A DNA stretch of 64,000 bases. It comes from Novosphingobium marinum (GTDB taxonomy: Bacteria; Pseudomonadota; Alphaproteobacteria; Sphingomonadales; Sphingomonadaceae). Each line of letters starts with the position of its first letter. Position 1 is the stretch's first letter. Positions 1 to 64,000 of this stretch are shown piece after piece. The notes under the pieces are model-generated. The model was not told where the DNA came from. It was given only the letters and a program-made list of their open reading frames with translations, and did not search any database. The position numbers and the translations under genes are program-made. The stretch spans positions 1 to 64,000 of the forward strand of contig NZ_JACBZF010000004.1 in the NCBI RefSeq assembly GCF_013408095.1, given 5' to 3'.

Positions 1-104
1 GACTACTCGCTCCCTGCTCTTGCGTATCCTCAGCCATCACCACTCAGTGGCTGGCGCCGCCTACCTCGACAAGGCGGCCTGCACGCCACGGTTACTTCCC
101 CACG

Positions 105-452
105 ACGGTTCTTGTCGTCGAAGACGAACTTCTCATTCGAATGGATGTCGTCGACCAATTGCAAACTGAGGGTTTTCAGACGCTCGAAGCAGGGACAGGT
201 CGGGAAGCGCTTCATCAAATGGAGGGCGACAGACAGATCGATATAGTCTTCACGGATGTGGACATGCCCGGCAACGTCAACGGGATCGTTCTTGCCCATG
301 AGGTGCGTGAAAAATGGCCATCGGTCGGCATTATCGTGACCTCGGGACAGGCCGTTATCAGTGTAGATACTCTTCCTGCAGGAGCTCACTTCTTCTCGAA
401 GCCTTATGAGATGAAGGCCATTTTCGCGATTATTCAAGAGCTAATTGCATAA
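105..452 (+). CDS. response regulator receiver-domain protein, 5' end unresolved
   Basis: Stand-alone phospho-acceptor (REC) domain with no output domain, so probably a relay or sensor-kinase partner protein. The reading frame gives the classic first strand TVLVVEDE, containing the acidic pocket, then a phospho-acceptor Asp in IVFTDVDMPG (codon at 255), a Ser/Thr in IVTSGQ and the conserved Lys in FSKPY. The first in-frame ATG is at 141, but starting there would delete the first strand and the acidic residues. No ATG, GTG or TTG occurs in this frame between the window edge and 141, although the frame stays open to the edge. The gene therefore either starts upstream of the window as a fusion, uses an odd start near 105, or has a damaged 5' end. 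The upstream translation does not look like protein. Confidence 0.7.
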   Translation, partial: TVLVVEDELLIRMDVVDQLQTEGFQTLEAGTGREALHQMEGDRQIDIVFTDVDMPGNVNGIVLAHEVREKWPSVGIIVTSGQAVISVDTLPAGAHFFSKPYEMKAIFAIIQELIA

Positions 453-464
453 GACACCGTGCGC

Positions 465-489
465 GGAACGCTTAAAATTAAGGGTGGTT
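465..489 (+). promoter_or_regulatory. possible EcfG-type general stress promoter
   Basis: GGAAC at 465-469, then 17 nt, then GTTT from 487, matches the GGAAC-N16/17-GTT pattern of alphaproteobacterial EcfG promoters. It lies 13 nt after the receiver-domain stop. No convincing plus-strand gene follows, so a transcript from here would be noncoding or antisense to the small gene at 657-881. A chance match is quite possible. Confidence 0.25.
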
Positions 490-656
490 TGGTCAGCCGC
501 GGAGTCAATGCTGAGGCAGAATCTTGGGCGTGAGAAGTCGTTGCTGAGATAGCCTTTAAGAGGCCGAACCCTTCATCCGTTGGACATGTCGATCGAACGC
601 GTAGCGGGCGGATTATGAGCACCGTAACCATTAAAACCTACGCAAGTCACCTCGCA

Positions 657-881
657 TCAAAAGAAGCCCCGTCCCTGCAGCGAGTTCGCCTGAGCGTCGT
701 CCGCCTTCTTCAACCGGGCCTTTTCGCGAACAGCTTCGACCTTCCTGGCGTGGTCAGCTAGTTTCGAAAACATCGCCTCGGAGCGCAATGCTCGCAAACG
801 AACGTTTTTCAACGTTGATTCCGCTGCCTCCGCCTTCGCTTCAGCCGCGCGGGCAGAATAGTATTTGTAACCTTGCTGCAT
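657..881 (-). CDS. small charged coiled-coil protein, paralogue of the one at 48761-48976
   Basis: A 74-residue Ala/Lys/Glu/Arg-rich protein, probably one long amphipathic helix with no signal peptide or membrane segment. It shares the pattern RAAEA-x-AEA, TL-x-NVR-x-RALRS and LAD-x-AR with the 71-residue protein at 48761-48976. Both copies lie directly downstream of a cold-shock gene on the same strand at almost the same distance (78-79 nt). The two-gene arrangement therefore looks like a duplicated cassette. The function is unknown. A stress-linked nucleic-acid-associated role is an inference from the neighbour only. The unusual C-terminus (SLQGRGFF) is absent from the other copy. Confidence 0.7.
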   Translation of the reverse strand: MQQGYKYYSARAAEAKAEAAESTLKNVRLRALRSEAMFSKLADHARKVEAVREKARLKKADDAQANSLQGRGFF

Positions 882-959
882 TCAGACCTTCCCTTGAAAA
901 ATTGATAGCACGCGGCGTGGGGGACGAATTCCTTCACGGCGCGCGCCATCGTCATAGGA

Positions 960-1169
960 TCAACTGGCGTTGCTCAGGTTGACGGCGCTGGCCTTGCCGT
1001 TGCGCCCGGTCTCGAGTTTGTAGTGGAGCCCCTGATCCTTTTCGAGCGTGGTCATGCCCACCGCCTGGACTGCGGAGATGTGGACGAAGCTGTCGGCAGA
1101 GCCGTCATCGGGCTGGATGAAGCCATAGCCCTTGTAGCTATTGAAAAATTTTACGGCACCGATCGTCAT
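960..1169 (-). CDS. CspA-family cold-shock protein
   Basis: A 69-residue single OB-fold nucleic-acid chaperone. RNP1 is GYGFIQP and RNP2 is SFVHIS, both with the aromatic and basic residues that bind single-stranded nucleic acid. The frame is open for 63 codons upstream, but the ATG at 1169 is preceded by a strong AAGGAGG Shine-Dalgarno (plus-strand 1174-1180) and gives the family's usual N-terminus. It is followed on the same strand by the small coiled-coil gene at 657-881. The same gene pair occurs at 48761-49268, and the two cold-shock proteins share QPDDGS-x-DSFVHI and the C-terminal GRNGK-x-SAVNLS. Confidence 0.93.
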   Translation of the reverse strand: MTIGAVKFFNSYKGYGFIQPDDGSADSFVHISAVQAVGMTTLEKDQGLHYKLETGRNGKASAVNLSNAS

Positions 1170-1362
1170 TTCGCCTCCTTCCAAGAAATGTTGGAGTCCG
1201 GCTCGCCGGGATTGCGAGCAGGGGTCATGCGTCAAGTCGTCAATTGAAAGGGGGTCGCCCCCTTGAAGGCACGAGAAATGGAATGATCTGATTCCCGCGC
1301 CTGTCGTTGATACCCCTCGAAATTCAACGAGAGCAGGGTTTGTATCGCAAGTTTCCATGCAA

Positions 1363-1587
1363 TTAGATGGCCTTATCCAATCCTTTCATTGATCCCGAAG
1401 GAGCCATGAGGTGCGCATTGCTCCATGCGCAGGCCGCCGCAGCGCCTAGGCCGTGCTGAAAATCGCTTATTCGTCCCGCTATTCGGGAGGCTTTTGCGAG
1501 CTTCGCGAGCCGGTCATCGTCGTTGGCAGCCGCATCGGCGCCCATAAGTGCGCGCTGGTGTGCGGCATATTCAAGGTTCAAGTCCAT
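1363..1587 (-). CDS. small hypothetical protein
   Basis: A 74-residue protein beginning MDLNLEYAAHQRALMGAD. The ATG at 1587 is chosen because a GGAG Shine-Dalgarno lies 7 nt upstream; a longer frame to 1623 has no ribosome site. The N-terminal half is charged and helical, the C-terminal half Ala/Gly-rich. There is no signal peptide, membrane segment or recognised motif. It lies between the minus-strand IF-1 gene and the cold-shock gene, in a run of very small same-strand genes that look stress related. Confidence 0.55.
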   Translation of the reverse strand: MDLNLEYAAHQRALMGADAAANDDDRLAKLAKASRIAGRISDFQHGLGAAAACAWSNAHLMAPSGSMKGLDKAI

Positions 1588-1842
1588 GTCAGTTCTCCTG
1601 CGTGGGCGGGAATGCTGATGCATGGCCGCTGGTTGAATTGCGTGTCAGTCGACCATGGTCGCGACGAGGCGTCGCAATTCGAGGGTCGGGATTATTGCGA
1701 CAATGGGCGGATAACCCTTTCTCGCCAGCGAGTGCGATGCGCCATAGCGCGGCGAAAGTATGGCACGCGACGTGGCGCGTGCAGTGCTGTCGTTCATTTG
1801 TCTTGTATCCGGCAGGTCCATCCTGCCGCTTTCATAAAAGTG

Positions 1843-2109
1843 TCAGCGCCTGTATCCGCGCTTGCGAACACCGCCGGGGCCTTGCCCGGGTGTTCGTTCG
1901 CGAAAGACGATCCGGCCTTTGGTCAGATCGTAAGGCGTCAGTTCGACATGTACGCGGTCTCCAACGACCGATCGGATGCGGTAGCGGCGCATCTTGCCTG
2001 CAGTGTAGCAGATCAGACGATGCTCATTATCGAGGGTGACGCCGAAGCGGCCATCGGGCAGGATCTCGTTGATCTCACCCTCCATCGTAATGAGCTCTTC
2101 CTTCGCCAA
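1843..2109 (-). CDS. infA: translation initiation factor IF-1, long-tailed form
   Basis: OB-fold factor that binds the ribosomal A site during initiation. The N-terminus [11 protein letters not shown] and the core [11 protein letters not shown] and [14 protein letters not shown] are diagnostic. At 88 residues it is longer than the usual alphaproteobacterial IF-1 of about 72. The extra C-terminal tail ([16 protein letters not shown]) is basic and glycine-rich, as in the accessory IF-1 copies some alphaproteobacteria carry beside a standard infA. Its setting among cold-shock-like genes fits a stress-condition copy, which is inference. It appears monocistronic, with about 250 nt of noncoding DNA upstream. 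Confidence 0.92.
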
Positions 2110-2357
2110 TCCATCTTCCTAGCGTACGAAAAATCATCCGCGCGGACGGATTCCGCTGCGGAGCCAGGTTGTATGAAATGGATTGGCGCCGATCTCACGC
2201 TTAAGCGCTAAGTGCAGCAATCAAAATCCGCCGCAAACGACGCTGGGCAATTTCAATATAGCATGCTGTAAAAAAATTACAAGCCCTCACGCAATGATGG
2301 ACAGTAATTGTTTAATGGGGGTTTCCGTGAAAGGCGCTTCCTGCGTTGCCATGTCCA

Positions 2358-2561
2358 TCAACCCAACTGCCTCCGATGCTCGGCCATCGCATCTTCAAGG
2401 TTGGTGTAGCTGTATTTCCCAACCCGGTAGTGGGTCACGGTAACGGCTTGGATGCCCTCAGGCAGTTTTTCCTCACGGGAACTCAACGAACCGCCTTCGC
2501 TTTCCCATTGACGGGTTGCGGGTGTTTCCTTCGAGACGGGCCCAGCATCTTTAGCGTTCAT
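2358..2561 (-). CDS. small hypothetical protein
   Basis: A 67-residue hydrophilic protein with start MNAKDAGPVSKETP. This ATG lies 1 nt after the stop codon of the upstream gene and has an AAGGAAG ribosome site 11 nt before it, so the two genes look translationally coupled. Further in-frame ATGs at 2582 and 2591 would extend it by up to ten residues and overlap the upstream gene. The C-terminal part (VTVTHYRVGKYSYTNLEDA) could form a small beta-sheet fold. I do not recognise a family. Confidence 0.6.
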   Translation of the reverse strand: MNAKDAGPVSKETPATRQWESEGGSLSSREEKLPEGIQAVTVTHYRVGKYSYTNLEDAMAEHRRQLG

Positions 2562-2562
2562 G

Positions 2563-2760
2563 TTATCGGTCGCTTCCTTCATGACGATCATCTTGAGACC
2601 ACTCGGTCACATGCCTGCCGGTTCTGCTCTGCGCCGCTCTGATCCGTTTCGCGTAATAGGCGACGAGATCGAAATGGGTTTGGCGCTCTTCCGCCGAGTT
2701 TGACCGCGCGGCATTTGTTTTCGCCAGCTCGTGATTGCGGATCAACTGTTCGAGAGTCAT
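2563..2760 (-). CDS. small hypothetical protein
   Basis: A 65-residue, highly charged, probably helical protein starting MTLEQLIRNHELAKTNAA. The start is supported by an AGAGGAG Shine-Dalgarno about 8 nt upstream. The sequence has the look of a short cytosolic helical-hairpin protein and contains no cysteine, signal or membrane segment. It is the first gene of a two-gene unit with 2358-2561 and sits downstream of a hairpin that may terminate the cold-shock-like gene at 2829-3077. The function is unknown. Confidence 0.6.
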   Translation of the reverse strand: MTLEQLIRNHELAKTNAARSNSAEERQTHFDLVAYYAKRIRAAQSRTGRHVTEWSQDDRHEGSDR

Positions 2761-2789
2761 TGCTGGGCGGCTCCTCTGGCGCTTGAGGC

Positions 2790-2823
2790 GAGAAGGCCGG
2801 CGTTCATCGACGCCGACCTTCTC
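2790..2823 (-). terminator. hairpin between small genes, likely transcription terminator
   Basis: GAGAAGG-C-CGGCGT (2790-2803) pairs with ACGCCG-A-CCTTCTC (2810-2823) around a 6-nt loop, giving a 14-position stem with one internal C/A mismatch. It lies just past the stop of the minus-strand cold-shock-like gene ending at 2829. No clear U-tract follows, so termination efficiency is uncertain. Confidence 0.5.
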
Positions 2824-2828
2824 AGGTG

Positions 2829-3077
2829 CTAACCCTGCTGGGCGCGAGCCTGCTCCTGCTGCGGATCACCCTGCTGCTGCTGGAGATTCACCGCGCGCAG
2901 GTCCTGGCCGTCGACCTGATTAGTCTCGTAGCCATAGCGATCGCCGATCTTCGGCACCTGGGATTCCTGTTGCAAATCCGCCTTGCCGAACGGGAGCACG
3001 TTGCCGCCCTTTTCAGGACTGATCGTGCCGGCTCCCTTGCCACTGTCGTAGCTCTTGATCTTGCCGAAATGTGTCAT
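2829..3077 (-). CDS. cold-shock-domain-like protein with altered RNA-binding motifs
   Basis: An 82-residue protein. MTHFGKIKSYDSGKGAGTI aligns with the first strands of a cold-shock domain, and the C-terminal VNLQQQQ follows the usual domain end. The aromatic residues of RNP1 (normally KGYGFI) and RNP2 (normally VFVHF) are replaced by KGAGTI and VLPFGK, so classic single-stranded nucleic acid stacking should be weakened. A Gln-rich tail follows. The start is supported by a GAAGGAAG ribosome site. It is a second CSD-type gene in this 3-kb stretch, though a divergent one. Confidence 0.7.
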   Translation of the reverse strand: MTHFGKIKSYDSGKGAGTISPEKGGNVLPFGKADLQQESQVPKIGDRYGYETNQVDGQDLRAVNLQQQQGDPQQEQARAQQG

Positions 3078-3441
3078 AAGAAACTTCCTTCAATTTCGCG
3101 CAGGCCATCATCAGCGATCGCTTTTGCGCGCGCTAAGAGGCGAAAAAGAAAGAAGGGAGGGCCAAAACTTTCAGCCTTCAAGACCGTCGATCGCGACTGG
3201 TAGCTGCTAAAGAGATGGGGAGCTTGCATCGCGAAACAAGGTGTGAAGGACATTCGCTCGATAATACGATCCAAAATTGATAGTCTGCAGCTTCTGTAGG
3301 TCTATTCTCCAAAATCAGTCGGACCGAAATCGGCCCATTTCTGACCAATCGATGGCGCTCGGATCCAATCCAGATAGTCCGATTTTAACGCCGCGAGCGA
3401 TTGAAAAAACACACGGTACCGTCAATGGCTACCCTGGCGTA
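3078..3441. other. intergenic region, no gene seen
   Basis: 364 nt between the minus-strand cold-shock-like gene and the end of the GGDEF-EAL gene. Short open frames exist on both strands but none has a ribosome site or protein-like composition. It must contain the promoter of the cold-shock-like gene. Composition is AT-richer than the core genome. Confidence 0.5.
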
Positions 3442-5751
3442 TCATGCCGACAAGCGCTTCGATTTGTCATTAACGTCGCCAAATATATTTCCTAGATCGG
3501 CGGCCGGGGTCGGCTTTCCAAAAAGGTATCCTTGGATGTAACGACATCCTTCTCGCCGTAAGACTTCGAGTTGATCCTCTTGCTCGACGCCCTCTGCCAG
3601 AGTTTCCATACCAAGTGCTTCGGCGAGAGTTGTTATCGCACGGATGACAGCATGCGCGTTCACTTCTTTTGATATGGCCTGGACGAAACTGCGGTCGATT
3701 TTCACCTTGTCGAAAGGAAAGGATCGAAGATAGCTCAGCGAGGAATAGCCAGTTCCGAAATCATCCAGTGCAATCCTCACGCCAAGCGCGCGCAGGCTGT
3801 GCAAAGTCGAGAGTGTCTTTTCGACATTTGCAATGAAGATGCTCTCGGTAATTTCAAGTTCGAGCCGCTTGGGCGAGAGTTCGCCATGCGCAAGCGCCTG
3901 CATGATTGTCTGGGACAGTCCCGGTGAGGCAAACTGTTTTGGCGAAATGTTGACCGCAACGGACAGTTCGCCCGGCCAGGTCGCAGCCTGCTGGCAGGCT
4001 TCTCGCAGCACCCATTCGCCAATCGGAATTATCAGGCCCGTTTCTTCGGCCAGTGGAATGAATTCAGCCGGACTGATGAAGCCAAGCTCAGGGTGGAACC
4101 ACCGTATGAGTGCTTCGAAGCCCTTAAGCTCTTCCTCAACCGCGCCGTATAGCGGCTGGTAGTAGAGCTCAAACCCGCCGTCGCGCAGGGCCATGCGCAT
4201 GTCGAGTTCCATTTGTCGCCGCTTGCGCGCTTCCTCGTCGAGCGAAGGCTCGAAAAAGTGATATGCGGCCTTGCCCTCGCTTTTCGCCCGGTAGAGCGCC
4301 AGATCGGCGTTCTTCATTAGGACCGTGCCGTCCCGACCGTCACCCGGAGCGACAGCGATACCAAGGCTGGCAGAGGACTCCGCAAGCTGCCCGTCGATCA
4401 TGAGGGACCGCTGGAAGCAAACGAGAATCTCGGAGGCAATTGCCGCCAAACTGCGGTCACTGCCGAGATTGTCGATCAGCAGCGCGAACTCATCGCCGCC
4501 CAGTCGCGCGACAAGCGCGTCGGGCAGGTTTTCGCGAAGATGCGCTGCAACATCACACAGGAGCCTGTCGCCTGCAGGATGGCCAAGCGTGTCGTTGACC
4601 ACCTTGAAGTCGTCGAGATCGGCGTAAACGACCATCAAGCGCCCGGAATCATCGAGCCGGCGGACAGCCTGGTCGAGCTGTTCCACGAAAAGCTTGCGAT
4701 TGGGGAGCCCGGTCAAGCCATCGTGCAGTCCGACATGGATGATCTTGCGTTCACGATCCTCGATCGCCGAGGACATCTTGTTGAAGCTGTCTGCAAGCCG
4801 CCCGATCTCGTCGTCTGTCTCCGCCTTCAGTTCGAAAACGCGCCCTTCGCTGATGGCGCGTGTCGCCTCGTCCAGTTTCTGCAACGGGCCAGTAACTGTG
4901 CGCGCCACGCGCCAGCTAAGGGCGATCACGAACAGGACCGCGGCGATGGCCAGCGCAACAAGCCAGATTTGCAATCGCGTGTACTGCGCGAGTGATGCAT
5001 CGAGCGAGTGCTGCAGCACCAGTCTTGGCTTTAGGTCATCCTGGAGCGCAGGGAGAGGCGAAACATGGAATAAAGTCGACTGCCCCTCAGCACGCTGGAA
5101 TACTGAATCATTCGGAGCGGAGAGCATCCAGTCCGGCATGGCTGCCGGGAGCATGACCCGGGCTTCGACGTCGACCGCCGCGAGTTTTGCCAGTCGGTCC
5201 AATTCTGCCTTGTCGAGCGGTTGTGCAAGGACCAGCCAGCCGATCGTGTCAGGCACCTCGACCGGGGAAGCTGCGGCAAGCGCCAGTTCTCCACCGACGG
5301 CAATGATTCCGCGTTGCTGCCCTTCATCGAGCGGATACCACAATGCATCCGGATTCCCGATCCGGGCGTCGCCCGAGGCAAGCAGCTTTCCGTCCACACC
5401 GATGACGAAAGCGGCATTCGCGTCCGACCGGGACTTCAGGCTTTCAAGCGCACTGTCGATAGTGATTGCGTCGTTAGTCGCCACAGCTTCGCGAAAACCA
5501 AAATCGCGGGAAAGGACTTCGGATGAGCGGCGTAACTGGCGCGCGCGCAGCTCCAAGATTTCGTCGAACACCCGCGCATTCGATTCCAGATCGCGTGTCG
5601 CGCTTGCTTCGCCGAATCGGCTGAGGGCGTTTCCTGCCACGAGCACCACGACGGCAAGCACTAGCGCAAACAGCCCGGCATAAAGCGAAGCTATGCGCAG
5701 CTTTAGCGAGCCGAACCGCAATTTATCGAAAGTCCTGAAAGCGCGGGTCAT
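3442..5751 (-). CDS. membrane GGDEF-EAL c-di-GMP enzyme with periplasmic sensor and HAMP
   Basis: A 769-residue inner-membrane signalling protein. Transmembrane segments are at about 20-40 and 261-280 and enclose a periplasmic sensing region of about 220 residues. HAMP follows (about 281-333), then GGDEF (about 340-500) with an intact RLGGDEF at 416-422, then EAL (about 515-755) with EAL at 546-548, DDFGTGYSS at 663-671 and a complete C-terminal GYLFGKP. Both catalytic sites look intact, so it may make and break c-di-GMP. No RxxD product-inhibition site precedes GGDEF. Its start overlaps the end of the cupredoxin gene by 4 nt, so the two are coupled; the periplasmic cupredoxin could feed its sensor domain, which is inference. 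Confidence 0.93.
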   Translation of the reverse strand: MTRAFRTFDKLRFGSLKLRIASLYAGLFALVLAVVVLVAGNALSRFGEASATRDLESNARVFDEILELRARQLRRSSEVLSRDFGFREAVATNDAITIDSALESLKSRSDANAAFVIGVDGKLLASGDARIGNPDALWYPLDEGQQRGIIAVGGELALAAASPVEVPDTIGWLVLAQPLDKAELDRLAKLAAVDVEARVMLPAAMPDWMLSAPNDSVFQRAEGQSTLFHVSPLPALQDDLKPRLVLQHSLDASLAQYTRLQIWLVALAIAAVLFVIALSWRVARTVTGPLQKLDEATRAISEGRVFELKAETDDEIGRLADSFNKMSSAIEDRERKIIHVGLHDGLTGLPNRKLFVEQLDQAVRRLDDSGRLMVVYADLDDFKVVNDTLGHPAGDRLLCDVAAHLRENLPDALVARLGGDEFALLIDNLGSDRSLAAIASEILVCFQRSLMIDGQLAESSASLGIAVAPGDGRDGTVLMKNADLALYRAKSEGKAAYHFFEPSLDEEARKRRQMELDMRMALRDGGFELYYQPLYGAVEEELKGFEALIRWFHPELGFISPAEFIPLAEETGLIIPIGEWVLREACQQAATWPGELSVAVNISPKQFASPGLSQTIMQALAHGELSPKRLELEITESIFIANVEKTLSTLHSLRALGVRIALDDFGTGYSSLSYLRSFPFDKVKIDRSFVQAISKEVNAHAVIRAITTLAEALGMETLAEGVEQEDQLEVLRREGCRYIQGYLFGKPTPAADLGNIFGDVNDKSKRLSA

Positions 5752-6365
5752 CGCATTCGCAGCTTGTACCTGCGCGATTGGCTTCCACTCGAAATGGTTA
5801 CGTCACTGGAAGTTTCATTGCCGGGACTGCGCAGCCGGGGATGCCATACGCCCACAGTCGCGCCTCCTGCCGGGACCGAGGTGAGTGTCACAAAACCATT
5901 GTGATCGGTCTTGCCCGCGAACGGCGTATCGGTGACACGGATATAGCCGCGCATCTCATCATGGATGTTGCAGCCGAGTGCCACGGTTCCGGCAATTAGA
6001 AAGCCCTGTGTGCGGGTTTGGTCCCGACCGTAGAGATCAATGCTGAATTTAGCTGCCTTGGAAAAGCTGTAGATCGAGTGCCGGACGTTATCGAGGTTCG
6101 GGAACGCTACAGTGCTGCCGCGCGCCACGATGAGCGTACCGGGGACGAATTCGCGATCCTTCTGCGCCATCGCCTTTCGCCACGGGAATGAAATGCGACC
6201 CGATGTCCCGCCAGCAGGCTTCAATTCGACGACTGCATCGCGCACCGGCAATCCGCGTTGGTCGACCAGTTGCACGGTGATCGACGACGAGGGCGCGGCA
6301 TTTGCAGCAAAACCCGCCGCGCAAGCCAGCCCGCTTGTGATCAGCAAGGTTAGGAGTTTCGCCAT
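5748..6365 (-). CDS. periplasmic amicyanin/plastocyanin-like cupredoxin (methylamine-utilisation-type)
   Basis: A 205-residue secreted protein with a signal peptide (about residues 1-23, cleavage after ANA). A complete type-1 copper site is visible: His96 (VRHS), then Cys132-x2-His135-x2-Met138 in GCNIHDEM, the ligand spacing of amicyanin. An N-terminal Ig-like or carboxypeptidase-regulatory-like segment (about 28-60) precedes the copper domain. Such proteins are often annotated as methylamine utilisation proteins, but no methylamine dehydrogenase genes are seen here. It is co-transcribed with the GGDEF-EAL gene (4-nt overlap) and divergent from the DUF3034 and globin genes over an 85-nt gap. 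Periplasmic electron transfer or copper/redox sensing is plausible. Confidence 0.85.
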   Translation of the reverse strand: MAKLLTLLITSGLACAAGFAANAAPSSSITVQLVDQRGLPVRDAVVELKPAGGTSGRISFPWRKAMAQKDREFVPGTLIVARGSTVAFPNLDNVRHSIYSFSKAAKFSIDLYGRDQTRTQGFLIAGTVALGCNIHDEMRGYIRVTDTPFAGKTDHNGFVTLTSVPAGGATVGVWHPRLRSPGNETSSDVTISSGSQSRRYKLRMR

Positions 6366-6450
6366 CGGGATGGAGTTAGCGCCCTGATATTAATAATCCC
6401 TCGCGCCTTGCTTAAGTGGTCATTTACCAAGGCAGGTTAGCAGCGGCTGC

Positions 6451-7326
6451 ATGACCGTAATTTGGAAGACAGCAGCCACATTGGGCGCTCTGACCTTTAG
6501 TGCGGCTGCGCAAGCGGAAGACTTCGCCTGGTTCGAAGGCGATAAGCTCGTCCTTACCAACGGCGTGTCGACAATCGAAGGTGCAAGCGGGGGCGGACTT
6601 GCCAGCTGGGCAACGATCGCGGGGCGCGAGCTTGAAAACGGTGTTGGCATCTCTGGCCATGCGACAATCGTCGAATTGTCCGACTACGGTTGGCAAAGCC
6701 ACGGCGTATCGGTCGGCATCGCCAATCGCGTCGAGCTTTCCTACGCACGACAGAATTTCGACACACGCGATGTCGGCGCCGCGCTGCGTATCGGCAAAGG
6801 CTATAAGCTCAACCAAGATGTTTACAGCGCAAAGGTGCGCCTGTTCGGCGACCTCGTCTACGGCGACCCGCTGGTGCCGCAGGTAAGCGTAGGAGTGCAG
6901 CACAAGCGCAATCTCGACGGGCCTATCGCTGCATTAGTGGGAGCGGGCAGCGACGAGGGTACCGACTACACGCTCAGCGCCACGAAGCTATTCCTGTCTC
7001 ACAGCGTTCTTGCAAGCGCAACCGTGCGGCTGACAAATGCCAACCAGAATGGTCTGCTCGGGTTCGGCAATGCGTCCGGCAAGGGCAAATCGGTGGAATT
7101 CGAAGGATCGCTTGCTTACCAGCTATCGCGCCGCTTTGTCCTTGGCGCCGAATACAGGACCAAACCGGATAACCTGGGGCTGGGCGAGGAAGACTGGTTC
7201 GACCTGTTCGCCGCCTATGCCGTAACGGACAACGTCACCGTCACAGGTGCCTATGTCGACCTTGGTTCCATCGCGACATTCGAGAACCAGCGCGGTACAT
7301 TCCTTTCCGCGCAGATCGCATTCTGA
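6451..7326 (+). CDS. DUF3034 outer-membrane beta-barrel protein
   Basis: A 291-residue protein with a clean signal peptide (cleavage after AAAQA, near residue 22) and alternating polar/apolar strands typical of an outer-membrane barrel, ending in Phe (QIAF) as expected for BAM substrates. FEGDKLVLTNGVSTIEGASG near the N-terminus matches the DUF3034 family as I recall it. It heads a plus-strand pair with the truncated globin (12-nt gap) and is divergent from the cupredoxin/GGDEF-EAL pair. The ribosome site is weak, but the signal peptide supports the ATG at 6451. Substrate is unknown. Confidence 0.82.
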   Translation: MTVIWKTAATLGALTFSAAAQAEDFAWFEGDKLVLTNGVSTIEGASGGGLASWATIAGRELENGVGISGHATIVELSDYGWQSHGVSVGIANRVELSYARQNFDTRDVGAALRIGKGYKLNQDVYSAKVRLFGDLVYGDPLVPQVSVGVQHKRNLDGPIAALVGAGSDEGTDYTLSATKLFLSHSVLASATVRLTNANQNGLLGFGNASGKGKSVEFEGSLAYQLSRRFVLGAEYRTKPDNLGLGEEDWFDLFAAYAVTDNVTVTGAYVDLGSIATFENQRGTFLSAQIAF

Positions 7327-7337
7327 AGGACGACACG

Positions 7338-7865
7338 ATGGTCGTTTCCATAATTGCAGCGCTGCTAATGCAGCAAGTCCCGGAGGAGAATGTCGACTGG
7401 GACAAGGAGTTCGGCGTCGAAGAGCGCGTGCGAGACCCGGAAACCGGGGAATTTCCCGTCGATCCCTACACTCAAAGCAATGACAACGCCGGGGCAAAAC
7501 CTTTCTCCTCCGACAGTCTTGCGCGAGAGTTCGGGGAGCAGGAAGGCATTCGCCGTATTGCGGATCGCCTCGTCGAAGTAAGCAAGGAAGATCCGCGCAT
7601 TTCCGAGATCTTCGTGTCGCACGACATGGTACGACTGAAACGCACCCTGTTCGAACAGTTCTGCTACATCCTGAACGCCGGCTGCGACTACACCGGCCGC
7701 GACATGAAGACCGCGCACACGGACATGGGCCTGCGCAAGGCCGACCTGAACGCGCTCGTCGAAAATTTGCAGTTCGTCATGCGCGAACAAGGCATCGCCT
7801 TTGCCGCCCAGAACCGATTACTCTCGAAGCTCGCACCTATGTCTTACGACTTGATTGAGCGTTAA
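7338..7865 (+). CDS. group 1 truncated haemoglobin with N-terminal extension
   Basis: A 175-residue protein. The globin part covers about 62-172: an N-terminal FGEQEGIRRIADR helix, the TGRDMKTAH segment with proximal haem ligand His127, and a C-terminal helix. At the position of the usual distal Tyr (B10, motif F-Y) it has Leu78-Val79, so ligand stabilisation should differ from classic NO-dioxygenating trHbN. The first 60 residues are an acidic extension with a short hydrophobic start (MVVSIIAALL) that could be a weak secretion signal. An AAGGA ribosome site overlaps the DUF3034 stop codon, so the two are one operon. Confidence 0.88.
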   Translation: MVVSIIAALLMQQVPEENVDWDKEFGVEERVRDPETGEFPVDPYTQSNDNAGAKPFSSDSLAREFGEQEGIRRIADRLVEVSKEDPRISEIFVSHDMVRLKRTLFEQFCYILNAGCDYTGRDMKTAHTDMGLRKADLNALVENLQFVMREQGIAFAAQNRLLSKLAPMSYDLIER

Positions 7866-8122
7866 GGCGGCGTGGACAAATTCAGCGAAGCTTTTCGACG
7901 ATGGCCACTTTGAGGTCGCCGACAAAAGGTTCGAAACCGTACAGGCAGAAGCCGGCCCAGGTTCTGCCAAAAGATGGTTTTACCAAATGAACCCAGAACG
8001 CTGCCGGGCGAATGCAACCCTGCTGTCGGGAGGGTGAGGGGCTAAAAAAGCCATCTGCAAATCCCGCGATACCTTCAGTTCGTGGCTGGCGGAGATGAAC
8101 CGTTTTGCCCTCGCCTATTGCT

Positions 8123-8833
8123 TCAATTTCTCTGCAGCTCGAACAATTTGGCTGGGCGCCCGCCGGTCAGCTTCTCGCGGCCGGTCGCGCGCAGCCGGGA
8201 GCCATCGGGGAAAATGCGTGCAAGCATGCGCTTGCGAAACCGAACCTTGTCGACAGCTTCGCCGAGGATCACCTCGTGCACCTGCTGGAGTTCGAGCAGC
8301 GTGAACGCCGGTGGAAGAAACTCGAACGCAATGAGCGAGTTCTCGAGCATTTGTCGGAGGTAGGCGATGGCCTTCGCGATCATCGCCGCATGGTCGTAAC
8401 CTGCCGCAACCGGGTGTCCCTCAAGGGACAGGTCGCAAATGTCATCATTCGCCTGAATTGCTGTCACGATCCGGAACCTTTTGTCCTGCTCGAGGCGAAC
8501 TTCCAGATCATCGAGCTCGACTATCGCTGCATAAGTGGCACTGACTCCGCGAGCCTTCGGGTCCCGCCCCGGTTTGCTGCACACGCCGACCAGGCGCGGC
8601 TCGCAAGGGTACATTCCGAGCTGGGCCAGAATAACATGTGCCGTAGCGTCGAGATCCCTGTCACCGCGCAAATAGCCTCCCGGCAAGGCAAGCCAGCCTT
8701 TGAAGGGCTCCGCTTCGCGCTCCATCATGAGGACGACCAGGCTGCCATTCGCGATGGCGCAGATGGCGAGCTCGGCGCGTAGCGTAATGCCATCGACACG
8801 CTGATACTCGTCAAGATCGAAGTCCGAACTCAT
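8123..8833 (-). CDS. NrtR-like regulator: inactive Nudix domain plus winged helix
   Basis: A 236-residue protein. Residues about 1-150 form a Nudix-type fold with GWLALPGGYL, but the catalytic box that follows (residues 52-74) lacks the metal-binding glutamates, having VIL-x-Q where REL-x-EE is expected. Residues about 160-225 form the winged-helix domain typical of NrtR (FEFLPPAFTLLELQQVHEVI). NrtR proteins repress NAD-metabolism or related genes and sense ADP-ribose-type ligands through the dead Nudix pocket. No NAD gene lies nearby, so the target may be elsewhere or the regulator itself. About 260 nt of noncoding DNA separates it from the globin gene. Confidence 0.82.
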   Translation of the reverse strand: MSSDFDLDEYQRVDGITLRAELAICAIANGSLVVLMMEREAEPFKGWLALPGGYLRGDRDLDATAHVILAQLGMYPCEPRLVGVCSKPGRDPKARGVSATYAAIVELDDLEVRLEQDKRFRIVTAIQANDDICDLSLEGHPVAAGYDHAAMIAKAIAYLRQMLENSLIAFEFLPPAFTLLELQQVHEVILGEAVDKVRFRKRMLARIFPDGSRLRATGREKLTGGRPAKLFELQRN

Positions 8834-9913
8834 CTATCTCCTCGAAGTTCAGAATCCATGATCAGATACTGGACAACGCGCTTGCCGGGACGAGGGTCAA
8901 AAGCCAATGCCGGCAGACGGTTATCCCCCGGAGCATCCGAGCAGGTCCAAAGGAAACGCAGGAGATTTGCCTGGCGGGCAGGCTGCTGGAACAGTCCGGG
9001 ACCAGTTCACTTTATCCGACGGGAGCGAACGCTTTCGCCTAAGGGTGGTTAGGCGTGACGTGACAAAGTTGCATTGGCCAGCATCTCATTCCAGCTGCGT
9101 GATGACGCAAGTATCGCCGGCTTCAGTCTGGCCAGAACAGCGCGCGTGGCGCCAATGAGCCCCGAGGCGTCAGCATGGCGTCTTGTCCCGACCTCCGGAA
9201 AAATCCCGGAAATCCGCGGCGTCTGAGGAGGTGCGTCAGCATTTTACTGACACCAGAGCGCGGGATGTCAGTATGCCCGTCAGCAACATGATTGTCCGGT
9301 ATATTAGGGCATCCGCAGAACTGCGGCGTTTTTCGGCCTGGTCGGAACGCTCTTTACCATGAGCAATTGTCAGCTTTGTCAGGTCTCCGATACTGACACC
9401 TCGAAAAATGCTGACAGTCTCAAACTCGAAACTTTCGCAGAATTCCGGGGCGCACCGGTCAATCAGCGCTCCCAAAAGCTGACAGGAGGTCGAAAAATTC
9501 CGGCGATTCTGATGGCACATTTGTCCATGCCATAAGCCAGGCCATTACAGCGCCAGCCTGCTCGACGGAGATTTTAGAATGAGGCGGCCTTGCTCGGACA
9601 TCGCCTTTCCAGGATCGGAAACGCGCCGGCGGGTGCGTCAATACAGTGCGAGCGATGCAAGTGCGTCCATACGCTTCAGACAACCACCTGGCGTGGTTTC
9701 CTGATGCGATTGCCAATGCGCAATGCTCAGGCCGCTATTAGGAAAGGGACGAAACTGAACCAAAAGTGCGCTATCTGGGGACAGACGCAGCGCATTTCAC
9801 CGCCGCATGCTATCCCTGCCGGTATCTCGCGAGATCGATCATCGAGATATTTGGCAAAGAACCGTGCCGATAGGCGCCCGATCCAGAGAGATTTAGAAGG
9901 CGCAGATGGTCAA
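8834..9913. other. gene-free kilobase next to tRNA-Ser
   Basis: 1,080 nt with no convincing gene between the NrtR-like start and the tRNA-Ser 3' end. Open frames on the minus strand at 9236-9520 and 9459-9716 overlap, are Cys/Arg-rich and have no good ribosome site; I do not call them. A plus-strand frame from 8907 has a Gly/Pro/Lys-rich start and may be decayed coding DNA. The middle carries the TGTCAG/CTGACA cluster listed separately. The position, abutting a tRNA 3' end, suggests remnants of an integrated element. Confidence 0.5.
9235..9483. repeat. cluster of nine GTCAG/CTGAC sites
   Basis: GTCAG occurs at 9235, 9267, 9279, 9369 and 9378; its complement CTGAC occurs at 9247, 9393, 9411 and 9479. 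About 0.5 matches to this pair would be expected in 249 nt at random. Seven of the nine extend to TGTCAG/CTGACA. Two natural inverted pairs are visible: GTCAG-N7-CTGAC (9235-9251) and TGTCAG-N10-CTGACA (9377-9398). They could be operator half-sites, recombinase-binding sites or iteron-like repeats. Confidence 0.55.
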
Positions 9914-10004
9914 TGGCGGAGCGGGAGGGATTCGAACCCTCGATACGGGGTTGCCGTATACACACTTTCCAGGCGTGCGCCTTCGACCACTCGGCCACCG
10001 CTCC
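9914..10004 (-). tRNA. tRNA-Ser(GGA)
   Basis: Class II tRNA read on the minus strand. The 5' GGAGCGG pairs with CCGCTCC at the 3' end, followed by discriminator G and an encoded CCA (plus-strand TGG at 9914-9916). The anticodon stem-loop is CACGC-CTGGAAA-GTGTG with anticodon GGA. A long variable arm and the T-loop GGTTCGAATCC are present. The region downstream of its 3' end is gene-free and compositionally different, which suits use as an integration site. Confidence 0.96.
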
Positions 10005-10085
10005 GCATGCCCGGGCGGGCAAGGCAAGCCCCCTAGCCGCAGATCGGGCCTTTCGCAAGGCGACAGGTGCTGGCATTGACCGGGC

Positions 10086-11027
10086 ATGAGACGCTTTCCC
10101 ATCTCCCTCGCCGGCATGGCCGCGATCGCGGCCTGTGCCCCTGCCGTCCTCGCGCAGGATACCCCGCCCTCTCCGAACGAGATCGTCGCGCAGGCGCCTG
10201 CCGGCGACTGGCGTCCGATAGCGGCGGAGGACCTCCTGGTGATGCGCCTGGAGCCTGCGGAGGGCGGGGAGGAACGGCAGGTCGTGATACAGCTTATCTC
10301 CGGGCCGTTCGCGCAGGACTGGGTGACGAATATCCGGACGCTGGCGCGCGCAGGCTCCTGGGACGACGCGGCGGTCGTCCGGGTGCAGGACAACTACGTC
10401 GTGCAATGGGGCATTCCTCCGGCAGCCGAAGGCGAAGAGGCCGCCCCCCTGCCGGATGGTCTTTCCGGTACGGACGAATCCGGTTACGCGAGCAAAGTCG
10501 GGGATTCACTTGCGAGCGCGCTAGCGTCCCGGGCGGCCAACCGGACCGACCCCTACGCAAGCGTGACGACGCATTTCAGGGGATGGCCGGTAGCGTCAGA
10601 CGGCGAGCGGGCATGGCCGGTCCATTGTTACGGCATGGTCGGCGTCGGCAGGGGCATGTCACCCGATGCCGGTTCGGGGGCGGAACTTTACACCGTGATC
10701 GGCCATGCCCCGCGCCATCTGGACCGCAACATCGCGGTGGTCGGTCGCGTGGTCGAGGGAATCGAGCACCTGTCCTCTTTGCCGCGCGGTACCGGACCAC
10801 TGGGCTTCTACGAAAGCGCGGAGGAGCGCACGGCCATCGCCTCGGTCAGGCTGGCCAGCGACCTGACGGAGGAGCAGCGACCGGGCTTCGAATACCTTGC
10901 CACCGACAGCGAGGCGTTCGCCCGCTATGCCGATGCCCGTGCGAACAGGCGGGATCCGTTCTTCATCGTGCCCGCCGGCGGAGCCGACATCTGCAACGTT
11001 CCGGTTCCGGCACGCCGCCTCCCCTGA
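10086..11027 (+). CDS. secreted cyclophilin-type peptidyl-prolyl isomerase
   Basis: A 313-residue protein with a signal peptide (about 1-23, cleavage after VLA) and a cyclophilin-like domain at about 165-260 containing THFRGWPVAS and YTVIGHAPRHLDRN. This represents the periplasmic proline isomerase family found in sphingomonads. The first 150 residues form an extra N-terminal region (DWRPIAAEDLLVM) typical of that family. Some catalytic positions of classic cyclophilins are hard to place, so activity is not assured. It is convergent with rsh, with a gap of about 20 nt. Confidence 0.82.
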   Translation: MRRFPISLAGMAAIAACAPAVLAQDTPPSPNEIVAQAPAGDWRPIAAEDLLVMRLEPAEGGEERQVVIQLISGPFAQDWVTNIRTLARAGSWDDAAVVRVQDNYVVQWGIPPAAEGEEAAPLPDGLSGTDESGYASKVGDSLASALASRAANRTDPYASVTTHFRGWPVASDGERAWPVHCYGMVGVGRGMSPDAGSGAELYTVIGHAPRHLDRNIAVVGRVVEGIEHLSSLPRGTGPLGFYESAEERTAIASVRLASDLTEEQRPGFEYLATDSEAFARYADARANRRDPFFIVPAGGADICNVPVPARRLP

Positions 11028-11046
11028 GCGGGCCTTCGACCGCAGG

Positions 11047-13137
11047 TCAGGCGCGTTCGGCCTCGGCGACAGCCTCGCTCGCGCGCAGGGCGGTGACGAT
11101 GCGAGTGAGGTGAGCGACGTCGGTAACCTCGAGATCGATCTGGTATGTTCCGAACGGATCGTCGCGCTGCATCATCTCGAGGTTGACCACGTTCGCCCGG
11201 TTGTCGGCGAAGATCGACGTCACTTCGGCAAGGGTGCCGGGCCGGTTGTAGAGGATGATCCGCAGCCTGCCGACTGCGCCTGCCGAACGCTCCCCCCAAG
11301 AAAGGTCTAGCCAGTCGGCGTCGATGCCGCTTGCCAGGGTCATGCAATCGATCGCGTGGACCTCGACCTTGCGGCCCGATGAGCGCAGGCCGACGATCCT
11401 GTCGCCCGGCACCGGGTGGCAGCAGTCGGCAAGATGATAAGCCATGCCCGACGCCATGCCCTTGATCGAGATCGCCCGGTCCTGCTTGGGCCACTCGATG
11501 TCGTCGGGCAGTTCGGAGGTGCTGCCGGGAACGAGCGCTTCCATGACTTCCCTGTCCGAAAGCTTGGCCGAGCCGATATTGAACATCATTTCCTCGGCGT
11601 CCTTGTAACCTAGTCGCTTGATCGCAGCCTGGATCGCCTTCTTGCCGATGCGGGTCGGCAGGCGGGCGGCAATCTCGTCGAACAGTTTCGATCCGATCTC
11701 GGCGACTTCCTGCCGCTCGCGCGCGCGGACCGCACGCCGGATGGCGGCGCGCGCCTTGCCGGTCACGACGAACCCCAGCCAGGACAATTGGGGTTCCGAA
11801 AGATTTCCCTTGATGATCTCGACGACATCGCCGTTCGAAAGCGGCGTGCGCAGCGGCATGTGGCGGCCGTTTATCTTGCCGCCGACAATCGCGTTGCCGA
11901 GGTCGGTGTGGACGGCATACGCAAAGTCCACGGCCGTCGCTCCCTTGGGTAGCTGAAAAAGCGCCCCCTTCGGTGTGAAGGCGAAGATGCGGTCCTGATA
12001 GATCGCCAGCTTGGTGTGCTCCAGCAGTTCCTCGGCATCGTGGCTGGCATCGACGATCTCGATCAGGTCGCGCAGCCAGCCGACCTGCCCGTCGGGCCTT
12101 CCGCCCTGCTTGTAGGCCCAGTGAGCGGCAAGCCCGAACTCGTTGGTGCGGTGCATCTCGCGCGTGCGGATCTGCACTTCTACACGCATCGAATTTTCAT
12201 AGATCAGCGCGGTATGGAGCGAGCGGTAGCCATTGTTCTTCGGAGTGGAGATGTAGTCCTTGAAGCGACCCGGGATGAATTGCCAGGTCCGGTGGAGCGT
12301 GCCGAGTGCGGCGTAGCAATCCTCCACGTCGTCGGTCAGCACGCGGAAGGCCATGATGTCGGTCACCTGCTCGAACGACACGTGGCGTTCGGCCATCTTT
12401 TTCCAGATCGAGTAGGGATGCTTCTCGCGCCCCCAGACCTCGACCGAAAGGCCCGCTTCGGCGAGCGCATGTTTCATGGCGAGCGCGATTGCATCGACCT
12501 GTCCGTCCTCGCGTCCGCGGATCTGGGCCAGCCGGCCGGTTATCGTCGCATAGGCCTCGGGCTCAAGCTGTTCGAACGCGAGAAGCTGCATCTCGCGCAT
12601 GTACTCGTACATGCCCACGCGCTCGGCGAGCGGCGCGTAGATATCCATGGTCTCGCGCGCGATGCGGCGGCGCTTTTCCTCGCTGGAAATGTAGTGCAGC
12701 GTGCGCATGTTGTGCAGCCTGTCGGCCAGTTTGACGAGTAGAACGCGCAGGTCCTCGCTCATCGCCAGGAGGAACTTGCGCAGGTTTTCCGCCGCCCTCT
12801 CGTTCTCGGTCAGCGTCTCGATCTTGGAAAGCTTTGTGACGCCGTCGACGAGCCGCGCGACATCGCTGCCGAACGAATCCTCGATCTCGCCTATCGTCGC
12901 GAGCGTGTCCTCGACGGTATCGTGCAGCAGCGCGGTGACGATGGTTTCCTGGTCGAGCTTGAGCTCGGTCATCAGGCCGGCGACTTCGATGGGATGGCTG
13001 AAGTACGGGTCGCCGCTCGCGCGCTTCTGGCTGCCGTGCTTCTGGACGGTGTAGACGTAGGCACGGTTCAGGATCGCCTCGTCGGCGTCCGGATTATACG
13101 CTTTGACGCGTTCGACGAGTTCGTACTGGCGGAGCAT
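11047..13137 (-). CDS. rsh: bifunctional (p)ppGpp synthetase/hydrolase (Rsh)
   Basis: A 696-residue stringent-response enzyme. Order: HD hydrolase with HDTVED at 72-77; the RelA/SpoT synthetase domain (YISTPKNNGYRSLHT, VEVQIRT); TGS (LPKGATAVDFAYAVHTDLG); a helical segment; and a C-terminal ACT domain (RPGTLAEVTSIFADN). Both catalytic halves keep their key motifs, as expected for the single Rsh of alphaproteobacteria, which both makes and degrades the alarmone. The N-terminus MLRQYELVERV is typical, so the start is secure. The GlcG-like gene lies about 58 nt upstream on the same strand. Confidence 0.95.
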   Translation of the reverse strand: MLRQYELVERVKAYNPDADEAILNRAYVYTVQKHGSQKRASGDPYFSHPIEVAGLMTELKLDQETIVTALLHDTVEDTLATIGEIEDSFGSDVARLVDGVTKLSKIETLTENERAAENLRKFLLAMSEDLRVLLVKLADRLHNMRTLHYISSEEKRRRIARETMDIYAPLAERVGMYEYMREMQLLAFEQLEPEAYATITGRLAQIRGREDGQVDAIALAMKHALAEAGLSVEVWGREKHPYSIWKKMAERHVSFEQVTDIMAFRVLTDDVEDCYAALGTLHRTWQFIPGRFKDYISTPKNNGYRSLHTALIYENSMRVEVQIRTREMHRTNEFGLAAHWAYKQGGRPDGQVGWLRDLIEIVDASHDAEELLEHTKLAIYQDRIFAFTPKGALFQLPKGATAVDFAYAVHTDLGNAIVGGKINGRHMPLRTPLSNGDVVEIIKGNLSEPQLSWLGFVVTGKARAAIRRAVRARERQEVAEIGSKLFDEIAARLPTRIGKKAIQAAIKRLGYKDAEEMMFNIGSAKLSDREVMEALVPGSTSELPDDIEWPKQDRAISIKGMASGMAYHLADCCHPVPGDRIVGLRSSGRKVEVHAIDCMTLASGIDADWLDLSWGERSAGAVGRLRIILYNRPGTLAEVTSIFADNRANVVNLEMMQRDDPFGTYQIDLEVTDVAHLTRIVTALRASEAVAEAERA

Positions 13138-13194
13138 TACCCGCTAGATGTGCGGATTATTCGGATGCGGGCAAGGGCAATAAGGCCCCTGCCG

Positions 13195-13620
13195 TCACCC
13201 GGCACGAAGTCCGCAGGCCTCTATCGCGGCAAGCGCACAGGCCTCATCGTTGTCGGAGGTGTCGCCGGTAACGCCGATAGCGCCGAGTACGCGGCCATCG
13301 GCGTCGGTCACGATCACGCCGCCCGCGGCAGGGACGATGCCGCCGTCGGCCAGCGCATGGAGCGAAGCGACGAAATGAGGCCGGTCGACCGCCATTTCCC
13401 CGATCTTGCGGCTCGAAACGCCCAGCGCCAGTGCGCCGCAGGCCTTCCCGCTGGCAAGCTTTTGCCGCAGGCTGGAAGCACCGTCCTGCCGCTGGCAGGC
13501 GATCATGTGCCCGCCCGGATCGTGCACGACGACGGTAATGGGCTTTAGGCTGAGACTGACTGCCTTATCGATCGTCTCGCCGATCAGCTTGTTAGCCTGT
13601 TCGAGTGTAAGCATGCTCAT
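13195..13620 (-). CDS. GlcG/HbpS-family (haem-degrading-type) protein
   Basis: A 141-residue cytosolic protein of the GlcG/HbpS fold: LTLEQANKLIGETIDKA at the start, VVVHDPGGHMIACQRQDGA, and the glycine-rich GGIVPAAGGVIV followed by GAIGVTGDTSDNDE, which are the family hallmarks. Members bind haem or small organic acids. It sits 4 nt downstream of hemF on the same strand, so co-transcription with a haem-biosynthesis enzyme supports a haem-related role here. No signal peptide is present, unlike secreted HbpS. Confidence 0.85.
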   Translation of the reverse strand: MSMLTLEQANKLIGETIDKAVSLSLKPITVVVHDPGGHMIACQRQDGASSLRQKLASGKACGALALGVSSRKIGEMAVDRPHFVASLHALADGGIVPAAGGVIVTDADGRVLGAIGVTGDTSDNDEACALAAIEACGLRAG

Positions 13621-13624
13621 TCTT

Positions 13625-14485
13625 TCAGTTCCAGGTCGCTTCGGGCGGCAGGCTCATCAGGATGGCATCGACGTTGCCGCCCGTCTTGAGGCCGAAAAGC
13701 GTGCCCCGGTCGTAGACGAGATTGAATTCGGCATAGCGCCCCCGCCATTCCAATTGCCGCGCCTTGTCCGCGTCGTTGAAATCGCTTTTCATCCGGCGTC
13801 GAACCAGTTCGGGAAAGATGTCGAGGAACGCGCGCCCGACGTCCTGCGTGAACGCCAGGTTGCGATCGAAACCGGCGTCGTCCGCGCATTCGAGGTGATC
13901 GTAGAATATGCCGCCGACGCCGCGATGCACACCCCGGTGCGGAATGAAGAAGTACTCGTCGGCCCACTTGGAAAAGCGCTCGTAATAGGTCGGGTTATGG
14001 GCAGAGCAGGCCGCGCGCAGGCGGGCGTGGAAATCCTGCGTGTCCTCCTCGTACGGCAGCGGCGGGTTCAGGTCGGCGCCGCCGCCGAACCAGGCTTTTG
14101 TCGTCGTCAGAAAACGCGTGTTCATGTGCACGGCGGGCACGTGCGGATTGGCCATGTGGGCGACAAGGCTGATGCCGGTTGCCGAAAACTCCGGCTGTTC
14201 CGGCGAGGCGCCGTTGATCGAGCCGGCGAATTCCTTCGAGAACGCGCCGTGCACGGTCGATACGTTGACGCCGACCTTTTCGAAGACCTTGCCCTTCATC
14301 AGGCCCTGCGTTCCGCCGCCGGTGTCGGCCTCGCCATCCTGCCCTTCGCGCAGCCAGGGAGTGTACCGGAACTCGGCCTCGCTCCCGGCCTCCCGCTCGA
14401 TAGCCTCGAATTCGGCGCAGATAAGGTCGCGCAGGTGTTCGAACCATTCGCGCGCGCGGGCTGTGTGGGGCGTCCAGTTTGTCAT
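13625..14485 (-). CDS. hemF: oxygen-dependent coproporphyrinogen III oxidase
   Basis: A 286-residue enzyme converting coproporphyrinogen III to protoporphyrinogen IX with O2. The signatures VHMNTRFL, WFGGGADLNPPLPYEEDT, FFIPHRGVHRGVGGIFYDHL and YAEFNLVYDRGTLFGLKTGGN are all intact. The frame extends to 14533, but the ATG at 14485 gives MTNWTPHTARAREWF and leaves a 46-nt divergent promoter gap to pdeM. It is followed after 4 nt by the GlcG/HbpS-like gene. The oxygen-dependent enzyme fits an aerobic lifestyle. Confidence 0.95.
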   Translation of the reverse strand: MTNWTPHTARAREWFEHLRDLICAEFEAIEREAGSEAEFRYTPWLREGQDGEADTGGGTQGLMKGKVFEKVGVNVSTVHGAFSKEFAGSINGASPEQPEFSATGISLVAHMANPHVPAVHMNTRFLTTTKAWFGGGADLNPPLPYEEDTQDFHARLRAACSAHNPTYYERFSKWADEYFFIPHRGVHRGVGGIFYDHLECADDAGFDRNLAFTQDVGRAFLDIFPELVRRRMKSDFNDADKARQLEWRGRYAEFNLVYDRGTLFGLKTGGNVDAILMSLPPEATWN

Positions 14486-14531
14486 CGCGTATCGGCTTGC
14501 CAAATCGCCGGGGCTTCGGCAAGGGACGCAC

Positions 14532-15209
14532 ATGGTTCCCCTTTCGTTCGCAAACGAGGAAATGGCGCTCGCCGAGCACCGTGCGCTCTACTGGCCGCGC
14601 GAGAACGCGCTGCTGGTCGCCGACCTGCATCTCGAGAAAGCGAGCTTCTTTGCCCGATCGGGACAGCTCCTGCCACCCTATGACAGCCGCGAGACTCTCG
14701 AAAGGCTGGCGCTGGCCATCCGGCGCACCGGCGCGCGACGCGTTTTCGCACTCGGCGACAACTTCCACGATCGCGAAGGGACGGAAAGGCTGGAGCCTCA
14801 CGCTGCCGGAATGCTCGCAGCGCTGACGCGGGCCGTCGACTGGGTCTGGATCACCGGCAACCACGATGCCGACGCCGCCGGTGCCTGCGGCGGTACGGTC
14901 TGCGAGGAAGCAGAAGTCGGGCCTGTGGTGCTGCGGCACCGGGCGGAGAAGGACGGGGACAGGCCGGAAATTTCGGGCCATTACCACCCGAAACTGGTGG
15001 TGTCCGCGCGCGGACGGCGGATCGCGCGCGCCTGTGCGGTCCGCTCGGAAAGCCGGATGATCCTGCCCGCTTTCGGCGCGCTGACCGGCGGAATGGACGC
15101 ATCGGACCCGGCTATCCTTTCGGCAATGCAGCCGGCCCGCGCGATCGATGCGCTGGTCCCGTCGAGCCGGCGCGTGCTGGAGTATCCCCTCTGGCGCGCG
15201 GCGGCCTGA
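14532..15209 (+). CDS. pdeM: ligase-associated DNA damage response endonuclease PdeM
   Basis: A 225-residue calcineurin-like metallophosphoesterase. Metal-ligand motifs appear in order: ADLHLEKASFF, LGDNFHD, TGNHD and SGHYHPK. Proteins of this form accompany a DNA ligase and helicase in the LHR/LIG DNA-repair clusters, but those partners are not in this window. The ATG at 14532 is chosen because the frame upstream runs antisense through hemF. It is divergent from hemF across 46 nt. Confidence 0.9.
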   Translation: MVPLSFANEEMALAEHRALYWPRENALLVADLHLEKASFFARSGQLLPPYDSRETLERLALAIRRTGARRVFALGDNFHDREGTERLEPHAAGMLAALTRAVDWVWITGNHDADAAGACGGTVCEEAEVGPVVLRHRAEKDGDRPEISGHYHPKLVVSARGRRIARACAVRSESRMILPAFGALTGGMDASDPAILSAMQPARAIDALVPSSRRVLEYPLWRAAA

Positions 15210-15350
15210 TCGCCTATCCTGCAATGTGAAACCGCAACGGCGTTACGAACGTTTGCGGCATGGCGGGTTTTCCCGCTTTTACAGCGCGCGCGAATCGGCT
15301 TATGGACGCGCGCGCCCGAATATTTGGATGAACGATACAGGAGAACGCAT

Positions 15351-15893
15351 ATAGCACCCCCACCCCGGCGCTCGCTCACGCCACCCGTGAAGAGCGGGCC
15401 CCGCTACAACAATTTCATCAACGTCGACAAGGTGCGCGTCATCGACGACGACGGTGAGAACCTCGGCGTCATGTACACGCGCGAAGCAATCGAACGCGCG
15501 GCGGATGCCGGCCTCGATCTCGTGGAAGTCTCGCCGAACGCCGATCCGCCGGTCTGCAAGTTCCTCGATGTCGGCAAGTTCCGCTACGAGGCGCAGAAGA
15601 AGGCGAACCAGCAGCGCAAGACGCAGAAGACCCAGGACATCAAGGAGGTCAAGATGCGTCCCAACATCGACACGCACGATTACGACGTGAAGATGCGCAA
15701 CGTGAACAAGTTCATCGAGAACGGCGACAAGGTGAAGGTCACCCTGCGCTTTCGCGGTCGCGAGATGTCGCACCAGGAGCTCGGCATGAACCTGCTGACG
15801 CGCGTGCGAGAAGACGTGGCCGAGATCGCCAAGGTCGAATCCTTCCCCCGCATGGAAGGTCGCCAGATGCTGATGGTGCTCGCTCCGAAGTAG
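15351..15893 (+). CDS. infC: translation initiation factor IF-3, non-AUG (ATA) start
   Basis: A 180-residue initiation factor: [19 protein letters not shown] at the N-terminus, then [16 protein letters not shown] linker and the C-terminal ribosome-binding domain ([15 protein letters not shown]). The frame has no in-frame ATG at its 5' end; the only canonical alternative is TTG at 15324, which has no ribosome site. An AGGAG at 15339-15343 lies exactly 7 nt before an ATA codon at 15351, giving [12 protein letters not shown] after initiator Met. infC genes commonly use rare start codons so that IF-3 represses its own translation, and ATA fits that mechanism. Confidence 0.93.
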
Positions 15894-15915
15894 GCTTTCC
15901 GTCGCCGGCCTGCGT

Positions 15916-16320
15916 TCATTCGAGCGTCGGCGGCTCCCAGAGTTCTATCGGGTTGCCTTCCGGATCGTGGATTCGGGCGAAGCGCCCGATGTCCGGGTGA
16001 TCCCACTCGTCCCTGCGCTCGGCTCCGATGCCGGCTGCCGAGAGGCGGGCGACGAGTGCGTCGAGGCCGGACACCCTGAGGTTCAGCATGACCTGCCGGT
16101 CGGCCGGGAAATAATCGGTCTTGCGCTCGAACATAGAGAAGACCGTGTCGCCCGCGTCCTGCCGCCATGTCCAATTGCCTTCCGGATCGGGCTGGCCCGC
16201 CGCGGTCACCACGATGCCGAGGTTGTCGCGGTACCACGCGGCCATGCCCCCGGGATCGTCGGTGCGCAGGAAAATGCCGCCGATGCCGAGAACCCTGCCT
16301 TCGCCGTTTCCTTCGGCCAT
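15916..16320 (-). CDS. VOC-family (glyoxalase/bleomycin-resistance fold) protein
   Basis: A 134-residue single vicinal-oxygen-chelate domain: GIGGIFLRTDDPGGMAAWYRDNLGI at the start and FARIHDPEGNPIELWEPP at the end, with the terminal Glu (IELWEP) that usually binds metal. Family members include glyoxalases, dioxygenases and antibiotic-binding proteins; the substrate cannot be told. It is convergent with infC and divergent from the DASS transporter at 16401. Confidence 0.85.
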   Translation of the reverse strand: MAEGNGEGRVLGIGGIFLRTDDPGGMAAWYRDNLGIVVTAAGQPDPEGNWTWRQDAGDTVFSMFERKTDYFPADRQVMLNLRVSGLDALVARLSAAGIGAERRDEWDHPDIGRFARIHDPEGNPIELWEPPTLE

Positions 16321-16400
16321 GATCGACTCCGCTACTTGCCCCGCCGCGCGGCAAGCCTAGACTCCGCGCCGCGAGGAGCAAAGCGGGGGATGCAATCGTC

Positions 16401-17810
16401 ATGAGCGCAAGGCGCATCGGCTTCATCGCCGGAATCGTGCTGTTCGCGCTGACGCTGGTGCTGCCGGCGCCCGCCGGCATGCCCGCACCTGCATGGCCGG
16501 TGGCCGGGCTCGTCGCGCTGATGGCCGCCTGGTGGATGACCGAGGCGCTGCCGCTGACCGTCACCGCCCTGATGCCGTTCCTTGTGCTGCCGTTCGCCGG
16601 AGTGATGACCGCGACCGAGACGGCCGCTTCGTACTATTCGCCCACGCTGTTCCTGATCCTCGGCGGTGCGTTCATTGCGCTCGCGATCGAGCGGACCGGG
16701 CTGCACCGACGGCTAGCGCTCGCGATCCTGGACCATCTCGGCAAGGGGGGCGGCTCCGGCCGCGTGCTGCTCGCCTTCATGCTGACGGCGGCGGTACTTT
16801 CGATGGCGATATCGAATACGTCGTCCTCGCTGATCATGATGCCGATGGCGCTCGCGGTACTCGCTGGCGGCGGGATCGATACCGAGGATCGCGAGGGACT
16901 GGCCGGCGCCTTGCCGATGGGAATCGCCTTCGGAGCGACCATCGGGGGGCTCGCGACCATCGTCGGTTCGCCGACGAACGCCATTGCCGTCGCGCTGTTC
17001 GACCGGCTCATCGGCGTGCGGATCAGCTTCGCCGAATGGACCGCCTACGGCCTGCCTGTCGCGATCCTCGGCGTACCGCTTGCAGCATTCATCATCGCCA
17101 GGGTCCAGGGCCTCAAGAGCCGCTCGTTCGACCTGTCCGCCGCCCGCGAGGCAGTGCGCGTGCAGACCCGCTGGACGTTGCCGGAACGACGCCTCGTTCC
17201 CCTCGTGGCCGCGACGTTCGCTTTGTGGATGTTGCGCCCCCTCATTGCCCCGTGGTTGCCGGAGGGATCGCTTACCGACGGGACGATCGCCATCGCGGCA
17301 GGGGTGCTGCTTTTCGTGCTCCCCGACGGTACCGGGCGACCGCTTCTGGTCTGGGAAGAGGGCGACCGCGCTCCGTGGGGCGTCATCACCATGTTCGGCG
17401 GAGGCCTTGCCCTTGCCGCCGGAATGGGAGCATCGGGCCTCGCCGACTGGCTTGGGCAGTCGCTTTTGCCGCTGCGGTCGGTACCGCTTCCCCTCGTCGC
17501 CGTCGCTATCGTCGCGATGGTCGTGCTGGTCACGGAATTTGCCAGCAACGTCGCGACGGCCAGCGGTATCGTGCCGGTCGTCGCCAGCCTGACGGTCGCG
17601 CTCGGGGTCGATCCGCTGCTGCTGGCGATGCCCGCGGCGCTCGCCGCCAGCTGGGGTTTCATGCTGCCCGCGGGCACCGGCCCCAATGCCATCGCCTGGT
17701 CGACCGGTCACATCGCCCTGCCACGTATGGTGAAGGCCGGGATCATCCTCGATATCGCAGGCATCTTTTTGCTGGTCGCAGTCGTTTGGACGGTACGAGC
17801 GCTGCTCTGA
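16401..17810 (+). CDS. DASS/SLC13-family anion transporter
   Basis: A 469-residue polytopic inner-membrane protein with about 11-12 hydrophobic segments. The duplicated SNT-type substrate/sodium motifs are visible: ISNTSSSLIMMPMA in the first half and TEFASNVATASGIVP in the second, with GSPTNAIA and GTGPNAIA loops. The family imports di- and tricarboxylates or sulfate with sodium. Substrate is not predictable here. It is followed after 35 nt by the PLP enzyme gene on the same strand, possibly one unit. Confidence 0.92.
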   Translation: MSARRIGFIAGIVLFALTLVLPAPAGMPAPAWPVAGLVALMAAWWMTEALPLTVTALMPFLVLPFAGVMTATETAASYYSPTLFLILGGAFIALAIERTGLHRRLALAILDHLGKGGGSGRVLLAFMLTAAVLSMAISNTSSSLIMMPMALAVLAGGGIDTEDREGLAGALPMGIAFGATIGGLATIVGSPTNAIAVALFDRLIGVRISFAEWTAYGLPVAILGVPLAAFIIARVQGLKSRSFDLSAAREAVRVQTRWTLPERRLVPLVAATFALWMLRPLIAPWLPEGSLTDGTIAIAAGVLLFVLPDGTGRPLLVWEEGDRAPWGVITMFGGGLALAAGMGASGLADWLGQSLLPLRSVPLPLVAVAIVAMVVLVTEFASNVATASGIVPVVASLTVALGVDPLLLAMPAALAASWGFMLPAGTGPNAIAWSTGHIALPRMVKAGIILDIAGIFLLVAVVWTVRALL

Positions 17811-17845
17811 CGGCGCGCATCCATTGAACCGGAGAGAAATCGCCG

Positions 17846-19162
17846 ATGTCCGATCCGATCGACACCCCCACCCCTCGCCGCAAACCGAAGCCCGAAGTCA
17901 CTACTCTCGGCGGGCGCGAGTTGAAGCCCTCCACGCTGATGATGGGCTACGGCTTCGATCCTGTCCTGTCCGAAGGCGCGCTCAAGCCGCCGATCTTCCT
18001 GACCTCGACGTTCGCGTTCGAGAGCGCCGCTGCGGGCAAGCGCCACTTCGAGGGCCTGACCGGCAAGCGCGCAGGGGATGTCGAAGGCCTCGTTTATTCG
18101 CGCTTCAACGGTCCCAACCAGGAGATTCTCGAAGACAGGCTCGCCATCTGGGACGAGGCCGAGGACGCCTTGGTCTTCTCCAGCGGCATGTCGGCAATCG
18201 CGACGCTGCTGCTGGCATTCTGCAACTCGGGCGACGTGGTCGTTCATTCCGGACCGCTCTACGCCGCCACGGAGGGCTTCATCGCGAAGATCTTGTCGAA
18301 GTACGGCGTGACCTACGTCGATTTCCCGGCGAACGCGAGCGCGAACGAGCTCGAAGCCGCCGTGGCCAGGGGCAAGGAACTGGCCGAAAGCCAGGGCGGC
18401 AAGCTGGCGATGATCTACCTCGAAAGTCCGGCCAACCCTACCAACGCGCTGGTCGACATCGAGGCGGTCGGCAAGGCCCGTAAGAAGTCCTATGGCGAGG
18501 CGGACGACGCCCCGCCCATCGCCATCGACAACACCTTCCTCGGCCCGCTGTGGCAGCATCCGCTCGATCACGGAGCGGATATCGTCGTCTACTCGCTGAC
18601 CAAGTACATCGGCGGGCACTCGGACCTCGTCGCGGGCGGCCTTTCGGGCGAGAAGCGCTGGATGGACCCGGTGCGGGCATTGCGCAACACGATGGGCACC
18701 ATATGCGACCCGAACACCGCCTGGATGCTGCTGCGAAGCCTCGAGACCGTCGAACTGCGCATGGCGCGGGCGGGGGAGAATGCGGCCAGGGTTTGCGAAT
18801 TCCTGCGCGCCCATCCGAAGGTCGATGGCCTCGGCTACCTCGGCTTCATTTCGGACCCGGCGCAGAAGGACATCTTCGAACGCCACTGCCTCGGCGCCGG
18901 CAGCACTTTCTCGCTTTTCGTCAAGGGCGGGGAGGCGGAGAGCTTCCGCTTTCTCGATTCGCTGAAGATCGCAAAGCTTGCGGTCAGCCTCGGCGGCACG
19001 GAAACGCTCGCCAGCCATCCGGCCTCGATGACGCACCTGTCGGTACCCGAAGAGCGCAAGGCAGCACTCGGAATCACCCAAAATCTCGTGCGAATCTCCA
19101 TCGGAATCGAGGATGCCGATGATCTGATCGCCGATTTCGACCAGGCTCTCGCCTCGATCTGA
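17846..19162 (+). CDS. cystathionine gamma-synthase / methionine gamma-lyase family PLP enzyme
   Basis: A 438-residue fold-type I PLP enzyme. The Schiff-base lysine is Lys253 in YSLTKYIGGHSD; the PLP-phosphate region is SSGMSAIAT, Tyr in VYSRFNGPN, and the ring-binding Asp in IAIDNTFLGP. LESPANPTN is typical of the Cys/Met metabolism group. An insert (KARKKSYGEADDAPP) before the active-site strand and the long N-terminus distinguish a subfamily usually left as cystathionine gamma-synthase family. Reaction (synthesis or gamma-elimination) cannot be fixed by eye. Confidence 0.88.
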   Translation: MSDPIDTPTPRRKPKPEVTTLGGRELKPSTLMMGYGFDPVLSEGALKPPIFLTSTFAFESAAAGKRHFEGLTGKRAGDVEGLVYSRFNGPNQEILEDRLAIWDEAEDALVFSSGMSAIATLLLAFCNSGDVVVHSGPLYAATEGFIAKILSKYGVTYVDFPANASANELEAAVARGKELAESQGGKLAMIYLESPANPTNALVDIEAVGKARKKSYGEADDAPPIAIDNTFLGPLWQHPLDHGADIVVYSLTKYIGGHSDLVAGGLSGEKRWMDPVRALRNTMGTICDPNTAWMLLRSLETVELRMARAGENAARVCEFLRAHPKVDGLGYLGFISDPAQKDIFERHCLGAGSTFSLFVKGGEAESFRFLDSLKIAKLAVSLGGTETLASHPASMTHLSVPEERKAALGITQNLVRISIGIEDADDLIADFDQALASI

Positions 19163-19263
19163 AAGTCGCGCCAGACGCCGCTTTGCACGACTAAGCTTGA
19201 CATACGTTGCCGGGCGGGGAAGCATATCGCCCGAGTTTCCAGTGCCTCAAAGGGGGAAATAAG

Positions 19264-19518
19264 ATGAAGAAATCTCTTGCCGTTTTTGCCGCCGTTGCCC
19301 TTGCTCCGCTCGCTGCTTGCGGTGGCGGTGTAGAAGACGCCGAAGGCGAACTCGCCGAACAGCAGATGGAAGCGTCCGAGGACGTGATCGAAGAGCAGGC
19401 CGATCTCGCCGACGAGATGGGCATGGAGGCTTCGGAAGAAGCGCTCGACGATACCGCCGATGCGATGGGCGAAGCTGCCGACAACGCGGAAGAAATGGCC
19501 GACGACGAAGCCATGTGA
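19264..19518 (+). CDS. small acidic lipoprotein
   Basis: An 84-residue protein with a lipoprotein signal (lipobox LAAC, modified Cys about residue 19). The mature part is almost entirely Glu, Asp, Ala and Met, with repeating EEA/ADEM/ADNAEEM units, and is probably helical or disordered. The ATG at 19264 has an AAGGGGG-type ribosome site upstream. The mature region carries a very strong negative charge. No family is recognised; cation binding or envelope spacing is speculation. A strong hairpin terminator follows at 19569. Confidence 0.75.
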   Translation: MKKSLAVFAAVALAPLAACGGGVEDAEGELAEQQMEASEDVIEEQADLADEMGMEASEEALDDTADAMGEAADNAEEMADDEAM

Positions 19519-19568
19519 TCTTTCGGAGGCATCGGCGGGCTGCCCCTTGCACCCGCCGCGCTTCGAAA

Positions 19569-19599
19569 AAGGGCCTCGACCTGACCGGTCGGGGCCCTT
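19569..19599. terminator. intrinsic terminator, probably bidirectional
   Basis: A 13-bp stem (19569-19581 with 19587-19599, one G-T wobble) with a 5-nt loop lies between convergent genes. On the minus strand it is followed by TTTTT, a proper U-tract for ending the J-domain gene; it can also serve the plus-strand lipoprotein gene. Confidence 0.8.
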
Positions 19600-19635
19600 C
19601 GCTTTCGGGTCGGCTTTTTTGGCGCCCCGTGTCGC

Positions 19636-20175
19636 TTAGCCGTGGCCGTGCCATTCCCGGCGTTCCTCGGCCTGCCGCAGCACCTCGTATGCCAGCTGAT
19701 AGGCCTGGAAAGCCTTGGCAGCTTCCTCGTCGCCCGGTTTCACATCCGGGTGCACCTCCTTGGCCTTCGCGCGCCATGCCTTCCTGACCGCTTCGAAATC
19801 GGCATCGGCGTCGAGGCCCAGTACATCGAGTGCGCGCATCTCGTCCCTCGTACGCGAACCGTCGCCCGAACCGGCCCATCCGTAGTGCGCCGCTTCGCTG
19901 TAGCCTTTCGATTCGGCCTGTTCGGCCTGCTCGCGCTCGGCGGCTTCCTCGGTATCGAGGCCCGCGAAATAATCCCAGCCGCGATTGTATTCGGCAGCAT
20001 GCTGCTGGCAGAAATACCAGCGCTCAGGGCTGTTGGGAGATTTCGGCGCAGGGCAGTCTCCCGGCTCGGAGCACCCGTGCCGGTCGCACAGGCGCACTTG
20101 GGCGGCCTCGCGCCCGCCTTCGTAGCCACGCCAACGCGGGAAGCCCCAGTCGAGCGAGCGCCGGGGCCTACTCAC
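19636..20175 (-). CDS. J-domain protein with N-terminal Cys/His motifs
   Basis: A 179-residue DnaJ-like co-chaperone. The J domain is at the C-terminus (about 113-172) with the Hsp70-stimulating HPD at 142-144. The N-terminal part has C30-x2-H33, C35, C41 and C56-x2-H59, a pattern that could bind zinc, followed by a helical linker rich in Glu/Gln/Ala. A C-terminal J domain without Gly/Phe region identifies a class C J protein, probably recruiting DnaK to a specific client. It is convergent with the lipoprotein gene across a terminator. Confidence 0.88.
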   Translation of the reverse strand: MSRPRRSLDWGFPRWRGYEGGREAAQVRLCDRHGCSEPGDCPAPKSPNSPERWYFCQQHAAEYNRGWDYFAGLDTEEAAEREQAEQAESKGYSEAAHYGWAGSGDGSRTRDEMRALDVLGLDADADFEAVRKAWRAKAKEVHPDVKPGDEEAAKAFQAYQLAYEVLRQAEERREWHGHG

Positions 20176-20329
20176 CTGTCCTCCGGGAGAACGGCGCGGT
20201 TGCCGATTGTCGTTCGTCGATGCTCGTCCGCACCTTCTCGAATGCTCCTAGCTTGGCTTGACCACGGCTGCAGGGAAGGAACCAACGGAACCTGCCGCAT
20301 CGAGCGGCCGCAGAAAGGATCAGCATATC

Positions 20330-20512
20330 ATGAGCGATCGTCTGGCCATAGCCGCGACCGCATCGATTCTGGCGATGTCGCTGTTCGTGCTGTCGGGCAG
20401 CGGAAGCGAGGCCGCCGCTGCCGGACACGGCTTCGACCATGCGTCGCCGCAAGCCGCGACGCATGGCTTGCCCGACCTGTCCCTGAACCTGGCGCTGCCC
20501 GTCATTCGCTGA
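20330..20512 (+). CDS. small exported hypothetical protein
   Basis: A 60-residue protein: hydrophobic segment at about 5-24 (LAIAATASILAMSLFVLSG) followed by a 35-residue His/Ala/Leu-containing tail. It is likely a signal peptide or a single membrane anchor. The start at 20330 has an AAAGGA ribosome site. It is convergent with pal (24-nt gap). No family is recognised; the call rests on ribosome site and hydrophobic profile. Confidence 0.5.
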   Translation: MSDRLAIAATASILAMSLFVLSGSGSEAAAAGHGFDHASPQAATHGLPDLSLNLALPVIR

Positions 20513-20536
20513 AGCGCGACGAGCAGCGCCGGCAGA

Positions 20537-21061
20537 TCAGTTGACGGTGACGGTCACCGCGCGGCGGTTCTGCGCCCAGGCCTGTTCGTCGGAGCCGAGC
20601 GCCACCGGACGTTCCTTGCCGTAGCTGATCGTGTTGACGCGCGACGGAGAGATGCCGAGGCTCACGAGATAATTCTTCGCGGCATTGGCGCGACGCTCGC
20701 CGAGAGCGAGGTTGTATTCACGCGTTCCGCGCTCGTCCGCATGCCCCTCGACCGTGACGCGCGTGTTCGGATAGCGGTTGAGCCATTGCGCCTGCTTCTG
20801 GAGCGAGGCAGCGTCCTCGCTGTCGATGTTGTAGCGGTCAGTATCGAAATAGATCGTGTCCGCGCCCTGCGTGAAGTTCACGAAGTCGGCCTGGCTGCCC
20901 TGCTGGAGTCCGAGCTCCGAACTGGACGGCTGCGACGAGGTCGACGTGCCGGTGCCGGACGGCTGCGGCGGCAACTCCTCGGGCGCATTGGTGGCGCAGG
21001 CAGACAGGGCAAGCGAGCCGGCAAGGATAAGGCCGGTTCCGATCTTCAGGTTGGCAGGCAT
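20537..21061 (-). CDS. pal: peptidoglycan-associated lipoprotein Pal
   Basis: A 174-residue outer-membrane lipoprotein. The lipobox ends at Cys22 (LSAC); a Ser/Gln/Gly-rich linker follows, then an OmpA-like peptidoglycan-binding domain (about 68-174) with FDTDRYNI, VEGHADERGTREYN, ALGERRANAAK and RRAVTVTV. It anchors the outer membrane to the cell wall and partners TolB. The ATG at 21061 has a GAGGAG ribosome site; an upstream start would bury the signal. It is the last gene of the tol-pal operon. Confidence 0.96.
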   Translation of the reverse strand: MPANLKIGTGLILAGSLALSACATNAPEELPPQPSGTGTSTSSQPSSSELGLQQGSQADFVNFTQGADTIYFDTDRYNIDSEDAASLQKQAQWLNRYPNTRVTVEGHADERGTREYNLALGERRANAAKNYLVSLGISPSRVNTISYGKERPVALGSDEQAWAQNRRAVTVTVN

Positions 21062-21152
21062 TGGCAATCTCCTCGTCCTTCGAAATTCACGTTCCGTGCG
21101 ATCGTGCACAGAGTCAATCGTTTCAGAAACGGATTCGTTGCGCGCGCCCTGC

Positions 21153-22559
21153 TCACTCGCGGATCGGCCCCCACGCGGGGTCCGACGCGCCCACCGGCGT
21201 CGGCAACTGCCGCTCGTTCCGCCCGGTGAGGTCGACCTGCCAGATCGAGGTCTTGCCCGAGTTGCGTTCGGTCCTGAAGAACTGGATGATTCGGCCGTTG
21301 GGGGACCATGTCGGCGCTTCGTCCTGCCAGCTGTCGGTCAGGTGGCGCATGTTGCGGCCATTGGGGTTCATGACCGCCACGCGCAGGTCGCCCGCGATAT
21401 GCGTGAAGGCGATCTGGTCTCCGCGCGGACTCCACTCGGGCGTCGCGGCCCGTCCGCCGAAAAAGCTGATCCGGCGCTGGTTCGATCCGTCCGCGTCCAT
21501 GAGGTAGACCTGCTGGGTGCCCGAACGGTCGCTTTCGAACACGATGCGCTGCCCGTCGGGAGAAAAGCTGCCGCCGACGTCGATGCCCGGGCTGTCGGTC
21601 AGCCGCTGCGGTTCACCGCCGCTGGCCGAAATGCGGTAGATGTCGGTGTTGCCGGCGATCGCCATCGAATAGAGGATCCAGCGCCCGTCGGGCGACCAGC
21701 GCGGGGCGATGGTCGGGTTGTCGCTGCGTGTCACGAGCCGCTGCGTATCGGTCTGCAGGTCGTAGACGTAGATGCTCGGCTGCCCGTTGAGATAGGACAG
21801 ATAGAGGATCTTCGAATAGTCGGGCGAATAGCGCGGCGTCAGCGCCGTCGCCTGTCCGCTGGTCAGGTAGCGGTGGTTTGCGCCATCCGAATCCATCACC
21901 GCCAGGCGCTTCAACCGGCGGTCTTTCGGGCCTGTCTCGGCGATGTAGGCGATGCGGCTGTCGAAGAAGGGGCTTTCGCCCGAAAGCCGCGAGTAGACGA
22001 GGTCGGCGCACTTGTGCCCGGCTCGCCGCCAGTCGCCCGCAGATACGACCCAGCCCGCCTTGGCGAGTTCCATGCGCAGCGCAACGTCGTAGAGATAGCA
22101 GCCGACAACGAGGTTGCCGCCCGACTGCTGGCGAACGTAGCCCTGCACCAGCATGTCGGCGCTGCGCAGCTGCCAGACGGGATAGTCCGGCGCCTGGACT
22201 TCGCTGAATTGCGGCTGCGGAAGTCCCTGCGGACCGGCGGGCTTGAACAGCCCGTTGTTGCGCAGGTCGTTCGCGATGACTTCCGAGATCGCACGGCCCA
22301 GCGCCGCGGTCGATCCCGCGTTGGTCTGCGTCGGCACGTCGCGGTCCGTCGCGAAACTGGTGATCGCTATGCCGAGATCCTGCCACTCGCTCTCGTCGGA
22401 GACCGTAACCGTAAGACCGCCTTCCTCGGCGGCGGGTGCGGTTTCGGTGGCCACCGGCTCGGCAGCGATCGTCGGCGCTTCCTGTACCTCCTGTGCGGAC
22501 GCGGGCAGCGCCACGAACATGGTGGTGGCAAGAGCGAGCAGTTTCAGGGCGGACTTCAT
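21153..22559 (-). CDS. tolB: Tol-Pal system periplasmic protein TolB
   Basis: A 468-residue periplasmic protein with a signal peptide (cleavage near ASA, residue 22). The N-terminal domain (about 45-175) precedes a six-bladed beta-propeller with repeated SPDG-type blade motifs (RYSPDYSKILYLSY, RWSPDGRWILYS, SFSPDGQRIVFESD, EWSPRGDQIAFTH, TWSPNGRIIQF). It binds Pal and links it to the inner-membrane TolQRA motor. It starts 2 nt after tolA ends. Confidence 0.96.
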   Translation of the reverse strand: MKSALKLLALATTMFVALPASAQEVQEAPTIAAEPVATETAPAAEEGGLTVTVSDESEWQDLGIAITSFATDRDVPTQTNAGSTAALGRAISEVIANDLRNNGLFKPAGPQGLPQPQFSEVQAPDYPVWQLRSADMLVQGYVRQQSGGNLVVGCYLYDVALRMELAKAGWVVSAGDWRRAGHKCADLVYSRLSGESPFFDSRIAYIAETGPKDRRLKRLAVMDSDGANHRYLTSGQATALTPRYSPDYSKILYLSYLNGQPSIYVYDLQTDTQRLVTRSDNPTIAPRWSPDGRWILYSMAIAGNTDIYRISASGGEPQRLTDSPGIDVGGSFSPDGQRIVFESDRSGTQQVYLMDADGSNQRRISFFGGRAATPEWSPRGDQIAFTHIAGDLRVAVMNPNGRNMRHLTDSWQDEAPTWSPNGRIIQFFRTERNSGKTSIWQVDLTGRNERQLPTPVGASDPAWGPIRE

Positions 22560-22561
22560 TT

Positions 22562-23398
22562 CTACAACCTTCTGTCGAACTGTGACGTGACTGTCTTCCA
22601 GCCCTCGTAATATTCCTCGGGCAGGTTGAACGGAGCGGCCAGCCGCACTGCCCGGATCGCCTGCTCTGCGTGGCGTTCCTTCTGCGCTTCGTTCGCGGGC
22701 GTCACCCCGCTCTGCCGCACCACGCTCGGCGAGCCGGAAAGACTGCCGTCGCGGTTGAGGCTGAAACGCACGACCGTGACAAGAAGCTCCGCCTCGGCAC
22801 CCTGCGGCGCCGTCCAGTGCGGCTTGAGCTGGCGCGTGATCGCACTGGCGAGCGAGGACTGCACGCGCGGCCCGATCGTGGCAGCGGGACCGTTGCGCGA
22901 AGAACCTTCGGACCCCGATGCGCCATCGAGGAAATTGCTGCCGACGCGGCTGCCTCCCGACTTCTCGGCTGGAGCGGACGTACGCCGGGGAGCGGGCGCG
23001 CTGGTCTGGCGCGGCGCAGGTGCCGCCGTCTGCCTCGGTGTGGGCCGCGATGTGGTTCGCGGCGCAGGGCGTGGTTCGGGCCGGGGTGCGGGCGCGGGCC
23101 GGGTCACGGTTTCGGGGATCGGCAGCGGCAAGGCATCGACGATCGCAGGCAGCGGCACCGAATCGGCAAGGCGCTCGCCCAGTTCGGGCGCGATGTCCGG
23201 CGCGGGATCGGCATAAGGCGTCGGCGAGGTCGAAGTGAGGCCGACATTGTCGCTCAGCGTCACCTGTATCCGCTCGGGCTTCGGAATCGTCTCGACGGCA
23301 GGCGGGCGCAGCAGCAGGACGCCCAGGACGGCCGCGTGCAGCACGACCGCGACGGCGAGGCCGACGCGTTCGTCTCCGTTGAGGGAAATCGCTGCCAT
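22562..23398 (-). CDS. tolA: TolA-like energy-transducing protein
   Basis: A 278-residue protein: one transmembrane segment (about 12-30), a long Pro/Ala/Arg/Thr-rich linker (about 75-155) and a C-terminal TolA/TonB-like domain (SALASAITRQLKPHW then VVRFSLNRDGSLSG). It spans the periplasm and couples the TolQR motor to TolB-Pal. The linker is short and proline-rich, as usual in alphaproteobacteria, and not the long helix of enterics. It lies between tolR (9-nt gap) and tolB. Confidence 0.92.
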   Translation of the reverse strand: MAAISLNGDERVGLAVAVVLHAAVLGVLLLRPPAVETIPKPERIQVTLSDNVGLTSTSPTPYADPAPDIAPELGERLADSVPLPAIVDALPLPIPETVTRPAPAPRPEPRPAPRTTSRPTPRQTAAPAPRQTSAPAPRRTSAPAEKSGGSRVGSNFLDGASGSEGSSRNGPAATIGPRVQSSLASAITRQLKPHWTAPQGAEAELLVTVVRFSLNRDGSLSGSPSVVRQSGVTPANEAQKERHAEQAIRAVRLAAPFNLPEEYYEGWKTVTSQFDRRL

Positions 23399-23407
23399 CG
23401 TGCCGGG

Positions 23408-23893
23408 CTATTCGGACGCGCCTGAACCGTCGCTGACGCCGGGCACGCCGGCCGACGCGCTCGTCACCAGCGAGATCGAGTTGAAGCCCGCCCGGTTGAG
23501 TTCGCCCATCACGCCCATCACGCGACCGTAGTCGAGCGCCGTATCGGCCCGCAGCGTGACCAGCGGCGGACGCCCGTCGCCGCCGGTCGGTATGTCGGCC
23601 AGCCGCTCGGGCAGTTCGCCGGGTGCAAGCTGTTCGTCGTCGAGGTAGACGGCGCCGTCCCGGCTCATCGAAATGGTGATCTGCCGCGCTTCCTCGGCGA
23701 GCGCCTTGGCCCGGCTTTCGGGCAGTTCCACCGGCACCCCGGCGGTCAGCAGCGGGGCGGTCACCATGAAGATGATGAGCAGCACCAGCATGACGTCGAC
23801 AAACGGGGTGACGTTGATTTCTGCCATCGGCGCCCGCCCGCCGCGTCCCTTGCGCCGCGTACCTCCGCGTCCGCCGGCAAGGCCCATCGCCAT
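23408..23893 (-). CDS. tolR: Tol-Pal motor subunit TolR
   Basis: A 161-residue protein with one transmembrane helix carrying the proton-path Asp (FVDVMLVLLIIFM) and a periplasmic ExbD/TolR domain with ITISMSRDGAVYLD. The basic N-terminal stretch (RGGTRRKGRGG) stays cytoplasmic. The ATG at 23893 is 1 nt past the tolQ stop codon. It forms the proton channel with TolQ. Confidence 0.95.
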   Translation of the reverse strand: MAMGLAGGRGGTRRKGRGGRAPMAEINVTPFVDVMLVLLIIFMVTAPLLTAGVPVELPESRAKALAEEARQITISMSRDGAVYLDDEQLAPGELPERLADIPTGGDGRPPLVTLRADTALDYGRVMGVMGELNRAGFNSISLVTSASAGVPGVSDGSGASE

Positions 23894-23894
23894 G

Positions 23895-24605
23895 CTACTT
23901 GGCCTCCAGCTGGCGGCTGAGCGTCGCAAGGAAGCGGTCGGCAAACCTTTGCAGTCGCGCCTCGAACCCGTTCACGCGGTGGGAAAAGCGATTGTAGGCG
24001 ATAACCGCCGGGATCGCCGCGAAAAGGCCGAGCGCGGTCGCGAACAGCGCCTCGGAAATGCCGGGCGCGACGACCGCGAGCGAGGAATTCTGCTGCTGTC
24101 CGATCTGGAAGAAGCTGTTCATGATGCCCCATACCGTCCCGAAAAGCCCGACAAACGGTGCGACCGATCCCACGGTGGCGAGGAAGTTCAGGCGGTCCGA
24201 AAGCTTCTCGGCCTCGAGCGCGACGGCGGAGTCCATTGCAAGCTGCAGGCGCTGGCGGGCGCCTTCGCGATCGACCGACTTGCCGGCGATGGACCGGTCC
24301 CATTCGGCAAGTCCGGCATTGACCACATTGGACGGCGGAATCGCCGGCTTGCCGTGTTCGGACTGGAAGGACTCGATGTCGCGCGCCTTCCAGAACGCGC
24401 TTTCGTACCGTTCGCTGCGACGGCTGAGGCGCCCCACCCGCATCGAGAACGAGATGATGATCGCCCAGACCCACACAGACGCGAGGATCAGGCCGACCAT
24501 CACTATCTGCACGACGATGTCGGCCTGCAGGAACAGTTCCAGCGGATCGAGCCGCTCGGGACTGCCGCCAAGCCCGGAGGCAATCTGCGAAAGCGAATTG
24601 GTCAT
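23895..24605 (-). CDS. tolQ: Tol-Pal motor subunit TolQ
   Basis: A 236-residue inner-membrane protein of the MotA/TolQ/ExbB family with three transmembrane segments (about 24-48, 137-158 and 172-195) and the conserved GSVAPFVGLFGTVWGIMNSF. It forms the motor pentamer driving cell-envelope constriction. The ATG at 24605 has AAGGA 6 nt upstream and overlaps the ybgC stop as ATGA; an in-frame ATG at 24611 is also possible. Confidence 0.95.
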   Translation of the reverse strand: MTNSLSQIASGLGGSPERLDPLELFLQADIVVQIVMVGLILASVWVWAIIISFSMRVGRLSRRSERYESAFWKARDIESFQSEHGKPAIPPSNVVNAGLAEWDRSIAGKSVDREGARQRLQLAMDSAVALEAEKLSDRLNFLATVGSVAPFVGLFGTVWGIMNSFFQIGQQQNSSLAVVAPGISEALFATALGLFAAIPAVIAYNRFSHRVNGFEARLQRFADRFLATLSRQLEAK

Positions 24606-25063
24606 TGGCATCCTTCGTTCTCGGGAAAGGCAGTTGCGAAAGCCTTTCGCCATTCATCGGGCTGGCGGCGCGGCTTTCCGTCCGGACTGACGAATCCCAC
24701 ACGCAAACGCGCTTCGCACAGCAATGTTTCTCCGCGCAGCGCCACTTGCGAAAGGCGGCAGCTGGCGGCGCGAATCTCTTCCGGCCGGGTCTCGATCAAC
24801 ACCGTCTCGCCCAGCCGGGCGGGCGCGCGATATCGCATTTCGACCTCGGCGATGGCGTAGTTGCCCTCGCCGCTGGCGAGCGCTTCGGCCTGGTCGATGC
24901 CGAGAAGGCGCAGCAGGTCTGTTCGCGCCCGCTCGAACCAGCGCAGGTAGTTGGCGTGATAGACGATCCCGCCCGCGTCGGTGTCCTCAAAGTAAACGCG
25001 CACCGCATAGCGATGGACACGGTCCTGCAGGATGCCGCTGGTCGGTTCGGGAAGGATCGTCAT
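24602..25063 (-). CDS. ybgC: Tol-Pal-associated acyl-CoA thioesterase YbgC
   Basis: A 153-residue hotdog-fold thioesterase; VYFEDTDAGGIVYHANYLRWFERART is the family signature with the catalytic Asp. It is the first gene of the tol-pal operon, its usual place. The ATG at 25063 is used because residues before it are not family-like. The stop overlaps the tolQ start by 4 nt. It probably acts on phospholipid-related acyl-thioesters near the envelope. Confidence 0.93.
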   Translation of the reverse strand: MTILPEPTSGILQDRVHRYAVRVYFEDTDAGGIVYHANYLRWFERARTDLLRLLGIDQAEALASGEGNYAIAEVEMRYRAPARLGETVLIETRPEEIRAASCRLSQVALRGETLLCEARLRVGFVSPDGKPRRQPDEWRKAFATAFPENEGCQ

Positions 25064-25168
25064 GGCGCGCGGCTGTTTAGCGCCGGGGCGACTCGCTGCA
25101 CAAGCGCTGTTAGCCGGCTCATGCAATTCGTCGCACGGTTCGCGGTGGAAATCCGCCGGCTACAGGCC

Positions 25169-25546
25169 TCAGTCGGGCACCATCTGGAAGAACTGGCGAC
25201 CGCCGAAGATGTGGACGTGCAGGTGCGGGACTTCCTGGTGGCCGTCCCCGCCCATGTTGACGAGCAGGCGATATCCCGGCCCGTCGAGTTCGAGCTGCCG
25301 CGTGACGTGGCCCACCGCGCGCATGAACCCGGCGATCTCGCCATCGCCCGCCCTGGCGGTGAAGTCGTCCCAGCTGACGTACTCGCCCCTGGGGATGACG
25401 AGGACGTGAATCGGCGCCTGCGGCCTGATGTCATGGAAGGCGAGCGCGAAATCGTCCTCGTAGACCTTCTTGCAGGGCAGTTCCCCGCGCAGGATCTTCG
25501 CGAAGACGTTGTCGGGATCGTAGGGCTGGCTGGGGTCGATCGGCAT
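25169..25546 (-). CDS. HIT-family (HinT-like) nucleotide hydrolase
   Basis: A 125-residue histidine-triad protein: YDPDNVFAKILRGELPC at the N-terminus, HVLVIPRGEYVSWDDF in the middle and the triad HLHVHIFGG near the end, with the nucleophilic middle His. Members cleave purine nucleoside phosphoramidates. The ATG at 25546 has AGGA upstream. It follows hisE by 11 nt, so it is probably the last gene of that transcript. Confidence 0.92.
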   Translation of the reverse strand: MPIDPSQPYDPDNVFAKILRGELPCKKVYEDDFALAFHDIRPQAPIHVLVIPRGEYVSWDDFTARAGDGEIAGFMRAVGHVTRQLELDGPGYRLLVNMGGDGHQEVPHLHVHIFGGRQFFQMVPD

Positions 25547-25557
25547 GGACAAGTTCC

Positions 25558-25881
25558 TCAGGATATGCGCGAAGCCTTTTCTTCGATGCCGGAGATGCCC
25601 TCCCGGCGGTCGAGCTCCTCGAGCACGCTGGCGAAGGGAACGCCGCGCGCGCCAAGCAAGACCAGCAGGTGGAACAGGAGGTCGGCGGCTTCGCCCACCA
25701 GCGCCTCGTTATCCTCCGAAAGGGCTGCAATCACGGTCTCCACCGCTTCCTCGCCCAGTTTCTGCGAGATCTTGCCGATGCCCTTCGCGTTCAACCGCGC
25801 AACGTAGCTGGCTTCGGGATCGGCACCGCGCCGCTGCACGATGATCGCTTCGAGGCGGTCGAGGGTTCCGGTGTCACTCAT
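25558..25881 (-). CDS. hisE: phosphoribosyl-ATP pyrophosphatase
   Basis: A 107-residue MazG-like enzyme of histidine biosynthesis, removing pyrophosphate from phosphoribosyl-ATP. KISQKLGEEAVETVIAALSED contains the metal-binding Glu residues, and EAADLLFHLLVLL the Asp. The frame runs upstream but the ATG at 25881 gives the usual start. It is separated from hisF by the small PEP-CTERM-like gene. Confidence 0.94.
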   Translation of the reverse strand: MSDTGTLDRLEAIIVQRRGADPEASYVARLNAKGIGKISQKLGEEAVETVIAALSEDNEALVGEAADLLFHLLVLLGARGVPFASVLEELDRREGISGIEEKASRIS

Positions 25882-25927
25882 GCCCCGGCAATGCGCGGAG
25901 GCACCGCCGCGGTCAAGCGGGGGCGTG

Positions 25928-26095
25928 TCAGTCGCCCGAGCGCTTCGATGCCCAGCGGCGTCCGATGATGAGACCGGCCAGGCCCAGCGCAAGCAGGGTC
26001 ATGCCATCGGGATCGGGCAAGGGTGTGCTGCCGGCCGCATAGGCGGGAGCGGCAAGCGCAAGGCTCAGCAGGCTGGCGAATCCGGTCCGGTACAT
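25928..26095 (-). CDS. micro-protein made of signal peptide plus PEP-CTERM-like anchor
   Basis: A 55-residue protein. A signal peptide (cleavage after AYA, about residue 20) is followed by only a few residues and then PLPDPDGMTLLALGLAGLIIGRRWASKR, that is, a Pro-x-Pro-Asp motif, a hydrophobic stretch and a basic tail, the tripartite shape of PEP-CTERM/exosortase sorting signals. Almost nothing would remain as a mature exposed domain. It sits between hisF and hisE on the same strand. The upstream frame to 26317 is noncoding-looking. Function is unknown. Confidence 0.6.
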   Translation of the reverse strand: MYRTGFASLLSLALAAPAYAAGSTPLPDPDGMTLLALGLAGLIIGRRWASKRSGD

Positions 26096-26189
26096 CGTGG
26101 AGCCGTGATCGGTTAGATTTTCGCCTAACGACAGGGCCTTGATCGCCGTGTTCCAGCTTGGGACAGGTGTTAGCGGGTATCCTAACCCG

Positions 26190-26948
26190 TCAGCCCCGCG
26201 CGGGGAGTCCCGCGGCCCGCAGCGCGGCGTGCGCCTCTGCAATGGTGTGCGTGCCGAAGTGGAATATGGACGCGGCGAGGACCGCGCTGGCATGACCGTC
26301 GCGCACGCCTTCGACAAGGTGGTCGAGCGTCCCCACGCCGCCGCTGGCGATCACCGGGACCGGTACCGAATCGGCGATGGCGCGGGTAAGGGCAAGGTCG
26401 TAGCCCGCCCTGGTCCCGTCCCCGTCCATCGAGGTGACGAGCAGTTCGCCCGCGCCGAGTTCGGCCAGCTTCACGGCATGCCCGACAGCGTCGATGCCGG
26501 TACCGCGTCGTCCGCCGTGAGTGAAGATTTCCCAGTGGTCGCCCTGCCTGCGCGCATCGACCGACGCCACCACGCACTGGCTGCCGAAGCGGTCGGCGAT
26601 GTCGGCGACGATCTCCGGTCGGGCGACCGCGGCGGAATTGACCGCGACCTTGTCCGCCCCGGCCAGCAGGAGCGCCCGCGCATCGTCGACCTTGCGCACG
26701 CCGCCGCCGACGGTGAACGGCATGAAGCACACTTCGGCGGTGCGTTGCACGATATCAAGCAGCGTGCCGCGTCCCTCGTGGCTGGCGGAAATGTCGAGGA
26801 AGCACAGCTCGTCGGCGCCTGCCTCGTCGTAGGCGCGCGCCTGCTCGACAGGATCGCCCGCGTCCTTGAGGTCGACGAAGTTCACACCCTTCACGACGCG
26901 CCCGTCGGCCACATCGAGGCAGGGTATGACGCGGACGCGGACGGTCAT
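26190..26948 (-). CDS. hisF: imidazole glycerol phosphate synthase cyclase subunit
   Basis: A 252-residue TIM barrel. Catalytic Asp residues are seen in [14 protein letters not shown] (about 11) and VVASVDARR (about 130); phosphate-binding GGGVR and SGGVG loops are intact. It uses ammonia from HisH to make imidazole glycerol phosphate and AICAR. Its ATG overlaps the hisA stop by 4 nt. Confidence 0.96.
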
Positions 26949-27673
26949 GCCCGTTCCGCGATCTGGATGGCGGCGGCAAGGTCCAGCCGCCCGTCGTAGA
27001 GCGCGCGTCCGGTGATCACGCCCTCGATACCGTCAGCGGCGTGGATCGCCAGCATGCGGATGTCGGACAGTCCCTTCACGCCGCCGCTCGCGATCACCGG
27101 CATCTCGGTCTGCCGGGCGAGGTCGACGGTCGCCTCGACGTTGCAGCCGGTCAGCAGGCCGTCGCGTCCGATGTCGGTGAACAGCAGGCTCGCGACGCCG
27201 GCATCCTCGAACCGGTGCGCCATGTCGGCTACGGGCACGTCGGAGACATCGGCCCAGCCGCCCGTCGCGATCATGCCGCCGCGCGCATCGACGGCAACGA
27301 CGATGCCGTTCTCCCATTCGCGCGCCATGTCGCGCACGAACTGCGGGTCCTTCAAAGCCGCCGTACCGATGACGACGCGGCTGACGCCCAGTTCGAACCA
27401 GCCCTGCACCGCCTCGGGCGAGCGGATGCCGCCGCCAAGCTGCACATGGCCGGGAAACGCTTCGAGAATGGCTTCCACCGCCTCGCGGTTCTTCGATTCG
27501 CCCGCGAATGCGCCGTCGAGGTCGACGACGTGGAGGAACTCCGCGCCCGCCTCTGCAAAGATGCGCGCCTGCGCTGCCGGGTCGTCGCCGTAGACGGTGG
27601 CACGGTCCATGTCGCCTTCGGCAAGACGGACGACCTGCCCTTGCTTCAGGTCGATGGCGGGAAATACGATCAC
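26945..27673 (-). CDS. hisA: ProFAR isomerase
   Basis: A 242-residue TIM barrel isomerase: [20 protein letters not shown] carries the catalytic Asp, VVAVDARGG the second, with GGGIR and SGGVK phosphate loops. A GTG at 27673 overlaps the hisH stop as GTGA and has GGAG 8 nt upstream, giving the standard short N-terminus; a GTG at 27682 is the next alternative. It belongs to the hisB-H-A-F run. Confidence 0.95.
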
Positions 27674-28299
27674 GGCTTCCACTCCAGGAACCGGGCGAGG
27701 AGCGCCAGCCCGTAGGCCTGGCTCTTCTCGGGATGGAACTGCACGCCGATCATGTTGTCGCGCGCGACCGCCGCGACGATGCCGCCGCCGTGATCGGTCA
27801 TCGCCTCGACATCGTGCGGGTCCTCGGCAACGAACTGGTAGGAGTGGAGGAAATAGGCCTCGCCCGGCTCGATGACTTCGTGGCCGCGCGCATGCGGCGT
27901 GGGTGCGACGTCGTTCCAGCCCATGTGCGGCACCTTGATCGCCGGATCGGTACGCTCGATCGTGCGAACCTCGCCGCCGATCCAGTCGAGCCCCGGCGTG
28001 CTACCGTGCTCGAGCCCGCGCGTCGAGAGAAGCTGCATGCCGACGCAGATGCCGAGGAACGGCGCTCCGCCGACATGGACGCGCTCGGTCATCGATTCGA
28101 CGAGATGCGGTATTGCCTTCAGGCCCTTCGCGCAGGCCCTGAACGAGCCGACGCCGGGCAACACGATGCGATCGGCGGCCCGAACGACGTCGGGATCGGA
28201 CGTGACCTTCACACCTTGCGCGCCCGCCGCCTTCAGCGCGTTCGCGACCGAATGGAGGTTGCCCGCCCCGTAATCGATCAGCGCGAGGACCTCAGCCAC
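27670..28299 (-). CDS. hisH: imidazole glycerol phosphate synthase glutaminase subunit
   Basis: A 209-residue class I glutamine amidotransferase. N-terminus ALIDYGAGNLHSV, nucleophile Cys in LGICVGMQLL and the His/Glu pair in GVQFHPEKSQAYG are intact. The start is a GTG at 28299, 8 nt after the hisB stop; an apparently longer frame is antisense-like sequence through hisB. It supplies ammonia to HisF. Confidence 0.95.
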   Translation of the reverse strand: MAEVLALIDYGAGNLHSVANALKAAGAQGVKVTSDPDVVRAADRIVLPGVGSFRACAKGLKAIPHLVESMTERVHVGGAPFLGICVGMQLLSTRGLEHGSTPGLDWIGGEVRTIERTDPAIKVPHMGWNDVAPTPHARGHEVIEPGEAYFLHSYQFVAEDPHDVEAMTDHGGGIVAAVARDNMIGVQFHPEKSQAYGLALLARFLEWKP

Positions 28300-28307
28300 G
28301 GCGGCGC

Positions 28308-28901
28308 TCAGCCACCGAGCTGGCCCTTGGTCGAGGGCACGGCGCCGGCCTTGCGCGGATCGAGCTCGACCGCGGTGCGCATCGCACGCGCGAAACCCTT
28401 GTAGATTGCCTCGCACACGTGGTGGTTGTTCTGTCCGTAGAGCAATTCGATGTGGAGCGTGATCCCGGCCGCCTGCGCGATCGAGTGGAACCAGTGCTCG
28501 AACAGTTCGGTATCCATCTCGCCGAGCCGTTCCTGCGTGAACTTCGCCTTCCAGACGAGGAACGGCCTTCCCGATATGTCGAGCGCGACACGGGCCAGCG
28601 TCTCGTCCATCGGCGAATAGGCGTGGCCGTATCGACCGATCCCGCCCTTGTCGCCCAGCGCCCGGTCGATCGCCTGGCCGATCGCGATGGCGCTGTCCTC
28701 GGTCGTGTGGTGCTGGTCGACATGGAGGTCGCCTTCGATACGGCAGGTCACGTCGATCAGCGAATGGCGCGAGAACTGCTCGATCATGTGGTCGAGAAAG
28801 CCGATGCCGGTCGCGACGTCGTACCTGCCCGTCCCGTCGAGATTGACCTCGACCTCGATATCGGTCTCGTGAGTCTTTCGGGCTATCCGGGCAGTGCGCA
28901 T
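28308..28901 (-). CDS. hisB: imidazoleglycerol-phosphate dehydratase
   Basis: A 197-residue monofunctional IGP dehydratase without the phosphatase domain found in enterics. Metal-binding motifs [29 protein letters not shown] and [10 protein letters not shown] are complete. The ATG at 28901 is followed by [14 protein letters not shown], the usual start. It is the first gene of the hisB-H-A-F unit and divergent from sspB over 158 nt. Confidence 0.95.
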
Positions 28902-29059
28902 GCGCTGGCCTATAGCCCTGCACGGCCGGGAATCAATCGGCCTGCGCAAGTTTCGTCGTTGCGGCGACCCGCGAAAAACCGAGGAAAAAGAACCGGCGGG
29001 CACTCGCTTGTGACACAAACCGCCTTGACCGGTACCGAATCAGTCTACACTTGGGGAGC

Positions 29060-29563
29060 ATGAGCGACACCCCGCCCGACAGCCTGATCCCCTACGACGA
29101 GATCGTGCAGGAAGCGCTGCGCGCGGTCGTCGGCCGCGTGCTCGGCCAGATCGAGGCCACGGGCGGCGAGCTTCCCGGCAGCCACCACTTCTACATCACG
29201 TTCAAGACCGGCGCGCCCGGCGTGGACATTCCGGCGCACCTGAAGGAACGCTTCCCCGACGAGATGACCATCGTCCTTCAGAACAAGTTCTGGGACCTGA
29301 CCGTCACCGACATCGGCTTTTCGGTCGGGCTGAGCTTCAACCAGATGCCCGCCAAGCTCGACATTCCCTTCGCCGCGATCACGGCGTTCGTCGATCCGGC
29401 TGTCGACTTCGGCCTCCAGTTCCAGGCGATGTCGGGCGAATCGGAGCCTGAAGCGCACGAGGCGGCGGAAAACGACGGATCGGAACAGTCGGACGAGGCG
29501 CGCGTTGTCGAAAGCGAGGACGGGTCCAACGTCGTGACGGTGGATTTCGGCAAGAAGAAGTGA
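29060..29563 (+). CDS. sspB: ClpXP adaptor SspB, alphaproteobacterial type
   Basis: A 167-residue adaptor that delivers ssrA-tagged proteins to ClpXP. The N-terminal two-thirds (LIPYDEIVQEALRAVVGRVL, FYITFKTGAPGVDIP) form the tag-binding domain; an acidic flexible linker leads to the C-terminal VVTVDFGKKK, matching the ClpX-docking tail. The ATG at 29060 is close to a GGGGAG; an in-frame TTG at 29051 is possible. Divergent from hisB. Confidence 0.92.
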   Translation: MSDTPPDSLIPYDEIVQEALRAVVGRVLGQIEATGGELPGSHHFYITFKTGAPGVDIPAHLKERFPDEMTIVLQNKFWDLTVTDIGFSVGLSFNQMPAKLDIPFAAITAFVDPAVDFGLQFQAMSGESEPEAHEAAENDGSEQSDEARVVESEDGSNVVTVDFGKKK

Positions 29564-29595
29564 CCGGGCCGGCACGGCCCCAGGACGGGTGACCG

Positions 29596-30036
29596 ATGGC
29601 GAAGACAAAGCTCATAACCAAGGCCGACGACGCCAAGTACGCGGTGAAGCGTCGCGCCAGCAAGGCCAAGGCGAAAGCCAAGGGCGCGATCGAAGCGGTC
29701 CACGGCCCCAGCCCCAATCCAAAGACCAACCTAGTGCTTGCCGACATCGCCCTTCGCGGCGGCAGCCTCTTGTTGCGCCAGGGCGTCGAACGCGGCCTGC
29801 TCGGCGCGAAGTATTCGCCCGGCAAGGCGAAGGACATACTTAAGGGCCGCTCGATATTCGAGAACCTGACCGGCGTGGCTCTCGCCCGGCTCGCGACAAA
29901 GTCGGTGCCCGGCGCAATCCTTGTCGGCGGCGGGATCATCGCCAAGACGCTCTACGACCGGAGCAAGGCGCGAAAAGCCAAGGCGGAAGGCGAAGCCGAG
30001 CTCGACGAGATGGCCGCCGAAGGCCGCGATTCCTGA
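29596..30036 (+). CDS. hypothetical protein, basic with one hydrophobic segment
   Basis: A 146-residue protein. The N-terminal 35 residues are very rich in Lys/Ala (RRASKAKAKAKGAIEAV), resembling histone-tail-like sequences; a hydrophobic Gly-rich segment (SVPGAILVGGGIIAKTLY) lies at about 104-122; the C-terminus is charged (KARKAKAEGEAELDEM). It follows sspB by 32 nt and precedes gmk on the same strand. No family is recognised; an inner-membrane or nucleoid-associated role is conceivable. Confidence 0.7.
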   Translation: MAKTKLITKADDAKYAVKRRASKAKAKAKGAIEAVHGPSPNPKTNLVLADIALRGGSLLLRQGVERGLLGAKYSPGKAKDILKGRSIFENLTGVALARLATKSVPGAILVGGGIIAKTLYDRSKARKAKAEGEAELDEMAAEGRDS

Positions 30037-30098
30037 CCTTGCGTACTGCCGCTCACCAGCGCACTTGATTCGCACGGCGCCGCCCGCCATCAGCGGGC

Positions 30099-30755
30099 AT
30101 GGCCGATCACACCGACAACGCCGATGCGCCGCTTCAGCGACGCGGCCTGATGTTCATCCTGTCCTCGCCCTCGGGTGCGGGCAAGACGACGATCTCGCGC
30201 ATGCTGCTGGCGCGCGACGAGCATATCCGCATGTCGGTCTCGGTGACCACGCGGCCGCAGCGCCGGGGTGAGATCGAAGGCAAGGACTACTTCTTCACCG
30301 ACCGCTCCCGCTTCGACCGCATGGTCGAGGAGCGCGAGTTCCTGGAATGGGCCGAAGTTTTCGGACACTGCTACGGAACGCCGAAGTCGCACATCCGCGA
30401 CGGCCTCGACGAAGGGCAGGACTTTCTCTTCGACATCGACTGGCAGGGTACCCAGCAGCTCTACCAGAAGATGGAGCGCGACGTCGTACGCGTATTCCTG
30501 CTTCCCCCGAGCCTGGCAGAACTGCACCGCCGCCTGACCGCGCGCGCCACCGACAGCGTCGACGTGATAGCCGGCAGGATGGCGCGCGCGCAGGCCGAGA
30601 TCAGTCACTGGGACGGCTACGACTACGTCGTCATCAATGACGATATCGACCGCTGCTTCGACAAGGTCGTGCAGATCCTCGAAGCCGAACGCCAGCGCCG
30701 CGCACGGCAGACGGGCCTCATCGGCTTTGTCCGCGACCTGATGCGTCCGGTCTAG
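30099..30755 (+). CDS. gmk: guanylate kinase
   Basis: A 218-residue enzyme phosphorylating GMP to GDP. The P-loop SSPSGAGKTT is at about 22-31, followed by SVSVTTRPQRRGEIEGKDYFF, the GMP-binding region, and DFLFDIDWQGTQQL. Its last 4 nt overlap the end of the convergent cytochrome P450 gene. A short variable N-terminus precedes the core. Confidence 0.95.
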   Translation: MADHTDNADAPLQRRGLMFILSSPSGAGKTTISRMLLARDEHIRMSVSVTTRPQRRGEIEGKDYFFTDRSRFDRMVEEREFLEWAEVFGHCYGTPKSHIRDGLDEGQDFLFDIDWQGTQQLYQKMERDVVRVFLLPPSLAELHRRLTARATDSVDVIAGRMARAQAEISHWDGYDYVVINDDIDRCFDKVVQILEAERQRRARQTGLIGFVRDLMRPV

Positions 30756-31990
30756 CCGCGCGTCCCGAACCGGATCGGCAATTCCTCGAGGTTCCTGCCG
30801 AAAAAGCTGGGCGTGTAGCGAAGCTCCTCTTCGGCGCATGCGAGCGAGAATTCGGCCAGCCTTCGCAGCAAAACGGAAAAGCTCACGACCAGTTCCTGCC
30901 GGGCCAGCGGCGCGCCGATGCAATGGTGGCGGCCGATACCGAAGGCGAGGTGCCTGCCCGGCGACTTGCGGTCGAGATCGATCCTGTCGGCGTGCGGAAA
31001 CTCGTCGCCGTCCCGGTTGGCAGCGCCGAAGCGCAGGCTCAGCAGGTCGCCGGTCTTAAGTGCAACGCCGCCCAGCTCGGTCGGCCTCGTGACGCGGCGG
31101 AACATGCCCTGCGCCGGCGATTCGAGCCGCAGGACTTCCTCGGCGAAGTTGGCGATCCGGTCGGGCTCGGCAACCAGCGCCCGTGCCAGGTCCGCGTCCC
31201 GTGCAAGCATCTGCATGCCCGATGCGATGGCGGCGGTCGTCGTCTCGTTGCCCGATGCGAGCAGGTCGACCGCGATGATCGTCAGCGTGTCCTCGTCGGC
31301 GAGGTATTCGCCGTCCTCGCCACGCGCGGTCGCGATGGTTGTAAGCAAATCGTCCTTCGGCTGCGCGCGCCGGTCCTCGACCTTGTCCATGAAGAATTGC
31401 TGCATCTCGACCACCAGCCGCGCGCACTCGACCTCGCGCTCCTCCGAGATCATCATGCTGAACGGTTCGACGATCGCATCGGACCAGCGCTTGAAAGTCT
31501 CGATCATGCCGGTCGGCACACCGAGCTGCTGCGCGATGACCATCATCGGCAACGGATGCGCGAACGCGCCGACGAATTCGCATTCGCCGCGATCCGCAAA
31601 GCCGTCGATCAGGCGACCGGCTGTCTCTTCCATCCACGGCGTCATCTCGCGCACCTTGGCGACGGTGAACAGGCGGGCAAGCAGGGCGCGAACTTCGGTA
31701 TGGCGCGGCGGATCGGACGTCGAGCACGACATCCGCGGCATCCAGCCTTCCTCGGCATAGACGCGCAGCACTTCGGCGGGCACGCCGCCCGGGCGCAGCT
31801 TCGCCGGGCTCACCTCGCTCGCGAACAGGTCGGGCTGGCGGATCACCTCCTCGCACAGCGCGTAGCTGGTCACGAGGTGAAAGCCGGTGGCGGGCATCCG
31901 GTAGACCGGCGCCTCGCGCCGCAGCCGGTCGTACAGGGCATAGGGACATGCCTGGACTTCGGGCTTCATCAGGTCGGGAACAGGCTCCAC
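30752..31990 (-). CDS. cytochrome P450
   Basis: A 412-residue soluble bacterial P450. The haem-ligand loop is FGIGRHHCIGAP with Cys357; the K-helix ExxR is Glu285-Arg288; the oxygen-binding I-helix reads LLASGNETTT, where Asn-Glu replaces the usual Gly/Asp-Thr pattern in part. The start is GTG at 31990 with GGAG 5-8 nt upstream. No ferredoxin or reductase gene is nearby, so redox partners are supplied elsewhere. Substrate is unknown. Confidence 0.93.
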   Translation of the reverse strand: MEPVPDLMKPEVQACPYALYDRLRREAPVYRMPATGFHLVTSYALCEEVIRQPDLFASEVSPAKLRPGGVPAEVLRVYAEEGWMPRMSCSTSDPPRHTEVRALLARLFTVAKVREMTPWMEETAGRLIDGFADRGECEFVGAFAHPLPMMVIAQQLGVPTGMIETFKRWSDAIVEPFSMMISEEREVECARLVVEMQQFFMDKVEDRRAQPKDDLLTTIATARGEDGEYLADEDTLTIIAVDLLASGNETTTAAIASGMQMLARDADLARALVAEPDRIANFAEEVLRLESPAQGMFRRVTRPTELGGVALKTGDLLSLRFGAANRDGDEFPHADRIDLDRKSPGRHLAFGIGRHHCIGAPLARQELVVSFSVLLRRLAEFSLACAEEELRYTPSFFGRNLEELPIRFGTRG

Positions 31991-32071
31991 GACATCTCTC
32001 CGGGATTTGCCTTTACGGCCCGAGAAGTAGGTCGCGGCCCCTTGCCGGTCAACTGGTCCGGCGGGCGCCGA

Positions 32072-33085
32072 TCAGGCCGCCTCTGCCTTCTCGATTTCGG
32101 CGCGGACGTTGGCGTCGAGCGCTTCCGAGGTCGTTTCCTGGATGATGAAACGCGGACGACGCTTCGTTTCGAGGTAAATCTTGCCCACGTATTCGCCGAG
32201 CACGCCGATCGACAGGAGCTGGACGCCGCCGAGGAACAGCATCGGCAGCACGGTCGATGCCCAGCCGGGCACGATGTCCGAGCTGTGAGCGAAGTAGACG
32301 TAAAGAAAGAACAGGCTCGCCAGGATGGTGCCGAGGAAGATCACCGCCCCCGTCGCTGCGATGATCCGCAACGGCATGACCGTGAACGAGGTGATCCCGT
32401 CGAGCGCCAGCCGCAGCATCTTCCGCAGCGTGTACTTGGTCTCCCCGGCGGTGCGCGGCTTGCGCGCATAGGGAACGAGCGTGACCGGAAAGCCGAGCGT
32501 GGGGATCAGCCCGCGCAGGAACAGGTTGACCTCGCGGTACTGGAGCAGTGCGGCGAGCGCGGTGCGCGACATCAGGCGGAAATCGGCATGGTTTTCGATG
32601 ATCCTGATGCCCAGCGCCGACAGCAGCCGGTAATAGGCGTTGGCCGACCCGCTCTTGCCGCGCCCGTCAGAGCTGCGATCGTTGCGCACGCCGAGCGCGA
32701 GATGCGCGCCGTCCTCGTAGGCGGAGATCATGCCGCGCACGGCCTCTATATCGTCCTGCAAGTCGGCATCCATGGTCAGGATCACGTCGGCATCGGCGAT
32801 GGTGAGGCCCGCCAGCATCGCCGACTGGTGGCCGAAATTGCGCGAGAGCATGACGCCCTCGACTTCCGGATTGGCGGCGCAAAGCCGCTCGATCAGCGAC
32901 CACGTGCCGTCCGAGCTGCCATCGTTGACGAGGATGAGGCGGAACCCGGTCAGCCGGTTCGAACGATCGGCAACAAGCGTGCGAAAGAAATCGAGGATCA
33001 CCGGCGCGGTTTCGGGCAGCGCCTCTTCCTCGTTGAAGCACGGTACGACCACGTCGGCGTAGTATGGTCCCTTGATCGTCGTCAT
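32072..33085 (-). CDS. GT2 glycosyltransferase with C-terminal membrane helices (GtrB/ArnC-like)
   Basis: A 337-residue enzyme. The GT-A core has VVVPCFNEEEALPE, LVNDGSSDGTW and the DxD motif in TMDADLQDD. Two transmembrane segments (about 230-265 and 272-300, with GAVIFLGTILASLFFLYVY) anchor it, followed by GEYVGKIYLETKRRPRFII, the signature of enzymes that attach a sugar to undecaprenyl or dolichyl phosphate. It begins a region with an SMR protein, two methyltransferases and two GT-C-like proteins, pointing to lipid-linked sugar donor synthesis. Confidence 0.9.
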   Translation of the reverse strand: MTTIKGPYYADVVVPCFNEEEALPETAPVILDFFRTLVADRSNRLTGFRLILVNDGSSDGTWSLIERLCAANPEVEGVMLSRNFGHQSAMLAGLTIADADVILTMDADLQDDIEAVRGMISAYEDGAHLALGVRNDRSSDGRGKSGSANAYYRLLSALGIRIIENHADFRLMSRTALAALLQYREVNLFLRGLIPTLGFPVTLVPYARKPRTAGETKYTLRKMLRLALDGITSFTVMPLRIIAATGAVIFLGTILASLFFLYVYFAHSSDIVPGWASTVLPMLFLGGVQLLSIGVLGEYVGKIYLETKRRPRFIIQETTSEALDANVRAEIEKAEAA

Positions 33086-33309
33086 GACCCTGCTGTCAGC
33101 CCCCGGTCCGGCAAACCCTTTCCCGCTTATTGCGCGAAACAGTTAATAGGCCATAACCGGGCGCCGCGCGAACTCGAAAAATCGGCGCAGTCGTGGAAAG
33201 CCGCGACGGATGGGCCGGCCGCGCTTGACCGCCCGAATCGCTTCGACCATGCACGGATGCGACAATGCGGGCGAAGTGCATCGCCCGCCGGACAGGGACC
33301 GACGCGGGC

Positions 33310-34065
33310 ATGGCAGGCCACGTATACAACGACGATTTCTACGCCTACATCAGCCAGGGTTCGCGCGCGTCGGCGAACGTCGTGATCCCGCTGATGCTTT
33401 CCAACATCGATATCGACAGCGTGCTCGACGTGGGCGCGGGCAACGGATCGTGGCTGGCCGCATGGCTCGATGCCGGGGTCGCCGACGCGCTGGCGGTGGA
33501 CGGCGACTACGTCGACCGCACCAAGCTCGCCATCCCGGCGGACCGTTTCCAGCCGCACGACCTGGCCCGCCCGCTCGATCTCGGCCGCAGGTTCGGCCTC
33601 GTCCAGTCGCTCGAAGTTGCGGAACACCTTGCCGAGGACCGCGCCGACAGCTTCGTCGAAACGCTCGCACGCCACGGCGACGTGGTGATGTTCTCGGCCG
33701 CAGTGCGCAACCAGGGCGGCGAGTATCACGTGAACGAGCAGCCGCCCGAATACTGGCGGCGCAAGTTCGCCGCGCGCGGCTACACCTGTTTCGACTGGCT
33801 TCGTCCGCAGCTTGTTAACCATGGCGAAGTGAAGCCGTGGTACCGCTTCAACACGCTGATCTACGCGAACGAAGCAGGACAGAAGCGCTTGAGCCAATCC
33901 ATTCTCGAAGCCCGCGTGGCCGAAGGCAGCGAAGTGCCGATGTGCGGCAACCTTGCGTGGAACGCGCGCCGCGCCGCCGTCGCGCTCATCCCGCAGGGTC
34001 TCATCCACACCGTTGCCATGGCGAAGGCCGCAATCGAGGCCCGCACGCGCGGGCACCGGGCCTGA
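33310..34065 (+). CDS. class I SAM-dependent methyltransferase
   Basis: A 251-residue protein with SAM motif I SVLDVGAGNGSWLAAW (about 37-52) and an acidic strand-2 end (DALAVDGDYVDR). VQSLEVAEHL matches the motif II region. The start at 33310 (MAGHVYNDDFYAYI) is preferred over an upstream ATG at 33265. It is divergent from the GT2 gene and followed after 12 nt by the SMR-type gene, so it is likely a polysaccharide or glycolipid methyltransferase by context. Confidence 0.85.
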   Translation: MAGHVYNDDFYAYISQGSRASANVVIPLMLSNIDIDSVLDVGAGNGSWLAAWLDAGVADALAVDGDYVDRTKLAIPADRFQPHDLARPLDLGRRFGLVQSLEVAEHLAEDRADSFVETLARHGDVVMFSAAVRNQGGEYHVNEQPPEYWRRKFAARGYTCFDWLRPQLVNHGEVKPWYRFNTLIYANEAGQKRLSQSILEARVAEGSEVPMCGNLAWNARRAAVALIPQGLIHTVAMAKAAIEARTRGHRA

Positions 34066-34077
34066 GCGCGGGTCGCG

Positions 34078-34470
34078 ATGGCCGATGGTGCGATCACCGC
34101 CGCCGATGACCGACCGACGAGGCGCACCTTGCCGATAGCGACGTTCATGATGCTGATGGGCGGTGCCTTCTGCGCCGCGTGCGGCACGCTCCTGCTGAAA
34201 GCCGGCGCGACCGGGCGGACCGATATCCTGCAATTCGTCAATCCGTACATCTTCTTCGGTTTCGCGCTCTACGGGCTCGGCAGCGTGCTGTGGATCCTCA
34301 GCATGGCGAAGGAGCCGCTGAGCGTCGTCTACCCGTTCACCGCGCTCAGCTTCGTGCTGGTGCTGCTTGGCGCCGTCGTCTTCCAGGGCGAGCGGCCGAC
34401 GCTGACCAACCTGATCGGCGTGGCGGTGGTCGTCGCCGGGATCGGCCTTGTCGTATGGGGACGCAGATGA
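34078..34470 (+). CDS. SMR/EamA-type small membrane transporter (ArnE-like)
   Basis: A 130-residue protein with four transmembrane helices (about 20-42, 52-74, 80-100 and 107-127). SVLWILSMAKEPLSVVYPFTA resembles the undecaprenyl-phosphate-aminoarabinose flippase subunits ArnE/ArnF and small multidrug resistance proteins. With the GT2 enzyme nearby, flipping a lipid-linked sugar is the simplest reading. Its stop overlaps the next methyltransferase start by 4 nt (ATGA). Confidence 0.82.
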   Translation: MADGAITAADDRPTRRTLPIATFMMLMGGAFCAACGTLLLKAGATGRTDILQFVNPYIFFGFALYGLGSVLWILSMAKEPLSVVYPFTALSFVLVLLGAVVFQGERPTLTNLIGVAVVVAGIGLVVWGRR

Positions 34471-35081
34471 CCTCGATCATGGAAATCGCCAAGAAGCCGC
34501 TGGCCGCGCCCGCGGTCTTCGACCTCTACCAGCGTATGGTGGGCGCGCCGCGCATGCTCGAACGCTTCGTTGCCGAGTGGCTGCGGCCCGAATCCGGCGA
34601 CCGCCTGCTCGACATCGGCTGCGGCACGGGCGCGATGGTGCCCTACCTGCCGGACGATGTCGAACTGCTCGGGATCGACATCAGCGAGCCCTACATCGCC
34701 GCCGCGAAGGCGCGTTACGGCGGCAAGGGTACGTTTCGCGTAGCAGATGCCTCGGATCAGTCGCTGGACCTTGGCGAACCGTACGACATCGCATTCGCCT
34801 CGGGCGTGCTCCATCACGTTCCGAGCGTGCCCGCGCGCAGCCTGATCGAGGGCGCGCTCGCCCGCCTCAAGCCCGGCGGTCGCTTCGTCGCGATCGATCC
34901 GACGCTGGTCGAGGGACAGGGCTGGTTCTCGCGCACGGTCGTCAAATCGGATCGCGGCGACTTCATCCGCTCACCCGCCGAGATGGCAAGCCTGATGGAC
35001 GGCCTCGACCCGACGTTCGAAGTCGTCACCAACATGCTCAACATCCCCTACGCACAGGTCGTCACTACCATCCGCCGCTAG
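34467..35081 (+). CDS. class I SAM-dependent methyltransferase
   Basis: A 204-residue methyltransferase: motif I RLLDIGCGTGAMVPYL, acidic LLGIDISEPYI, ASGVLHHVPS (motif II) and LKPGGRFVAIDP (motif III), which is the type 11 pattern. It is translationally coupled to the SMR gene (ATGA overlap). The two methyltransferases in this locus are different from each other. It is convergent with the GT-C-like gene at 35115. Confidence 0.88.
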   Translation: MTSIMEIAKKPLAAPAVFDLYQRMVGAPRMLERFVAEWLRPESGDRLLDIGCGTGAMVPYLPDDVELLGIDISEPYIAAAKARYGGKGTFRVADASDQSLDLGEPYDIAFASGVLHHVPSVPARSLIEGALARLKPGGRFVAIDPTLVEGQGWFSRTVVKSDRGDFIRSPAEMASLMDGLDPTFEVVTNMLNIPYAQVVTTIRR

Positions 35082-35114
35082 GGCCGGTTGCGGGTCGGGG
35101 CAGCAGGTCCGCTC

Positions 35115-36779
35115 CTACCACTCGTCGGGGCCGAGGCAGCAGAACTCGCCGTTCTGCTTTGCCCTGGCGCGCAGGTCCGCCGGCAGCATGTGGCAGCCGA
35201 CGATTACGCCGTCCGAATTGCGCTCCTTGAGGTAGGCGACGGGATCTTCGAGAGCGCCGGTCCAGATCTGGAACAGGCCAAGCCGGTGCTGCGGCAGGTG
35301 GCTTTTCATGTAGGCGAAATAGGTGATCTCGTCGACGCCCACGGCGCGCGCCTTTTCCGGTTCGGGGATACGGCACATCCGCGCGGTCGCCATTATCTGT
35401 CCGCGCACCTCGTCGTATCCGAACAGCGGCGTCGAGAACGGCTGGCGGTCGATATAAGCGGTCTGCTGGCGCGCATGGTCGAGCGACGGCCACCAGATGC
35501 GCGCGATCAGCACCGGGCTGACAATCGCCGCCAGCGCGACGAGAACGGCGGCGACTTCCGCCAGCGTCCGCAGCCACCCCTTCTCCGGTATGCACGACAT
35601 CGCGAGCACGATGGCGAGCGCCAGCAACGGCAGCACGAAGCCGGCTTCGTAAACGTTGCGGATGAGCTGGGTGGAACCCCAGCCGAGAACGGCGGCGAGC
35701 ACAAACAGCGCCAGCACGATGCGAACGTCGACCCGTCGCCGCATCGCGGACCGTCCGGCCGACACCACGAGCGAGACCAGCGCAATCGCCATCGTCGCGC
35801 CCCATGCCAGCGTCAGGGCGAGGAACCACTTGTACGACGTGGCTCCGTCAATCTGGTCGTAGGCCAGCCAGCCCGATAGCGGCGCGGCTTCGGGAGTCGC
35901 CAGCCGGACGTAGCCGAAGACCGAAATGTTCGAGAAAAGCGCGCCGAGGCTTTCGAGCGCCTCCGAAACGGAACCTGCCTGCACGATGCTAGAACTGATG
36001 TTGTTGCCGGCATAGGCGGCGCGCAGCACCGGGTCGTCGGGACAGCGAAACCGCTCGATCCAGTAAAGCGCCGCGCTTGCAGCCATTGCCGCGACCGCCA
36101 AGCCCCCGGCGATGCGCGGGACGATCGATTTCCGCCCCCAGCTCGCCAGCAGGACGCACGCAAGGAACAGCGGGACGAGGAAGATCGACTTCAGGTGATA
36201 GCTGAGCGCTACGGCGGTCAGCGCGAGGACGATGCCGGTCCGCGCCCACGCGCTTGCCGCGTCCATGGCGGGCGGCAGGCGATCCCAGCCATTTTCGCGC
36301 CAGGGCAGGCATGCCACGATCACCGCGCCGATGGCGGTCAGGATCAGCGGCTGTTCGGGCCTGCTCATCACCATGATGAGCGGAAGGTTCGCAAATGCGA
36401 TCAGTCCGAACCCGGTCATCGCCAGTGCCGAACGCTCGCGCGTCCCCGCTGCAAGCCTGCGGACGAGTAGGAACATCAGGACGCCGAAACCCAGCGCGTA
36501 AAGCACGCCCGAAAGCCTCAGATAGAACGGATCGGCGAAGGCGCCGTTGAAGAACGCCGAGTACCAGCGCGCGGGCATCATGAAGAACGGCGGCTGCGCC
36601 AGCGTGTTGGGACCGCACAACTCGCTGAACATCTTGTCGACGCCGTCGAACCCGGCGCGCTCGTGGAAGCGCCAGCCGCTCTCGTCGGTGTAAACGGGCA
36701 GGAAGATGCCGAACGCGATCGCCGCCGTGAAAGCGGCAATCACCAGCGCCCGCAAGCCGAGCAGCGCCCTCATTCCCAT
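35115..36779 (-). CDS. GT-C-like polytopic membrane protein, tandem paralogue A
   Basis: A 554-residue protein with about 10-11 transmembrane segments in the first 440 residues and a soluble C-terminal domain of about 110 residues. The first external loop reads PVYTDESGWRFHERAG; an Asp-Glu right after the first helix is the usual catalytic position of GT-C glycosyltransferases, which use lipid-linked sugars. The C-terminal domain ends FCCLGPDEW and carries GCHMLP and RMCRIPEPEKAR, all conserved in the neighbour. Start could be ATG 36779 or 36773. Identity as a glycosyltransferase is inferred from topology and motif. Confidence 0.75.
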   Translation of the reverse strand: MGMRALLGLRALVIAAFTAAIAFGIFLPVYTDESGWRFHERAGFDGVDKMFSELCGPNTLAQPPFFMMPARWYSAFFNGAFADPFYLRLSGVLYALGFGVLMFLLVRRLAAGTRERSALAMTGFGLIAFANLPLIMVMSRPEQPLILTAIGAVIVACLPWRENGWDRLPPAMDAASAWARTGIVLALTAVALSYHLKSIFLVPLFLACVLLASWGRKSIVPRIAGGLAVAAMAASAALYWIERFRCPDDPVLRAAYAGNNISSSIVQAGSVSEALESLGALFSNISVFGYVRLATPEAAPLSGWLAYDQIDGATSYKWFLALTLAWGATMAIALVSLVVSAGRSAMRRRVDVRIVLALFVLAAVLGWGSTQLIRNVYEAGFVLPLLALAIVLAMSCIPEKGWLRTLAEVAAVLVALAAIVSPVLIARIWWPSLDHARQQTAYIDRQPFSTPLFGYDEVRGQIMATARMCRIPEPEKARAVGVDEITYFAYMKSHLPQHRLGLFQIWTGALEDPVAYLKERNSDGVIVGCHMLPADLRARAKQNGEFCCLGPDEW

Positions 36780-36894
36780 TCGCGACCCCCAAGTCCTGTC
36801 CGGCACGCCTCTGTGCTTTCACGCCGACGCGCCTGCCCCATGCACATGCCGGGAGCTTCGTGCCAGAGGATAGTTCGCGCCATCGCGCGCGTTC

Positions 36895-38541
36895 TCACCA
36901 TTGATCCGGCCCGAGGCAGCAGAACCGCCCGTTGCGCAGGGCCTTGTCGCGCAAGCTTTCGGGCAGGATGTGGCAGCCCACGACGATACCGTCCGAGTCG
37001 CGGCTTTTCAGGTAGCCCACCGGGTCCTGCAGGTCGCCGTTCCAGTGCGAGAAGGCCCCAAGCCGGTGCTGCGGCAGTCGGCTTTCCATGTAGGCGAAGT
37101 AGGTCAGTTCGTCGACGAGCACGGCACGCGCGTTCTCCGGTTCGGGAATACCGCACATGCGCCCGGTCTCGAGAATCTTCGGCTCGATCTGGCGATATCC
37201 GCGGATCGAGACCGAAAGGGGCTGGTCCTCGATGTAGCCCGCTTGCCCGAATGCGCGCGCCATTCCCGGAGCCCAGACCGTGCCGAGAAGCGCCACGTTG
37301 ACGAGCGCGAGCAGCCCGACGCCCACCGCCGACACCTCGAAGATCGACCTTGCCCGCCCCGCCTTCGGTGCCGTCGCCAGCGAAAGCAGCACGGCGAGGA
37401 GCAGCAGCGGAATCACGAAGGTCGTCTCGTAGATGTTGCTCCAGTTCTGGCTGGCGGTCCAGCCGACGAAGGACACGAGCGCTGCCACCGCGAAGACGAG
37501 CGGCGCGGGTATCGCTCGCGCCCGCCACGCCCGCACCGCCGCTGCCACGAAGGCGACCAGCCCGATGAGCAGCACGCCGCTCCAGACGATGACGAGCGAG
37601 AGGTACCAGCGCAGCGATTCCGCCTTGGTGACCTGTTCGGCGGGAAGCCATGAGGCAAGCGGATACTGGTCGGGATTGGTCAGCAGGATGTAGCGCAGCA
37701 CGCCGACGTTGCCGAACACCGTTTCCGCGAGTGCGCGCAGGTCCCCGATGCCCGAAACCGACGAGATCGACGCGCCGATGCTGTGAGCCTCGTAAAGTTC
37801 GCGGAGGGCCGCGTTGCCGGGGCAGGACAGGCGATCGAGCCAGTATGAGGCAGAAACCGCCGCTATCCCCAGGATCAGGAGGGCGGCGGCGATGCGCGGC
37901 ACATGTGCCTCCCGACCCTTCGCGCAGAAGAACAGCGCTGCAAGGAAGATCGGCAGGCCGGCAAGTCCCTTCAGGTGATAGCTCGCCGCCACGACGACGA
38001 GCGCGACGATCGCGGCGCAGCGTAGCCACGCGGTCGCGCGGCCCGTTTCGCGACCGGCCACCGCTCCTCCGAGGCCGAGGCAGACAGCGGAGAGCACCGT
38101 CAGCGCGATCGGCTGTTCGGGGCGGCTCCACACCAGCAGCAGCGGCGTCATTCCGAGGCACAGCATGCCGATACCGAGCGTGACCAGCACGTCCCGCTCG
38201 CGCGCATTGGCGGCAACGCGGCGCAGGATGGCGAAGAGCATCGCGGCAAGCAGCAGCGCGTATAGCACGCCCGAGGCACGTACCCAGAACGGGTCGGCGA
38301 AGGCGGTATTGAACAGCGCCGAGTACCAGCGCACCGGCATCATGAAGAACGGCGGCGCGGCAAGCGTGTTGGGGCCGCACAGTTCGGTGAACATCTTGTC
38401 CACCCCGTCGAGCGCGGCACGTTCCTGGAACCGCCAGCCGATCTCGTCGGAATAGACGGGCACGAACATGCCGAGACCGATTGCCGCGACGAATGCCGCG
38501 AGCACGACGGTACGCAGCCATCGCATTGCCGTTGATTCCAT
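36895..38541 (-). CDS. GT-C-like polytopic membrane protein, tandem paralogue B
   Basis: A 548-residue protein built like paralogue A: PVYSDEIGWRFQERAALDGVDK after the first helix, CGPNTLAAPPFFMMPVRWYSALFN, about ten membrane helices, and the same C-terminal domain (RMCGIPEPENARAVLVDELTYF, GCHILPESLRDKA, FCCLGPDQW). The start at 38541 (MESTAMRW) avoids a noncoding-like upstream extension; ATG 38526 is the alternative. Two diverged copies side by side suggest distinct acceptor or sugar specificity. Confidence 0.75.
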   Translation of the reverse strand: MESTAMRWLRTVVLAAFVAAIGLGMFVPVYSDEIGWRFQERAALDGVDKMFTELCGPNTLAAPPFFMMPVRWYSALFNTAFADPFWVRASGVLYALLLAAMLFAILRRVAANARERDVLVTLGIGMLCLGMTPLLLVWSRPEQPIALTVLSAVCLGLGGAVAGRETGRATAWLRCAAIVALVVVAASYHLKGLAGLPIFLAALFFCAKGREAHVPRIAAALLILGIAAVSASYWLDRLSCPGNAALRELYEAHSIGASISSVSGIGDLRALAETVFGNVGVLRYILLTNPDQYPLASWLPAEQVTKAESLRWYLSLVIVWSGVLLIGLVAFVAAAVRAWRARAIPAPLVFAVAALVSFVGWTASQNWSNIYETTFVIPLLLLAVLLSLATAPKAGRARSIFEVSAVGVGLLALVNVALLGTVWAPGMARAFGQAGYIEDQPLSVSIRGYRQIEPKILETGRMCGIPEPENARAVLVDELTYFAYMESRLPQHRLGAFSHWNGDLQDPVGYLKSRDSDGIVVGCHILPESLRDKALRNGRFCCLGPDQW

Positions 38542-38724
38542 CGGCCCCCCTTGCCGGCAAAGCCCCGATGACCTGCCGCAACCTTGCCACCGCTCCTGCC
38601 ACAGCATGGTTAACACGGCTTTACGCACCTCCGCACCATCGCAGGTTCGCGATGCCCGGCACTTGCCCAACCCCGCCGCGCGCGATAGGCGGCGCGGGCC
38701 GATAACCAGACGAAGGACAAGTGG

Positions 38725-39561
38725 ATGTCAGACCTGCAAGCCGCCATCGACGAGGCCTGGAACGCGCGTGACAGCGTGACGCCGGCGAGCAGCGACGTCC
38801 GTACCGTGGTCGAACAGGCGCTCGCACTGCTCGATTCCGGCAAGGCGCGGGTGGCGGAACCCGATGGCAGCGGGGGCTGGCAGGTCAACGAATGGCTCAA
38901 GAAGGCGGTGCTCCTGTCCTTCCGCCTCAACGACAACGTCGTCGTACCCGGCGGCGCGGCGGGTGCGCCCGGCTTCGACAAGGTGCCCTCGAAATTCGCC
39001 GGGTGGGACGATGCGCGCTTCCGCGAGGCAGGGTTTCGCGTGGTGCCGGGCGCGGTCGCGCGCGCCGGCTCGCACATCGCGAAGGGCGTCGTCCTCATGC
39101 CCAGCTTCGTCAACATCGGGGCCTACGTCGACGAAGGGACCATGATCGACACCTGGGCCACGGTGGGAAGTTGCGCCCAGATCGGCCGGAACGTCCACAT
39201 CTCGGGCGGTGCCGGCATCGGCGGCGTGCTCGAACCGCTGCAGGCCAACCCGGTCGTGATCGAGGACGACTGCTTCGTCGGCGCGCGTTCCGAGGTTGCC
39301 GAGGGCGTGATCGTCGGCAAGGGCTCGGTGCTGTCGATGGGCGTCTACATCGGCGCCTCGACCAAGATCGTCGACCGCTCGACCGGCGAGGTCCACATGG
39401 GGACGGTGCCGCCGTACTCGGTCGTGGTTCCGGGATCGCTTCCCGGAAAGCCGCTTCCCGACGGGACGCCGGGGCCGTCGCTTTACTGCGCCGTGATCGT
39501 CAAGACCGTCGATGCGCAGACCCGTTCCAAGACGGGAATCAACGAACTTCTGCGCGATTGA
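38725..39561 (+). CDS. dapD: tetrahydrodipicolinate N-succinyltransferase
   Basis: A 278-residue left-handed beta-helix acyltransferase of the succinylase lysine/diaminopimelate pathway. Hexapeptide-repeat region (about 105-235) with [44 protein letters not shown] and [13 protein letters not shown]. The C-terminus [19 protein letters not shown] is standard. It is divergent from the GT-C genes. Confidence 0.96.
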
Positions 39562-39654
39562 TCGTCGCGCGCCGGTGGAACGGGTGGCACGGTCATGCGT
39601 TTTCTGCTGTGATAGACCCTCACGGGGAACGAACTTTTCGAAAGGGATCGGACA

Positions 39655-39870
39655 ATGGAACGCAAGGGGGACGAAGTACACGTATCCGAGGACGAGGCAC
39701 GCAGCGGTTCGACGCCGCATATCGTCCGGTACGTCCTTATCATCAGCCTGGTGCTCGCGATCCTCGCCCTGTCGGCGATCTGGATCACCGGCGCGCTGAC
39801 TTCCGCCGACGAAACCGGCGGGTTCAACGATACCGAGCGGGCAGCCCAGGAAGCGGAAATGCAGGAGTGA
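39655..39870 (+). CDS. small single-pass membrane protein, hypothetical
   Basis: A 71-residue protein: charged N-terminus, one transmembrane helix (about 24-47, YVLIISLVLAILALSAIWI) and an acidic C-terminal tail (NDTERAAQEAEMQE). It begins a tight plus-strand run with the DUF2945-like, DUF1810 and channel genes (4 nt to the next). No known family is recognised. Confidence 0.7.
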   Translation: MERKGDEVHVSEDEARSGSTPHIVRYVLIISLVLAILALSAIWITGALTSADETGGFNDTERAAQEAEMQE

Positions 39871-39874
39871 CGGT

Positions 39875-40093
39875 TTGAGCAACAAGTTCCAGAAGGGCCA
39901 GTGGGTCGAATGGAATTGGGGCAACGGCAGCGCCAAGGGCAAGATCTCGGACCGCTTCGAGGAAGAGGTCACCCGCAAGCTCGGCGGTAGCGAGATCACC
40001 CGCAAGGGCAGCGAGGACAACCCCGCCTACCTGATCGAACAGGAAGACGGGGACAAGGTGCTCAAACTGGGGTCCGAACTGAAGGACGCCTGA
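39875..40093 (+). CDS. DUF2945-like small protein
   Basis: A 72-residue protein with the pattern KGQWVEWNWGNGSAKGKI ... GSEITRKGSEDNPAYLIEQEDGDKVLKLGSEL, typical of the DUF2945 (Tudor-like, hypervirulence-associated) family. The start is a TTG at 39875, supported by AGGAG 7 nt upstream; no ATG is available. It overlaps nothing and is followed after 2 nt by the DUF1810 gene. Confidence 0.85.
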   Translation: MSNKFQKGQWVEWNWGNGSAKGKISDRFEEEVTRKLGGSEITRKGSEDNPAYLIEQEDGDKVLKLGSELKDA

Positions 40094-40095
40094 GA

Positions 40096-40503
40096 ATGGC
40101 GCTTTCCCGCTTTCACGAAGCGCAGGAAGGCACTTACCAGACTGCGCTCGCCGAACTGCAGGCGGGCGCCAAGCGCACACACTGGATGTGGTTCGTTTTC
40201 CCCCAGATCGCGGGTCTGGGATCGAGTTCGACCGCGCGGTTCTATGCCATCGCCGACATGGCTGAGGCGCGAGCCTACCTTGCCGACCCGGTTCTCGGGC
40301 CGCGCCTCGATGCCTGTACCGACGCAATGCTTTGCTGGGCCGGGAAGAAGTCGAGCCGCGACATCCTGGGCCCGGTCGATGCGATGAAGTTCAGGAGTTC
40401 GATGACGCTGTTCGAGGCTTCAGGCGGGAACGATCGCTTCGCCCGCGCGCTGGAAGCTTTCGAGAACGATCAGAGGGACGAGGCTACGCTTAAGCGACTA
40501 TGA
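40096..40503 (+). CDS. DUF1810 protein
   Basis: A 135-residue protein: YQTALAELQAGAKRTHWMWFVFPQIAGLG is the DUF1810 hallmark, followed by a helical remainder (DAMKFRSSMTLFEAS). Biochemical role is unknown. It lies 2 nt after the DUF2945-like gene and overlaps the ion-channel start by 4 nt, so these are co-translated. Confidence 0.9.
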   Translation: MALSRFHEAQEGTYQTALAELQAGAKRTHWMWFVFPQIAGLGSSSTARFYAIADMAEARAYLADPVLGPRLDACTDAMLCWAGKKSSRDILGPVDAMKFRSSMTLFEASGGNDRFARALEAFENDQRDEATLKRL

Positions 40504-40988
40504 CCGGCGAAGACGTCATCGACGAACAAGTGATCACCGCGACGTTCAACAGCCAACTGGCGGTCGGCGCGCTGATGATCGGCATTTGCGTGCTGCTCCA
40601 CGGTTTCGGCCTGTTCGGGCTGCAACGCGCGCTCTTCGCCGAAACGATGAAGGAGCGGATCGAGAACCTGCGGCCATTCTCCATCCGCGGTGCAGCCGCG
40701 ACCACGCTGATCGTGTTCGCGCTGCTGTTCCTCCATTTCGTGGAGATCTGGCTGTTCGCCTTCCTCTACGACTTCCTGCAGGCGCTGCCCAATTTCCAGG
40801 AAGCACTCTATTTCTCGACGATCAGTTTCGCGACGATCGGCTATTCGGACGCCTCGATCGCCGACGAATGGCGTATGGTCGCCGCGCTCGAGGGTATCCT
40901 CGGCGTCATCCTGCTGGGCTGGTCGACGGCATTCTTCGTCCGCGTGCTCGGCAAGCTCGAGGGAGGCGGTTCGCGGAGCGACGCCTAG
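40500..40988 (+). CDS. two-helix potassium-channel-like membrane protein
   Basis: A 162-residue protein. Two hydrophobic segments at about 18-40 and 65-92, then a pore helix and filter ALYFSTISFATIGYSDAS, close to the TxGYGD filter with Ser in place of the second Gly, then a final helix at about 128-148. This is the minimal K+ channel architecture. The C-terminal tail is short with no regulatory domain. It is coupled to DUF1810 and convergent with the dipeptidase gene. Confidence 0.85.
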   Translation: MTGEDVIDEQVITATFNSQLAVGALMIGICVLLHGFGLFGLQRALFAETMKERIENLRPFSIRGAAATTLIVFALLFLHFVEIWLFAFLYDFLQALPNFQEALYFSTISFATIGYSDASIADEWRMVAALEGILGVILLGWSTAFFVRVLGKLEGGGSRSDA

Positions 40989-42271
40989 TCGTCGTCGAGG
41001 TGCCCGACCGGATACTCGACGGGCGCGGTCCCCTTTTCGGAAGCCGCGTGGCGTTCGGCCATGCGCATCACCCGCATCATGTTGCCGCTGCTGATCTTGC
41101 GCAGGTCTGCCTGCGAATAGCCGCGCCGCGCCAGCTCGGCAAACAGTGCGGGGTAGCCAGCGACGTCGTCGATCCCCTCGGTAGTCGATGACATGCCGTC
41201 GAAATCGGCGCCGAGGCCGACATGGCCGATGCCGGCGACCTCGACGATGTGGTCGATGTGGTCGGCGAGTTGCGCCAGCGTTGCACGGGGAACAGGATTG
41301 GCCGCTTCCCACGCTTCCAGCGCCGCCTTCGCGGCGGCTGCATTGCCCGTGTTGAGCGCCTTCAGCCGTGCTTCCTCGGCATCCTTGCGAGCCGACCAGT
41401 CGCGTACCTCGTCGCTGACGTAGGCCGGGAGCGTGACCGCCATGACGATGCCGCCGTTGGCGGGCAGCCGCGCGAGCACGCTGTCGGGCACGTTGCGCGG
41501 ATGCGAGGCGACGGCGCGCGCGCCCGAGTGGCTGAAGATCACCGGCGCCCGCGCGACATCGAGCGCATCGAGCATCGATTCCTCGCTGACGTGGCTGAGA
41601 TCGACGAGCATGCCGATCCGCTGCATCTCGCGAACGACATCGCGCCCAAAATCGGTAAGGCCGCCGTGGACCGGCTCGTCGGTCGCGGAATCGGCCCAGG
41701 CGGTGTTTTTCGAGTGTGTAAGCGTCATGTAGCGCGCGCCAAGATCGTGCATCTGGCGCAGCACCGCGAGCGAGTTGGCGATCGAATGCCCGCCTTCCAT
41801 GCCGATCAGCGAGGCGACCTTGCCCGCGCGCATCGCTTTCGCGACATCGTCCGACGACGTAGCCAGCTCGAGCTGCGGGTAGCGCGCGACGAGGCGCTTG
41901 GTGATGTCGATCTGTTCGAGCACCGCCGTCACCGCTTCGGCCTCCGGAAGGTCGGTAGAGACCCACACCGACCAGAACTGCGCGCCGACCTTGCCCGTCC
42001 TCAGCCGTGCGAGGTCGGTGTGCATTGCCCCCCGGTCGTTCTCGGGATCGGCGGTCCCTGTGGTGTCGGCGAAGTCAAAGTCGGCAAGCACGTTCCTGGC
42101 GCGCGCCCTGATCTGGATCGGCACGTCGTTGTGACCGTCCCAGACAGGCGCGGCGCGCAGCGCGGCTTCGGCGCTCTGCTCCGCCGTCTGGGCAATGGCA
42201 GGAGAGGACGCAAGCGAGAAGGCGAAGACGGTTGCGGCGGCAAGCCGCAGGGTTTTGCTGAGCGCTGTCAT
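40985..42271 (-). CDS. secreted membrane dipeptidase, peptidase family M19
   Basis: A 428-residue protein with a signal peptide (cleavage after AIA, about 27). Zinc ligands appear as WDGHNDVPI, GMEGGHSI, SHVSEESM and FSHSGARA, then the Asp in GLGADFDGM. Renal-dipeptidase-type enzymes hydrolyse dipeptides, including D-amino-acid containing ones. The start at ATG 42271 gives a proper signal. It overlaps the convergent channel gene by 4 nt. Confidence 0.92.
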   Translation of the reverse strand: MTALSKTLRLAAATVFAFSLASSPAIAQTAEQSAEAALRAAPVWDGHNDVPIQIRARARNVLADFDFADTTGTADPENDRGAMHTDLARLRTGKVGAQFWSVWVSTDLPEAEAVTAVLEQIDITKRLVARYPQLELATSSDDVAKAMRAGKVASLIGMEGGHSIANSLAVLRQMHDLGARYMTLTHSKNTAWADSATDEPVHGGLTDFGRDVVREMQRIGMLVDLSHVSEESMLDALDVARAPVIFSHSGARAVASHPRNVPDSVLARLPANGGIVMAVTLPAYVSDEVRDWSARKDAEEARLKALNTGNAAAAKAALEAWEAANPVPRATLAQLADHIDHIVEVAGIGHVGLGADFDGMSSTTEGIDDVAGYPALFAELARRGYSQADLRKISSGNMMRVMRMAERHAASEKGTAPVEYPVGHLDDD

Positions 42272-42313
42272 GGCCGCATCACAACGGCTTTGCGCGCCGG
42301 AACGCAAGACATT

Positions 42314-43087
42314 TCAGGCCGGCACGTGCTCTCGTTCGAACATCGCCAGCGCCATCGCCCGCTCTTCGGGATAGCGCCCGCGCACGACGTTCTCCAGCGT
42401 CCGGCGCACAGCGCCGGCGCTGCGCCCGGCGATCCTCGCGACATAGGCGCAGCGTTCGTCGAAGATCGCATCGACAAGCGCACGGTCGTAGGCGTCGGAG
42501 GCGCGCCAGTGCAGGCTATCGGCGCGCGCCACCGCCGCGCGCAGGATACGCCTCGCGCCCCCGTGCTGGACCGCGACCGACCACGTGGCGTCGCGCACCG
42601 CGTCGTGCCTGCCGTCGAGGTCGAGCCCGGTATCGGCCAGCACACCCGCCACCGCCGGGTCGTAATGCGTGCGCGCGATGAAGGCGTGCTGCGCATCGTC
42701 GAAAGCGTCGCCCTCGGCCGCCGCGATCGCGCGCCAGGCGGTCGTGAAGCGTTCCGTTCCCGGCTTCGCATCCCCGAAGATTTCCGCCCATCGCCTGCCT
42801 TCGTTCGCGACGAACGCCTGCACGGTCCCTGCCTTCGACGAGAGCTGGTAGGTGCCGTAGGACACGCCGCCGGGATCGCCCGCGCCGCTCGAGACAGCAC
42901 CCGGCCCCCTGCCGCCGCTCTCGAACTTCGCCGACAGGCTGCCGAGCCGGTGGGCGCTTGCTTCCTCCGGTGCGGGATCGTCGCGAGTGGCCGCGTCGAT
43001 CGCACGGTCGAGCATCGCGACTTCGGCCTGCGCGAAGCCGCGGCCCAGGATGACGCGGACGGTATCGAAGATCGGCTTGCGGTCCAT
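42314..43087 (-). CDS. putative lysozyme-like protein, uncharacterised
   Basis: A 257-residue protein with no signal peptide. The N-terminus (RKPIFDTVRVILGRGFAQAEVAMLDRAIDAA) resembles the substrate-recognition helical module of phage-type muramidases. The central FESGGRGPGAVSSGAGDPGGVSYGTYQL, with a candidate catalytic Glu, looks like a lysozyme-fold active site; FDDAQHAFIARTHYDP and NVVRGRYPEER follow. It resembles phage or secretion-system cargo enzymes but is alone here. The start at 43087 is the best of several. Confidence 0.6.
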   Translation of the reverse strand: MDRKPIFDTVRVILGRGFAQAEVAMLDRAIDAATRDDPAPEEASAHRLGSLSAKFESGGRGPGAVSSGAGDPGGVSYGTYQLSSKAGTVQAFVANEGRRWAEIFGDAKPGTERFTTAWRAIAAAEGDAFDDAQHAFIARTHYDPAVAGVLADTGLDLDGRHDAVRDATWSVAVQHGGARRILRAAVARADSLHWRASDAYDRALVDAIFDERCAYVARIAGRSAGAVRRTLENVVRGRYPEERAMALAMFEREHVPA

Positions 43088-43211
43088 CTTGCGGATATCT
43101 CCCTCTTTTGCTTTGAGAATCGCCAATGCCATCAATCGGATGCTGTAGGACAGCACGGTCTGCGAACGAGGCACTTCCCGGCGGTGGCGACAAGGGCTAT
43201 CGCGGACGGGG

Positions 43212-44825
43212 ATGGAGGAATTCGATTTCATCGTGGCCGGCGGCGGCAGCGCCGGATGCGTGCTCGCCAACCGGCTGAGCGCTGACCCGCAACATCGCGT
43301 CCTCCTGCTCGAGGCAGGCGGACGCGACAACTACCTGTGGATTCGCGTGCCAGTGGGCTACCTCTACTGCATCGGCAATCCGCGCACCGACTGGTGCATG
43401 AACACGGCGAGCGAACCGCGGCTCAACGGCCGCTCGCTCAAGTATCCCCGCGGCCGCGTACTGGGCGGCTGCTCGGCAATTAACGGCATGATCTACATGC
43501 GCGGCCAGGCGGCGGACTACGACGGGTGGGCGCAGGCGGGCAACGCTGGCTGGAGCTGGGACGAGGTGCTGCCCTACTTCACCCGCGCGGAAGACCATTA
43601 TGCGGGGCCGAGCCGCTTCCACGGCGCGGGCGGGGAAATCCGGATCGAGAAGCAGCGGCTGCGCTGGGACATCCTCGACGCGTTCCGCGGCGCTGCCGAG
43701 CAATACGGCGTCCCCGCCATTGCGGACTTCAACACCGGCGACAACGAAGGTTCGTCCTTCTTCGACGTCACCCAGCGCCGGGGCTGGCGGTGGAGCGCGG
43801 CCGACGCGTTCCTCAAGCCGGTGCGCAGCCGCGCCAACCTCCGCGTGGTGACGGGCGCGCTGGTCGACCGGGTCCTGTTTCGCGAAGGCCGCGCCTGCGG
43901 GCTCGCATACCGGACGGGAGAGGACCAGCACATTGCGCATGCCCGGTGCGAAGTCGTGCTGGCGGCGGGCGCTATCGGCTCGCCGGCGATCCTCGAGAGG
44001 TCGGGCATCGGCGACGCGCGCAGGCTCTCGCAGCTCGGCATCGAGGCGGTGCGCGACCTGCCGGACGTCGGCGGCAACCTGCAGGATCATCTCCAGCTGC
44101 GCTGCGCCTACCGGGTCGAGGGCGTCGACACACTCAACGAGCGCGCGCGGGGCATCGTCGGGCGCGGACTGATCGGGCTGGAGTACGCGTTCAGGCGATC
44201 CGGGCCGATGTCGATGGCACCCAGCCAGCTCGGCATGTTCGTGAAAAGCGATCCGCGCTTCGCGACCGCCAACCTGCAATACCACGTGCAGCCGCTCAGC
44301 CTCGAGGCGTTCGGGGGCGGGCTCGATCCCTTCCCGGCGTTCACGGCGAGCGTGTGTAATCTCCGCCCCGAAAGCCGGGGCGCCACGCATGTCGAAAGCG
44401 CGGACCCGGCGATGCCGCCAACTATACGGCCCAACTACCTCGATACCGAGGAAGACCGGCGCGTCGCGGCAAGAGCCATCCGGGTCACTCGCGACATCGT
44501 CTCGCAGCCCGCTCTCTCAGGCTTTGTACCCGAGGAGGTGCGGCCCGGCCCGGCATTCGAAAGCGACGAAGATCTGGTCCGCGCCGCCGGTGACATCGGC
44601 ACGACCATTTTCCACCCGGTCGGCACCGCGGCAATGGGGCGGGTGGTCGATTCCTCGCTGCGCGTGGCAGGGGTCGACGGTCTGCGCGTGATCGATGCCT
44701 CGGTGATGCCCACGATCACGTCGGGCAACACCAACGCACCGACCATGATGATCGCGGAGAAAGGCGCCGAGATGGTAATCGCGCAGTCACGCCAGCCCGC
44801 GCGGGCAGCGCTCGCGAGGGCATGA
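43212..44825 (+). CDS. GMC-family FAD oxidoreductase
   Basis: A 537-residue glucose-methanol-choline oxidoreductase. FAD-binding GGGSAGCVLANRLS is at about 10-23, GGR-x-NYLWIRVPVGY follows, and PRGRVLGGCSAINGMIYMRG is the first GMC signature. The C-terminal active-site His/Asn pair sits in IFHPVGTAAMG and TSGNTNAPTMMIAEKGAEMV. Choline-dehydrogenase-like members oxidise alcohols; substrate unknown. Its stop overlaps the pyroglutamyl peptidase start by 4 nt. Confidence 0.93.
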   Translation: MEEFDFIVAGGGSAGCVLANRLSADPQHRVLLLEAGGRDNYLWIRVPVGYLYCIGNPRTDWCMNTASEPRLNGRSLKYPRGRVLGGCSAINGMIYMRGQAADYDGWAQAGNAGWSWDEVLPYFTRAEDHYAGPSRFHGAGGEIRIEKQRLRWDILDAFRGAAEQYGVPAIADFNTGDNEGSSFFDVTQRRGWRWSAADAFLKPVRSRANLRVVTGALVDRVLFREGRACGLAYRTGEDQHIAHARCEVVLAAGAIGSPAILERSGIGDARRLSQLGIEAVRDLPDVGGNLQDHLQLRCAYRVEGVDTLNERARGIVGRGLIGLEYAFRRSGPMSMAPSQLGMFVKSDPRFATANLQYHVQPLSLEAFGGGLDPFPAFTASVCNLRPESRGATHVESADPAMPPTIRPNYLDTEEDRRVAARAIRVTRDIVSQPALSGFVPEEVRPGPAFESDEDLVRAAGDIGTTIFHPVGTAAMGRVVDSSLRVAGVDGLRVIDASVMPTITSGNTNAPTMMIAEKGAEMVIAQSRQPARAALARA

Positions 44826-45442
44826 CCGGCGTCGCCTTCACCGGCTTTCGCCACTTCCCCGGCGTGCCAGACAATCCGTCGCAGCGCCTGATCGAAGCCC
44901 TTCGCAACGAGCGGCTGCCGGCTCTCGCGCAGGCGAGTTTCCATTTGCTCGACACGGCCTACGAGACAGCTCCGCAGGACGTGGCCGCGATCCTTTCTCG
45001 ACGGCCGACCGCCCTCGTCATGACGGGGTACAGCGCGATCGCGAACGGCCTGAAGATCGAAACTGCGGCCACCAACATGCGCTCGCGCAGGTTCGCCGAC
45101 GCCAGCGGGTTCCGGCCAGCCGACGCGGAGCACGCACCAGTGCGGATCGACGCCGCGAAGATCGACTTTACGGCCCTCGAAAAAGCGCTGCAACGGAATG
45201 CCATCGCGCACCACCTTTCGAACGACGCGGGCGAATACGTTTGCAATCACGCGTATTTCTGCGCCCTGTCACACCCGAACCCGCCGGGCGCCGGGATACC
45301 GACCGTATTCGTGCATCTGCCGGCGATTGCCGGAAGCGAGCTTGCAAGGTCGAGCGCAAGCGAGATGGCGCTTCCCGAGATGGTTAGGGCGATGGCCGTA
45401 CTCGCCGAAACGATCTCGCAACCGGGAGGATCGAGGGGATGA
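44822..45442 (+). CDS. pcp: pyroglutamyl-peptidase I (family C15)
   Basis: A 206-residue cysteine peptidase that removes N-terminal pyroglutamate. N-terminus VAFTGFRHFPGVPDNPS, Glu in GLKIETAATNMRSR, nucleophile Cys in DAGEYVCNHAYF and His in VFVHLP form the catalytic triad. Coupled on both sides by 4-nt overlaps (GMC upstream, cupin downstream). Confidence 0.92.
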   Translation: MTGVAFTGFRHFPGVPDNPSQRLIEALRNERLPALAQASFHLLDTAYETAPQDVAAILSRRPTALVMTGYSAIANGLKIETAATNMRSRRFADASGFRPADAEHAPVRIDAAKIDFTALEKALQRNAIAHHLSNDAGEYVCNHAYFCALSHPNPPGAGIPTVFVHLPAIAGSELARSSASEMALPEMVRAMAVLAETISQPGGSRG

Positions 45443-45870
45443 CCGACGCACGCCGCATCATCGAAGCGCTTCGGCTTGCACCCCATCCCGAGGGCGGTTG
45501 GTATCGCGAGACCTGGCGAGCAGAAGCAGCCGGCGGCGACCGCGCGAGTGCGACGGCGATCCACTTCCTGCTGGAGGAGCACGACCGTTCGCACTGGCAT
45601 CGCGTCGATGCGGCGGAAGTCTGGCTTTGGCACGCAGGCGCCACGTTGACCCTGTCCATGGCCGCGAGCGATGACTCCCCGTCTGTAGACGTCACGCTCG
45701 GCGCTGACGTGCTTTCCGGCCAGTCACCGCAAGCCGTCGTGCCTGCCGGCCACTGGCAGGCGGCAGCGCCAGACGGCGGGTGGACACTCGTCAGTTGTAT
45801 CGTTTCTCCGGGCTTCGAGTTCGACGGCTTCGAACTCGCTCCCGAAGGCTGGTCGCCTGGCGCGGCCTGA
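45439..45870 (+). CDS. DUF985 cupin protein
   Basis: A 143-residue cupin-fold protein with LRLAPHPEGGWYRETWR at the start, then IHFLLEEHDRSHWHRVDAAEVWLWHAG and AVVPAGHWQAAAPDGGWTLVSCIVSPGFEFDGFEL, the DUF985 pattern with conserved His and Glu that may hold a metal. Last gene of the three-gene GMC-pcp-cupin unit. Confidence 0.92.
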   Translation: MTDARRIIEALRLAPHPEGGWYRETWRAEAAGGDRASATAIHFLLEEHDRSHWHRVDAAEVWLWHAGATLTLSMAASDDSPSVDVTLGADVLSGQSPQAVVPAGHWQAAAPDGGWTLVSCIVSPGFEFDGFELAPEGWSPGAA

Positions 45871-45887
45871 GGCCGCGGCGACGGCGC

Positions 45888-46253
45888 CTAGTCAGGAAGC
45901 TTGCGGATCATGCGGACCGCGCATCTTTGCGGCCCGATCGCGCCCGGCACGATCAGGTCGACATCGATGCCGTTGCAGATCTGCCCTGGGCCATTCTGGT
46001 CGAACGCCAGCGATTCGGCGAAAGCCAGATCCGGGCAGGGACCGAAGGTTTCGAAGAGGTAGTCTTCGCCGGGGCCGGTCGAAACGCGTACCTGGTCATT
46101 GCCGACGTAGTTGTAGCCGTTGACCTGCGACAAGAAGAAGCACTGCCGCTCACCGCTCGCGGCGTAAGCCGCTTCGGGCTCGTTCTCATAGGCAGCGCAT
46201 CCGCCCAGCAGCATGGCGGCGACGGCGGCGGGAAGGAATTTCACAGGGTTCAT
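45888..46253 (-). CDS. lipoprotein, DUF6491-like
   Basis: A 121-residue lipoprotein (lipobox LGGC, Cys about 19). The mature part, QCFFLSQVNGYNYVGNDQVRV and FGPCPDLAFAESLAFDQNG, resembles the DUF6491 family as I recall it. Paired cysteines are likely disulfides. Its role is unknown. Convergent with the cupin gene. Confidence 0.8.
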   Translation of the reverse strand: MNPVKFLPAAVAAMLLGGCAAYENEPEAAYAASGERQCFFLSQVNGYNYVGNDQVRVSTGPGEDYLFETFGPCPDLAFAESLAFDQNGPGQICNGIDVDLIVPGAIGPQRCAVRMIRKLPD

Positions 46254-46323
46254 GGCGTCTCTCCGGTGGGGTGTCGCGGGTCCCTCTTTCCGGATCAACG
46301 CGGCACCACGCCGCGATGTTCCC

Positions 46324-46644
46324 CTATTTTCGGGTCAGGCGACGACGGTTCGAGCGTACGCGCGGCGCGTAGAACTGCATCAAACCCGAGAAGATAGACA
46401 GCGGTGCGAGGCCGAACGCGCCGCTTGCCAGCCGCCATTGCGCCTCGGCAGCGGCCGAGACTTTCTCACCGACCATGCGCCGCGCCTCGCGCTCGGCAAC
46501 CGCGCCACCGGCTCCGATCCGGACCGAACGCAGCCAGACCACCGTCAGGGCATCGAAGCCAAGCAGCCAGGCGCGAAACATGAGTTCGGGCAATTGTACC
46601 TGTCGTCCGGCCACCGTCGGTCTCCATGTCGATCGAGATCGCAT
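46324..46644 (-). CDS. hypothetical protein, phasin-like composition
   Basis: A 106-residue Ala/Arg-rich helical protein with an N-terminal hydrophobic helix (LMFRAWLLGFDALTVVWLRSV) and a second amphipathic stretch (GEKVSAAAEAQWRLASGAF), ending in a basic tail. This pattern suggests a granule- or membrane-associated helical protein; similarity to phasins is only compositional. The start at 46644 is not strongly supported. Confidence 0.5.
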   Translation of the reverse strand: MRSRSTWRPTVAGRQVQLPELMFRAWLLGFDALTVVWLRSVRIGAGGAVAEREARRMVGEKVSAAAEAQWRLASGAFGLAPLSIFSGLMQFYAPRVRSNRRRLTRK

Positions 46645-46687
46645 TGGGAAACCCCGGAAACGCCTCCGCGTTCCCGAACCGCGAGTT

Positions 46688-47137
46688 TCAGGGACTTTCC
46701 GGGCCGGTGTAGGGACTTGCTTCGGACCAGGCGCAACCTTGCCGGTTGCCGCCTGCCACTTCCAGCGTGACGGTGAAGGGATAGGTCCTGTCCGACATGC
46801 CGTCGCTGCATTCGGCCTGCGTCACCATCATGTCGAAAGGTTCGCCGCCAAGCATGCCGCTGAACGAAAGGCCGCCGCGCCCGGCGAACCGTTCGACCGT
46901 TATCGTCTCGCCCTCCATGTCCTCGGGCGTGGTATAGGTCAGCGCGGTGCCCTTGACTTCACCGCCCCAGAAGGGCTCGGTCCCGGTGAACTTCACGATC
47001 TCGTTGCGCCCGATGGCGCCGAAGGGCTGCTTGTCGGCGCTGTCGCCCGGCACCCCCGGCTCGCCGCCGCCGGACTGGCAGGCGGCGAGGGCGAGGGCAG
47101 CCGCGATCGCGACTTCTGCTCGATGTCTCGGTTGCAA
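46688..47137 (-). CDS. lipoprotein, COG3650-like
   Basis: A 149-residue lipoprotein (lipobox LAAC, Cys about 20) with the KFTGTEPFWGGEVKGTALTY motif typical of COG3650 periplasmic proteins, then FSGMLGGEPFDMMVTQAECSDGMSDRTYPF with paired cysteines. The only available start with a full signal is TTG at 47137. Function unknown. It lies 15 nt past the AhpD-like gene on the same strand. Confidence 0.8.
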   Translation of the reverse strand: MQPRHRAEVAIAAALALAACQSGGGEPGVPGDSADKQPFGAIGRNEIVKFTGTEPFWGGEVKGTALTYTTPEDMEGETITVERFAGRGGLSFSGMLGGEPFDMMVTQAECSDGMSDRTYPFTVTLEVAGGNRQGCAWSEASPYTGPESP

Positions 47138-47152
47138 GGGGCGCGTTGGGCT

Positions 47153-47686
47153 TCAGGCCGCCTGCTTTTCATGCGTGGGAAGACGGCATGCCACGTCGAC
47201 GCCGAGCACGTGGGTCACCCGGCCGAGCGCCATCCAGGCCGCAACGCTGTAGGTCAGGTCGACGATTTCCTCGTCGGTGAACTGGCTCTTGAACTCGGTC
47301 CAGAAATCCTCGTCGGCGGCCAGTGCCTCCGGCTCGGTGCCCATCCGCTGGGAGTAGCGCACCGCAAGCTGCTCGCGCTCGGTCAGCGTGGAGAGATCGC
47401 CCGCCAGCACCGCCTCGTACATCGCCTCGTCCGGCGCTTCGCCCAGACGGCTGACGTCGCAGCCGAGGTAGCTGCAGTCCCGTTCGGCGCGCCAGTTCTT
47501 GCACACGATGCAGCCGTTGATCACCGCCGTCGCGATGCGGCAGGCCTCGAACATGCGCAGCGGCAGTTTCGAATGCCTGTAGGGCGCAAGGCCGAATGCG
47601 CCGCCGGCCCGCGCAAGCTCGGGCATGTACTTTTCGGACAGGTCCGGCATCGGCTGCCCCGGCTTCATCTCCAGATCTACGCGCAT
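47153..47686 (-). CDS. carboxymuconolactone decarboxylase / AhpD-like protein
   Basis: A 177-residue helical protein of the AhpD-like fold: RIATAVINGCIVCKNWRAERD has the Cys-x2-Cys pair seen in peroxidase-type members, and the downstream helix (EEIVDLTYSVAAWMALGRVTHVLGVD) is standard. It may act in peroxide reduction. The ATG at 47686 follows an AAGGAGAG ribosome site. It is upstream of the COG3650-like lipoprotein. Confidence 0.88.
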   Translation of the reverse strand: MRVDLEMKPGQPMPDLSEKYMPELARAGGAFGLAPYRHSKLPLRMFEACRIATAVINGCIVCKNWRAERDCSYLGCDVSRLGEAPDEAMYEAVLAGDLSTLTEREQLAVRYSQRMGTEPEALAADEDFWTEFKSQFTDEEIVDLTYSVAAWMALGRVTHVLGVDVACRLPTHEKQAA

Positions 47687-47822
47687 GTCTCTCTCCTTCG
47701 TGGTCTGTCTTGGCGCGCAGCCTATCGCGAAACCGCGCGCGCGCAAAGCGAACGGAACCGGATGCCGGCCAAGTCGTTGATTTGGCAAGACGGACGAACC
47801 TGCCGCGAAGAGGCGAAACGAG

Positions 47823-48248
47823 ATGATACCGAACCGAATCCTGTTCACCGCCGTCGCCGGGGGTGTCGCCCTGGGGCTGCTTACCGCATCGGCCACGCCG
47901 ACCACGATGAAGATGGGCGAGCGCGAATGGTGGCGCGACCGGATCGAGCCGGCGCAGATCGAAACCGCGACGACCTACGAATTCGTCGATCGCGGCCCCA
48001 TCGACCTTTCGCCCCCGCCGCTTCCCGAGCGGCACTTCGCGGATCGCATGCCCGAGCCGCAGTACGAGCGCCTCGGCCTCGCCGACCTGCGCGTGGAACC
48101 GCCCGCCCCGCTGCCCGAACCTGCCGCCGCTCCCGTAGAGCCCGCAATCGCGCTCGACGAAGCGGCGATCCTCGCCGACGCCGAAGCCGCGCTGGAAGCG
48201 GCCGAACCGGTCGAGCTTCCCAGGCCCCGCCTCGCCGCGATCCGCTAG
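47823..48248 (+). CDS. exported Pro/Ala/Glu-rich hypothetical protein
   Basis: A 141-residue protein: N-terminal hydrophobic segment (about 5-24, signal peptide or anchor), a short charged stretch, then a long Pro/Glu/Ala-rich low-complexity region (PAPLPEPAAAPVEPAIALDE). It is probably a disordered periplasmic protein. Divergent from the AhpD-like gene. Function unknown. Confidence 0.65.
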   Translation: MIPNRILFTAVAGGVALGLLTASATPTTMKMGEREWWRDRIEPAQIETATTYEFVDRGPIDLSPPPLPERHFADRMPEPQYERLGLADLRVEPPAPLPEPAAAPVEPAIALDEAAILADAEAALEAAEPVELPRPRLAAIR

Positions 48249-48694
48249 GCGAACGCCAGCAGCAGCGTCGACAGGCCGAGGCCGAACGACAGGGGCACGC
48301 GCAGCGCCATCCACCAGTACGGCGCGGACGGCGCGATGCGGCGGTCGACTGCTAGGCTCGCCATGATGGCAAGGCCGAGCACCACCAGCGACGGGCCGGG
48401 CCATTCCTCGCCGAAGACCCATGGTATGTAGCTGGCCAGCGCGACCACGCTGGGCACGACCGAGGCGATCCACAGCCACCCCGGCACCCGTTCGCCCTCG
48501 TGCATGCGCGATGCGGCGATGCCCCACCACAGTCCGCCGAGGAACGAGAAGATCAGCGCGGCATATCCCCACCCGATCGCCAGTGCCGACCAGCGCCACT
48601 CGGGCGGGCCGAACCATGCGGCCAGGAGGCAGGCGAGCTGCGGCAGGAGCCCGGCGAAACCGAGTGCGCGGGGGTACGGTGGGATCGGCGTCAT
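48245..48694 (-). CDS. DUF3429 membrane protein
   Basis: A 149-residue protein with about five transmembrane segments. PYPRALGFAGLLPQLACLLAA and YAALIFSFLGGLWWGIAAS match DUF3429. The start at 48694 is used; an upstream extension to 48730 is poor. Convergent with the Pro-rich protein (4-nt overlap). Function unknown. Confidence 0.88.
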   Translation of the reverse strand: MTPIPPYPRALGFAGLLPQLACLLAAWFGPPEWRWSALAIGWGYAALIFSFLGGLWWGIAASRMHEGERVPGWLWIASVVPSVVALASYIPWVFGEEWPGPSLVVLGLAIMASLAVDRRIAPSAPYWWMALRVPLSFGLGLSTLLLAFA

Positions 48695-48760
48695 GCCCGC
48701 ACCCTTAGCGGCCCCGCGCCGCCGGTGCATCCCTTGTCGGACCGGGCGGTCCGGGCAGCG

Positions 48761-48976
48761 TCAGTTCGCCGCCTGCGCCTCGTCCTCGCGCCGCGCGATG
48801 CGTTCGCGCTCGTACTTTTCGCGCTCCTTGGCGACGTAGCGGGCCTGGTCGGCCAGTTCCTGCCACGATTTGGCCGAGCGCAGCGCACGGTCGCGCACGT
48901 TGGCGAGCGTGGCGGCTTCGGCTTCGGCGCGCGCTTCGGCGGCGCGCTGGTCGTAGAATTCTATGGTCTGGGCCAT
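48761..48976 (-). CDS. small charged coiled-coil protein, paralogue of 657-881
   Basis: A 71-residue Ala/Glu/Arg-rich helical protein (YDQRAAEARAEAEAATLANV, then DRALRS). It aligns through most of its length with the 74-residue protein at 657-881, sharing RAAEA, TL-x-NVR-x-RALRS and LAD-x-AR. It lies 79 nt downstream of a cold-shock gene on the same strand, as does its paralogue. Function unknown. Confidence 0.72.
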   Translation of the reverse strand: MAQTIEFYDQRAAEARAEAEAATLANVRDRALRSAKSWQELADQARYVAKEREKYERERIARREDEAQAAN

Positions 48977-49055
48977 GTCGGGCCTCCGGTGTTGCAGGGA
49001 AGGAACCCCCCGCGCCGCACCCTGGCGACGCGGAGGGCCTTTGCGAGTCTTCCCG

Positions 49056-49268
49056 TCAGTCGGCGGCGCTGAGGTTGACGGCGCTTTCCTTGCCGTTGCG
49101 GCCCTGCTCGATCTCGTAGTTGAGGCGCTGGTCCTTATCGAGCGTGTGCATGCCGGCGGCCTGCACGGCGGTGATGTGGACGAAGCTGTCGTTCGAGCCG
49201 TCGTCGGGCTGGATGAAGCCGTAGCCCTTGTCTGCGTTGAAGAATTTCACGGTGCCGGTCTTGGCCAT
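49056..49268 (-). CDS. CspA-family cold-shock protein
   Basis: A 70-residue cold-shock protein with RNP1 KGYGFIQP and RNP2 SFVHIT, both intact. An AAAGGAAC ribosome site precedes the ATG at 49268; the longer frame to 49331 is upstream noncoding. It is close to the copy at 960-1169 (GRNGKESAVNLS versus GRNGKASAVNLS at the C-terminus), and both are followed by the paralogous small coiled-coil gene. Confidence 0.94.
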   Translation of the reverse strand: MAKTGTVKFFNADKGYGFIQPDDGSNDSFVHITAVQAAGMHTLDKDQRLNYEIEQGRNGKESAVNLSAAD

Positions 49269-49483
49269 GTACTGTTCCTTTCGAGAACGGAGAGTTTCCC
49301 GCGGGCGACATGCCTGCGAGTCGTGCGTCAAATCGTCATCGAAAGGGAAGTCGTCGTCCGGTTAACGCCGGGGCCCGAGGGCAAACGGCGGAGCGCAAAT
49401 TTCGAAGTCCGTCGCAAATCCCGACGTCAGCGCGCGGAGCATAGCACAGCACCCGGCGATTGCCTAATCGGGAGGATTTGTTC

Positions 49484-49642
49484 GATCGACTGACGTCGAT
49501 GCGGCACCGGAATCATTTCCTTGTCAGGCCAGCTTCGCTGGCGCGGCACCGGCCCTCTCCCCCACCCGGCCACCCATAGAATACTGCCGTTGGGTGGCCG
49601 GGTGGGGGAGAGGGCCGGTGCCGTCATCGACGTCAGTCGATC
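49484..49642. repeat. nested inverted repeat with a perfect 33-bp inner stem
   Basis: The inner arms at 49544-49576 and 49591-49623 are perfect complements with a 14-nt loop. The outer arms, a 17-nt GATCGACTGACGTCGAT at 49484-49500 and its exact complement at 49626-49642, flank it. The 9-mer CGGCACCGG occurs at both 49502-49510 and 49544-49552 on the left, with a 33-nt spacer between them containing a small hairpin. It lies in a 492-nt gene-free gap (49269-49760). The nesting suggests a REP/MITE-like or structured RNA element. Confidence 0.85.
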
Positions 49643-49760
49643 AAAAACCTCTAAAGTTGACAAAGGCGACACCGTGTCACCCTGCCCTGAACCCGCGCAA
49701 AGCCCCTGAACGCGCGGGTTTCGGGGGGCCGGGGCGAAGTTGACAGGTCTGCGCTTCGCA

Positions 49761-50318
49761 TCACTCCTCGCAGTCGAGCGAATCCCAGCCCTCCGCCTCG
49801 TCCTTCGCGAATTCGTCCTCCCAGGTCGCCGTGCCCTTTTCGACGCGTTCGAGCAGGCCGCGAAAGTCCTCCGGTTCGTAGGCGGCGGATTCGCAGCGGG
49901 CAGGGCCGGGCGCGCGCAGGAAGCTTTCGCGCAGGCGGAAGAGCGCGATGGTCAGCCGCTCGTCGTAGCGGCGCGAGGTGCCGACAAGCTCGCCCTTGTG
50001 GAAATGCGGAACCTCGACACCGTTGAGCGCGCGGTCCATCGCCGCCTCGGCCAGCCGGTCGAACGCGGACTGGAACGCGGCGTCCCAGGCAAGGTCGAAC
50101 GGCTGGCCCTTCAGCCGCGCGCGCAGCTTGTAGGCCGACTGCCGGCTCTTGCCCGCCGCCCGTGCGGCGGCGGAGACGCTGTGCGTGCTCGCCAGCGCCC
50201 GCAGGAACGCCCCCTGCCGCGCCCGCGTCCACCCGTCCCGCCGCAGGACCTCGCCCGCGACCGTCTCGACTTCCACCAGCGCACCCTCGCGCGCGGGGTC
50301 CTTCTCGTCCGTGCTCAT
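49761..50318 (-). CDS. helix-turn-helix protein, uncharacterised
   Basis: A 185-residue protein. The N-terminal part (GWTRARQGAFLRALASTHSVSAAARAAGKSRQSAYKLRARLKG) is a clear helix-turn-helix of the type in terminase small subunits and some transposase or regulator proteins. The rest is Glu/Asp-rich without a recognised domain. The ATG at 50318 is chosen; TTG at 50324 is possible. Divergent from the YaiI-like gene over 76 nt. Role unknown. Confidence 0.75.
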   Translation of the reverse strand: MSTDEKDPAREGALVEVETVAGEVLRRDGWTRARQGAFLRALASTHSVSAAARAAGKSRQSAYKLRARLKGQPFDLAWDAAFQSAFDRLAEAAMDRALNGVEVPHFHKGELVGTSRRYDERLTIALFRLRESFLRAPGPARCESAAYEPEDFRGLLERVEKGTATWEDEFAKDEAEGWDSLDCEE

Positions 50319-50394
50319 CGGCAAGGATAAGTCAGATTTCGGCGGAGTAGGAAAGGGTTTTGGGCACGCCGTCCCCCTGGGCTAGTACCCCGGC

Positions 50395-50997
50395 ATGAGC
50401 AAACCCGTCACCATCCTAGTCGATGCCGATGCCTGCCCGGTGAAGGAAGAAGTCTACCGGGTGGCCGACCGGCACGAGGCCCACGTCCGCGTGGTCAGTA
50501 ACAGTCCCTTCCGCGTGCCGGTGAGCGAGCGGGTCAGGCGCGTGGTGGTGGATGGCTATGCCGAACACATCTCGGGCGACGACCAGTCGCCCGCAAGCGC
50601 GACCGCGCCCCGGCCGGTCAGGCCGCAGCCAAGCGGGCCGGGAAGCGAAGCTGAACCGGCAGAGCCGGGACACTCCCAGCGCCCGGCGTCTGAGGGCCCG
50701 AAATACGACGCGGCGGACGACTGGATCGCGGAGCACGCCGACGAGCGCAGCGTCGTGGTGACGGGCGACATATTGCTGGCCGAACGCTGCCTGAAAGCAG
50801 GCGCGCGCGTGCTGAAACACGACGGGCGCGAATTCGACGCGGCGAGCATCGGCAGCGCGATTGCGACGCGCGCCATCATGGAAGACCTGCGCGCCGGGAT
50901 GGACGGGGTCGGAGGCGGCCCGCCGCCGTTCGGCAAGGCGGACCGGTCGCGGTTCTTGCAGGCGCTGGACCGGGTGCTGGTGGGGATGGGGAAATAG
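50395..50997 (+). CDS. YaiI/YqxD-family (DUF188) protein with inserted segment
   Basis: A 200-residue protein; the family is usually about 150. The core DADACPVKEEVYRVADRH, DDWIAEHADERSVVVTGDILLAERC and DRSRFLQALDRVL are standard (PIN-like fold, possible nuclease). Residues about 55-103 are an extra Pro/Ser/Ala/Gly-rich stretch between VVVDG and YDAADDW where other members have only a few residues. It is in frame and keeps the ORF open. Confidence 0.88.
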   Translation: MSKPVTILVDADACPVKEEVYRVADRHEAHVRVVSNSPFRVPVSERVRRVVVDGYAEHISGDDQSPASATAPRPVRPQPSGPGSEAEPAEPGHSQRPASEGPKYDAADDWIAEHADERSVVVTGDILLAERCLKAGARVLKHDGREFDAASIGSAIATRAIMEDLRAGMDGVGGGPPPFGKADRSRFLQALDRVLVGMGK

Positions 50998-51088
50998 GTA
51001 GCGTGTCGCCTAAACCCCTTAGTGTGAAATGCGGAAATAACGCCTATTCACGTTCCTGTTGGACAACAACTGAGGCAGTCGTGCTCAA

Positions 51089-52741
51089 ATGAAACGTGAC
51101 CCGAAGGCTTACACCGCCGTCATCTACTTTCACGGGATTGGAAACCCCCGACGTCATGTCTCACTCGCCCAGTTTCTGGACTACTTCGATAGGTTCGGAG
51201 AACGCCAAGGTAAGGACCAGATTGGGAAGCCACGCGACTTTACATATGGTAGTGATTTGCTTGGTGATCAGGAACCCACTCATTATGTGAGCTTTAAGAG
51301 GGTGATCGAAGTAGCCGGTAAACCTCGGGTTGCCAAAAACATAAGAATCTATGAGGCTTACTGGGCCCCGGAATCAGGCGGGCGAGCCAACGCTCTGTTC
51401 CTAGCGTTTTGGCTGATCAAGCGCCTTCTTAACCCTCTCGTTGTGCTTTTCTCACGATGGAGAGCTTTCCCCGGTCTACGACTATCGCATCTTCATAGAT
51501 TAATTGGACAGGGTATCACTCAGGCTCAAGCTCAAAGGATCGAACGGGCATATCGAGACTTCGAAAACTGGGAAAATAGATCGACTTATCGTAAGGGTTC
51601 TTTTACTGAATTTAGGGAATTTTGCTCGAAAAGAATCTCGGGCGACCTCCAAGCGATCGATAGGTGGAAATATAAATTTAGGTCTTATAACTACTCTTTA
51701 AGTTTTTACGCGTCCATAGTTACGGCTTGCAGCGTTTTTATAATTTTAATAATAGCTCGCTCATTTTCAAATTTTCTTGCTAATTTTTATGATTTTGGCT
51801 TCAGACTAAACCATCTGTACTCATTTGACGCGACTGCCTCTGCCATTGGGCTGATCTTGGGTGGATACCTTTATGCCAAAGGTGACAGCTATGTATTAGA
51901 TGTCGTTGCATGGACAGCTGACACCGAGCGTGGCGAACGCTTTCAGGCCAAAGACAGGGTCGTGAAATACGGACAGAGTTTGCTCAGAAGGGTTACCTCT
52001 GACCCGAGGTGCCAGGAATGTGTAGTGATTGGGCATAGCCTCGGGACATCTATTGCGTCCGAGGCCTTGTTGCGGGAGGGCCGCCTTGCGTTGATAACCG
52101 ACGATGCTGAGGCGAAAGCTCGTATATCAGCCCTCGCCAAGGTGAAATATGTCTTCACCGTAGGCTCGCCTGTCGACCGCATTTTTTATCTTTTCCAAAC
52201 GGACAGCTCGTTCTCGCACCGCTATAGTCGCTTAATTGAGGAACAGCGGCTGGCTGTAGATCTCCCTCCATTTGCAATACCACAATCAAAAGCGGAAGCT
52301 CGCATTGTGAATTTTTGGTCTCGCTTTGATCCAATTAGTTCGGAAATCTCCAGTCTCCGTAAAAATTCATCCGACCGTCGAGATGCGATAATCAATATCG
52401 AGGCACTGCCGCCAGCTGCGCCTTTACCAATTGGATCCCATACCAGTTTCTTTGCAGATGCGGCTGTAATGAAACCAATATATTGGGCGACAATGACCGG
52501 TCGCCTTCCTCGAGATTTTCAGTTACGTGATAAAGTCAGGAAATTGCCGCTCTTTTTTGGTCGAGGCAGTGTCGTGGCACTGCTCCTGATATTTACTGGA
52601 GCATTCTGGTCGCTCGCCACATGGACCGCCCCCGCCGTCACCGGGATCACTGCAGTGATTGGAATTGCTGTCATCGCATACCAACGCCGAGCAGCGCTCA
52701 AAAAACATTCCGATGAATTTGGAGACTTTATCCAGCGGTAA
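51089..52741 (+). CDS. membrane alpha/beta-hydrolase-like protein in AT-rich DNA
   Basis: A 550-residue protein. YFHGIGNP at about 13-20 and the nucleophile elbow GHSLG at 315-319 (Ser317), with Asp414 (RFDPIS) and His451 (GSHTSF), would form a serine-hydrolase triad. Membrane segments lie at about 204-223, 248-262, 494-510 and 516-531. The gene is conspicuously AT-rich (long A/T runs near 51.7 kb) compared with flanking DNA and ends at its own terminator, which points to acquisition. A lipase or effector-like role in conflict is speculation; no known defence family is recognised. Confidence 0.75.
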   Translation: MKRDPKAYTAVIYFHGIGNPRRHVSLAQFLDYFDRFGERQGKDQIGKPRDFTYGSDLLGDQEPTHYVSFKRVIEVAGKPRVAKNIRIYEAYWAPESGGRANALFLAFWLIKRLLNPLVVLFSRWRAFPGLRLSHLHRLIGQGITQAQAQRIERAYRDFENWENRSTYRKGSFTEFREFCSKRISGDLQAIDRWKYKFRSYNYSLSFYASIVTACSVFIILIIARSFSNFLANFYDFGFRLNHLYSFDATASAIGLILGGYLYAKGDSYVLDVVAWTADTERGERFQAKDRVVKYGQSLLRRVTSDPRCQECVVIGHSLGTSIASEALLREGRLALITDDAEAKARISALAKVKYVFTVGSPVDRIFYLFQTDSSFSHRYSRLIEEQRLAVDLPPFAIPQSKAEARIVNFWSRFDPISSEISSLRKNSSDRRDAIINIEALPPAAPLPIGSHTSFFADAAVMKPIYWATMTGRLPRDFQLRDKVRKLPLFFGRGSVVALLLIFTGAFWSLATWTAPAVTGITAVIGIAVIAYQRRAALKKHSDEFGDFIQR

Positions 52742-52855
52742 TCTTGAAATGCGTGAAGCCAGTGCCTAATGTGATCGGTAGAGCAGGATGCAGGCTCTGC
52801 CAAATATGCATCCGTTACAGGGGCCACTCCTTCGTGGGTGGTCCCGACCGATAGG

Positions 52856-52885
52856 AAGGGAGCCGCCGTCAGGTGGCTCCCTTTT
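52856..52885 (+). terminator. rho-independent terminator
   Basis: A 12-bp stem (52856-52867 with 52872-52883) around a GTCA tetraloop, with the final T run TTTT at 52882-52885. It follows the membrane hydrolase gene. A weaker hairpin at 52821-52845 precedes it. Confidence 0.8.
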
Positions 52886-53002
52886 CGATTTGAGGGCAAT
52901 TACATTTTATCGCCCTTCTCCCGATGCGCCTTACCGATTTGTGATTTGCGCGTCGCCGCGCTCCGGGGGAGCGCTCCAAACTCCCCCAACCCCGAGCGCG
53001 CC

Positions 53003-53194
53003 TTAGTCCACCTCTTCTTCGGGCAGATATAGCCGTTCGCCTTTCTCTTTGTAGCGGCGCGACATCTCTTCCATGCCTTCCTCGGCATTCCCGCGCGCTT
53101 CGGGCGGGGTCTCGCGCCTGACGCCCACGCCCGCCAGATAGCTGTCCGAGTTCTGCTCCGCTGCATAATCCCGCACCCCCTGCGTGATCATCAT
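53003..53194 (-). pseudogene. diverged duplicate of the thiC 3' end
   Basis: A 63-codon frame encoding MMITQGVRDYAAEQNSDSYL and then [11 protein letters not shown] and [10 protein letters not shown]. By eye about 44 of 62 residues match the C-terminal end of ThiC at 53667. Homology continues just upstream of the ATG (KSCR versus KFCS), out of any start, showing it derives from a longer ThiC. It contains none of the catalytic core. The ATG overlaps the stop of the upstream SnoaL-like gene by 4 nt. It may be a remnant or, less likely, a translated small protein. Confidence 0.8.
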
Positions 53195-53643
53195 CCTACA
53201 GGACTTGGCCTCGGTCCAACCCCCAGCACTGCGTCCGCCAGTTTGCCGTCCATGTACTCGCGCACCTCGACGATCTGGCCGTCCCTCAGGCGGAAGACGA
53301 AGCAGTAGTCGTTGGCATAGGTGTCGCCCTCGGTGGTGACGGCGTGCCCCCTTGCCAGCACGACGACGCGGTCGCCGTCGGCCAGCACCAGTTCGGGGAT
53401 GTTGCAGTAGGGGCCGGAAAACCGCGCGAAGAGCGGGGCGACGAGGTCGCGCTCCACCGCTTCCAGCCCGTGCGCCTCCTTCGACCAGGCGCTGGTGCCC
53501 ATCACCTTCCACGACACGTCCCCGGCGAACAGCGGCAGGAAGCGCGAGGGGTCTCCGGTGCGCAGCCCCTCGAACGCGTCGGTGAGGAGGCGGCGGTTGC
53601 GTTCGGTGTTTCCGCCAGGGTCCCTCGCGGTCTCTCCGGTCAT
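53191..53643 (-). CDS. SnoaL/NTF2-like protein
   Basis: A 150-residue protein with a cone-like NTF2 fold pattern: NRRLLTDAFEGLRTGDPSRFLPLFAGDVSWKV at the start and YCFVFRLRDGQIVEVREYMDGKLADAVLG at the end, typical of nuclear transport factor 2-like proteins such as SnoaL or ketosteroid-isomerase relatives. It lies between thiC (23 nt after its end) and the diverged thiC tail. Function unknown. Confidence 0.85.
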   Translation of the reverse strand: MTGETARDPGGNTERNRRLLTDAFEGLRTGDPSRFLPLFAGDVSWKVMGTSAWSKEAHGLEAVERDLVAPLFARFSGPYCNIPELVLADGDRVVVLARGHAVTTEGDTYANDYCFVFRLRDGQIVEVREYMDGKLADAVLGVGPRPSPVG

Positions 53644-53666
53644 CGCGCGCGCCTCCTCCCGTCCGG

Positions 53667-55708
<2,042 letters not shown>

Positions 55709-55784
55709 TTCGAATACGCAAGATAGGGCCTGCACGCCCGTCCGTCCAGTGAGTTCGCCGAAGCGCAGCCCCGGTCCGGCGCGG

Positions 55785-56183
55785 TCAGAAGCGCGGGACG
55801 GATACCGCGATCAGCGCGACGCCGATGGCGATGGCAAGGATTACCCAGACCTTCGAAAGCGGCCCGAACCGGCGCAGCCAGAAGGCGGTGTAGACGTCCG
55901 AGAAGGCGAGGATAACCAGCGCCTCGATTATCATCAGCCCGCCGACGACGCTCATTGCGCTCGACAGCCAGTCGGGCGAGGCCCACGGATTGGCAAGGTA
56001 GATCGCCGCGCCGATGAACAGTTCGAGCAGCCCGGTGATCATCTGCAGCGCAGGCGACCGGCCGATCTCGTCGAGCATCTTCTGCCAGTGGCCCGCCACC
56101 CGCAACTCGCCCACCGCCGATGCGACGGCGAAGAGCCCCAGGAACATCGCCGTCCACGCCGGCGCGAGCGAAAATTCAGGCAT
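55785..56183 (-). CDS. small polytopic membrane protein
   Basis: A 132-residue protein with four predicted transmembrane helices (about 8-28, 45-66, 77-97 and 106-126), including AWTAMFLGLFAVASAVGEL and MITGLLELFIGAAIYLA. The ATG at 56183 is used (MPEFSLAPAW). I do not recognise a family; short membrane proteins like this are common next to envelope genes. Confidence 0.75.
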   Translation of the reverse strand: MPEFSLAPAWTAMFLGLFAVASAVGELRVAGHWQKMLDEIGRSPALQMITGLLELFIGAAIYLANPWASPDWLSSAMSVVGGLMIIEALVILAFSDVYTAFWLRRFGPLSKVWVILAIAIGVALIAVSVPRF

Positions 56184-56281
56184 CCTGCATCGTCCTCCTA
56201 CCCATCCTCCGGCAGAGAATGGCAAGCCGTCGCGCGCAGGTCCAGAGGGTGCTTCGCAAGGAGGCGGGGTCGCGCGCCCGC

Positions 56282-56725
56282 TCAGGCCCTGTCGCGGGGG
56301 ATCACCGCCACGGTCAGGCGGGAGATGCAGACGAGGCGGCCCTGCCCGTCCTCGATGCGGATCGACCAGACCTGCGCCGTGCGGCCGCGCGATTCGGGGC
56401 GCGCGGTGGCGTAGACCCAGCCGTCGCGCACGCCGCGCACGTGGTTGGCGTTGATCTCCATGCCGACGGCGGCGAAGTTTTCGGGATCGACGGTGTGCGC
56501 GGCCCCGACCGAGCCCACCGTTTCGGCCAGCGCGACCGAGGCGCCGCCGTGCAGCCGCCCGTACGGCTGGTGGGTGCGGGCATCGACCGGCATGCGCGCG
56601 CGCACCCAGTCGTCACCCGCCTCGACGAACTCGATGCCGAGGTGGGCGGTCATGGTCCCTTCGCCCAGCGCGTCGAGCGCTTCCGGCGAAGGAGCCCTGC
56701 CACCCCACCAGACCGGATCGCTCAT
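56282..56725 (-). CDS. hotdog-fold acyl-CoA thioesterase
   Basis: A 147-residue PaaI/YdiI-type thioesterase. GRLHGGASVALAETVGSVGAAH is the family active-site segment (Glu in ALAETVGS). Substrate unknown. Its ATG overlaps the stop of the DUF885 gene only by 4 nt, so it is the downstream partner of that gene. Confidence 0.88.
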   Translation of the reverse strand: MSDPVWWGGRAPSPEALDALGEGTMTAHLGIEFVEAGDDWVRARMPVDARTHQPYGRLHGGASVALAETVGSVGAAHTVDPENFAAVGMEINANHVRGVRDGWVYATARPESRGRTAQVWSIRIEDGQGRLVCISRLTVAVIPRDRA

Positions 56726-58542
56726 GCCTGCTTCGACGCGATCCAGTCGTCGATCTTCTGTTCGAGAACCGGCAGCGGCAGTGCCCCGGTGCCGAGCACC
56801 TGCTCGTGGAATTCGCGGATGTCGAAATCGTCGCCGAGCGCTTCCTGCGCCTTGCCGCGCAGTTCCTGGATCTTGAGCGCGCCGACCTTGTAGGCGAGCG
56901 CCTGGCTCGGGATCGCGATGTAGCGTTCGACTTCGGCAGTGGCGTCGGTCTCGCCCATGCTCGAATTGTCGAGCATGTACTTGATCGCCTGTTCGCGGGT
57001 CCAGCCCTTGGAATGCAGGCCGGTATCGACCACGAGCCGCATGGCGCGCAGCATCTCGTCGTCGAGCGTGCCGAAGCGGCTGTAGGGATCGTCGAACAGG
57101 CCCATCGGGTAGCCGAGCGTTTCGGAATAGAGCGCCCAGCCCTCGACGAATGCGGTGTTGCCGCCGAAGCGCATGAACGCCGGCAGCGCCTCGTTTTCCT
57201 GCGCCAGGCTGATCTGGAAGTGGTGGCCCGGTGCGCCTTCGTGCAGGTAGAGCGTCACTTCGCCCGGCGTGGTGCGGCTCGGCAGGTCGTAGGCGTTGAA
57301 GTAGAACACGCCCGGCCTTTCGCCGTCGGGCGAGCCCCCCTGGTACGATCCACCGGCCTGGTGCTTCTCGCGGAACGGTTCGTAGGGACGGATCTCGAGC
57401 GCCGACTTGGGCACGGTCGAGAAGTATTGCGGGATCAGCGCATCCACTTCGCGACCGATTTCGTAATAGCGTTCGGTCAGCGCCTCGCGGCTCTCCGGCT
57501 TGAACTGCGGATCGGTGCGGATGTGGTCGAAGAATTCCTGCAGCGTGCCGTCGAAGCCGACTTCGTCCTTCACCTTCTCCATTTCGGCGGTGATGCGCTC
57601 GACTTCGGAGAGGCCGAGGTTGTGCAGGTAGTCGGGGCTGAGCGGCAGCGTCGTGGTCTGCTCGATCATCTGGCGGTAGAGCGCCTCGCCGCCCTTCATC
57701 TGCGACAGGCCCACGCTGTCGCGCGCCTTCGCGTAGTATTCGTCCTTGAGGAAGGTAAGCAGGCGCTGGTTCACCGCATAGACGTCCGCGATGCTGTCAC
57801 GGTATTCGGCGGTCAGTCGCGTCTTGTCGGCCTCGGAGAAGTCCTCCGGAAACTCTTTCACCGGACCCCAGTAGGGCGATTCCTCGAGGTCCTGCGCAGC
57901 CTGGGTCTCGAGCTGCTCGATGACGTTGCCGATCGTCAGCTTGGTTTCGAGAACGCCGCTGTCCATGCCCTCGCGGAACTTGGCGATCGAACGGTCGATC
58001 AGCTTCACGTAGTCTTCGTGGCGGCTGAGATTGTTCTCGTAATCCTCGACCGTCTTGAAGGGCGCCGCGCCCGAACCGCTGGCGAAGCTGGGGTAGTAGG
58101 TGTGGAAGCCGAAGAAGTGGTTGATCGGCCGCACTTCGGTGAGGGCGAGTATATCCGGCGTGTAGTTCGAGAGTTCCTCGCGCATGTTATAGGCGAAGAC
58201 GTCGTAGGCCAGCTTGTCGGTGTAGCTGAGCTTCGCCTTGTCGATCTCCTGCAGCGCGTCGAGGTTTGCCTGCGCCTGCGCGCGGCTGGCGTCGTTGTAC
58301 TCGTCGGTCAGGTAGTCGCCGAGCCGGTCGGCGTAGCGCATGTCGCCGCGAAAGATGCCCGAGATCGGATTGAGCCTGAGCTGCGCCTCGTCGGCGGCTT
58401 CGAAGATCGCGAAAAGCTTGTCGTGCTCGGACTGCTCGGCGGCGGTCGCGGAATGGCCCGCCATGTGGTGGTCGGCATGGGCGACGCCCGGCACAAGCGG
58501 GAGCGCTGCCGCGCAAAGGAGCAGGCTGCGAAGACGGGTCAT
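56722..58542 (-). CDS. DUF885 family peptidase-like protein
   Basis: A 606-residue exported protein with a signal peptide (cleavage after AHA, about 23). Metal motif LHEGAPGHHFQIS at about 443-455 is the DUF885 HExxxGHH signature, and GWALYSETLG provides the downstream Glu. Family members are predicted metallopeptidases. The frame upstream to 59049 is antisense sequence. Function unproven. Confidence 0.88.
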   Translation of the reverse strand: MTRLRSLLLCAAALPLVPGVAHADHHMAGHSATAAEQSEHDKLFAIFEAADEAQLRLNPISGIFRGDMRYADRLGDYLTDEYNDASRAQAQANLDALQEIDKAKLSYTDKLAYDVFAYNMREELSNYTPDILALTEVRPINHFFGFHTYYPSFASGSGAAPFKTVEDYENNLSRHEDYVKLIDRSIAKFREGMDSGVLETKLTIGNVIEQLETQAAQDLEESPYWGPVKEFPEDFSEADKTRLTAEYRDSIADVYAVNQRLLTFLKDEYYAKARDSVGLSQMKGGEALYRQMIEQTTTLPLSPDYLHNLGLSEVERITAEMEKVKDEVGFDGTLQEFFDHIRTDPQFKPESREALTERYYEIGREVDALIPQYFSTVPKSALEIRPYEPFREKHQAGGSYQGGSPDGERPGVFYFNAYDLPSRTTPGEVTLYLHEGAPGHHFQISLAQENEALPAFMRFGGNTAFVEGWALYSETLGYPMGLFDDPYSRFGTLDDEMLRAMRLVVDTGLHSKGWTREQAIKYMLDNSSMGETDATAEVERYIAIPSQALAYKVGALKIQELRGKAQEALGDDFDIREFHEQVLGTGALPLPVLEQKIDDWIASKQA

Positions 58543-58647
58543 GCGGGAATTTCCTTCTCGTCCGAAATGCGGTGTGAGACGAGATAGGCGCGGTTTACCA
58601 TAATCGCAAGAAATGCACGGACCGACGACTATCCGTTTGTTGCGCAA

Positions 58648-59256
58648 ATGCAACGCCGCCTCCATCTGTTCGGGATGATCGCGGACCTCCTCGAAGAAAT
58701 TCGCGCCTGCCGGGCATGCGAGGCGCACCTGCCGCACGGGGTGCGCCCGATAATCCAGGCCGGGCGCGATGCGCGCGTCCTCATCGTCGGGCAGGCTCCC
58801 GGAAGCCGCGTCCACGCCAGCGGCATCTCGTGGGACGACGACAGCGGAGACCGCCTGCGCGACTGGACGGGCCTGTCGCGCAGGGATTTCTACGATCCCG
58901 AACAGGTCGCGCTGATGCCGATGGGGCTGTGCTACCCGGGCAAGGGCACGGGCGGGGACCTGCCGCCGCGTCGCGAATGCGCGCCGCTGTGGCACGATCG
59001 CCTGCTCGCCGCGATGCCCACGGTGCGGCTGACCCTGCTGGTCGGCCAATACGCGCAGAAGGCCTGGCTGCCGCCTGCCCTGCGCCCGTCGATGACTGCA
59101 ACGGTGCGGCGCTGGCGCGAGATGCCGGAGGGGCTCTTCCCGCTACCGCACCCGGCGTGGCGCAGCCGCCTGTGGATGGCGAAACACCCGTGGTTCGAAG
59201 CCGGGGTTCTGCCGGTGCTGCGCGAACGCGTATCGGCCGCGCTGCGGCGCGACTAG
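58648..59256 (+). CDS. uracil-DNA glycosylase family protein
   Basis: A 202-residue protein. CRACEAHLP near the start, then VLIVGQAPGSRVHASGISWDDDSGDRLRDWTGL carries the GQAPG active-site loop; FPLPHPAWR resembles the second conserved motif (HPS/HPA). It is one of the small UDG-superfamily proteins and may not be a true uracil glycosylase. ATG at 58675 is an alternative start. It converges with the MipA-like gene by 4 nt. Confidence 0.85.
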   Translation: MQRRLHLFGMIADLLEEIRACRACEAHLPHGVRPIIQAGRDARVLIVGQAPGSRVHASGISWDDDSGDRLRDWTGLSRRDFYDPEQVALMPMGLCYPGKGTGGDLPPRRECAPLWHDRLLAAMPTVRLTLLVGQYAQKAWLPPALRPSMTATVRRWREMPEGLFPLPHPAWRSRLWMAKHPWFEAGVLPVLRERVSAALRRD

Positions 59257-60128
59257 AAGGTGTAGCCCAGCCCCGCGCCCGCGACCCACTGGTTCGCGCT
59301 GCCCCGGACCGAGGTGTACGGCGTCTCCTTCGCATCGCCGAGCATGCGGCTGTAGCTGCCCAGCACGAAGATCGCGAAGCCGCCGTCGAGGATGTTGCCG
59401 TTGAGGTCGTATCCGCCGAACACGTTGACGCCCACGCTCTCGAACCCGCCGTCGGCCCGGTAGAGCGGCAGGCCGCTTGCCGCCGACTGTTCGGGAGAGA
59501 CGCTGAAATAGTAGTCCGCGTAGTCGTCGTCGACGTACTTCGTGCTCACCCCGATGGTGACGAGCGTCGCGCGGTTGAGCGGCGTGACATATGTGACGCC
59601 CGGCGAGACGACCATGCCGCCGTGCGCGCCGTTGACATCCCACTTGGTGTCCACCGCGAAACTCAGGCTGTCGTACTGGTGGAAGAGCCGGTCGATGGTC
59701 ACGCCCGCGCTGACGCCGAGTTCGATGGCCGCCTTGAGCTTGCCTGCCGAGCGGACCACCGGGTCCTCGATCTGGTTCTTGCGGTTCGCCGAGTAGGACG
59801 CCACCGGGCCGAGCGAGAAAGTCACCTTCGCATCGTCGGGATCGGGCACGAAGTCGAGCGCGATGCCGCCCGCGCGCGGGGTGATCTCTATACCCGCCAG
59901 CTTGCCCTGGATGAGCGGGATCGGGGTGACCACGTAATCGTCCGACCCGTCGTAGCTCGGGTTGTAGAGCACGCCCGCGCCGATGGTGATGTGATCGCCG
60001 TCGAAGATGTTTTCCTCGACCGCGCCGTCGATGGTGCCGCGCGTCTGTGCCTGCGCGGGTGCGGCAGTGACGAGCGCGGAAAACGCGGCGACGGCGGCCG
60101 CGGTGGCGAAGGAATGGGCGAAACGCAT
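59253..60128 (-). CDS. MipA/OmpV-family outer-membrane protein
   Basis: A 291-residue protein with a signal peptide (cleavage after AQA, about 28) and beta-barrel-type alternating strands ending in Phe (GYTF). VAGAGLGYTF and GLGYNPSYDGSDDY-like strands suggest MipA/OmpV (MltA-interacting) proteins. It is divergent from crtY across 132 nt. Substrate unknown. Confidence 0.85.
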   Translation of the reverse strand: MRFAHSFATAAAVAAFSALVTAAPAQAQTRGTIDGAVEENIFDGDHITIGAGVLYNPSYDGSDDYVVTPIPLIQGKLAGIEITPRAGGIALDFVPDPDDAKVTFSLGPVASYSANRKNQIEDPVVRSAGKLKAAIELGVSAGVTIDRLFHQYDSLSFAVDTKWDVNGAHGGMVVSPGVTYVTPLNRATLVTIGVSTKYVDDDYADYYFSVSPEQSAASGLPLYRADGGFESVGVNVFGGYDLNGNILDGGFAIFVLGSYSRMLGDAKETPYTSVRGSANQWVAGAGLGYTF

Positions 60129-60260
60129 GGAAATCCCCTGTCTTTCGTATTCCAACGCCGCCGCACGCCGCCGGTTGCAACGATAACGGCCCGGAGCGCC
60201 ATACCCGCTTGCAAGCGCCTTGCCGAGGTGCGGCGTTGCGGGCCGCGCCGCGAACGCCTA

Positions 60261-61460
60261 ATGCCGGAAACGATGCAGGGGCGCGACATCGATATCGCCA
60301 TTCTGGGCGGAGGCCTCGCAGGCGGGCTGATCGCGCTCGCGCTGACCGAGCGCCGGCCCGAGCTTTCGGTCGCGCTGATCGAGCGCGACGACCACCTTGG
60401 CGGCAACCACGTCTGGTCGTTCTTCCGCTCCGACGTCGGCCCTGAGGACCGCTGGCTGACCGATCCGCTGGTGGCGACGCAGTGGCCCGGCTACCTCGTC
60501 CACTTCCCCGCGCATACGCGAATCCTTTCGACGCCCTACCTCAGTATTAACGACGAATCCTTCGACGCCGCGCTGCGCGAACGGCTGCCCGAAGGCACGA
60601 TCATGTGCGGCGAGACGGTCAGGGAAGCCTGGCGCGACCGCGTGATCCTCGAAGGCGGGAGATCGATCGACGCTGGCGGCGTCATCGACGCGCGCGGCGT
60701 CACCGCGATGCCCGGCATGCGCGGCGGCTGGCAGAAGTTCGTCGGCCAGATGCTGCGCCTGTCGCGCCCGCACGGCCTGTCGCGTCCGATCCTGATGGAT
60801 GCGCGCATCACCCAGCACGGCTGCTTCCGCTTCGTCTACGTGCTGCCCTATTCGGAGCGCGACATCTTCATCGAGGATACCTACTACGCCGACACGCCCG
60901 ACATCGACATGCCGGTGATCCGCGACCGGATCGATCATTACGCCAAGAGCCGGGGGTGGAGCGTCTACGAGGTGATCCGCGAGGAAAGCGGGGCGCTGCC
61001 GGTCATCGCCGACGGCAACTTCGACACCTTCTGGCCCCACGGCGGCGACGCGCCCGCCCGCGCCGGGACCCGCGCCGCGCTGGTCCATCCGCTGACCAGC
61101 TACTCGCTTCCCGACGCGGTGCGCTTCGCGCTCAAGGTCGCGGGGATGAAGGACCTGTCGGGCGCGGCGCTTGCCGAAATGAGCTACAGGTGGTCAAAGG
61201 CGCACTGGCGGAGGGGAAGGTTCAACCGCATGCTGTCAAGGATGCTCTACGGGGCCGCCGAACCCGAGGAACGATATCGCATGCTGGAAAGGTTCTACAC
61301 CCTGCCCGAGCCGCTGATCGAGCGGTTCTACGCCGGGCGCTCGACGCGGATGGACCACGCGCGCATCCTGACGGGGCGTCCCCCGGTCTCGGTCTTCTCG
61401 GCACTGCTCAGCATCATGGGCGGCGGACGCCCGCTCGCCCGGCTGGACGGTCGGCCATGA
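60261..61460 (+). CDS. crtY: lycopene beta-cyclase
   Basis: A 399-residue flavoprotein cyclising lycopene ends. The N-terminal nucleotide motif is DIAILGGGLAGGLIALALTE; other family segments are GGNHVWSFF, VLPYSERDIFIEDTYYADTP and TGRPPVSVFSALLS. The ATG at 60261 is preferred; the apparent open frame extends upstream antisense through the MipA gene. Its stop overlaps crtI by 4 nt (ATGA). Confidence 0.94.
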   Translation: MPETMQGRDIDIAILGGGLAGGLIALALTERRPELSVALIERDDHLGGNHVWSFFRSDVGPEDRWLTDPLVATQWPGYLVHFPAHTRILSTPYLSINDESFDAALRERLPEGTIMCGETVREAWRDRVILEGGRSIDAGGVIDARGVTAMPGMRGGWQKFVGQMLRLSRPHGLSRPILMDARITQHGCFRFVYVLPYSERDIFIEDTYYADTPDIDMPVIRDRIDHYAKSRGWSVYEVIREESGALPVIADGNFDTFWPHGGDAPARAGTRAALVHPLTSYSLPDAVRFALKVAGMKDLSGAALAEMSYRWSKAHWRRGRFNRMLSRMLYGAAEPEERYRMLERFYTLPEPLIERFYAGRSTRMDHARILTGRPPVSVFSALLSIMGGGRPLARLDGRP

Positions 61461-62935
61461 AGCGCGCCTGCGTCGTCGGGGCTGGGTTCGGCGGGCTGGC
61501 GCTTGCCATCCGCCTGCAATCGTCCGGCATAGAGACGGTCGTCGTCGAGGCGCGCGACAAGCCGGGCGGCCGCGCCTACTTCTGGGAAAAGGACGGCTTC
61601 ACCTTCGATGCCGGGCCGACCGTCATCACCGATCCCGATTGCCTGCGCGAGCTGTGGCAGCTTTCGGGCCGCGACATGGCCGACGACGTCACGCTGATGC
61701 CGGTCAACCCGTTCTACCGGCTCAACTGGCCCGACGGAACGAACTTCGACTATTCGAACGACGAGCCGGCGCTGCGCCGGGAGATCGGCCGCCTCGCGCC
61801 CGAGGATCTTGCCGGTTACGACGAGTTCCTGCGCTATTCGGCAGCGGTCTACCAGGAAGGCTACGTGAAGCTGGGGCACGAGCCGTTCCTCAACTTCACC
61901 GACATGATCAAGGCCGCGCCCGCGCTCGCCAAGAACCAGGCGTGGCGTTCGGTCTACTCGATGGTCTCGTCCTACGTGAAGAACGAGAAGCTGCGGCAGG
62001 CGCTGTCTTTCCACACGCTGCTTGTCGGCGGCAACCCGATGACGACGAGCGCGATCTACGCGCTGATCCACAAGCTTGAAAAGGACGGCGGCGTGTGGTG
62101 GGCCAGGGGCGGCACCAACCGCCTGATCGCCGGGATGTGCACCCAGTTCGAGCGGATCGGCGGCACGATCCGGCTGGACGACGCGGTCAGGCAGGTCCAC
62201 ACCGTGGGCGACACGGTCAGCGAGGTCGAGACCGAGAGCGGCTGGCGCGAACGCTTCGACGCGGTCGCCAGCAACGCCGACATCGTCCATTCGTACCGCG
62301 ACCTGCTGGGCGACAGCGCGCGCGGGCGCGATTACGGCAAGTCGCTGACCGGCAAGCGGTTCTCGCCCAGCCTGTTCGTCGTCCATTTCGGCGTCGAGGG
62401 AAGCTGGCCGGGCATCCAGCACCACATGATCCTGTTCGGCCCCCGCTACAAGGAACTGCTCGCCGACATCTACGATCACGGGGTGCTGCCGCAGGACTTC
62501 TCGATCTACCTGCACCACCCGACCGTGACCGACCCGTCGATGGCGCCGCCGGGCAAGAGCACGTTCTATGCGCTGATCCCGGTCGCGCACATGGGCAAGC
62601 TGCCGATCGACTGGGAGCAGGCCGGACCGATGATCGAGCAGCGCGTGCTCGACGAAGTCGGTCGCCGCCTCATTCCCGACATCCACGACCGCATCGTCAC
62701 CAAGTTCCACTACGCCCCGAAGGACTTCGCCGCCGACCTAAACGCCTACAAGGGCAGCGCCTTCAGCCTAGAACCGATCCTGACGCAGAGCGCATGGTTC
62801 CGCGGGCACAACCGCGACGCGAAACTGCGCAACTTCTACCTCGTCGGCGCGGGCACGCATCCGGGCGCGGGCATTCCGGGCGTCGTCGGCAGCGCCAAGG
62901 CCACCGCCAAGCTGATGCTGGAGGATCTTCGGTGA
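61457..62935 (+). CDS. crtI: phytoene desaturase
   Basis: A 492-residue CrtI-type flavin desaturase converting phytoene to lycopene. VVGAGFGGLALAIRLQSSG is the FAD motif; GGRAYFWEKDGFTFDAGPTVITDPD, HTLLVGGNPMTTSAIYALI and the C-terminal GAGTHPGAGIPGVVGSA are diagnostic. Its stop overlaps the LOG gene start by 4 nt (GTGA). Confidence 0.96.
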   Translation: MKRACVVGAGFGGLALAIRLQSSGIETVVVEARDKPGGRAYFWEKDGFTFDAGPTVITDPDCLRELWQLSGRDMADDVTLMPVNPFYRLNWPDGTNFDYSNDEPALRREIGRLAPEDLAGYDEFLRYSAAVYQEGYVKLGHEPFLNFTDMIKAAPALAKNQAWRSVYSMVSSYVKNEKLRQALSFHTLLVGGNPMTTSAIYALIHKLEKDGGVWWARGGTNRLIAGMCTQFERIGGTIRLDDAVRQVHTVGDTVSEVETESGWRERFDAVASNADIVHSYRDLLGDSARGRDYGKSLTGKRFSPSLFVVHFGVEGSWPGIQHHMILFGPRYKELLADIYDHGVLPQDFSIYLHHPTVTDPSMAPPGKSTFYALIPVAHMGKLPIDWEQAGPMIEQRVLDEVGRRLIPDIHDRIVTKFHYAPKDFAADLNAYKGSAFSLEPILTQSAWFRGHNRDAKLRNFYLVGAGTHPGAGIPGVVGSAKATAKLMLEDLR

Positions 62936-63513
62936 AGCGCCTTGCCGTTTACTGCGGGTCGGCCACGCCCGCGGACCCGCGCTACATCGACCTTGCCGAA
63001 GACGTCGGTCGCACGCTTGCCGGCGAGGGCATCGGCATCGTCTACGGCGGCGGCCGGCTCGGGCTGATGGGCGCGGTGGCGCGCGCAGCGCTGGCAGAGG
63101 GCGGCGAGGTCATCGGCGTCATCCCCGAGGCGCTCGTCTCCGGCGAGGTCGCCAACACCGATTGCACCGACTTGCAGGTCGTCGCGAACATGCACGAGCG
63201 CAAGCGCCGCTTCACCGACCTTTCGGACGGCTTCCTGACGATCCCCGGCGGCGTCGGCACCATGGACGAGTTGTGGGAAGCGGTAAGCTGGGCGCAGCTC
63301 GGCTATCACATGAAGCCGGTCGGCGTGCTCAACGCGTTCGGGTATTTCGACCACCTCCTCGCCTTCAACCGGCACATGGCGCAAGTCGGCTTCGTGCGGC
63401 CGGTGCACCAGGGCATCATCCTTGCCGAGACCGAGCTTTCGATGCTGCTCGGCCGGATGCGCGCGTTCGAGCCTTCGAAGCCGATCTTCGACATGAAGGC
63501 GGAGGACCTGTGA
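62932..63513 (+). CDS. LOG-family protein inside the crt operon
   Basis: A 193-residue protein of the TIGR00730/LOG family (cytokinin-activating phosphoribohydrolase type): VYGGGRLGLMG and the PGGVGTMDELWE active-site motif are intact. The start is GTG at 62932, overlapping the crtI stop as GTGA. It lies between crtI and crtB. In bacteria these enzymes cleave nucleotide 5'-monophosphates; a carotenoid link is unproven. Confidence 0.9.
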   Translation: MKRLAVYCGSATPADPRYIDLAEDVGRTLAGEGIGIVYGGGRLGLMGAVARAALAEGGEVIGVIPEALVSGEVANTDCTDLQVVANMHERKRRFTDLSDGFLTIPGGVGTMDELWEAVSWAQLGYHMKPVGVLNAFGYFDHLLAFNRHMAQVGFVRPVHQGIILAETELSMLLGRMRAFEPSKPIFDMKAEDL

Positions 63514-63526
63514 CGCCTTTCCCGGA

Positions 63527-64000
63527 ATGACCGGCGCTTTCCCAGACCGCCAGTCGCTCGTCGCCCATGCGTCGCGCTCGATCGCGAGGGGCTCGAAAAG
63601 CTTCGCCGCCGCCAGCCGCCTGTTCGACCGCACGACGCGCGAACGGGTCTGGCTGCTCTATGCCTGGTGCCGGGTATGCGACGACCTTGCCGATGCGCAG
63701 GACCACGGCCACGCGCTCGGCCCGCAGGTCGATGCCGGCAAGCGGCTGGCCACGATCCGCTCGCTGACCGACCGCGCGCTGTCGGGCCAGCCGACCGGCC
63801 GCCCCGCCTTCGACGCGCTCGGCGTCCTGGCGCAGGAGACGGGCATCACCCGGCAGATGGCCGAGGACGTGATCAACGGATTCGCGCTCGATGCCGACGA
63901 ATGGCGGCCGCGCAGCGAGGCCGACATGCTGCGCTATTGCTACCACGTGGCAGGAGCCGTCGGCGTGATGATGGCGGTGGTGATGGGCGTGCCGCCCGGC
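63527..64000 (+). CDS. crtB: phytoene synthase, partial at window edge
   Basis: The first 158 codons are seen; the gene continues past the window. LLYAWCRVCDDLAD gives the DDxxD metal/prenyl motif, and the downstream helix (YCYHVAGAVGVMMAVVMG) is typical of phytoene/squalene synthases. It begins 13 nt after the LOG stop, completing crtY-crtI-LOG-crtB. No stop or second aspartate motif is visible here. Confidence 0.93.
   Translation, partial: MTGAFPDRQSLVAHASRSIARGSKSFAAASRLFDRTTRERVWLLYAWCRVCDDLADAQDHGHALGPQVDAGKRLATIRSLTDRALSGQPTGRPAFDALGVLAQETGITRQMAEDVINGFALDADEWRPRSEADMLRYCYHVAGAVGVMMAVVMGVPPG

Follow-up and report, generated by a model that had tools for sequence, protein, structure and literature searches.

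A copper protein, a predicted outer-membrane barrel and a truncated globin encoded with a c-di-GMP enzyme in Novosphingobium marinum: a candidate trans-envelope signalling module

At one divergent locus of Novosphingobium marinum, genes for a membrane GGDEF-EAL enzyme and a cupredoxin stand opposite genes for a DUF3034 protein and a truncated globin. Whether these genes belong together, and what signal they would pass to c-di-GMP, was the question addressed here. The locus lies in a window of 64,000 nucleotides, which is the whole stretch of DNA that was analysed. An initial annotation had read it as a redox, copper or NO/oxygen sensing system that converts a periplasmic signal into c-di-GMP changes.

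The four gene products

When the open reading frames of the window were checked, all four genes were found intact at the coordinates of the initial annotation (Table 1), and the gap between the two gene pairs agreed with the divergent arrangement described there. The end of the cupredoxin gene and the start of the enzyme gene overlap as ATGA, and translational coupling of the enzyme to the cupredoxin is plausible from these coordinates.

Table 1. Features of the divergent locus and their positions in the window
Feature	Position	Strand	Description
Membrane GGDEF-EAL enzyme	3442..5751	-	769 aa; TM, dCache_3/CHASE4-type periplasmic domain, HAMP, GGDEF, EAL
Cupredoxin, predicted exported type-1 copper protein	5748..6365	-	205 aa
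Divergent intergenic region	6366..6450		85 nt
CtrA-type box TTAAGTGGTCATTTAC	6412..6427	+	TTAA-N7-TTAAC, 1 mismatch
DUF3034 protein, predicted 12-stranded outer-membrane barrel	6451..7326	+	291 aa; PF11231, AF2 model, Foldseek
Group-1-like truncated globin	7338..7865	+	175 aa; F8 His, C109/C116, apolar distal pocket

No Pfam match of the cupredoxin reached the cut-off, and a weak CarboxypepD_reg match was obtained. Its assignment follows from the copper ligands H96, C132, H135 and M138, which were kept in 140 of 140 aligned proteins (window included), from an AF2 model with a mean pLDDT of 93, and from Foldseek matches to amicyanin, the best being 3ply (E 2.4e-7, target TM 0.69). Thus, the amicyanin-type fold, as a prediction, and the complete ligand set claimed at the outset were both recovered. 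The protein has a signal-peptide-like N-terminus, the amicyanin-like domain and a C-terminal Ig-like domain, and it is predicted to be an exported type-1 copper protein. The fold and the ligand spacing C-x2-H-x2-M are common to amicyanin and pseudoazurin, whereas the extra Ig-like domain and a signalling receptor as genetic partner set it apart from them.

In the GGDEF-EAL enzyme, EAL (2.1e-77), GGDEF (7.9e-38), HAMP (3e-10), CHASE4 (2.8e-7) and dCache_3 (9.4e-6) were recognized by Pfam. The GGDEF and EAL motifs were intact, as had been claimed for its active sites, and no canonical RxxD inhibitory site was seen on inspection of this enzyme. All ten EAL catalytic residues (E, N, ExxE, DD, K, ExxE, Q) were present in 109 of 110 scored enzymes and in the window enzyme, and GG[DE]EF was intact in 48 of the 110 and in the window. 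Therefore, c-di-GMP hydrolysis was taken as the conserved output. The family is predicted to be conserved as a phosphodiesterase, and the window enzyme is possibly bifunctional. Its periplasmic sensor domain covers about residues 44-262, and the input domain is conserved, dCache_3 being recognized in 38 of 40 receptors. Conservation of Cys, His or Met exceeded 60% in none of the columns of this domain, so that no copper- or haem-contact site is marked in it.

The DUF3034 protein matched PF11231 at 6.7e-92. Its AF2 model has 12 long strands and matched FapF, OmpG and NanC in Foldseek, in agreement with the outer-membrane barrel of the initial annotation, which stays a prediction from a model. 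The nearest of these was the amyloid secretion barrel FapF, but the similarity was weak (query TM about 0.5, 11-12% identity), with OmpG-like porins close behind.

The truncated globin matched Bac_globin (3.9e-5), and its nearest solved relatives were 2gl3 (E 2e-24) and 1idr (E 1e-23), which upheld its naming, with the Group 1 haemoglobin HbN as the nearest solved type. The proximal F8 His was found in 101 of 101 globins of the family and is shared with Mycobacterium tuberculosis HbN. The residues of HbN at the bound gas are B10 Tyr and E11 Gln, and this pair occurred in 0 of 101 globins of this type, where mostly apolar residues take its place: B10 was V, L, I or M in 99 and Asn in 2 (Val in the window), E7 was L, F, V or I in all 101 (Leu in the window), and E11 was L, F or I in all 101 (Leu in the window). 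The family further differs from HbN in a C-x6-C pair (97/101; C109 and C116 in the window) and in looking exported, as the N-terminus was hydrophobic in 101 of 101 and carried a lipobox in 30, the Cys of which was never followed by Asp. The N-terminus of the window globin is an atypical signal, being hydrophobic, devoid of a basic residue and without a clear cleavage site, so its probable export rests on its relatives. For comparison, 24 globins were taken from 20 stretches picked, not at random, among lower-scoring matches, some being cut at the stretch end; three of them (L181-L183) also had the Cys pair, the apolar pocket and a signal peptide. Exported-looking globins are therefore not limited to the DUF3034-linked family. 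The initial reading of the globin as handling a gas ligand was qualified on two points: the family looks exported, and its pocket has neither B10 Tyr nor E11 Gln. Because of this pocket, a role as NO dioxygenase was judged less likely.

Association of the four families across genomes

The initial annotation had stated that these families co-occur in other proteobacteria, and gene-neighbourhood statistics were obtained from two sets. The named cupredoxin set, the best 80 of 590 confirmed relatives, is biased to loci resembling the window. By record title, 63 of its loci are alphaproteobacterial, 10 gammaproteobacterial and 4 betaproteobacterial, one is from Desulfuromonadia and two are unplaced. 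Non-pathogens suited to laboratory work are among the carriers of the module, for example strains of Brevundimonas and Pseudomonas chlororaphis. A sample of 398 Pseudomonadota genomes was the fairer base. DUF3034 was found in 39 of the 398 genomes. A globin of one type adjoined it at all 39 loci and a cupredoxin at 33, and a GGDEF-EAL enzyme was present at 31, against an expectation of 1.9 loci having any EAL at all within 5 kb. Genome-wide, with relatedness ignored, the globin occurred in 39/39 DUF3034 genomes versus 2/359 others and the cupredoxin in 38/39 versus 13/359; the p values for family co-occurrence likewise ignore shared ancestry. The four-family association is well beyond chance, and the stated co-occurrence was borne out in this sample; the lack of significant co-occurrence that would have counted against the initial reading was not seen.

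The association is nevertheless modular, and DUF3034 and the globin form a separable unit. At five of the 39 loci (L036, L062, L064, L067, L069) they stood with neither cupredoxin nor GGDEF-EAL enzyme within 5 kb, and one sampled genome (G078) had them with no cupredoxin anywhere. Eight sampled DUF3034 loci had no GGDEF-EAL enzyme of 600 bits, five of them in genomes with a cupredoxin and GGDEF-EAL unit elsewhere (L074-L077, L089), so that the families went together there even when unlinked. By hand count, the cupredoxin was found at 57 places at 120 bits or more, 33 of them DUF3034 loci. The remaining 24, less G233, were examined (L073-L095), and among these 23 a GGDEF-EAL enzyme of at least 200 bits was present at 15 and another barrel at 13. 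This other barrel, which also pairs with the cupredoxin and receptor, had no clear relationship to the DUF3034 barrel (hhalign probability 10%). The globin was found there only when DUF3034 was present as well, and was absent from the 10 named loci where the other barrel stood by itself.

The cupredoxin and the receptor also vary in their partnership. A GGDEF-EAL enzyme was near in 122 of 137 cupredoxin rows and missing in 15; at six named loci (L130, L132, L137, L138, L150, L158) the enzyme gene was reversed yet still adjoined. At L056 and L061, the globin adjoined the cupredoxin with no GGDEF-EAL enzyme. A dCache_3-HAMP protein with a Ser/Thr-kinase output lay beside the cupredoxin at L094, and cupredoxin relatives (104-115 bits) lay next to hybrid histidine kinases at L097 and L098, the relative at L097 also adjoining a MauG-type cytochrome c peroxidase. 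The suggestion that these histidine kinases share the dCache input was dropped, as no dCache domain was recognized in either. The parts of the module are thus exchangeable.

Divergent promoter

A CtrA-type box was first spotted by eye in 11 intergenic regions, and a fixed consensus was then applied to all 60 divergent stretches, which run from the conserved core of one protein to that of the other and so include some coding sequence. The box was found at no more than one mismatch in 26 of the 60, against a shuffled mean of 1.2; the control segments for this count were locus starts, which differ in composition. In the window, there were two CtrA-type sites in 64 kb, no more than chance (mean 1.03), and the TTAAGTGGTCATTTAC box is conserved in other alphaproteobacterial copies of the locus. 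CtrA is present in this genome. Its consensus is given as TTAA-N7-TTAA in a passage of PMC11264516, and a passage of PMC7232146 places an HNOX and c-di-GMP genes in the CtrA regulon of D. shibae. In alphaproteobacteria, CtrA, whose regulon covers motility and the cell cycle, probably controls this locus as well, which fits a phosphodiesterase favouring the motile state. None of the FNR/NnrR, NsrR, Fur and CueR-like motifs was recurrent among the 60 divergent promoters (each in 0 to 5), and the promoter therefore lends no support to NO or copper control.

Proposed signalling and its alternatives

As described above, the four genes are associated, and they probably constitute a trans-envelope c-di-GMP signalling module. 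Most likely, the locus encodes a sensor that lowers c-di-GMP upon a periplasmic redox or NO cue, the signal and the contacts being what we infer. The periplasm-to-c-di-GMP sensor of the initial annotation thus stood as the best reading, but not as a fixed set of four, since DUF3034 and the globin are separable and the cupredoxin is also found with GGDEF-EAL receptors at places other than the DUF3034 loci. In the proposed mechanism, the cupredoxin would be a periplasmic co-receptor, whose copper redox or ligand state would alter its engagement of the receptor dCache domain; the odds that it is a direct partner of the receptor seem even. The receptor would then mainly alter c-di-GMP hydrolysis, which alone among its catalytic functions is strictly conserved. 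Where DUF3034 is present, the globin next to the barrel would act as a haem arm, with an apolar pocket that favours NO or CO and disfavours a stable O2 complex; the barrel may admit the cue or haem, or serve as an anchor for the globin. The phosphodiesterase would promote the motile state in alphaproteobacteria as part of the CtrA regulon. We give this explanation as a whole (co-receptor, haem arm and hydrolytic output) about the same chance of being right as wrong. Because of the apolar pocket, NO or a related redox cue was preferred as the signal, although NO as the physiological cue is only a tentative choice. A wider proposal, which we regard as speculative and unlikely, is that a blue-copper protein would be the periplasmic sensor subunit of a dCache receptor class with c-di-GMP and at least one Ser/Thr-kinase output; where DUF3034 is present, a haemoglobin on the outer-membrane side, its pocket selective for NO, would relay the NO or redox state to this blue-copper protein, and periplasmic copper-haem chemistry would thereby set c-di-GMP directly.

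Alternatively, the locus could sense copper or cuproprotein status, with the loaded or empty cupredoxin reporting periplasmic copper, the barrels serving as channels for copper or a metallophore and the globin being a separate addition. The strictly conserved type-1 ligands, the occurrence of the same cupredoxin-receptor pair with two barrels of no clear relationship and its occurrence away from DUF3034 without the globin are consistent with this. However, type-1 copper sites usually serve electron transfer, not metal buffering, and CueR-like half-sites were found in only 5 of the 60 divergent promoters; this alternative was judged unlikely. Another alternative is a redox pair in which the globin, once exported, would receive electrons from the cupredoxin and detoxify NO or peroxide in the periplasm, the c-di-GMP enzyme being merely co-regulated. 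Each could plausibly carry single electrons, the two would share a compartment, and their genes stand together in 33 of the 39 sampled DUF3034 loci; the L056 and L061 pairs and the peroxidase at L097 also fit. However, the missing HbN pair, the absence of the globin from the 10 loci with only the other barrel and the receptor accompanied by the cupredoxin in 122 of 137 rows argue against it, and it appears quite improbable. Equally improbable is an outer-membrane transport or secretion unit in which DUF3034 and the globin would move a hydrophobic compound, haem or a polypeptide while the other two tune it for biofilm, as suggested by the most inseparable pair (39/39), the five loci where it stands alone and FapF as the nearest fold, since that similarity is weak and OmpG-like porins are close behind.

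The proposed module resembles known systems in part. In YfiBNR (TpbB) and HmsCDE, a periplasmic protein likewise regulates an inner-membrane c-di-GMP enzyme, and there is an outer-membrane partner. Unlike in these systems, the periplasmic protein here is a predicted type-1 copper protein, the outer-membrane partner is a predicted 12-strand barrel plus a globin, and the receptor is a dCache_3 protein with a conserved EAL output; among the Pfam matches of the three partner proteins with E of 1 or less, none was to a YfiR-like protein or an OmpA-like YfiB lipoprotein. According to a passage of PMC8846402, periplasmic cysteine pairs provide a redox link between HmsC and HmsD. A haem or NO input to c-di-GMP, as proposed here, is shared with c-di-GMP enzymes linked to H-NOX, which lies beside c-di-GMP genes in a passage of PMC7232146, and with Cache domains that sense NO through haem c, as reported in part of PMC12889525. 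However, the haem protein here is a separate truncated globin, no H-NOX (HNOB) match was obtained among the six window proteins scanned by Pfam, and the receptor has no conserved CXXCH, as no Cys is conserved in the sensor columns. Globin-coupled sensors such as DgcO likewise combine a globin with a GGDEF or EAL protein (a passage of PMC8846402), whereas the window globin is group-1-like, truncated, probably not cytoplasmic, and encoded separately on the opposite strand, not fused to an output domain. In open-access PMC literature, DUF3034 was mentioned once in each of two papers, and among the titles and abstract openings listed no description of the four-family combination was found, which is not proof of its absence.

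Many c-di-GMP receptors have no known input signal, and for one type of receptor the module points to defined partners that can be purified. Moreover, it yields a function hypothesis for DUF3034 and for a class of exported-looking globins, and it suggests that copper and haem redox chemistry may be linked to the switch between motile and sessile life.

Gene layout and identities of the module

The positions initially annotated for the four module genes were confirmed, and all four reading frames were intact. On the minus strand, the cupredoxin and GGDEF-EAL genes overlap at their ends in a shared ATGA; on the plus strand, 11 nt separate DUF3034 from the downstream globin gene, and the divergent pairs are 85 nt apart. 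Pfam assigned GGDEF, EAL, HAMP, CHASE4/dCache_3, DUF3034 and Bac_globin domains to the module proteins, and the Pfam scan of the cupredoxin gave no match reaching the cut-offs. Despite this, the cupredoxin identity was secure because it matched the profiles of copper nitrite reductase, pseudoazurin and amicyanin, its AF2 model (mean pLDDT 93) had amicyanin as the best Foldseek matches, and the H/C/H/M ligands were kept in all 140 aligned cupredoxin sequences, the window included. The complete copper ligands first ascribed to it were thus borne out. For DUF3034, AF2 predicted 12 long strands (mean pLDDT 81.5; residues 1-26 and 46-49 unreliable), and the model resembles FapF, OmpG and NanC at a level of similarity that singles out no one function.

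Features of the module and its surroundings in the window
Feature	Position (nt)	Strand	Remark
Low-GC3 stretch	1-8833		contains the module
GGDEF-EAL enzyme	3442-5751	-	
Cupredoxin	5748-6365	-	
CtrA-type site	6412-6427		divergent promoter; one mismatch to TTAA-N7-TTAAC
DUF3034 (predicted barrel)	6451-7326	+	
Truncated globin	7338-7865	+	
NrtR/NtrR-like Nudix-type transcriptional regulator	8123-8833	-	adjoins the module

The ORFs picked in the low-GC3 stretch had GC3 values of 0.62-0.72 and many ORFs beyond it 0.79-0.94, with some of the latter lower and some picked ORFs perhaps spurious, which hints at a variable or acquired region.

Association of the four families

DUF3034 was found in 39 of the 398 sampled Pseudomonadota genomes and in 28 of 213 genera. 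One locus per genome was counted, the window included and a decayed second copy excluded. A globin of one type adjoined DUF3034 at all 39 loci, a cupredoxin lay within 5 kb at 33, and a GGDEF-EAL protein (at least 600 bits) was present at 31; accordingly, the co-occurrence in other proteobacteria proposed in the initial annotation was upheld. Any EAL would be expected at 1.9 of the 39 loci, and the tail probability for 31 was 3e-35 with relatedness ignored. Of the 41 genomes with a globin of the linked type (at least 136 bits), 39 also contained DUF3034, and the next match scored 93 bits; the globin model was built from DUF3034-linked members and favours them, and the two unlinked globins (genomes G154 and G328) nevertheless scored above the gap. 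A cupredoxin of at least 120 bits was encoded by 38/39 genomes containing DUF3034 and by 13/359 lacking it, 51 in total. Eight DUF3034 loci lacked a GGDEF-EAL protein of at least 600 bits, and five of these genomes carry a cupredoxin-GGDEF-EAL unit elsewhere (loci L074-L077 and L089), which is co-occurrence without linkage. The excluded copy (L070, G078:C3) is a DUF3034-globin pair decayed with stop codons, and an intact copy lies elsewhere in the same small genome.

Conserved residues and the divergent promoter

The best enzyme per locus was scored at 115 loci, 5 of which were dropped for gaps. Since all ten EAL catalytic residues were intact in 109 of 110 enzymes, compared with 48 of 110 for GG[DE]EF, c-di-GMP hydrolysis is the conserved predicted output of the family; the enzyme in the window may have cyclase activity in addition.

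The 101 globins of the type (at least 120 bits, two not beside DUF3034) were compared with 24 other, hand-picked globins, using simple sequence rules rather than a signal-peptide predictor for the N-terminal features. A hydrophobic N-terminal segment was present in 101/101 versus 11/24, a lipobox in 30/101 versus 1/24, and a C-x6-C pair in 97/101 versus 3/24. Under the Lol rule, which is enterobacterial, the residue after the lipobox Cys governs outer-membrane sorting; Asp followed this Cys in none of the 30, a pattern compatible with such sorting. The window globin begins with a short hydrophobic stretch without basic residues, and its probable export was therefore judged from its relatives. 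On alignment to HbN, the group 1 truncated haemoglobin of Mycobacterium tuberculosis, F8 was His, E7 L/F/V/I and E11 L/F/I in all 101, and at B10, 99 had V/L/I/M and the remaining 2 Asn, whereas the comparison globins had B10 Tyr and E11 Gln in 13/24 each. A pocket without hydrogen-bond donors would disfavour HbN-type NO dioxygenation and would fit the binding of NO or CO. L200, L201 and L202 (from G086, G383 and G362) encode further truncated globins that look exported and share the apolar pocket and the Cys pair; neither DUF3034 nor a cupredoxin lies nearby, and these globins possibly belong to a wider uncharacterised class.

CtrA-type sites with at most one mismatch occurred in 26 of 60 divergent intergenic regions (58 alphaproteobacterial, 2 of unstated class; shuffled mean 1.2, maximum 5). 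At most two mismatches were found in 53 of 60 (shuffled mean 11.9, maximum 19) and in 2 of 60 same-length control segments. The CtrA consensus is given as TTAA-N7-TTAA (PMC11264516), and the genome of the window encodes CtrA above the curated cut-off. The CtrA regulon of Dinoroseobacter shibae is described as including HNOX and c-di-GMP genes (PMC7232146).

Exchange of parts around the cupredoxin-receptor pair

In the favoured proposal, a redox or NO cue in the periplasm would be sensed by the copper centre of the cupredoxin, which would then set the activity of the dCache receptor so that c-di-GMP is lowered; the DUF3034-globin pair would supply an added haem arm on the outer-membrane side. 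The sequence data establish what the genes are, how conserved they are, that they associate and that parts are exchanged; the loading with copper and haem, where the window globin resides, contacts between the proteins, the cue itself and the sense in which c-di-GMP responds are inferences. Counting against this reading are 15 of 137 cupredoxins without a nearby GGDEF-EAL protein, genome G078 with DUF3034-globin and no cupredoxin anywhere, sensor-domain columns with no conserved Cys, His or Met, and divergent promoters with no motif for NO or copper regulators.

The main argument for the cupredoxin as part of the receptor input is that the barrel, the orientation and, once, the output interchange around the cupredoxin-receptor pair. 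A GGDEF-EAL protein (at least 200 bits) lay within 4.5 kb of 122 of the 137 cupredoxins. The barrel was DUF3034 at 93 loci, altOMP at 23, both at 3 and neither at 18, proportions that lean to DUF3034 because the loci were gathered around it or by similarity to the window. The label altOMP denotes another family of approximately 410 aa, called a putative barrel from its signal peptide, a strand pattern in which aromatic residues recur, and a weak sub-cut-off OMP_b-brl match. Its profile comparison with DUF3034 gave a probability of 10%; two members scanned had no above-cut-off Pfam match, and none to solved structures was found. An example at L087:9573-10793 and its relatives (alignment A4) replace DUF3034 at many cupredoxin loci. 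A quick cupredoxin tree, many branches of which are weak, required at least 10 switches between the two labels by parsimony; its starred branches alone forced 5 changes for DUF3034 and 2 for altOMP. Among the best 80 of 590 confirmed cupredoxin relatives, which lean to window-like loci, the globin accompanied DUF3034 at 60 of 62 loci (the exceptions, L105 and L129, hit a contig end) and was present at 0 of 10 altOMP-only loci; L128 and L159 carry both barrels plus the globin.

A membrane c-di-GMP enzyme governed by a periplasmic protein is already known, and an open-access literature search found no paper describing this combination. Nor did the papers covered by this search describe these components or their exchange. 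The receptor input domain was dCache_3 in 38 of 40. At L094 (G154), a module-type cupredoxin stands beside a dCache_3-HAMP-Ser/Thr kinase, with a dCache_3 score barely above the cut-off. More distant cupredoxin relatives at L097 and L098 adjoin PAS-histidine kinase-receiver proteins in which no dCache domain was recognised; at L097, a MauG-type dihaem cytochrome c peroxidase sits between the relative and the kinase. Based on L094, L097 and L098, cupredoxin-linked signalling may be wider than c-di-GMP.
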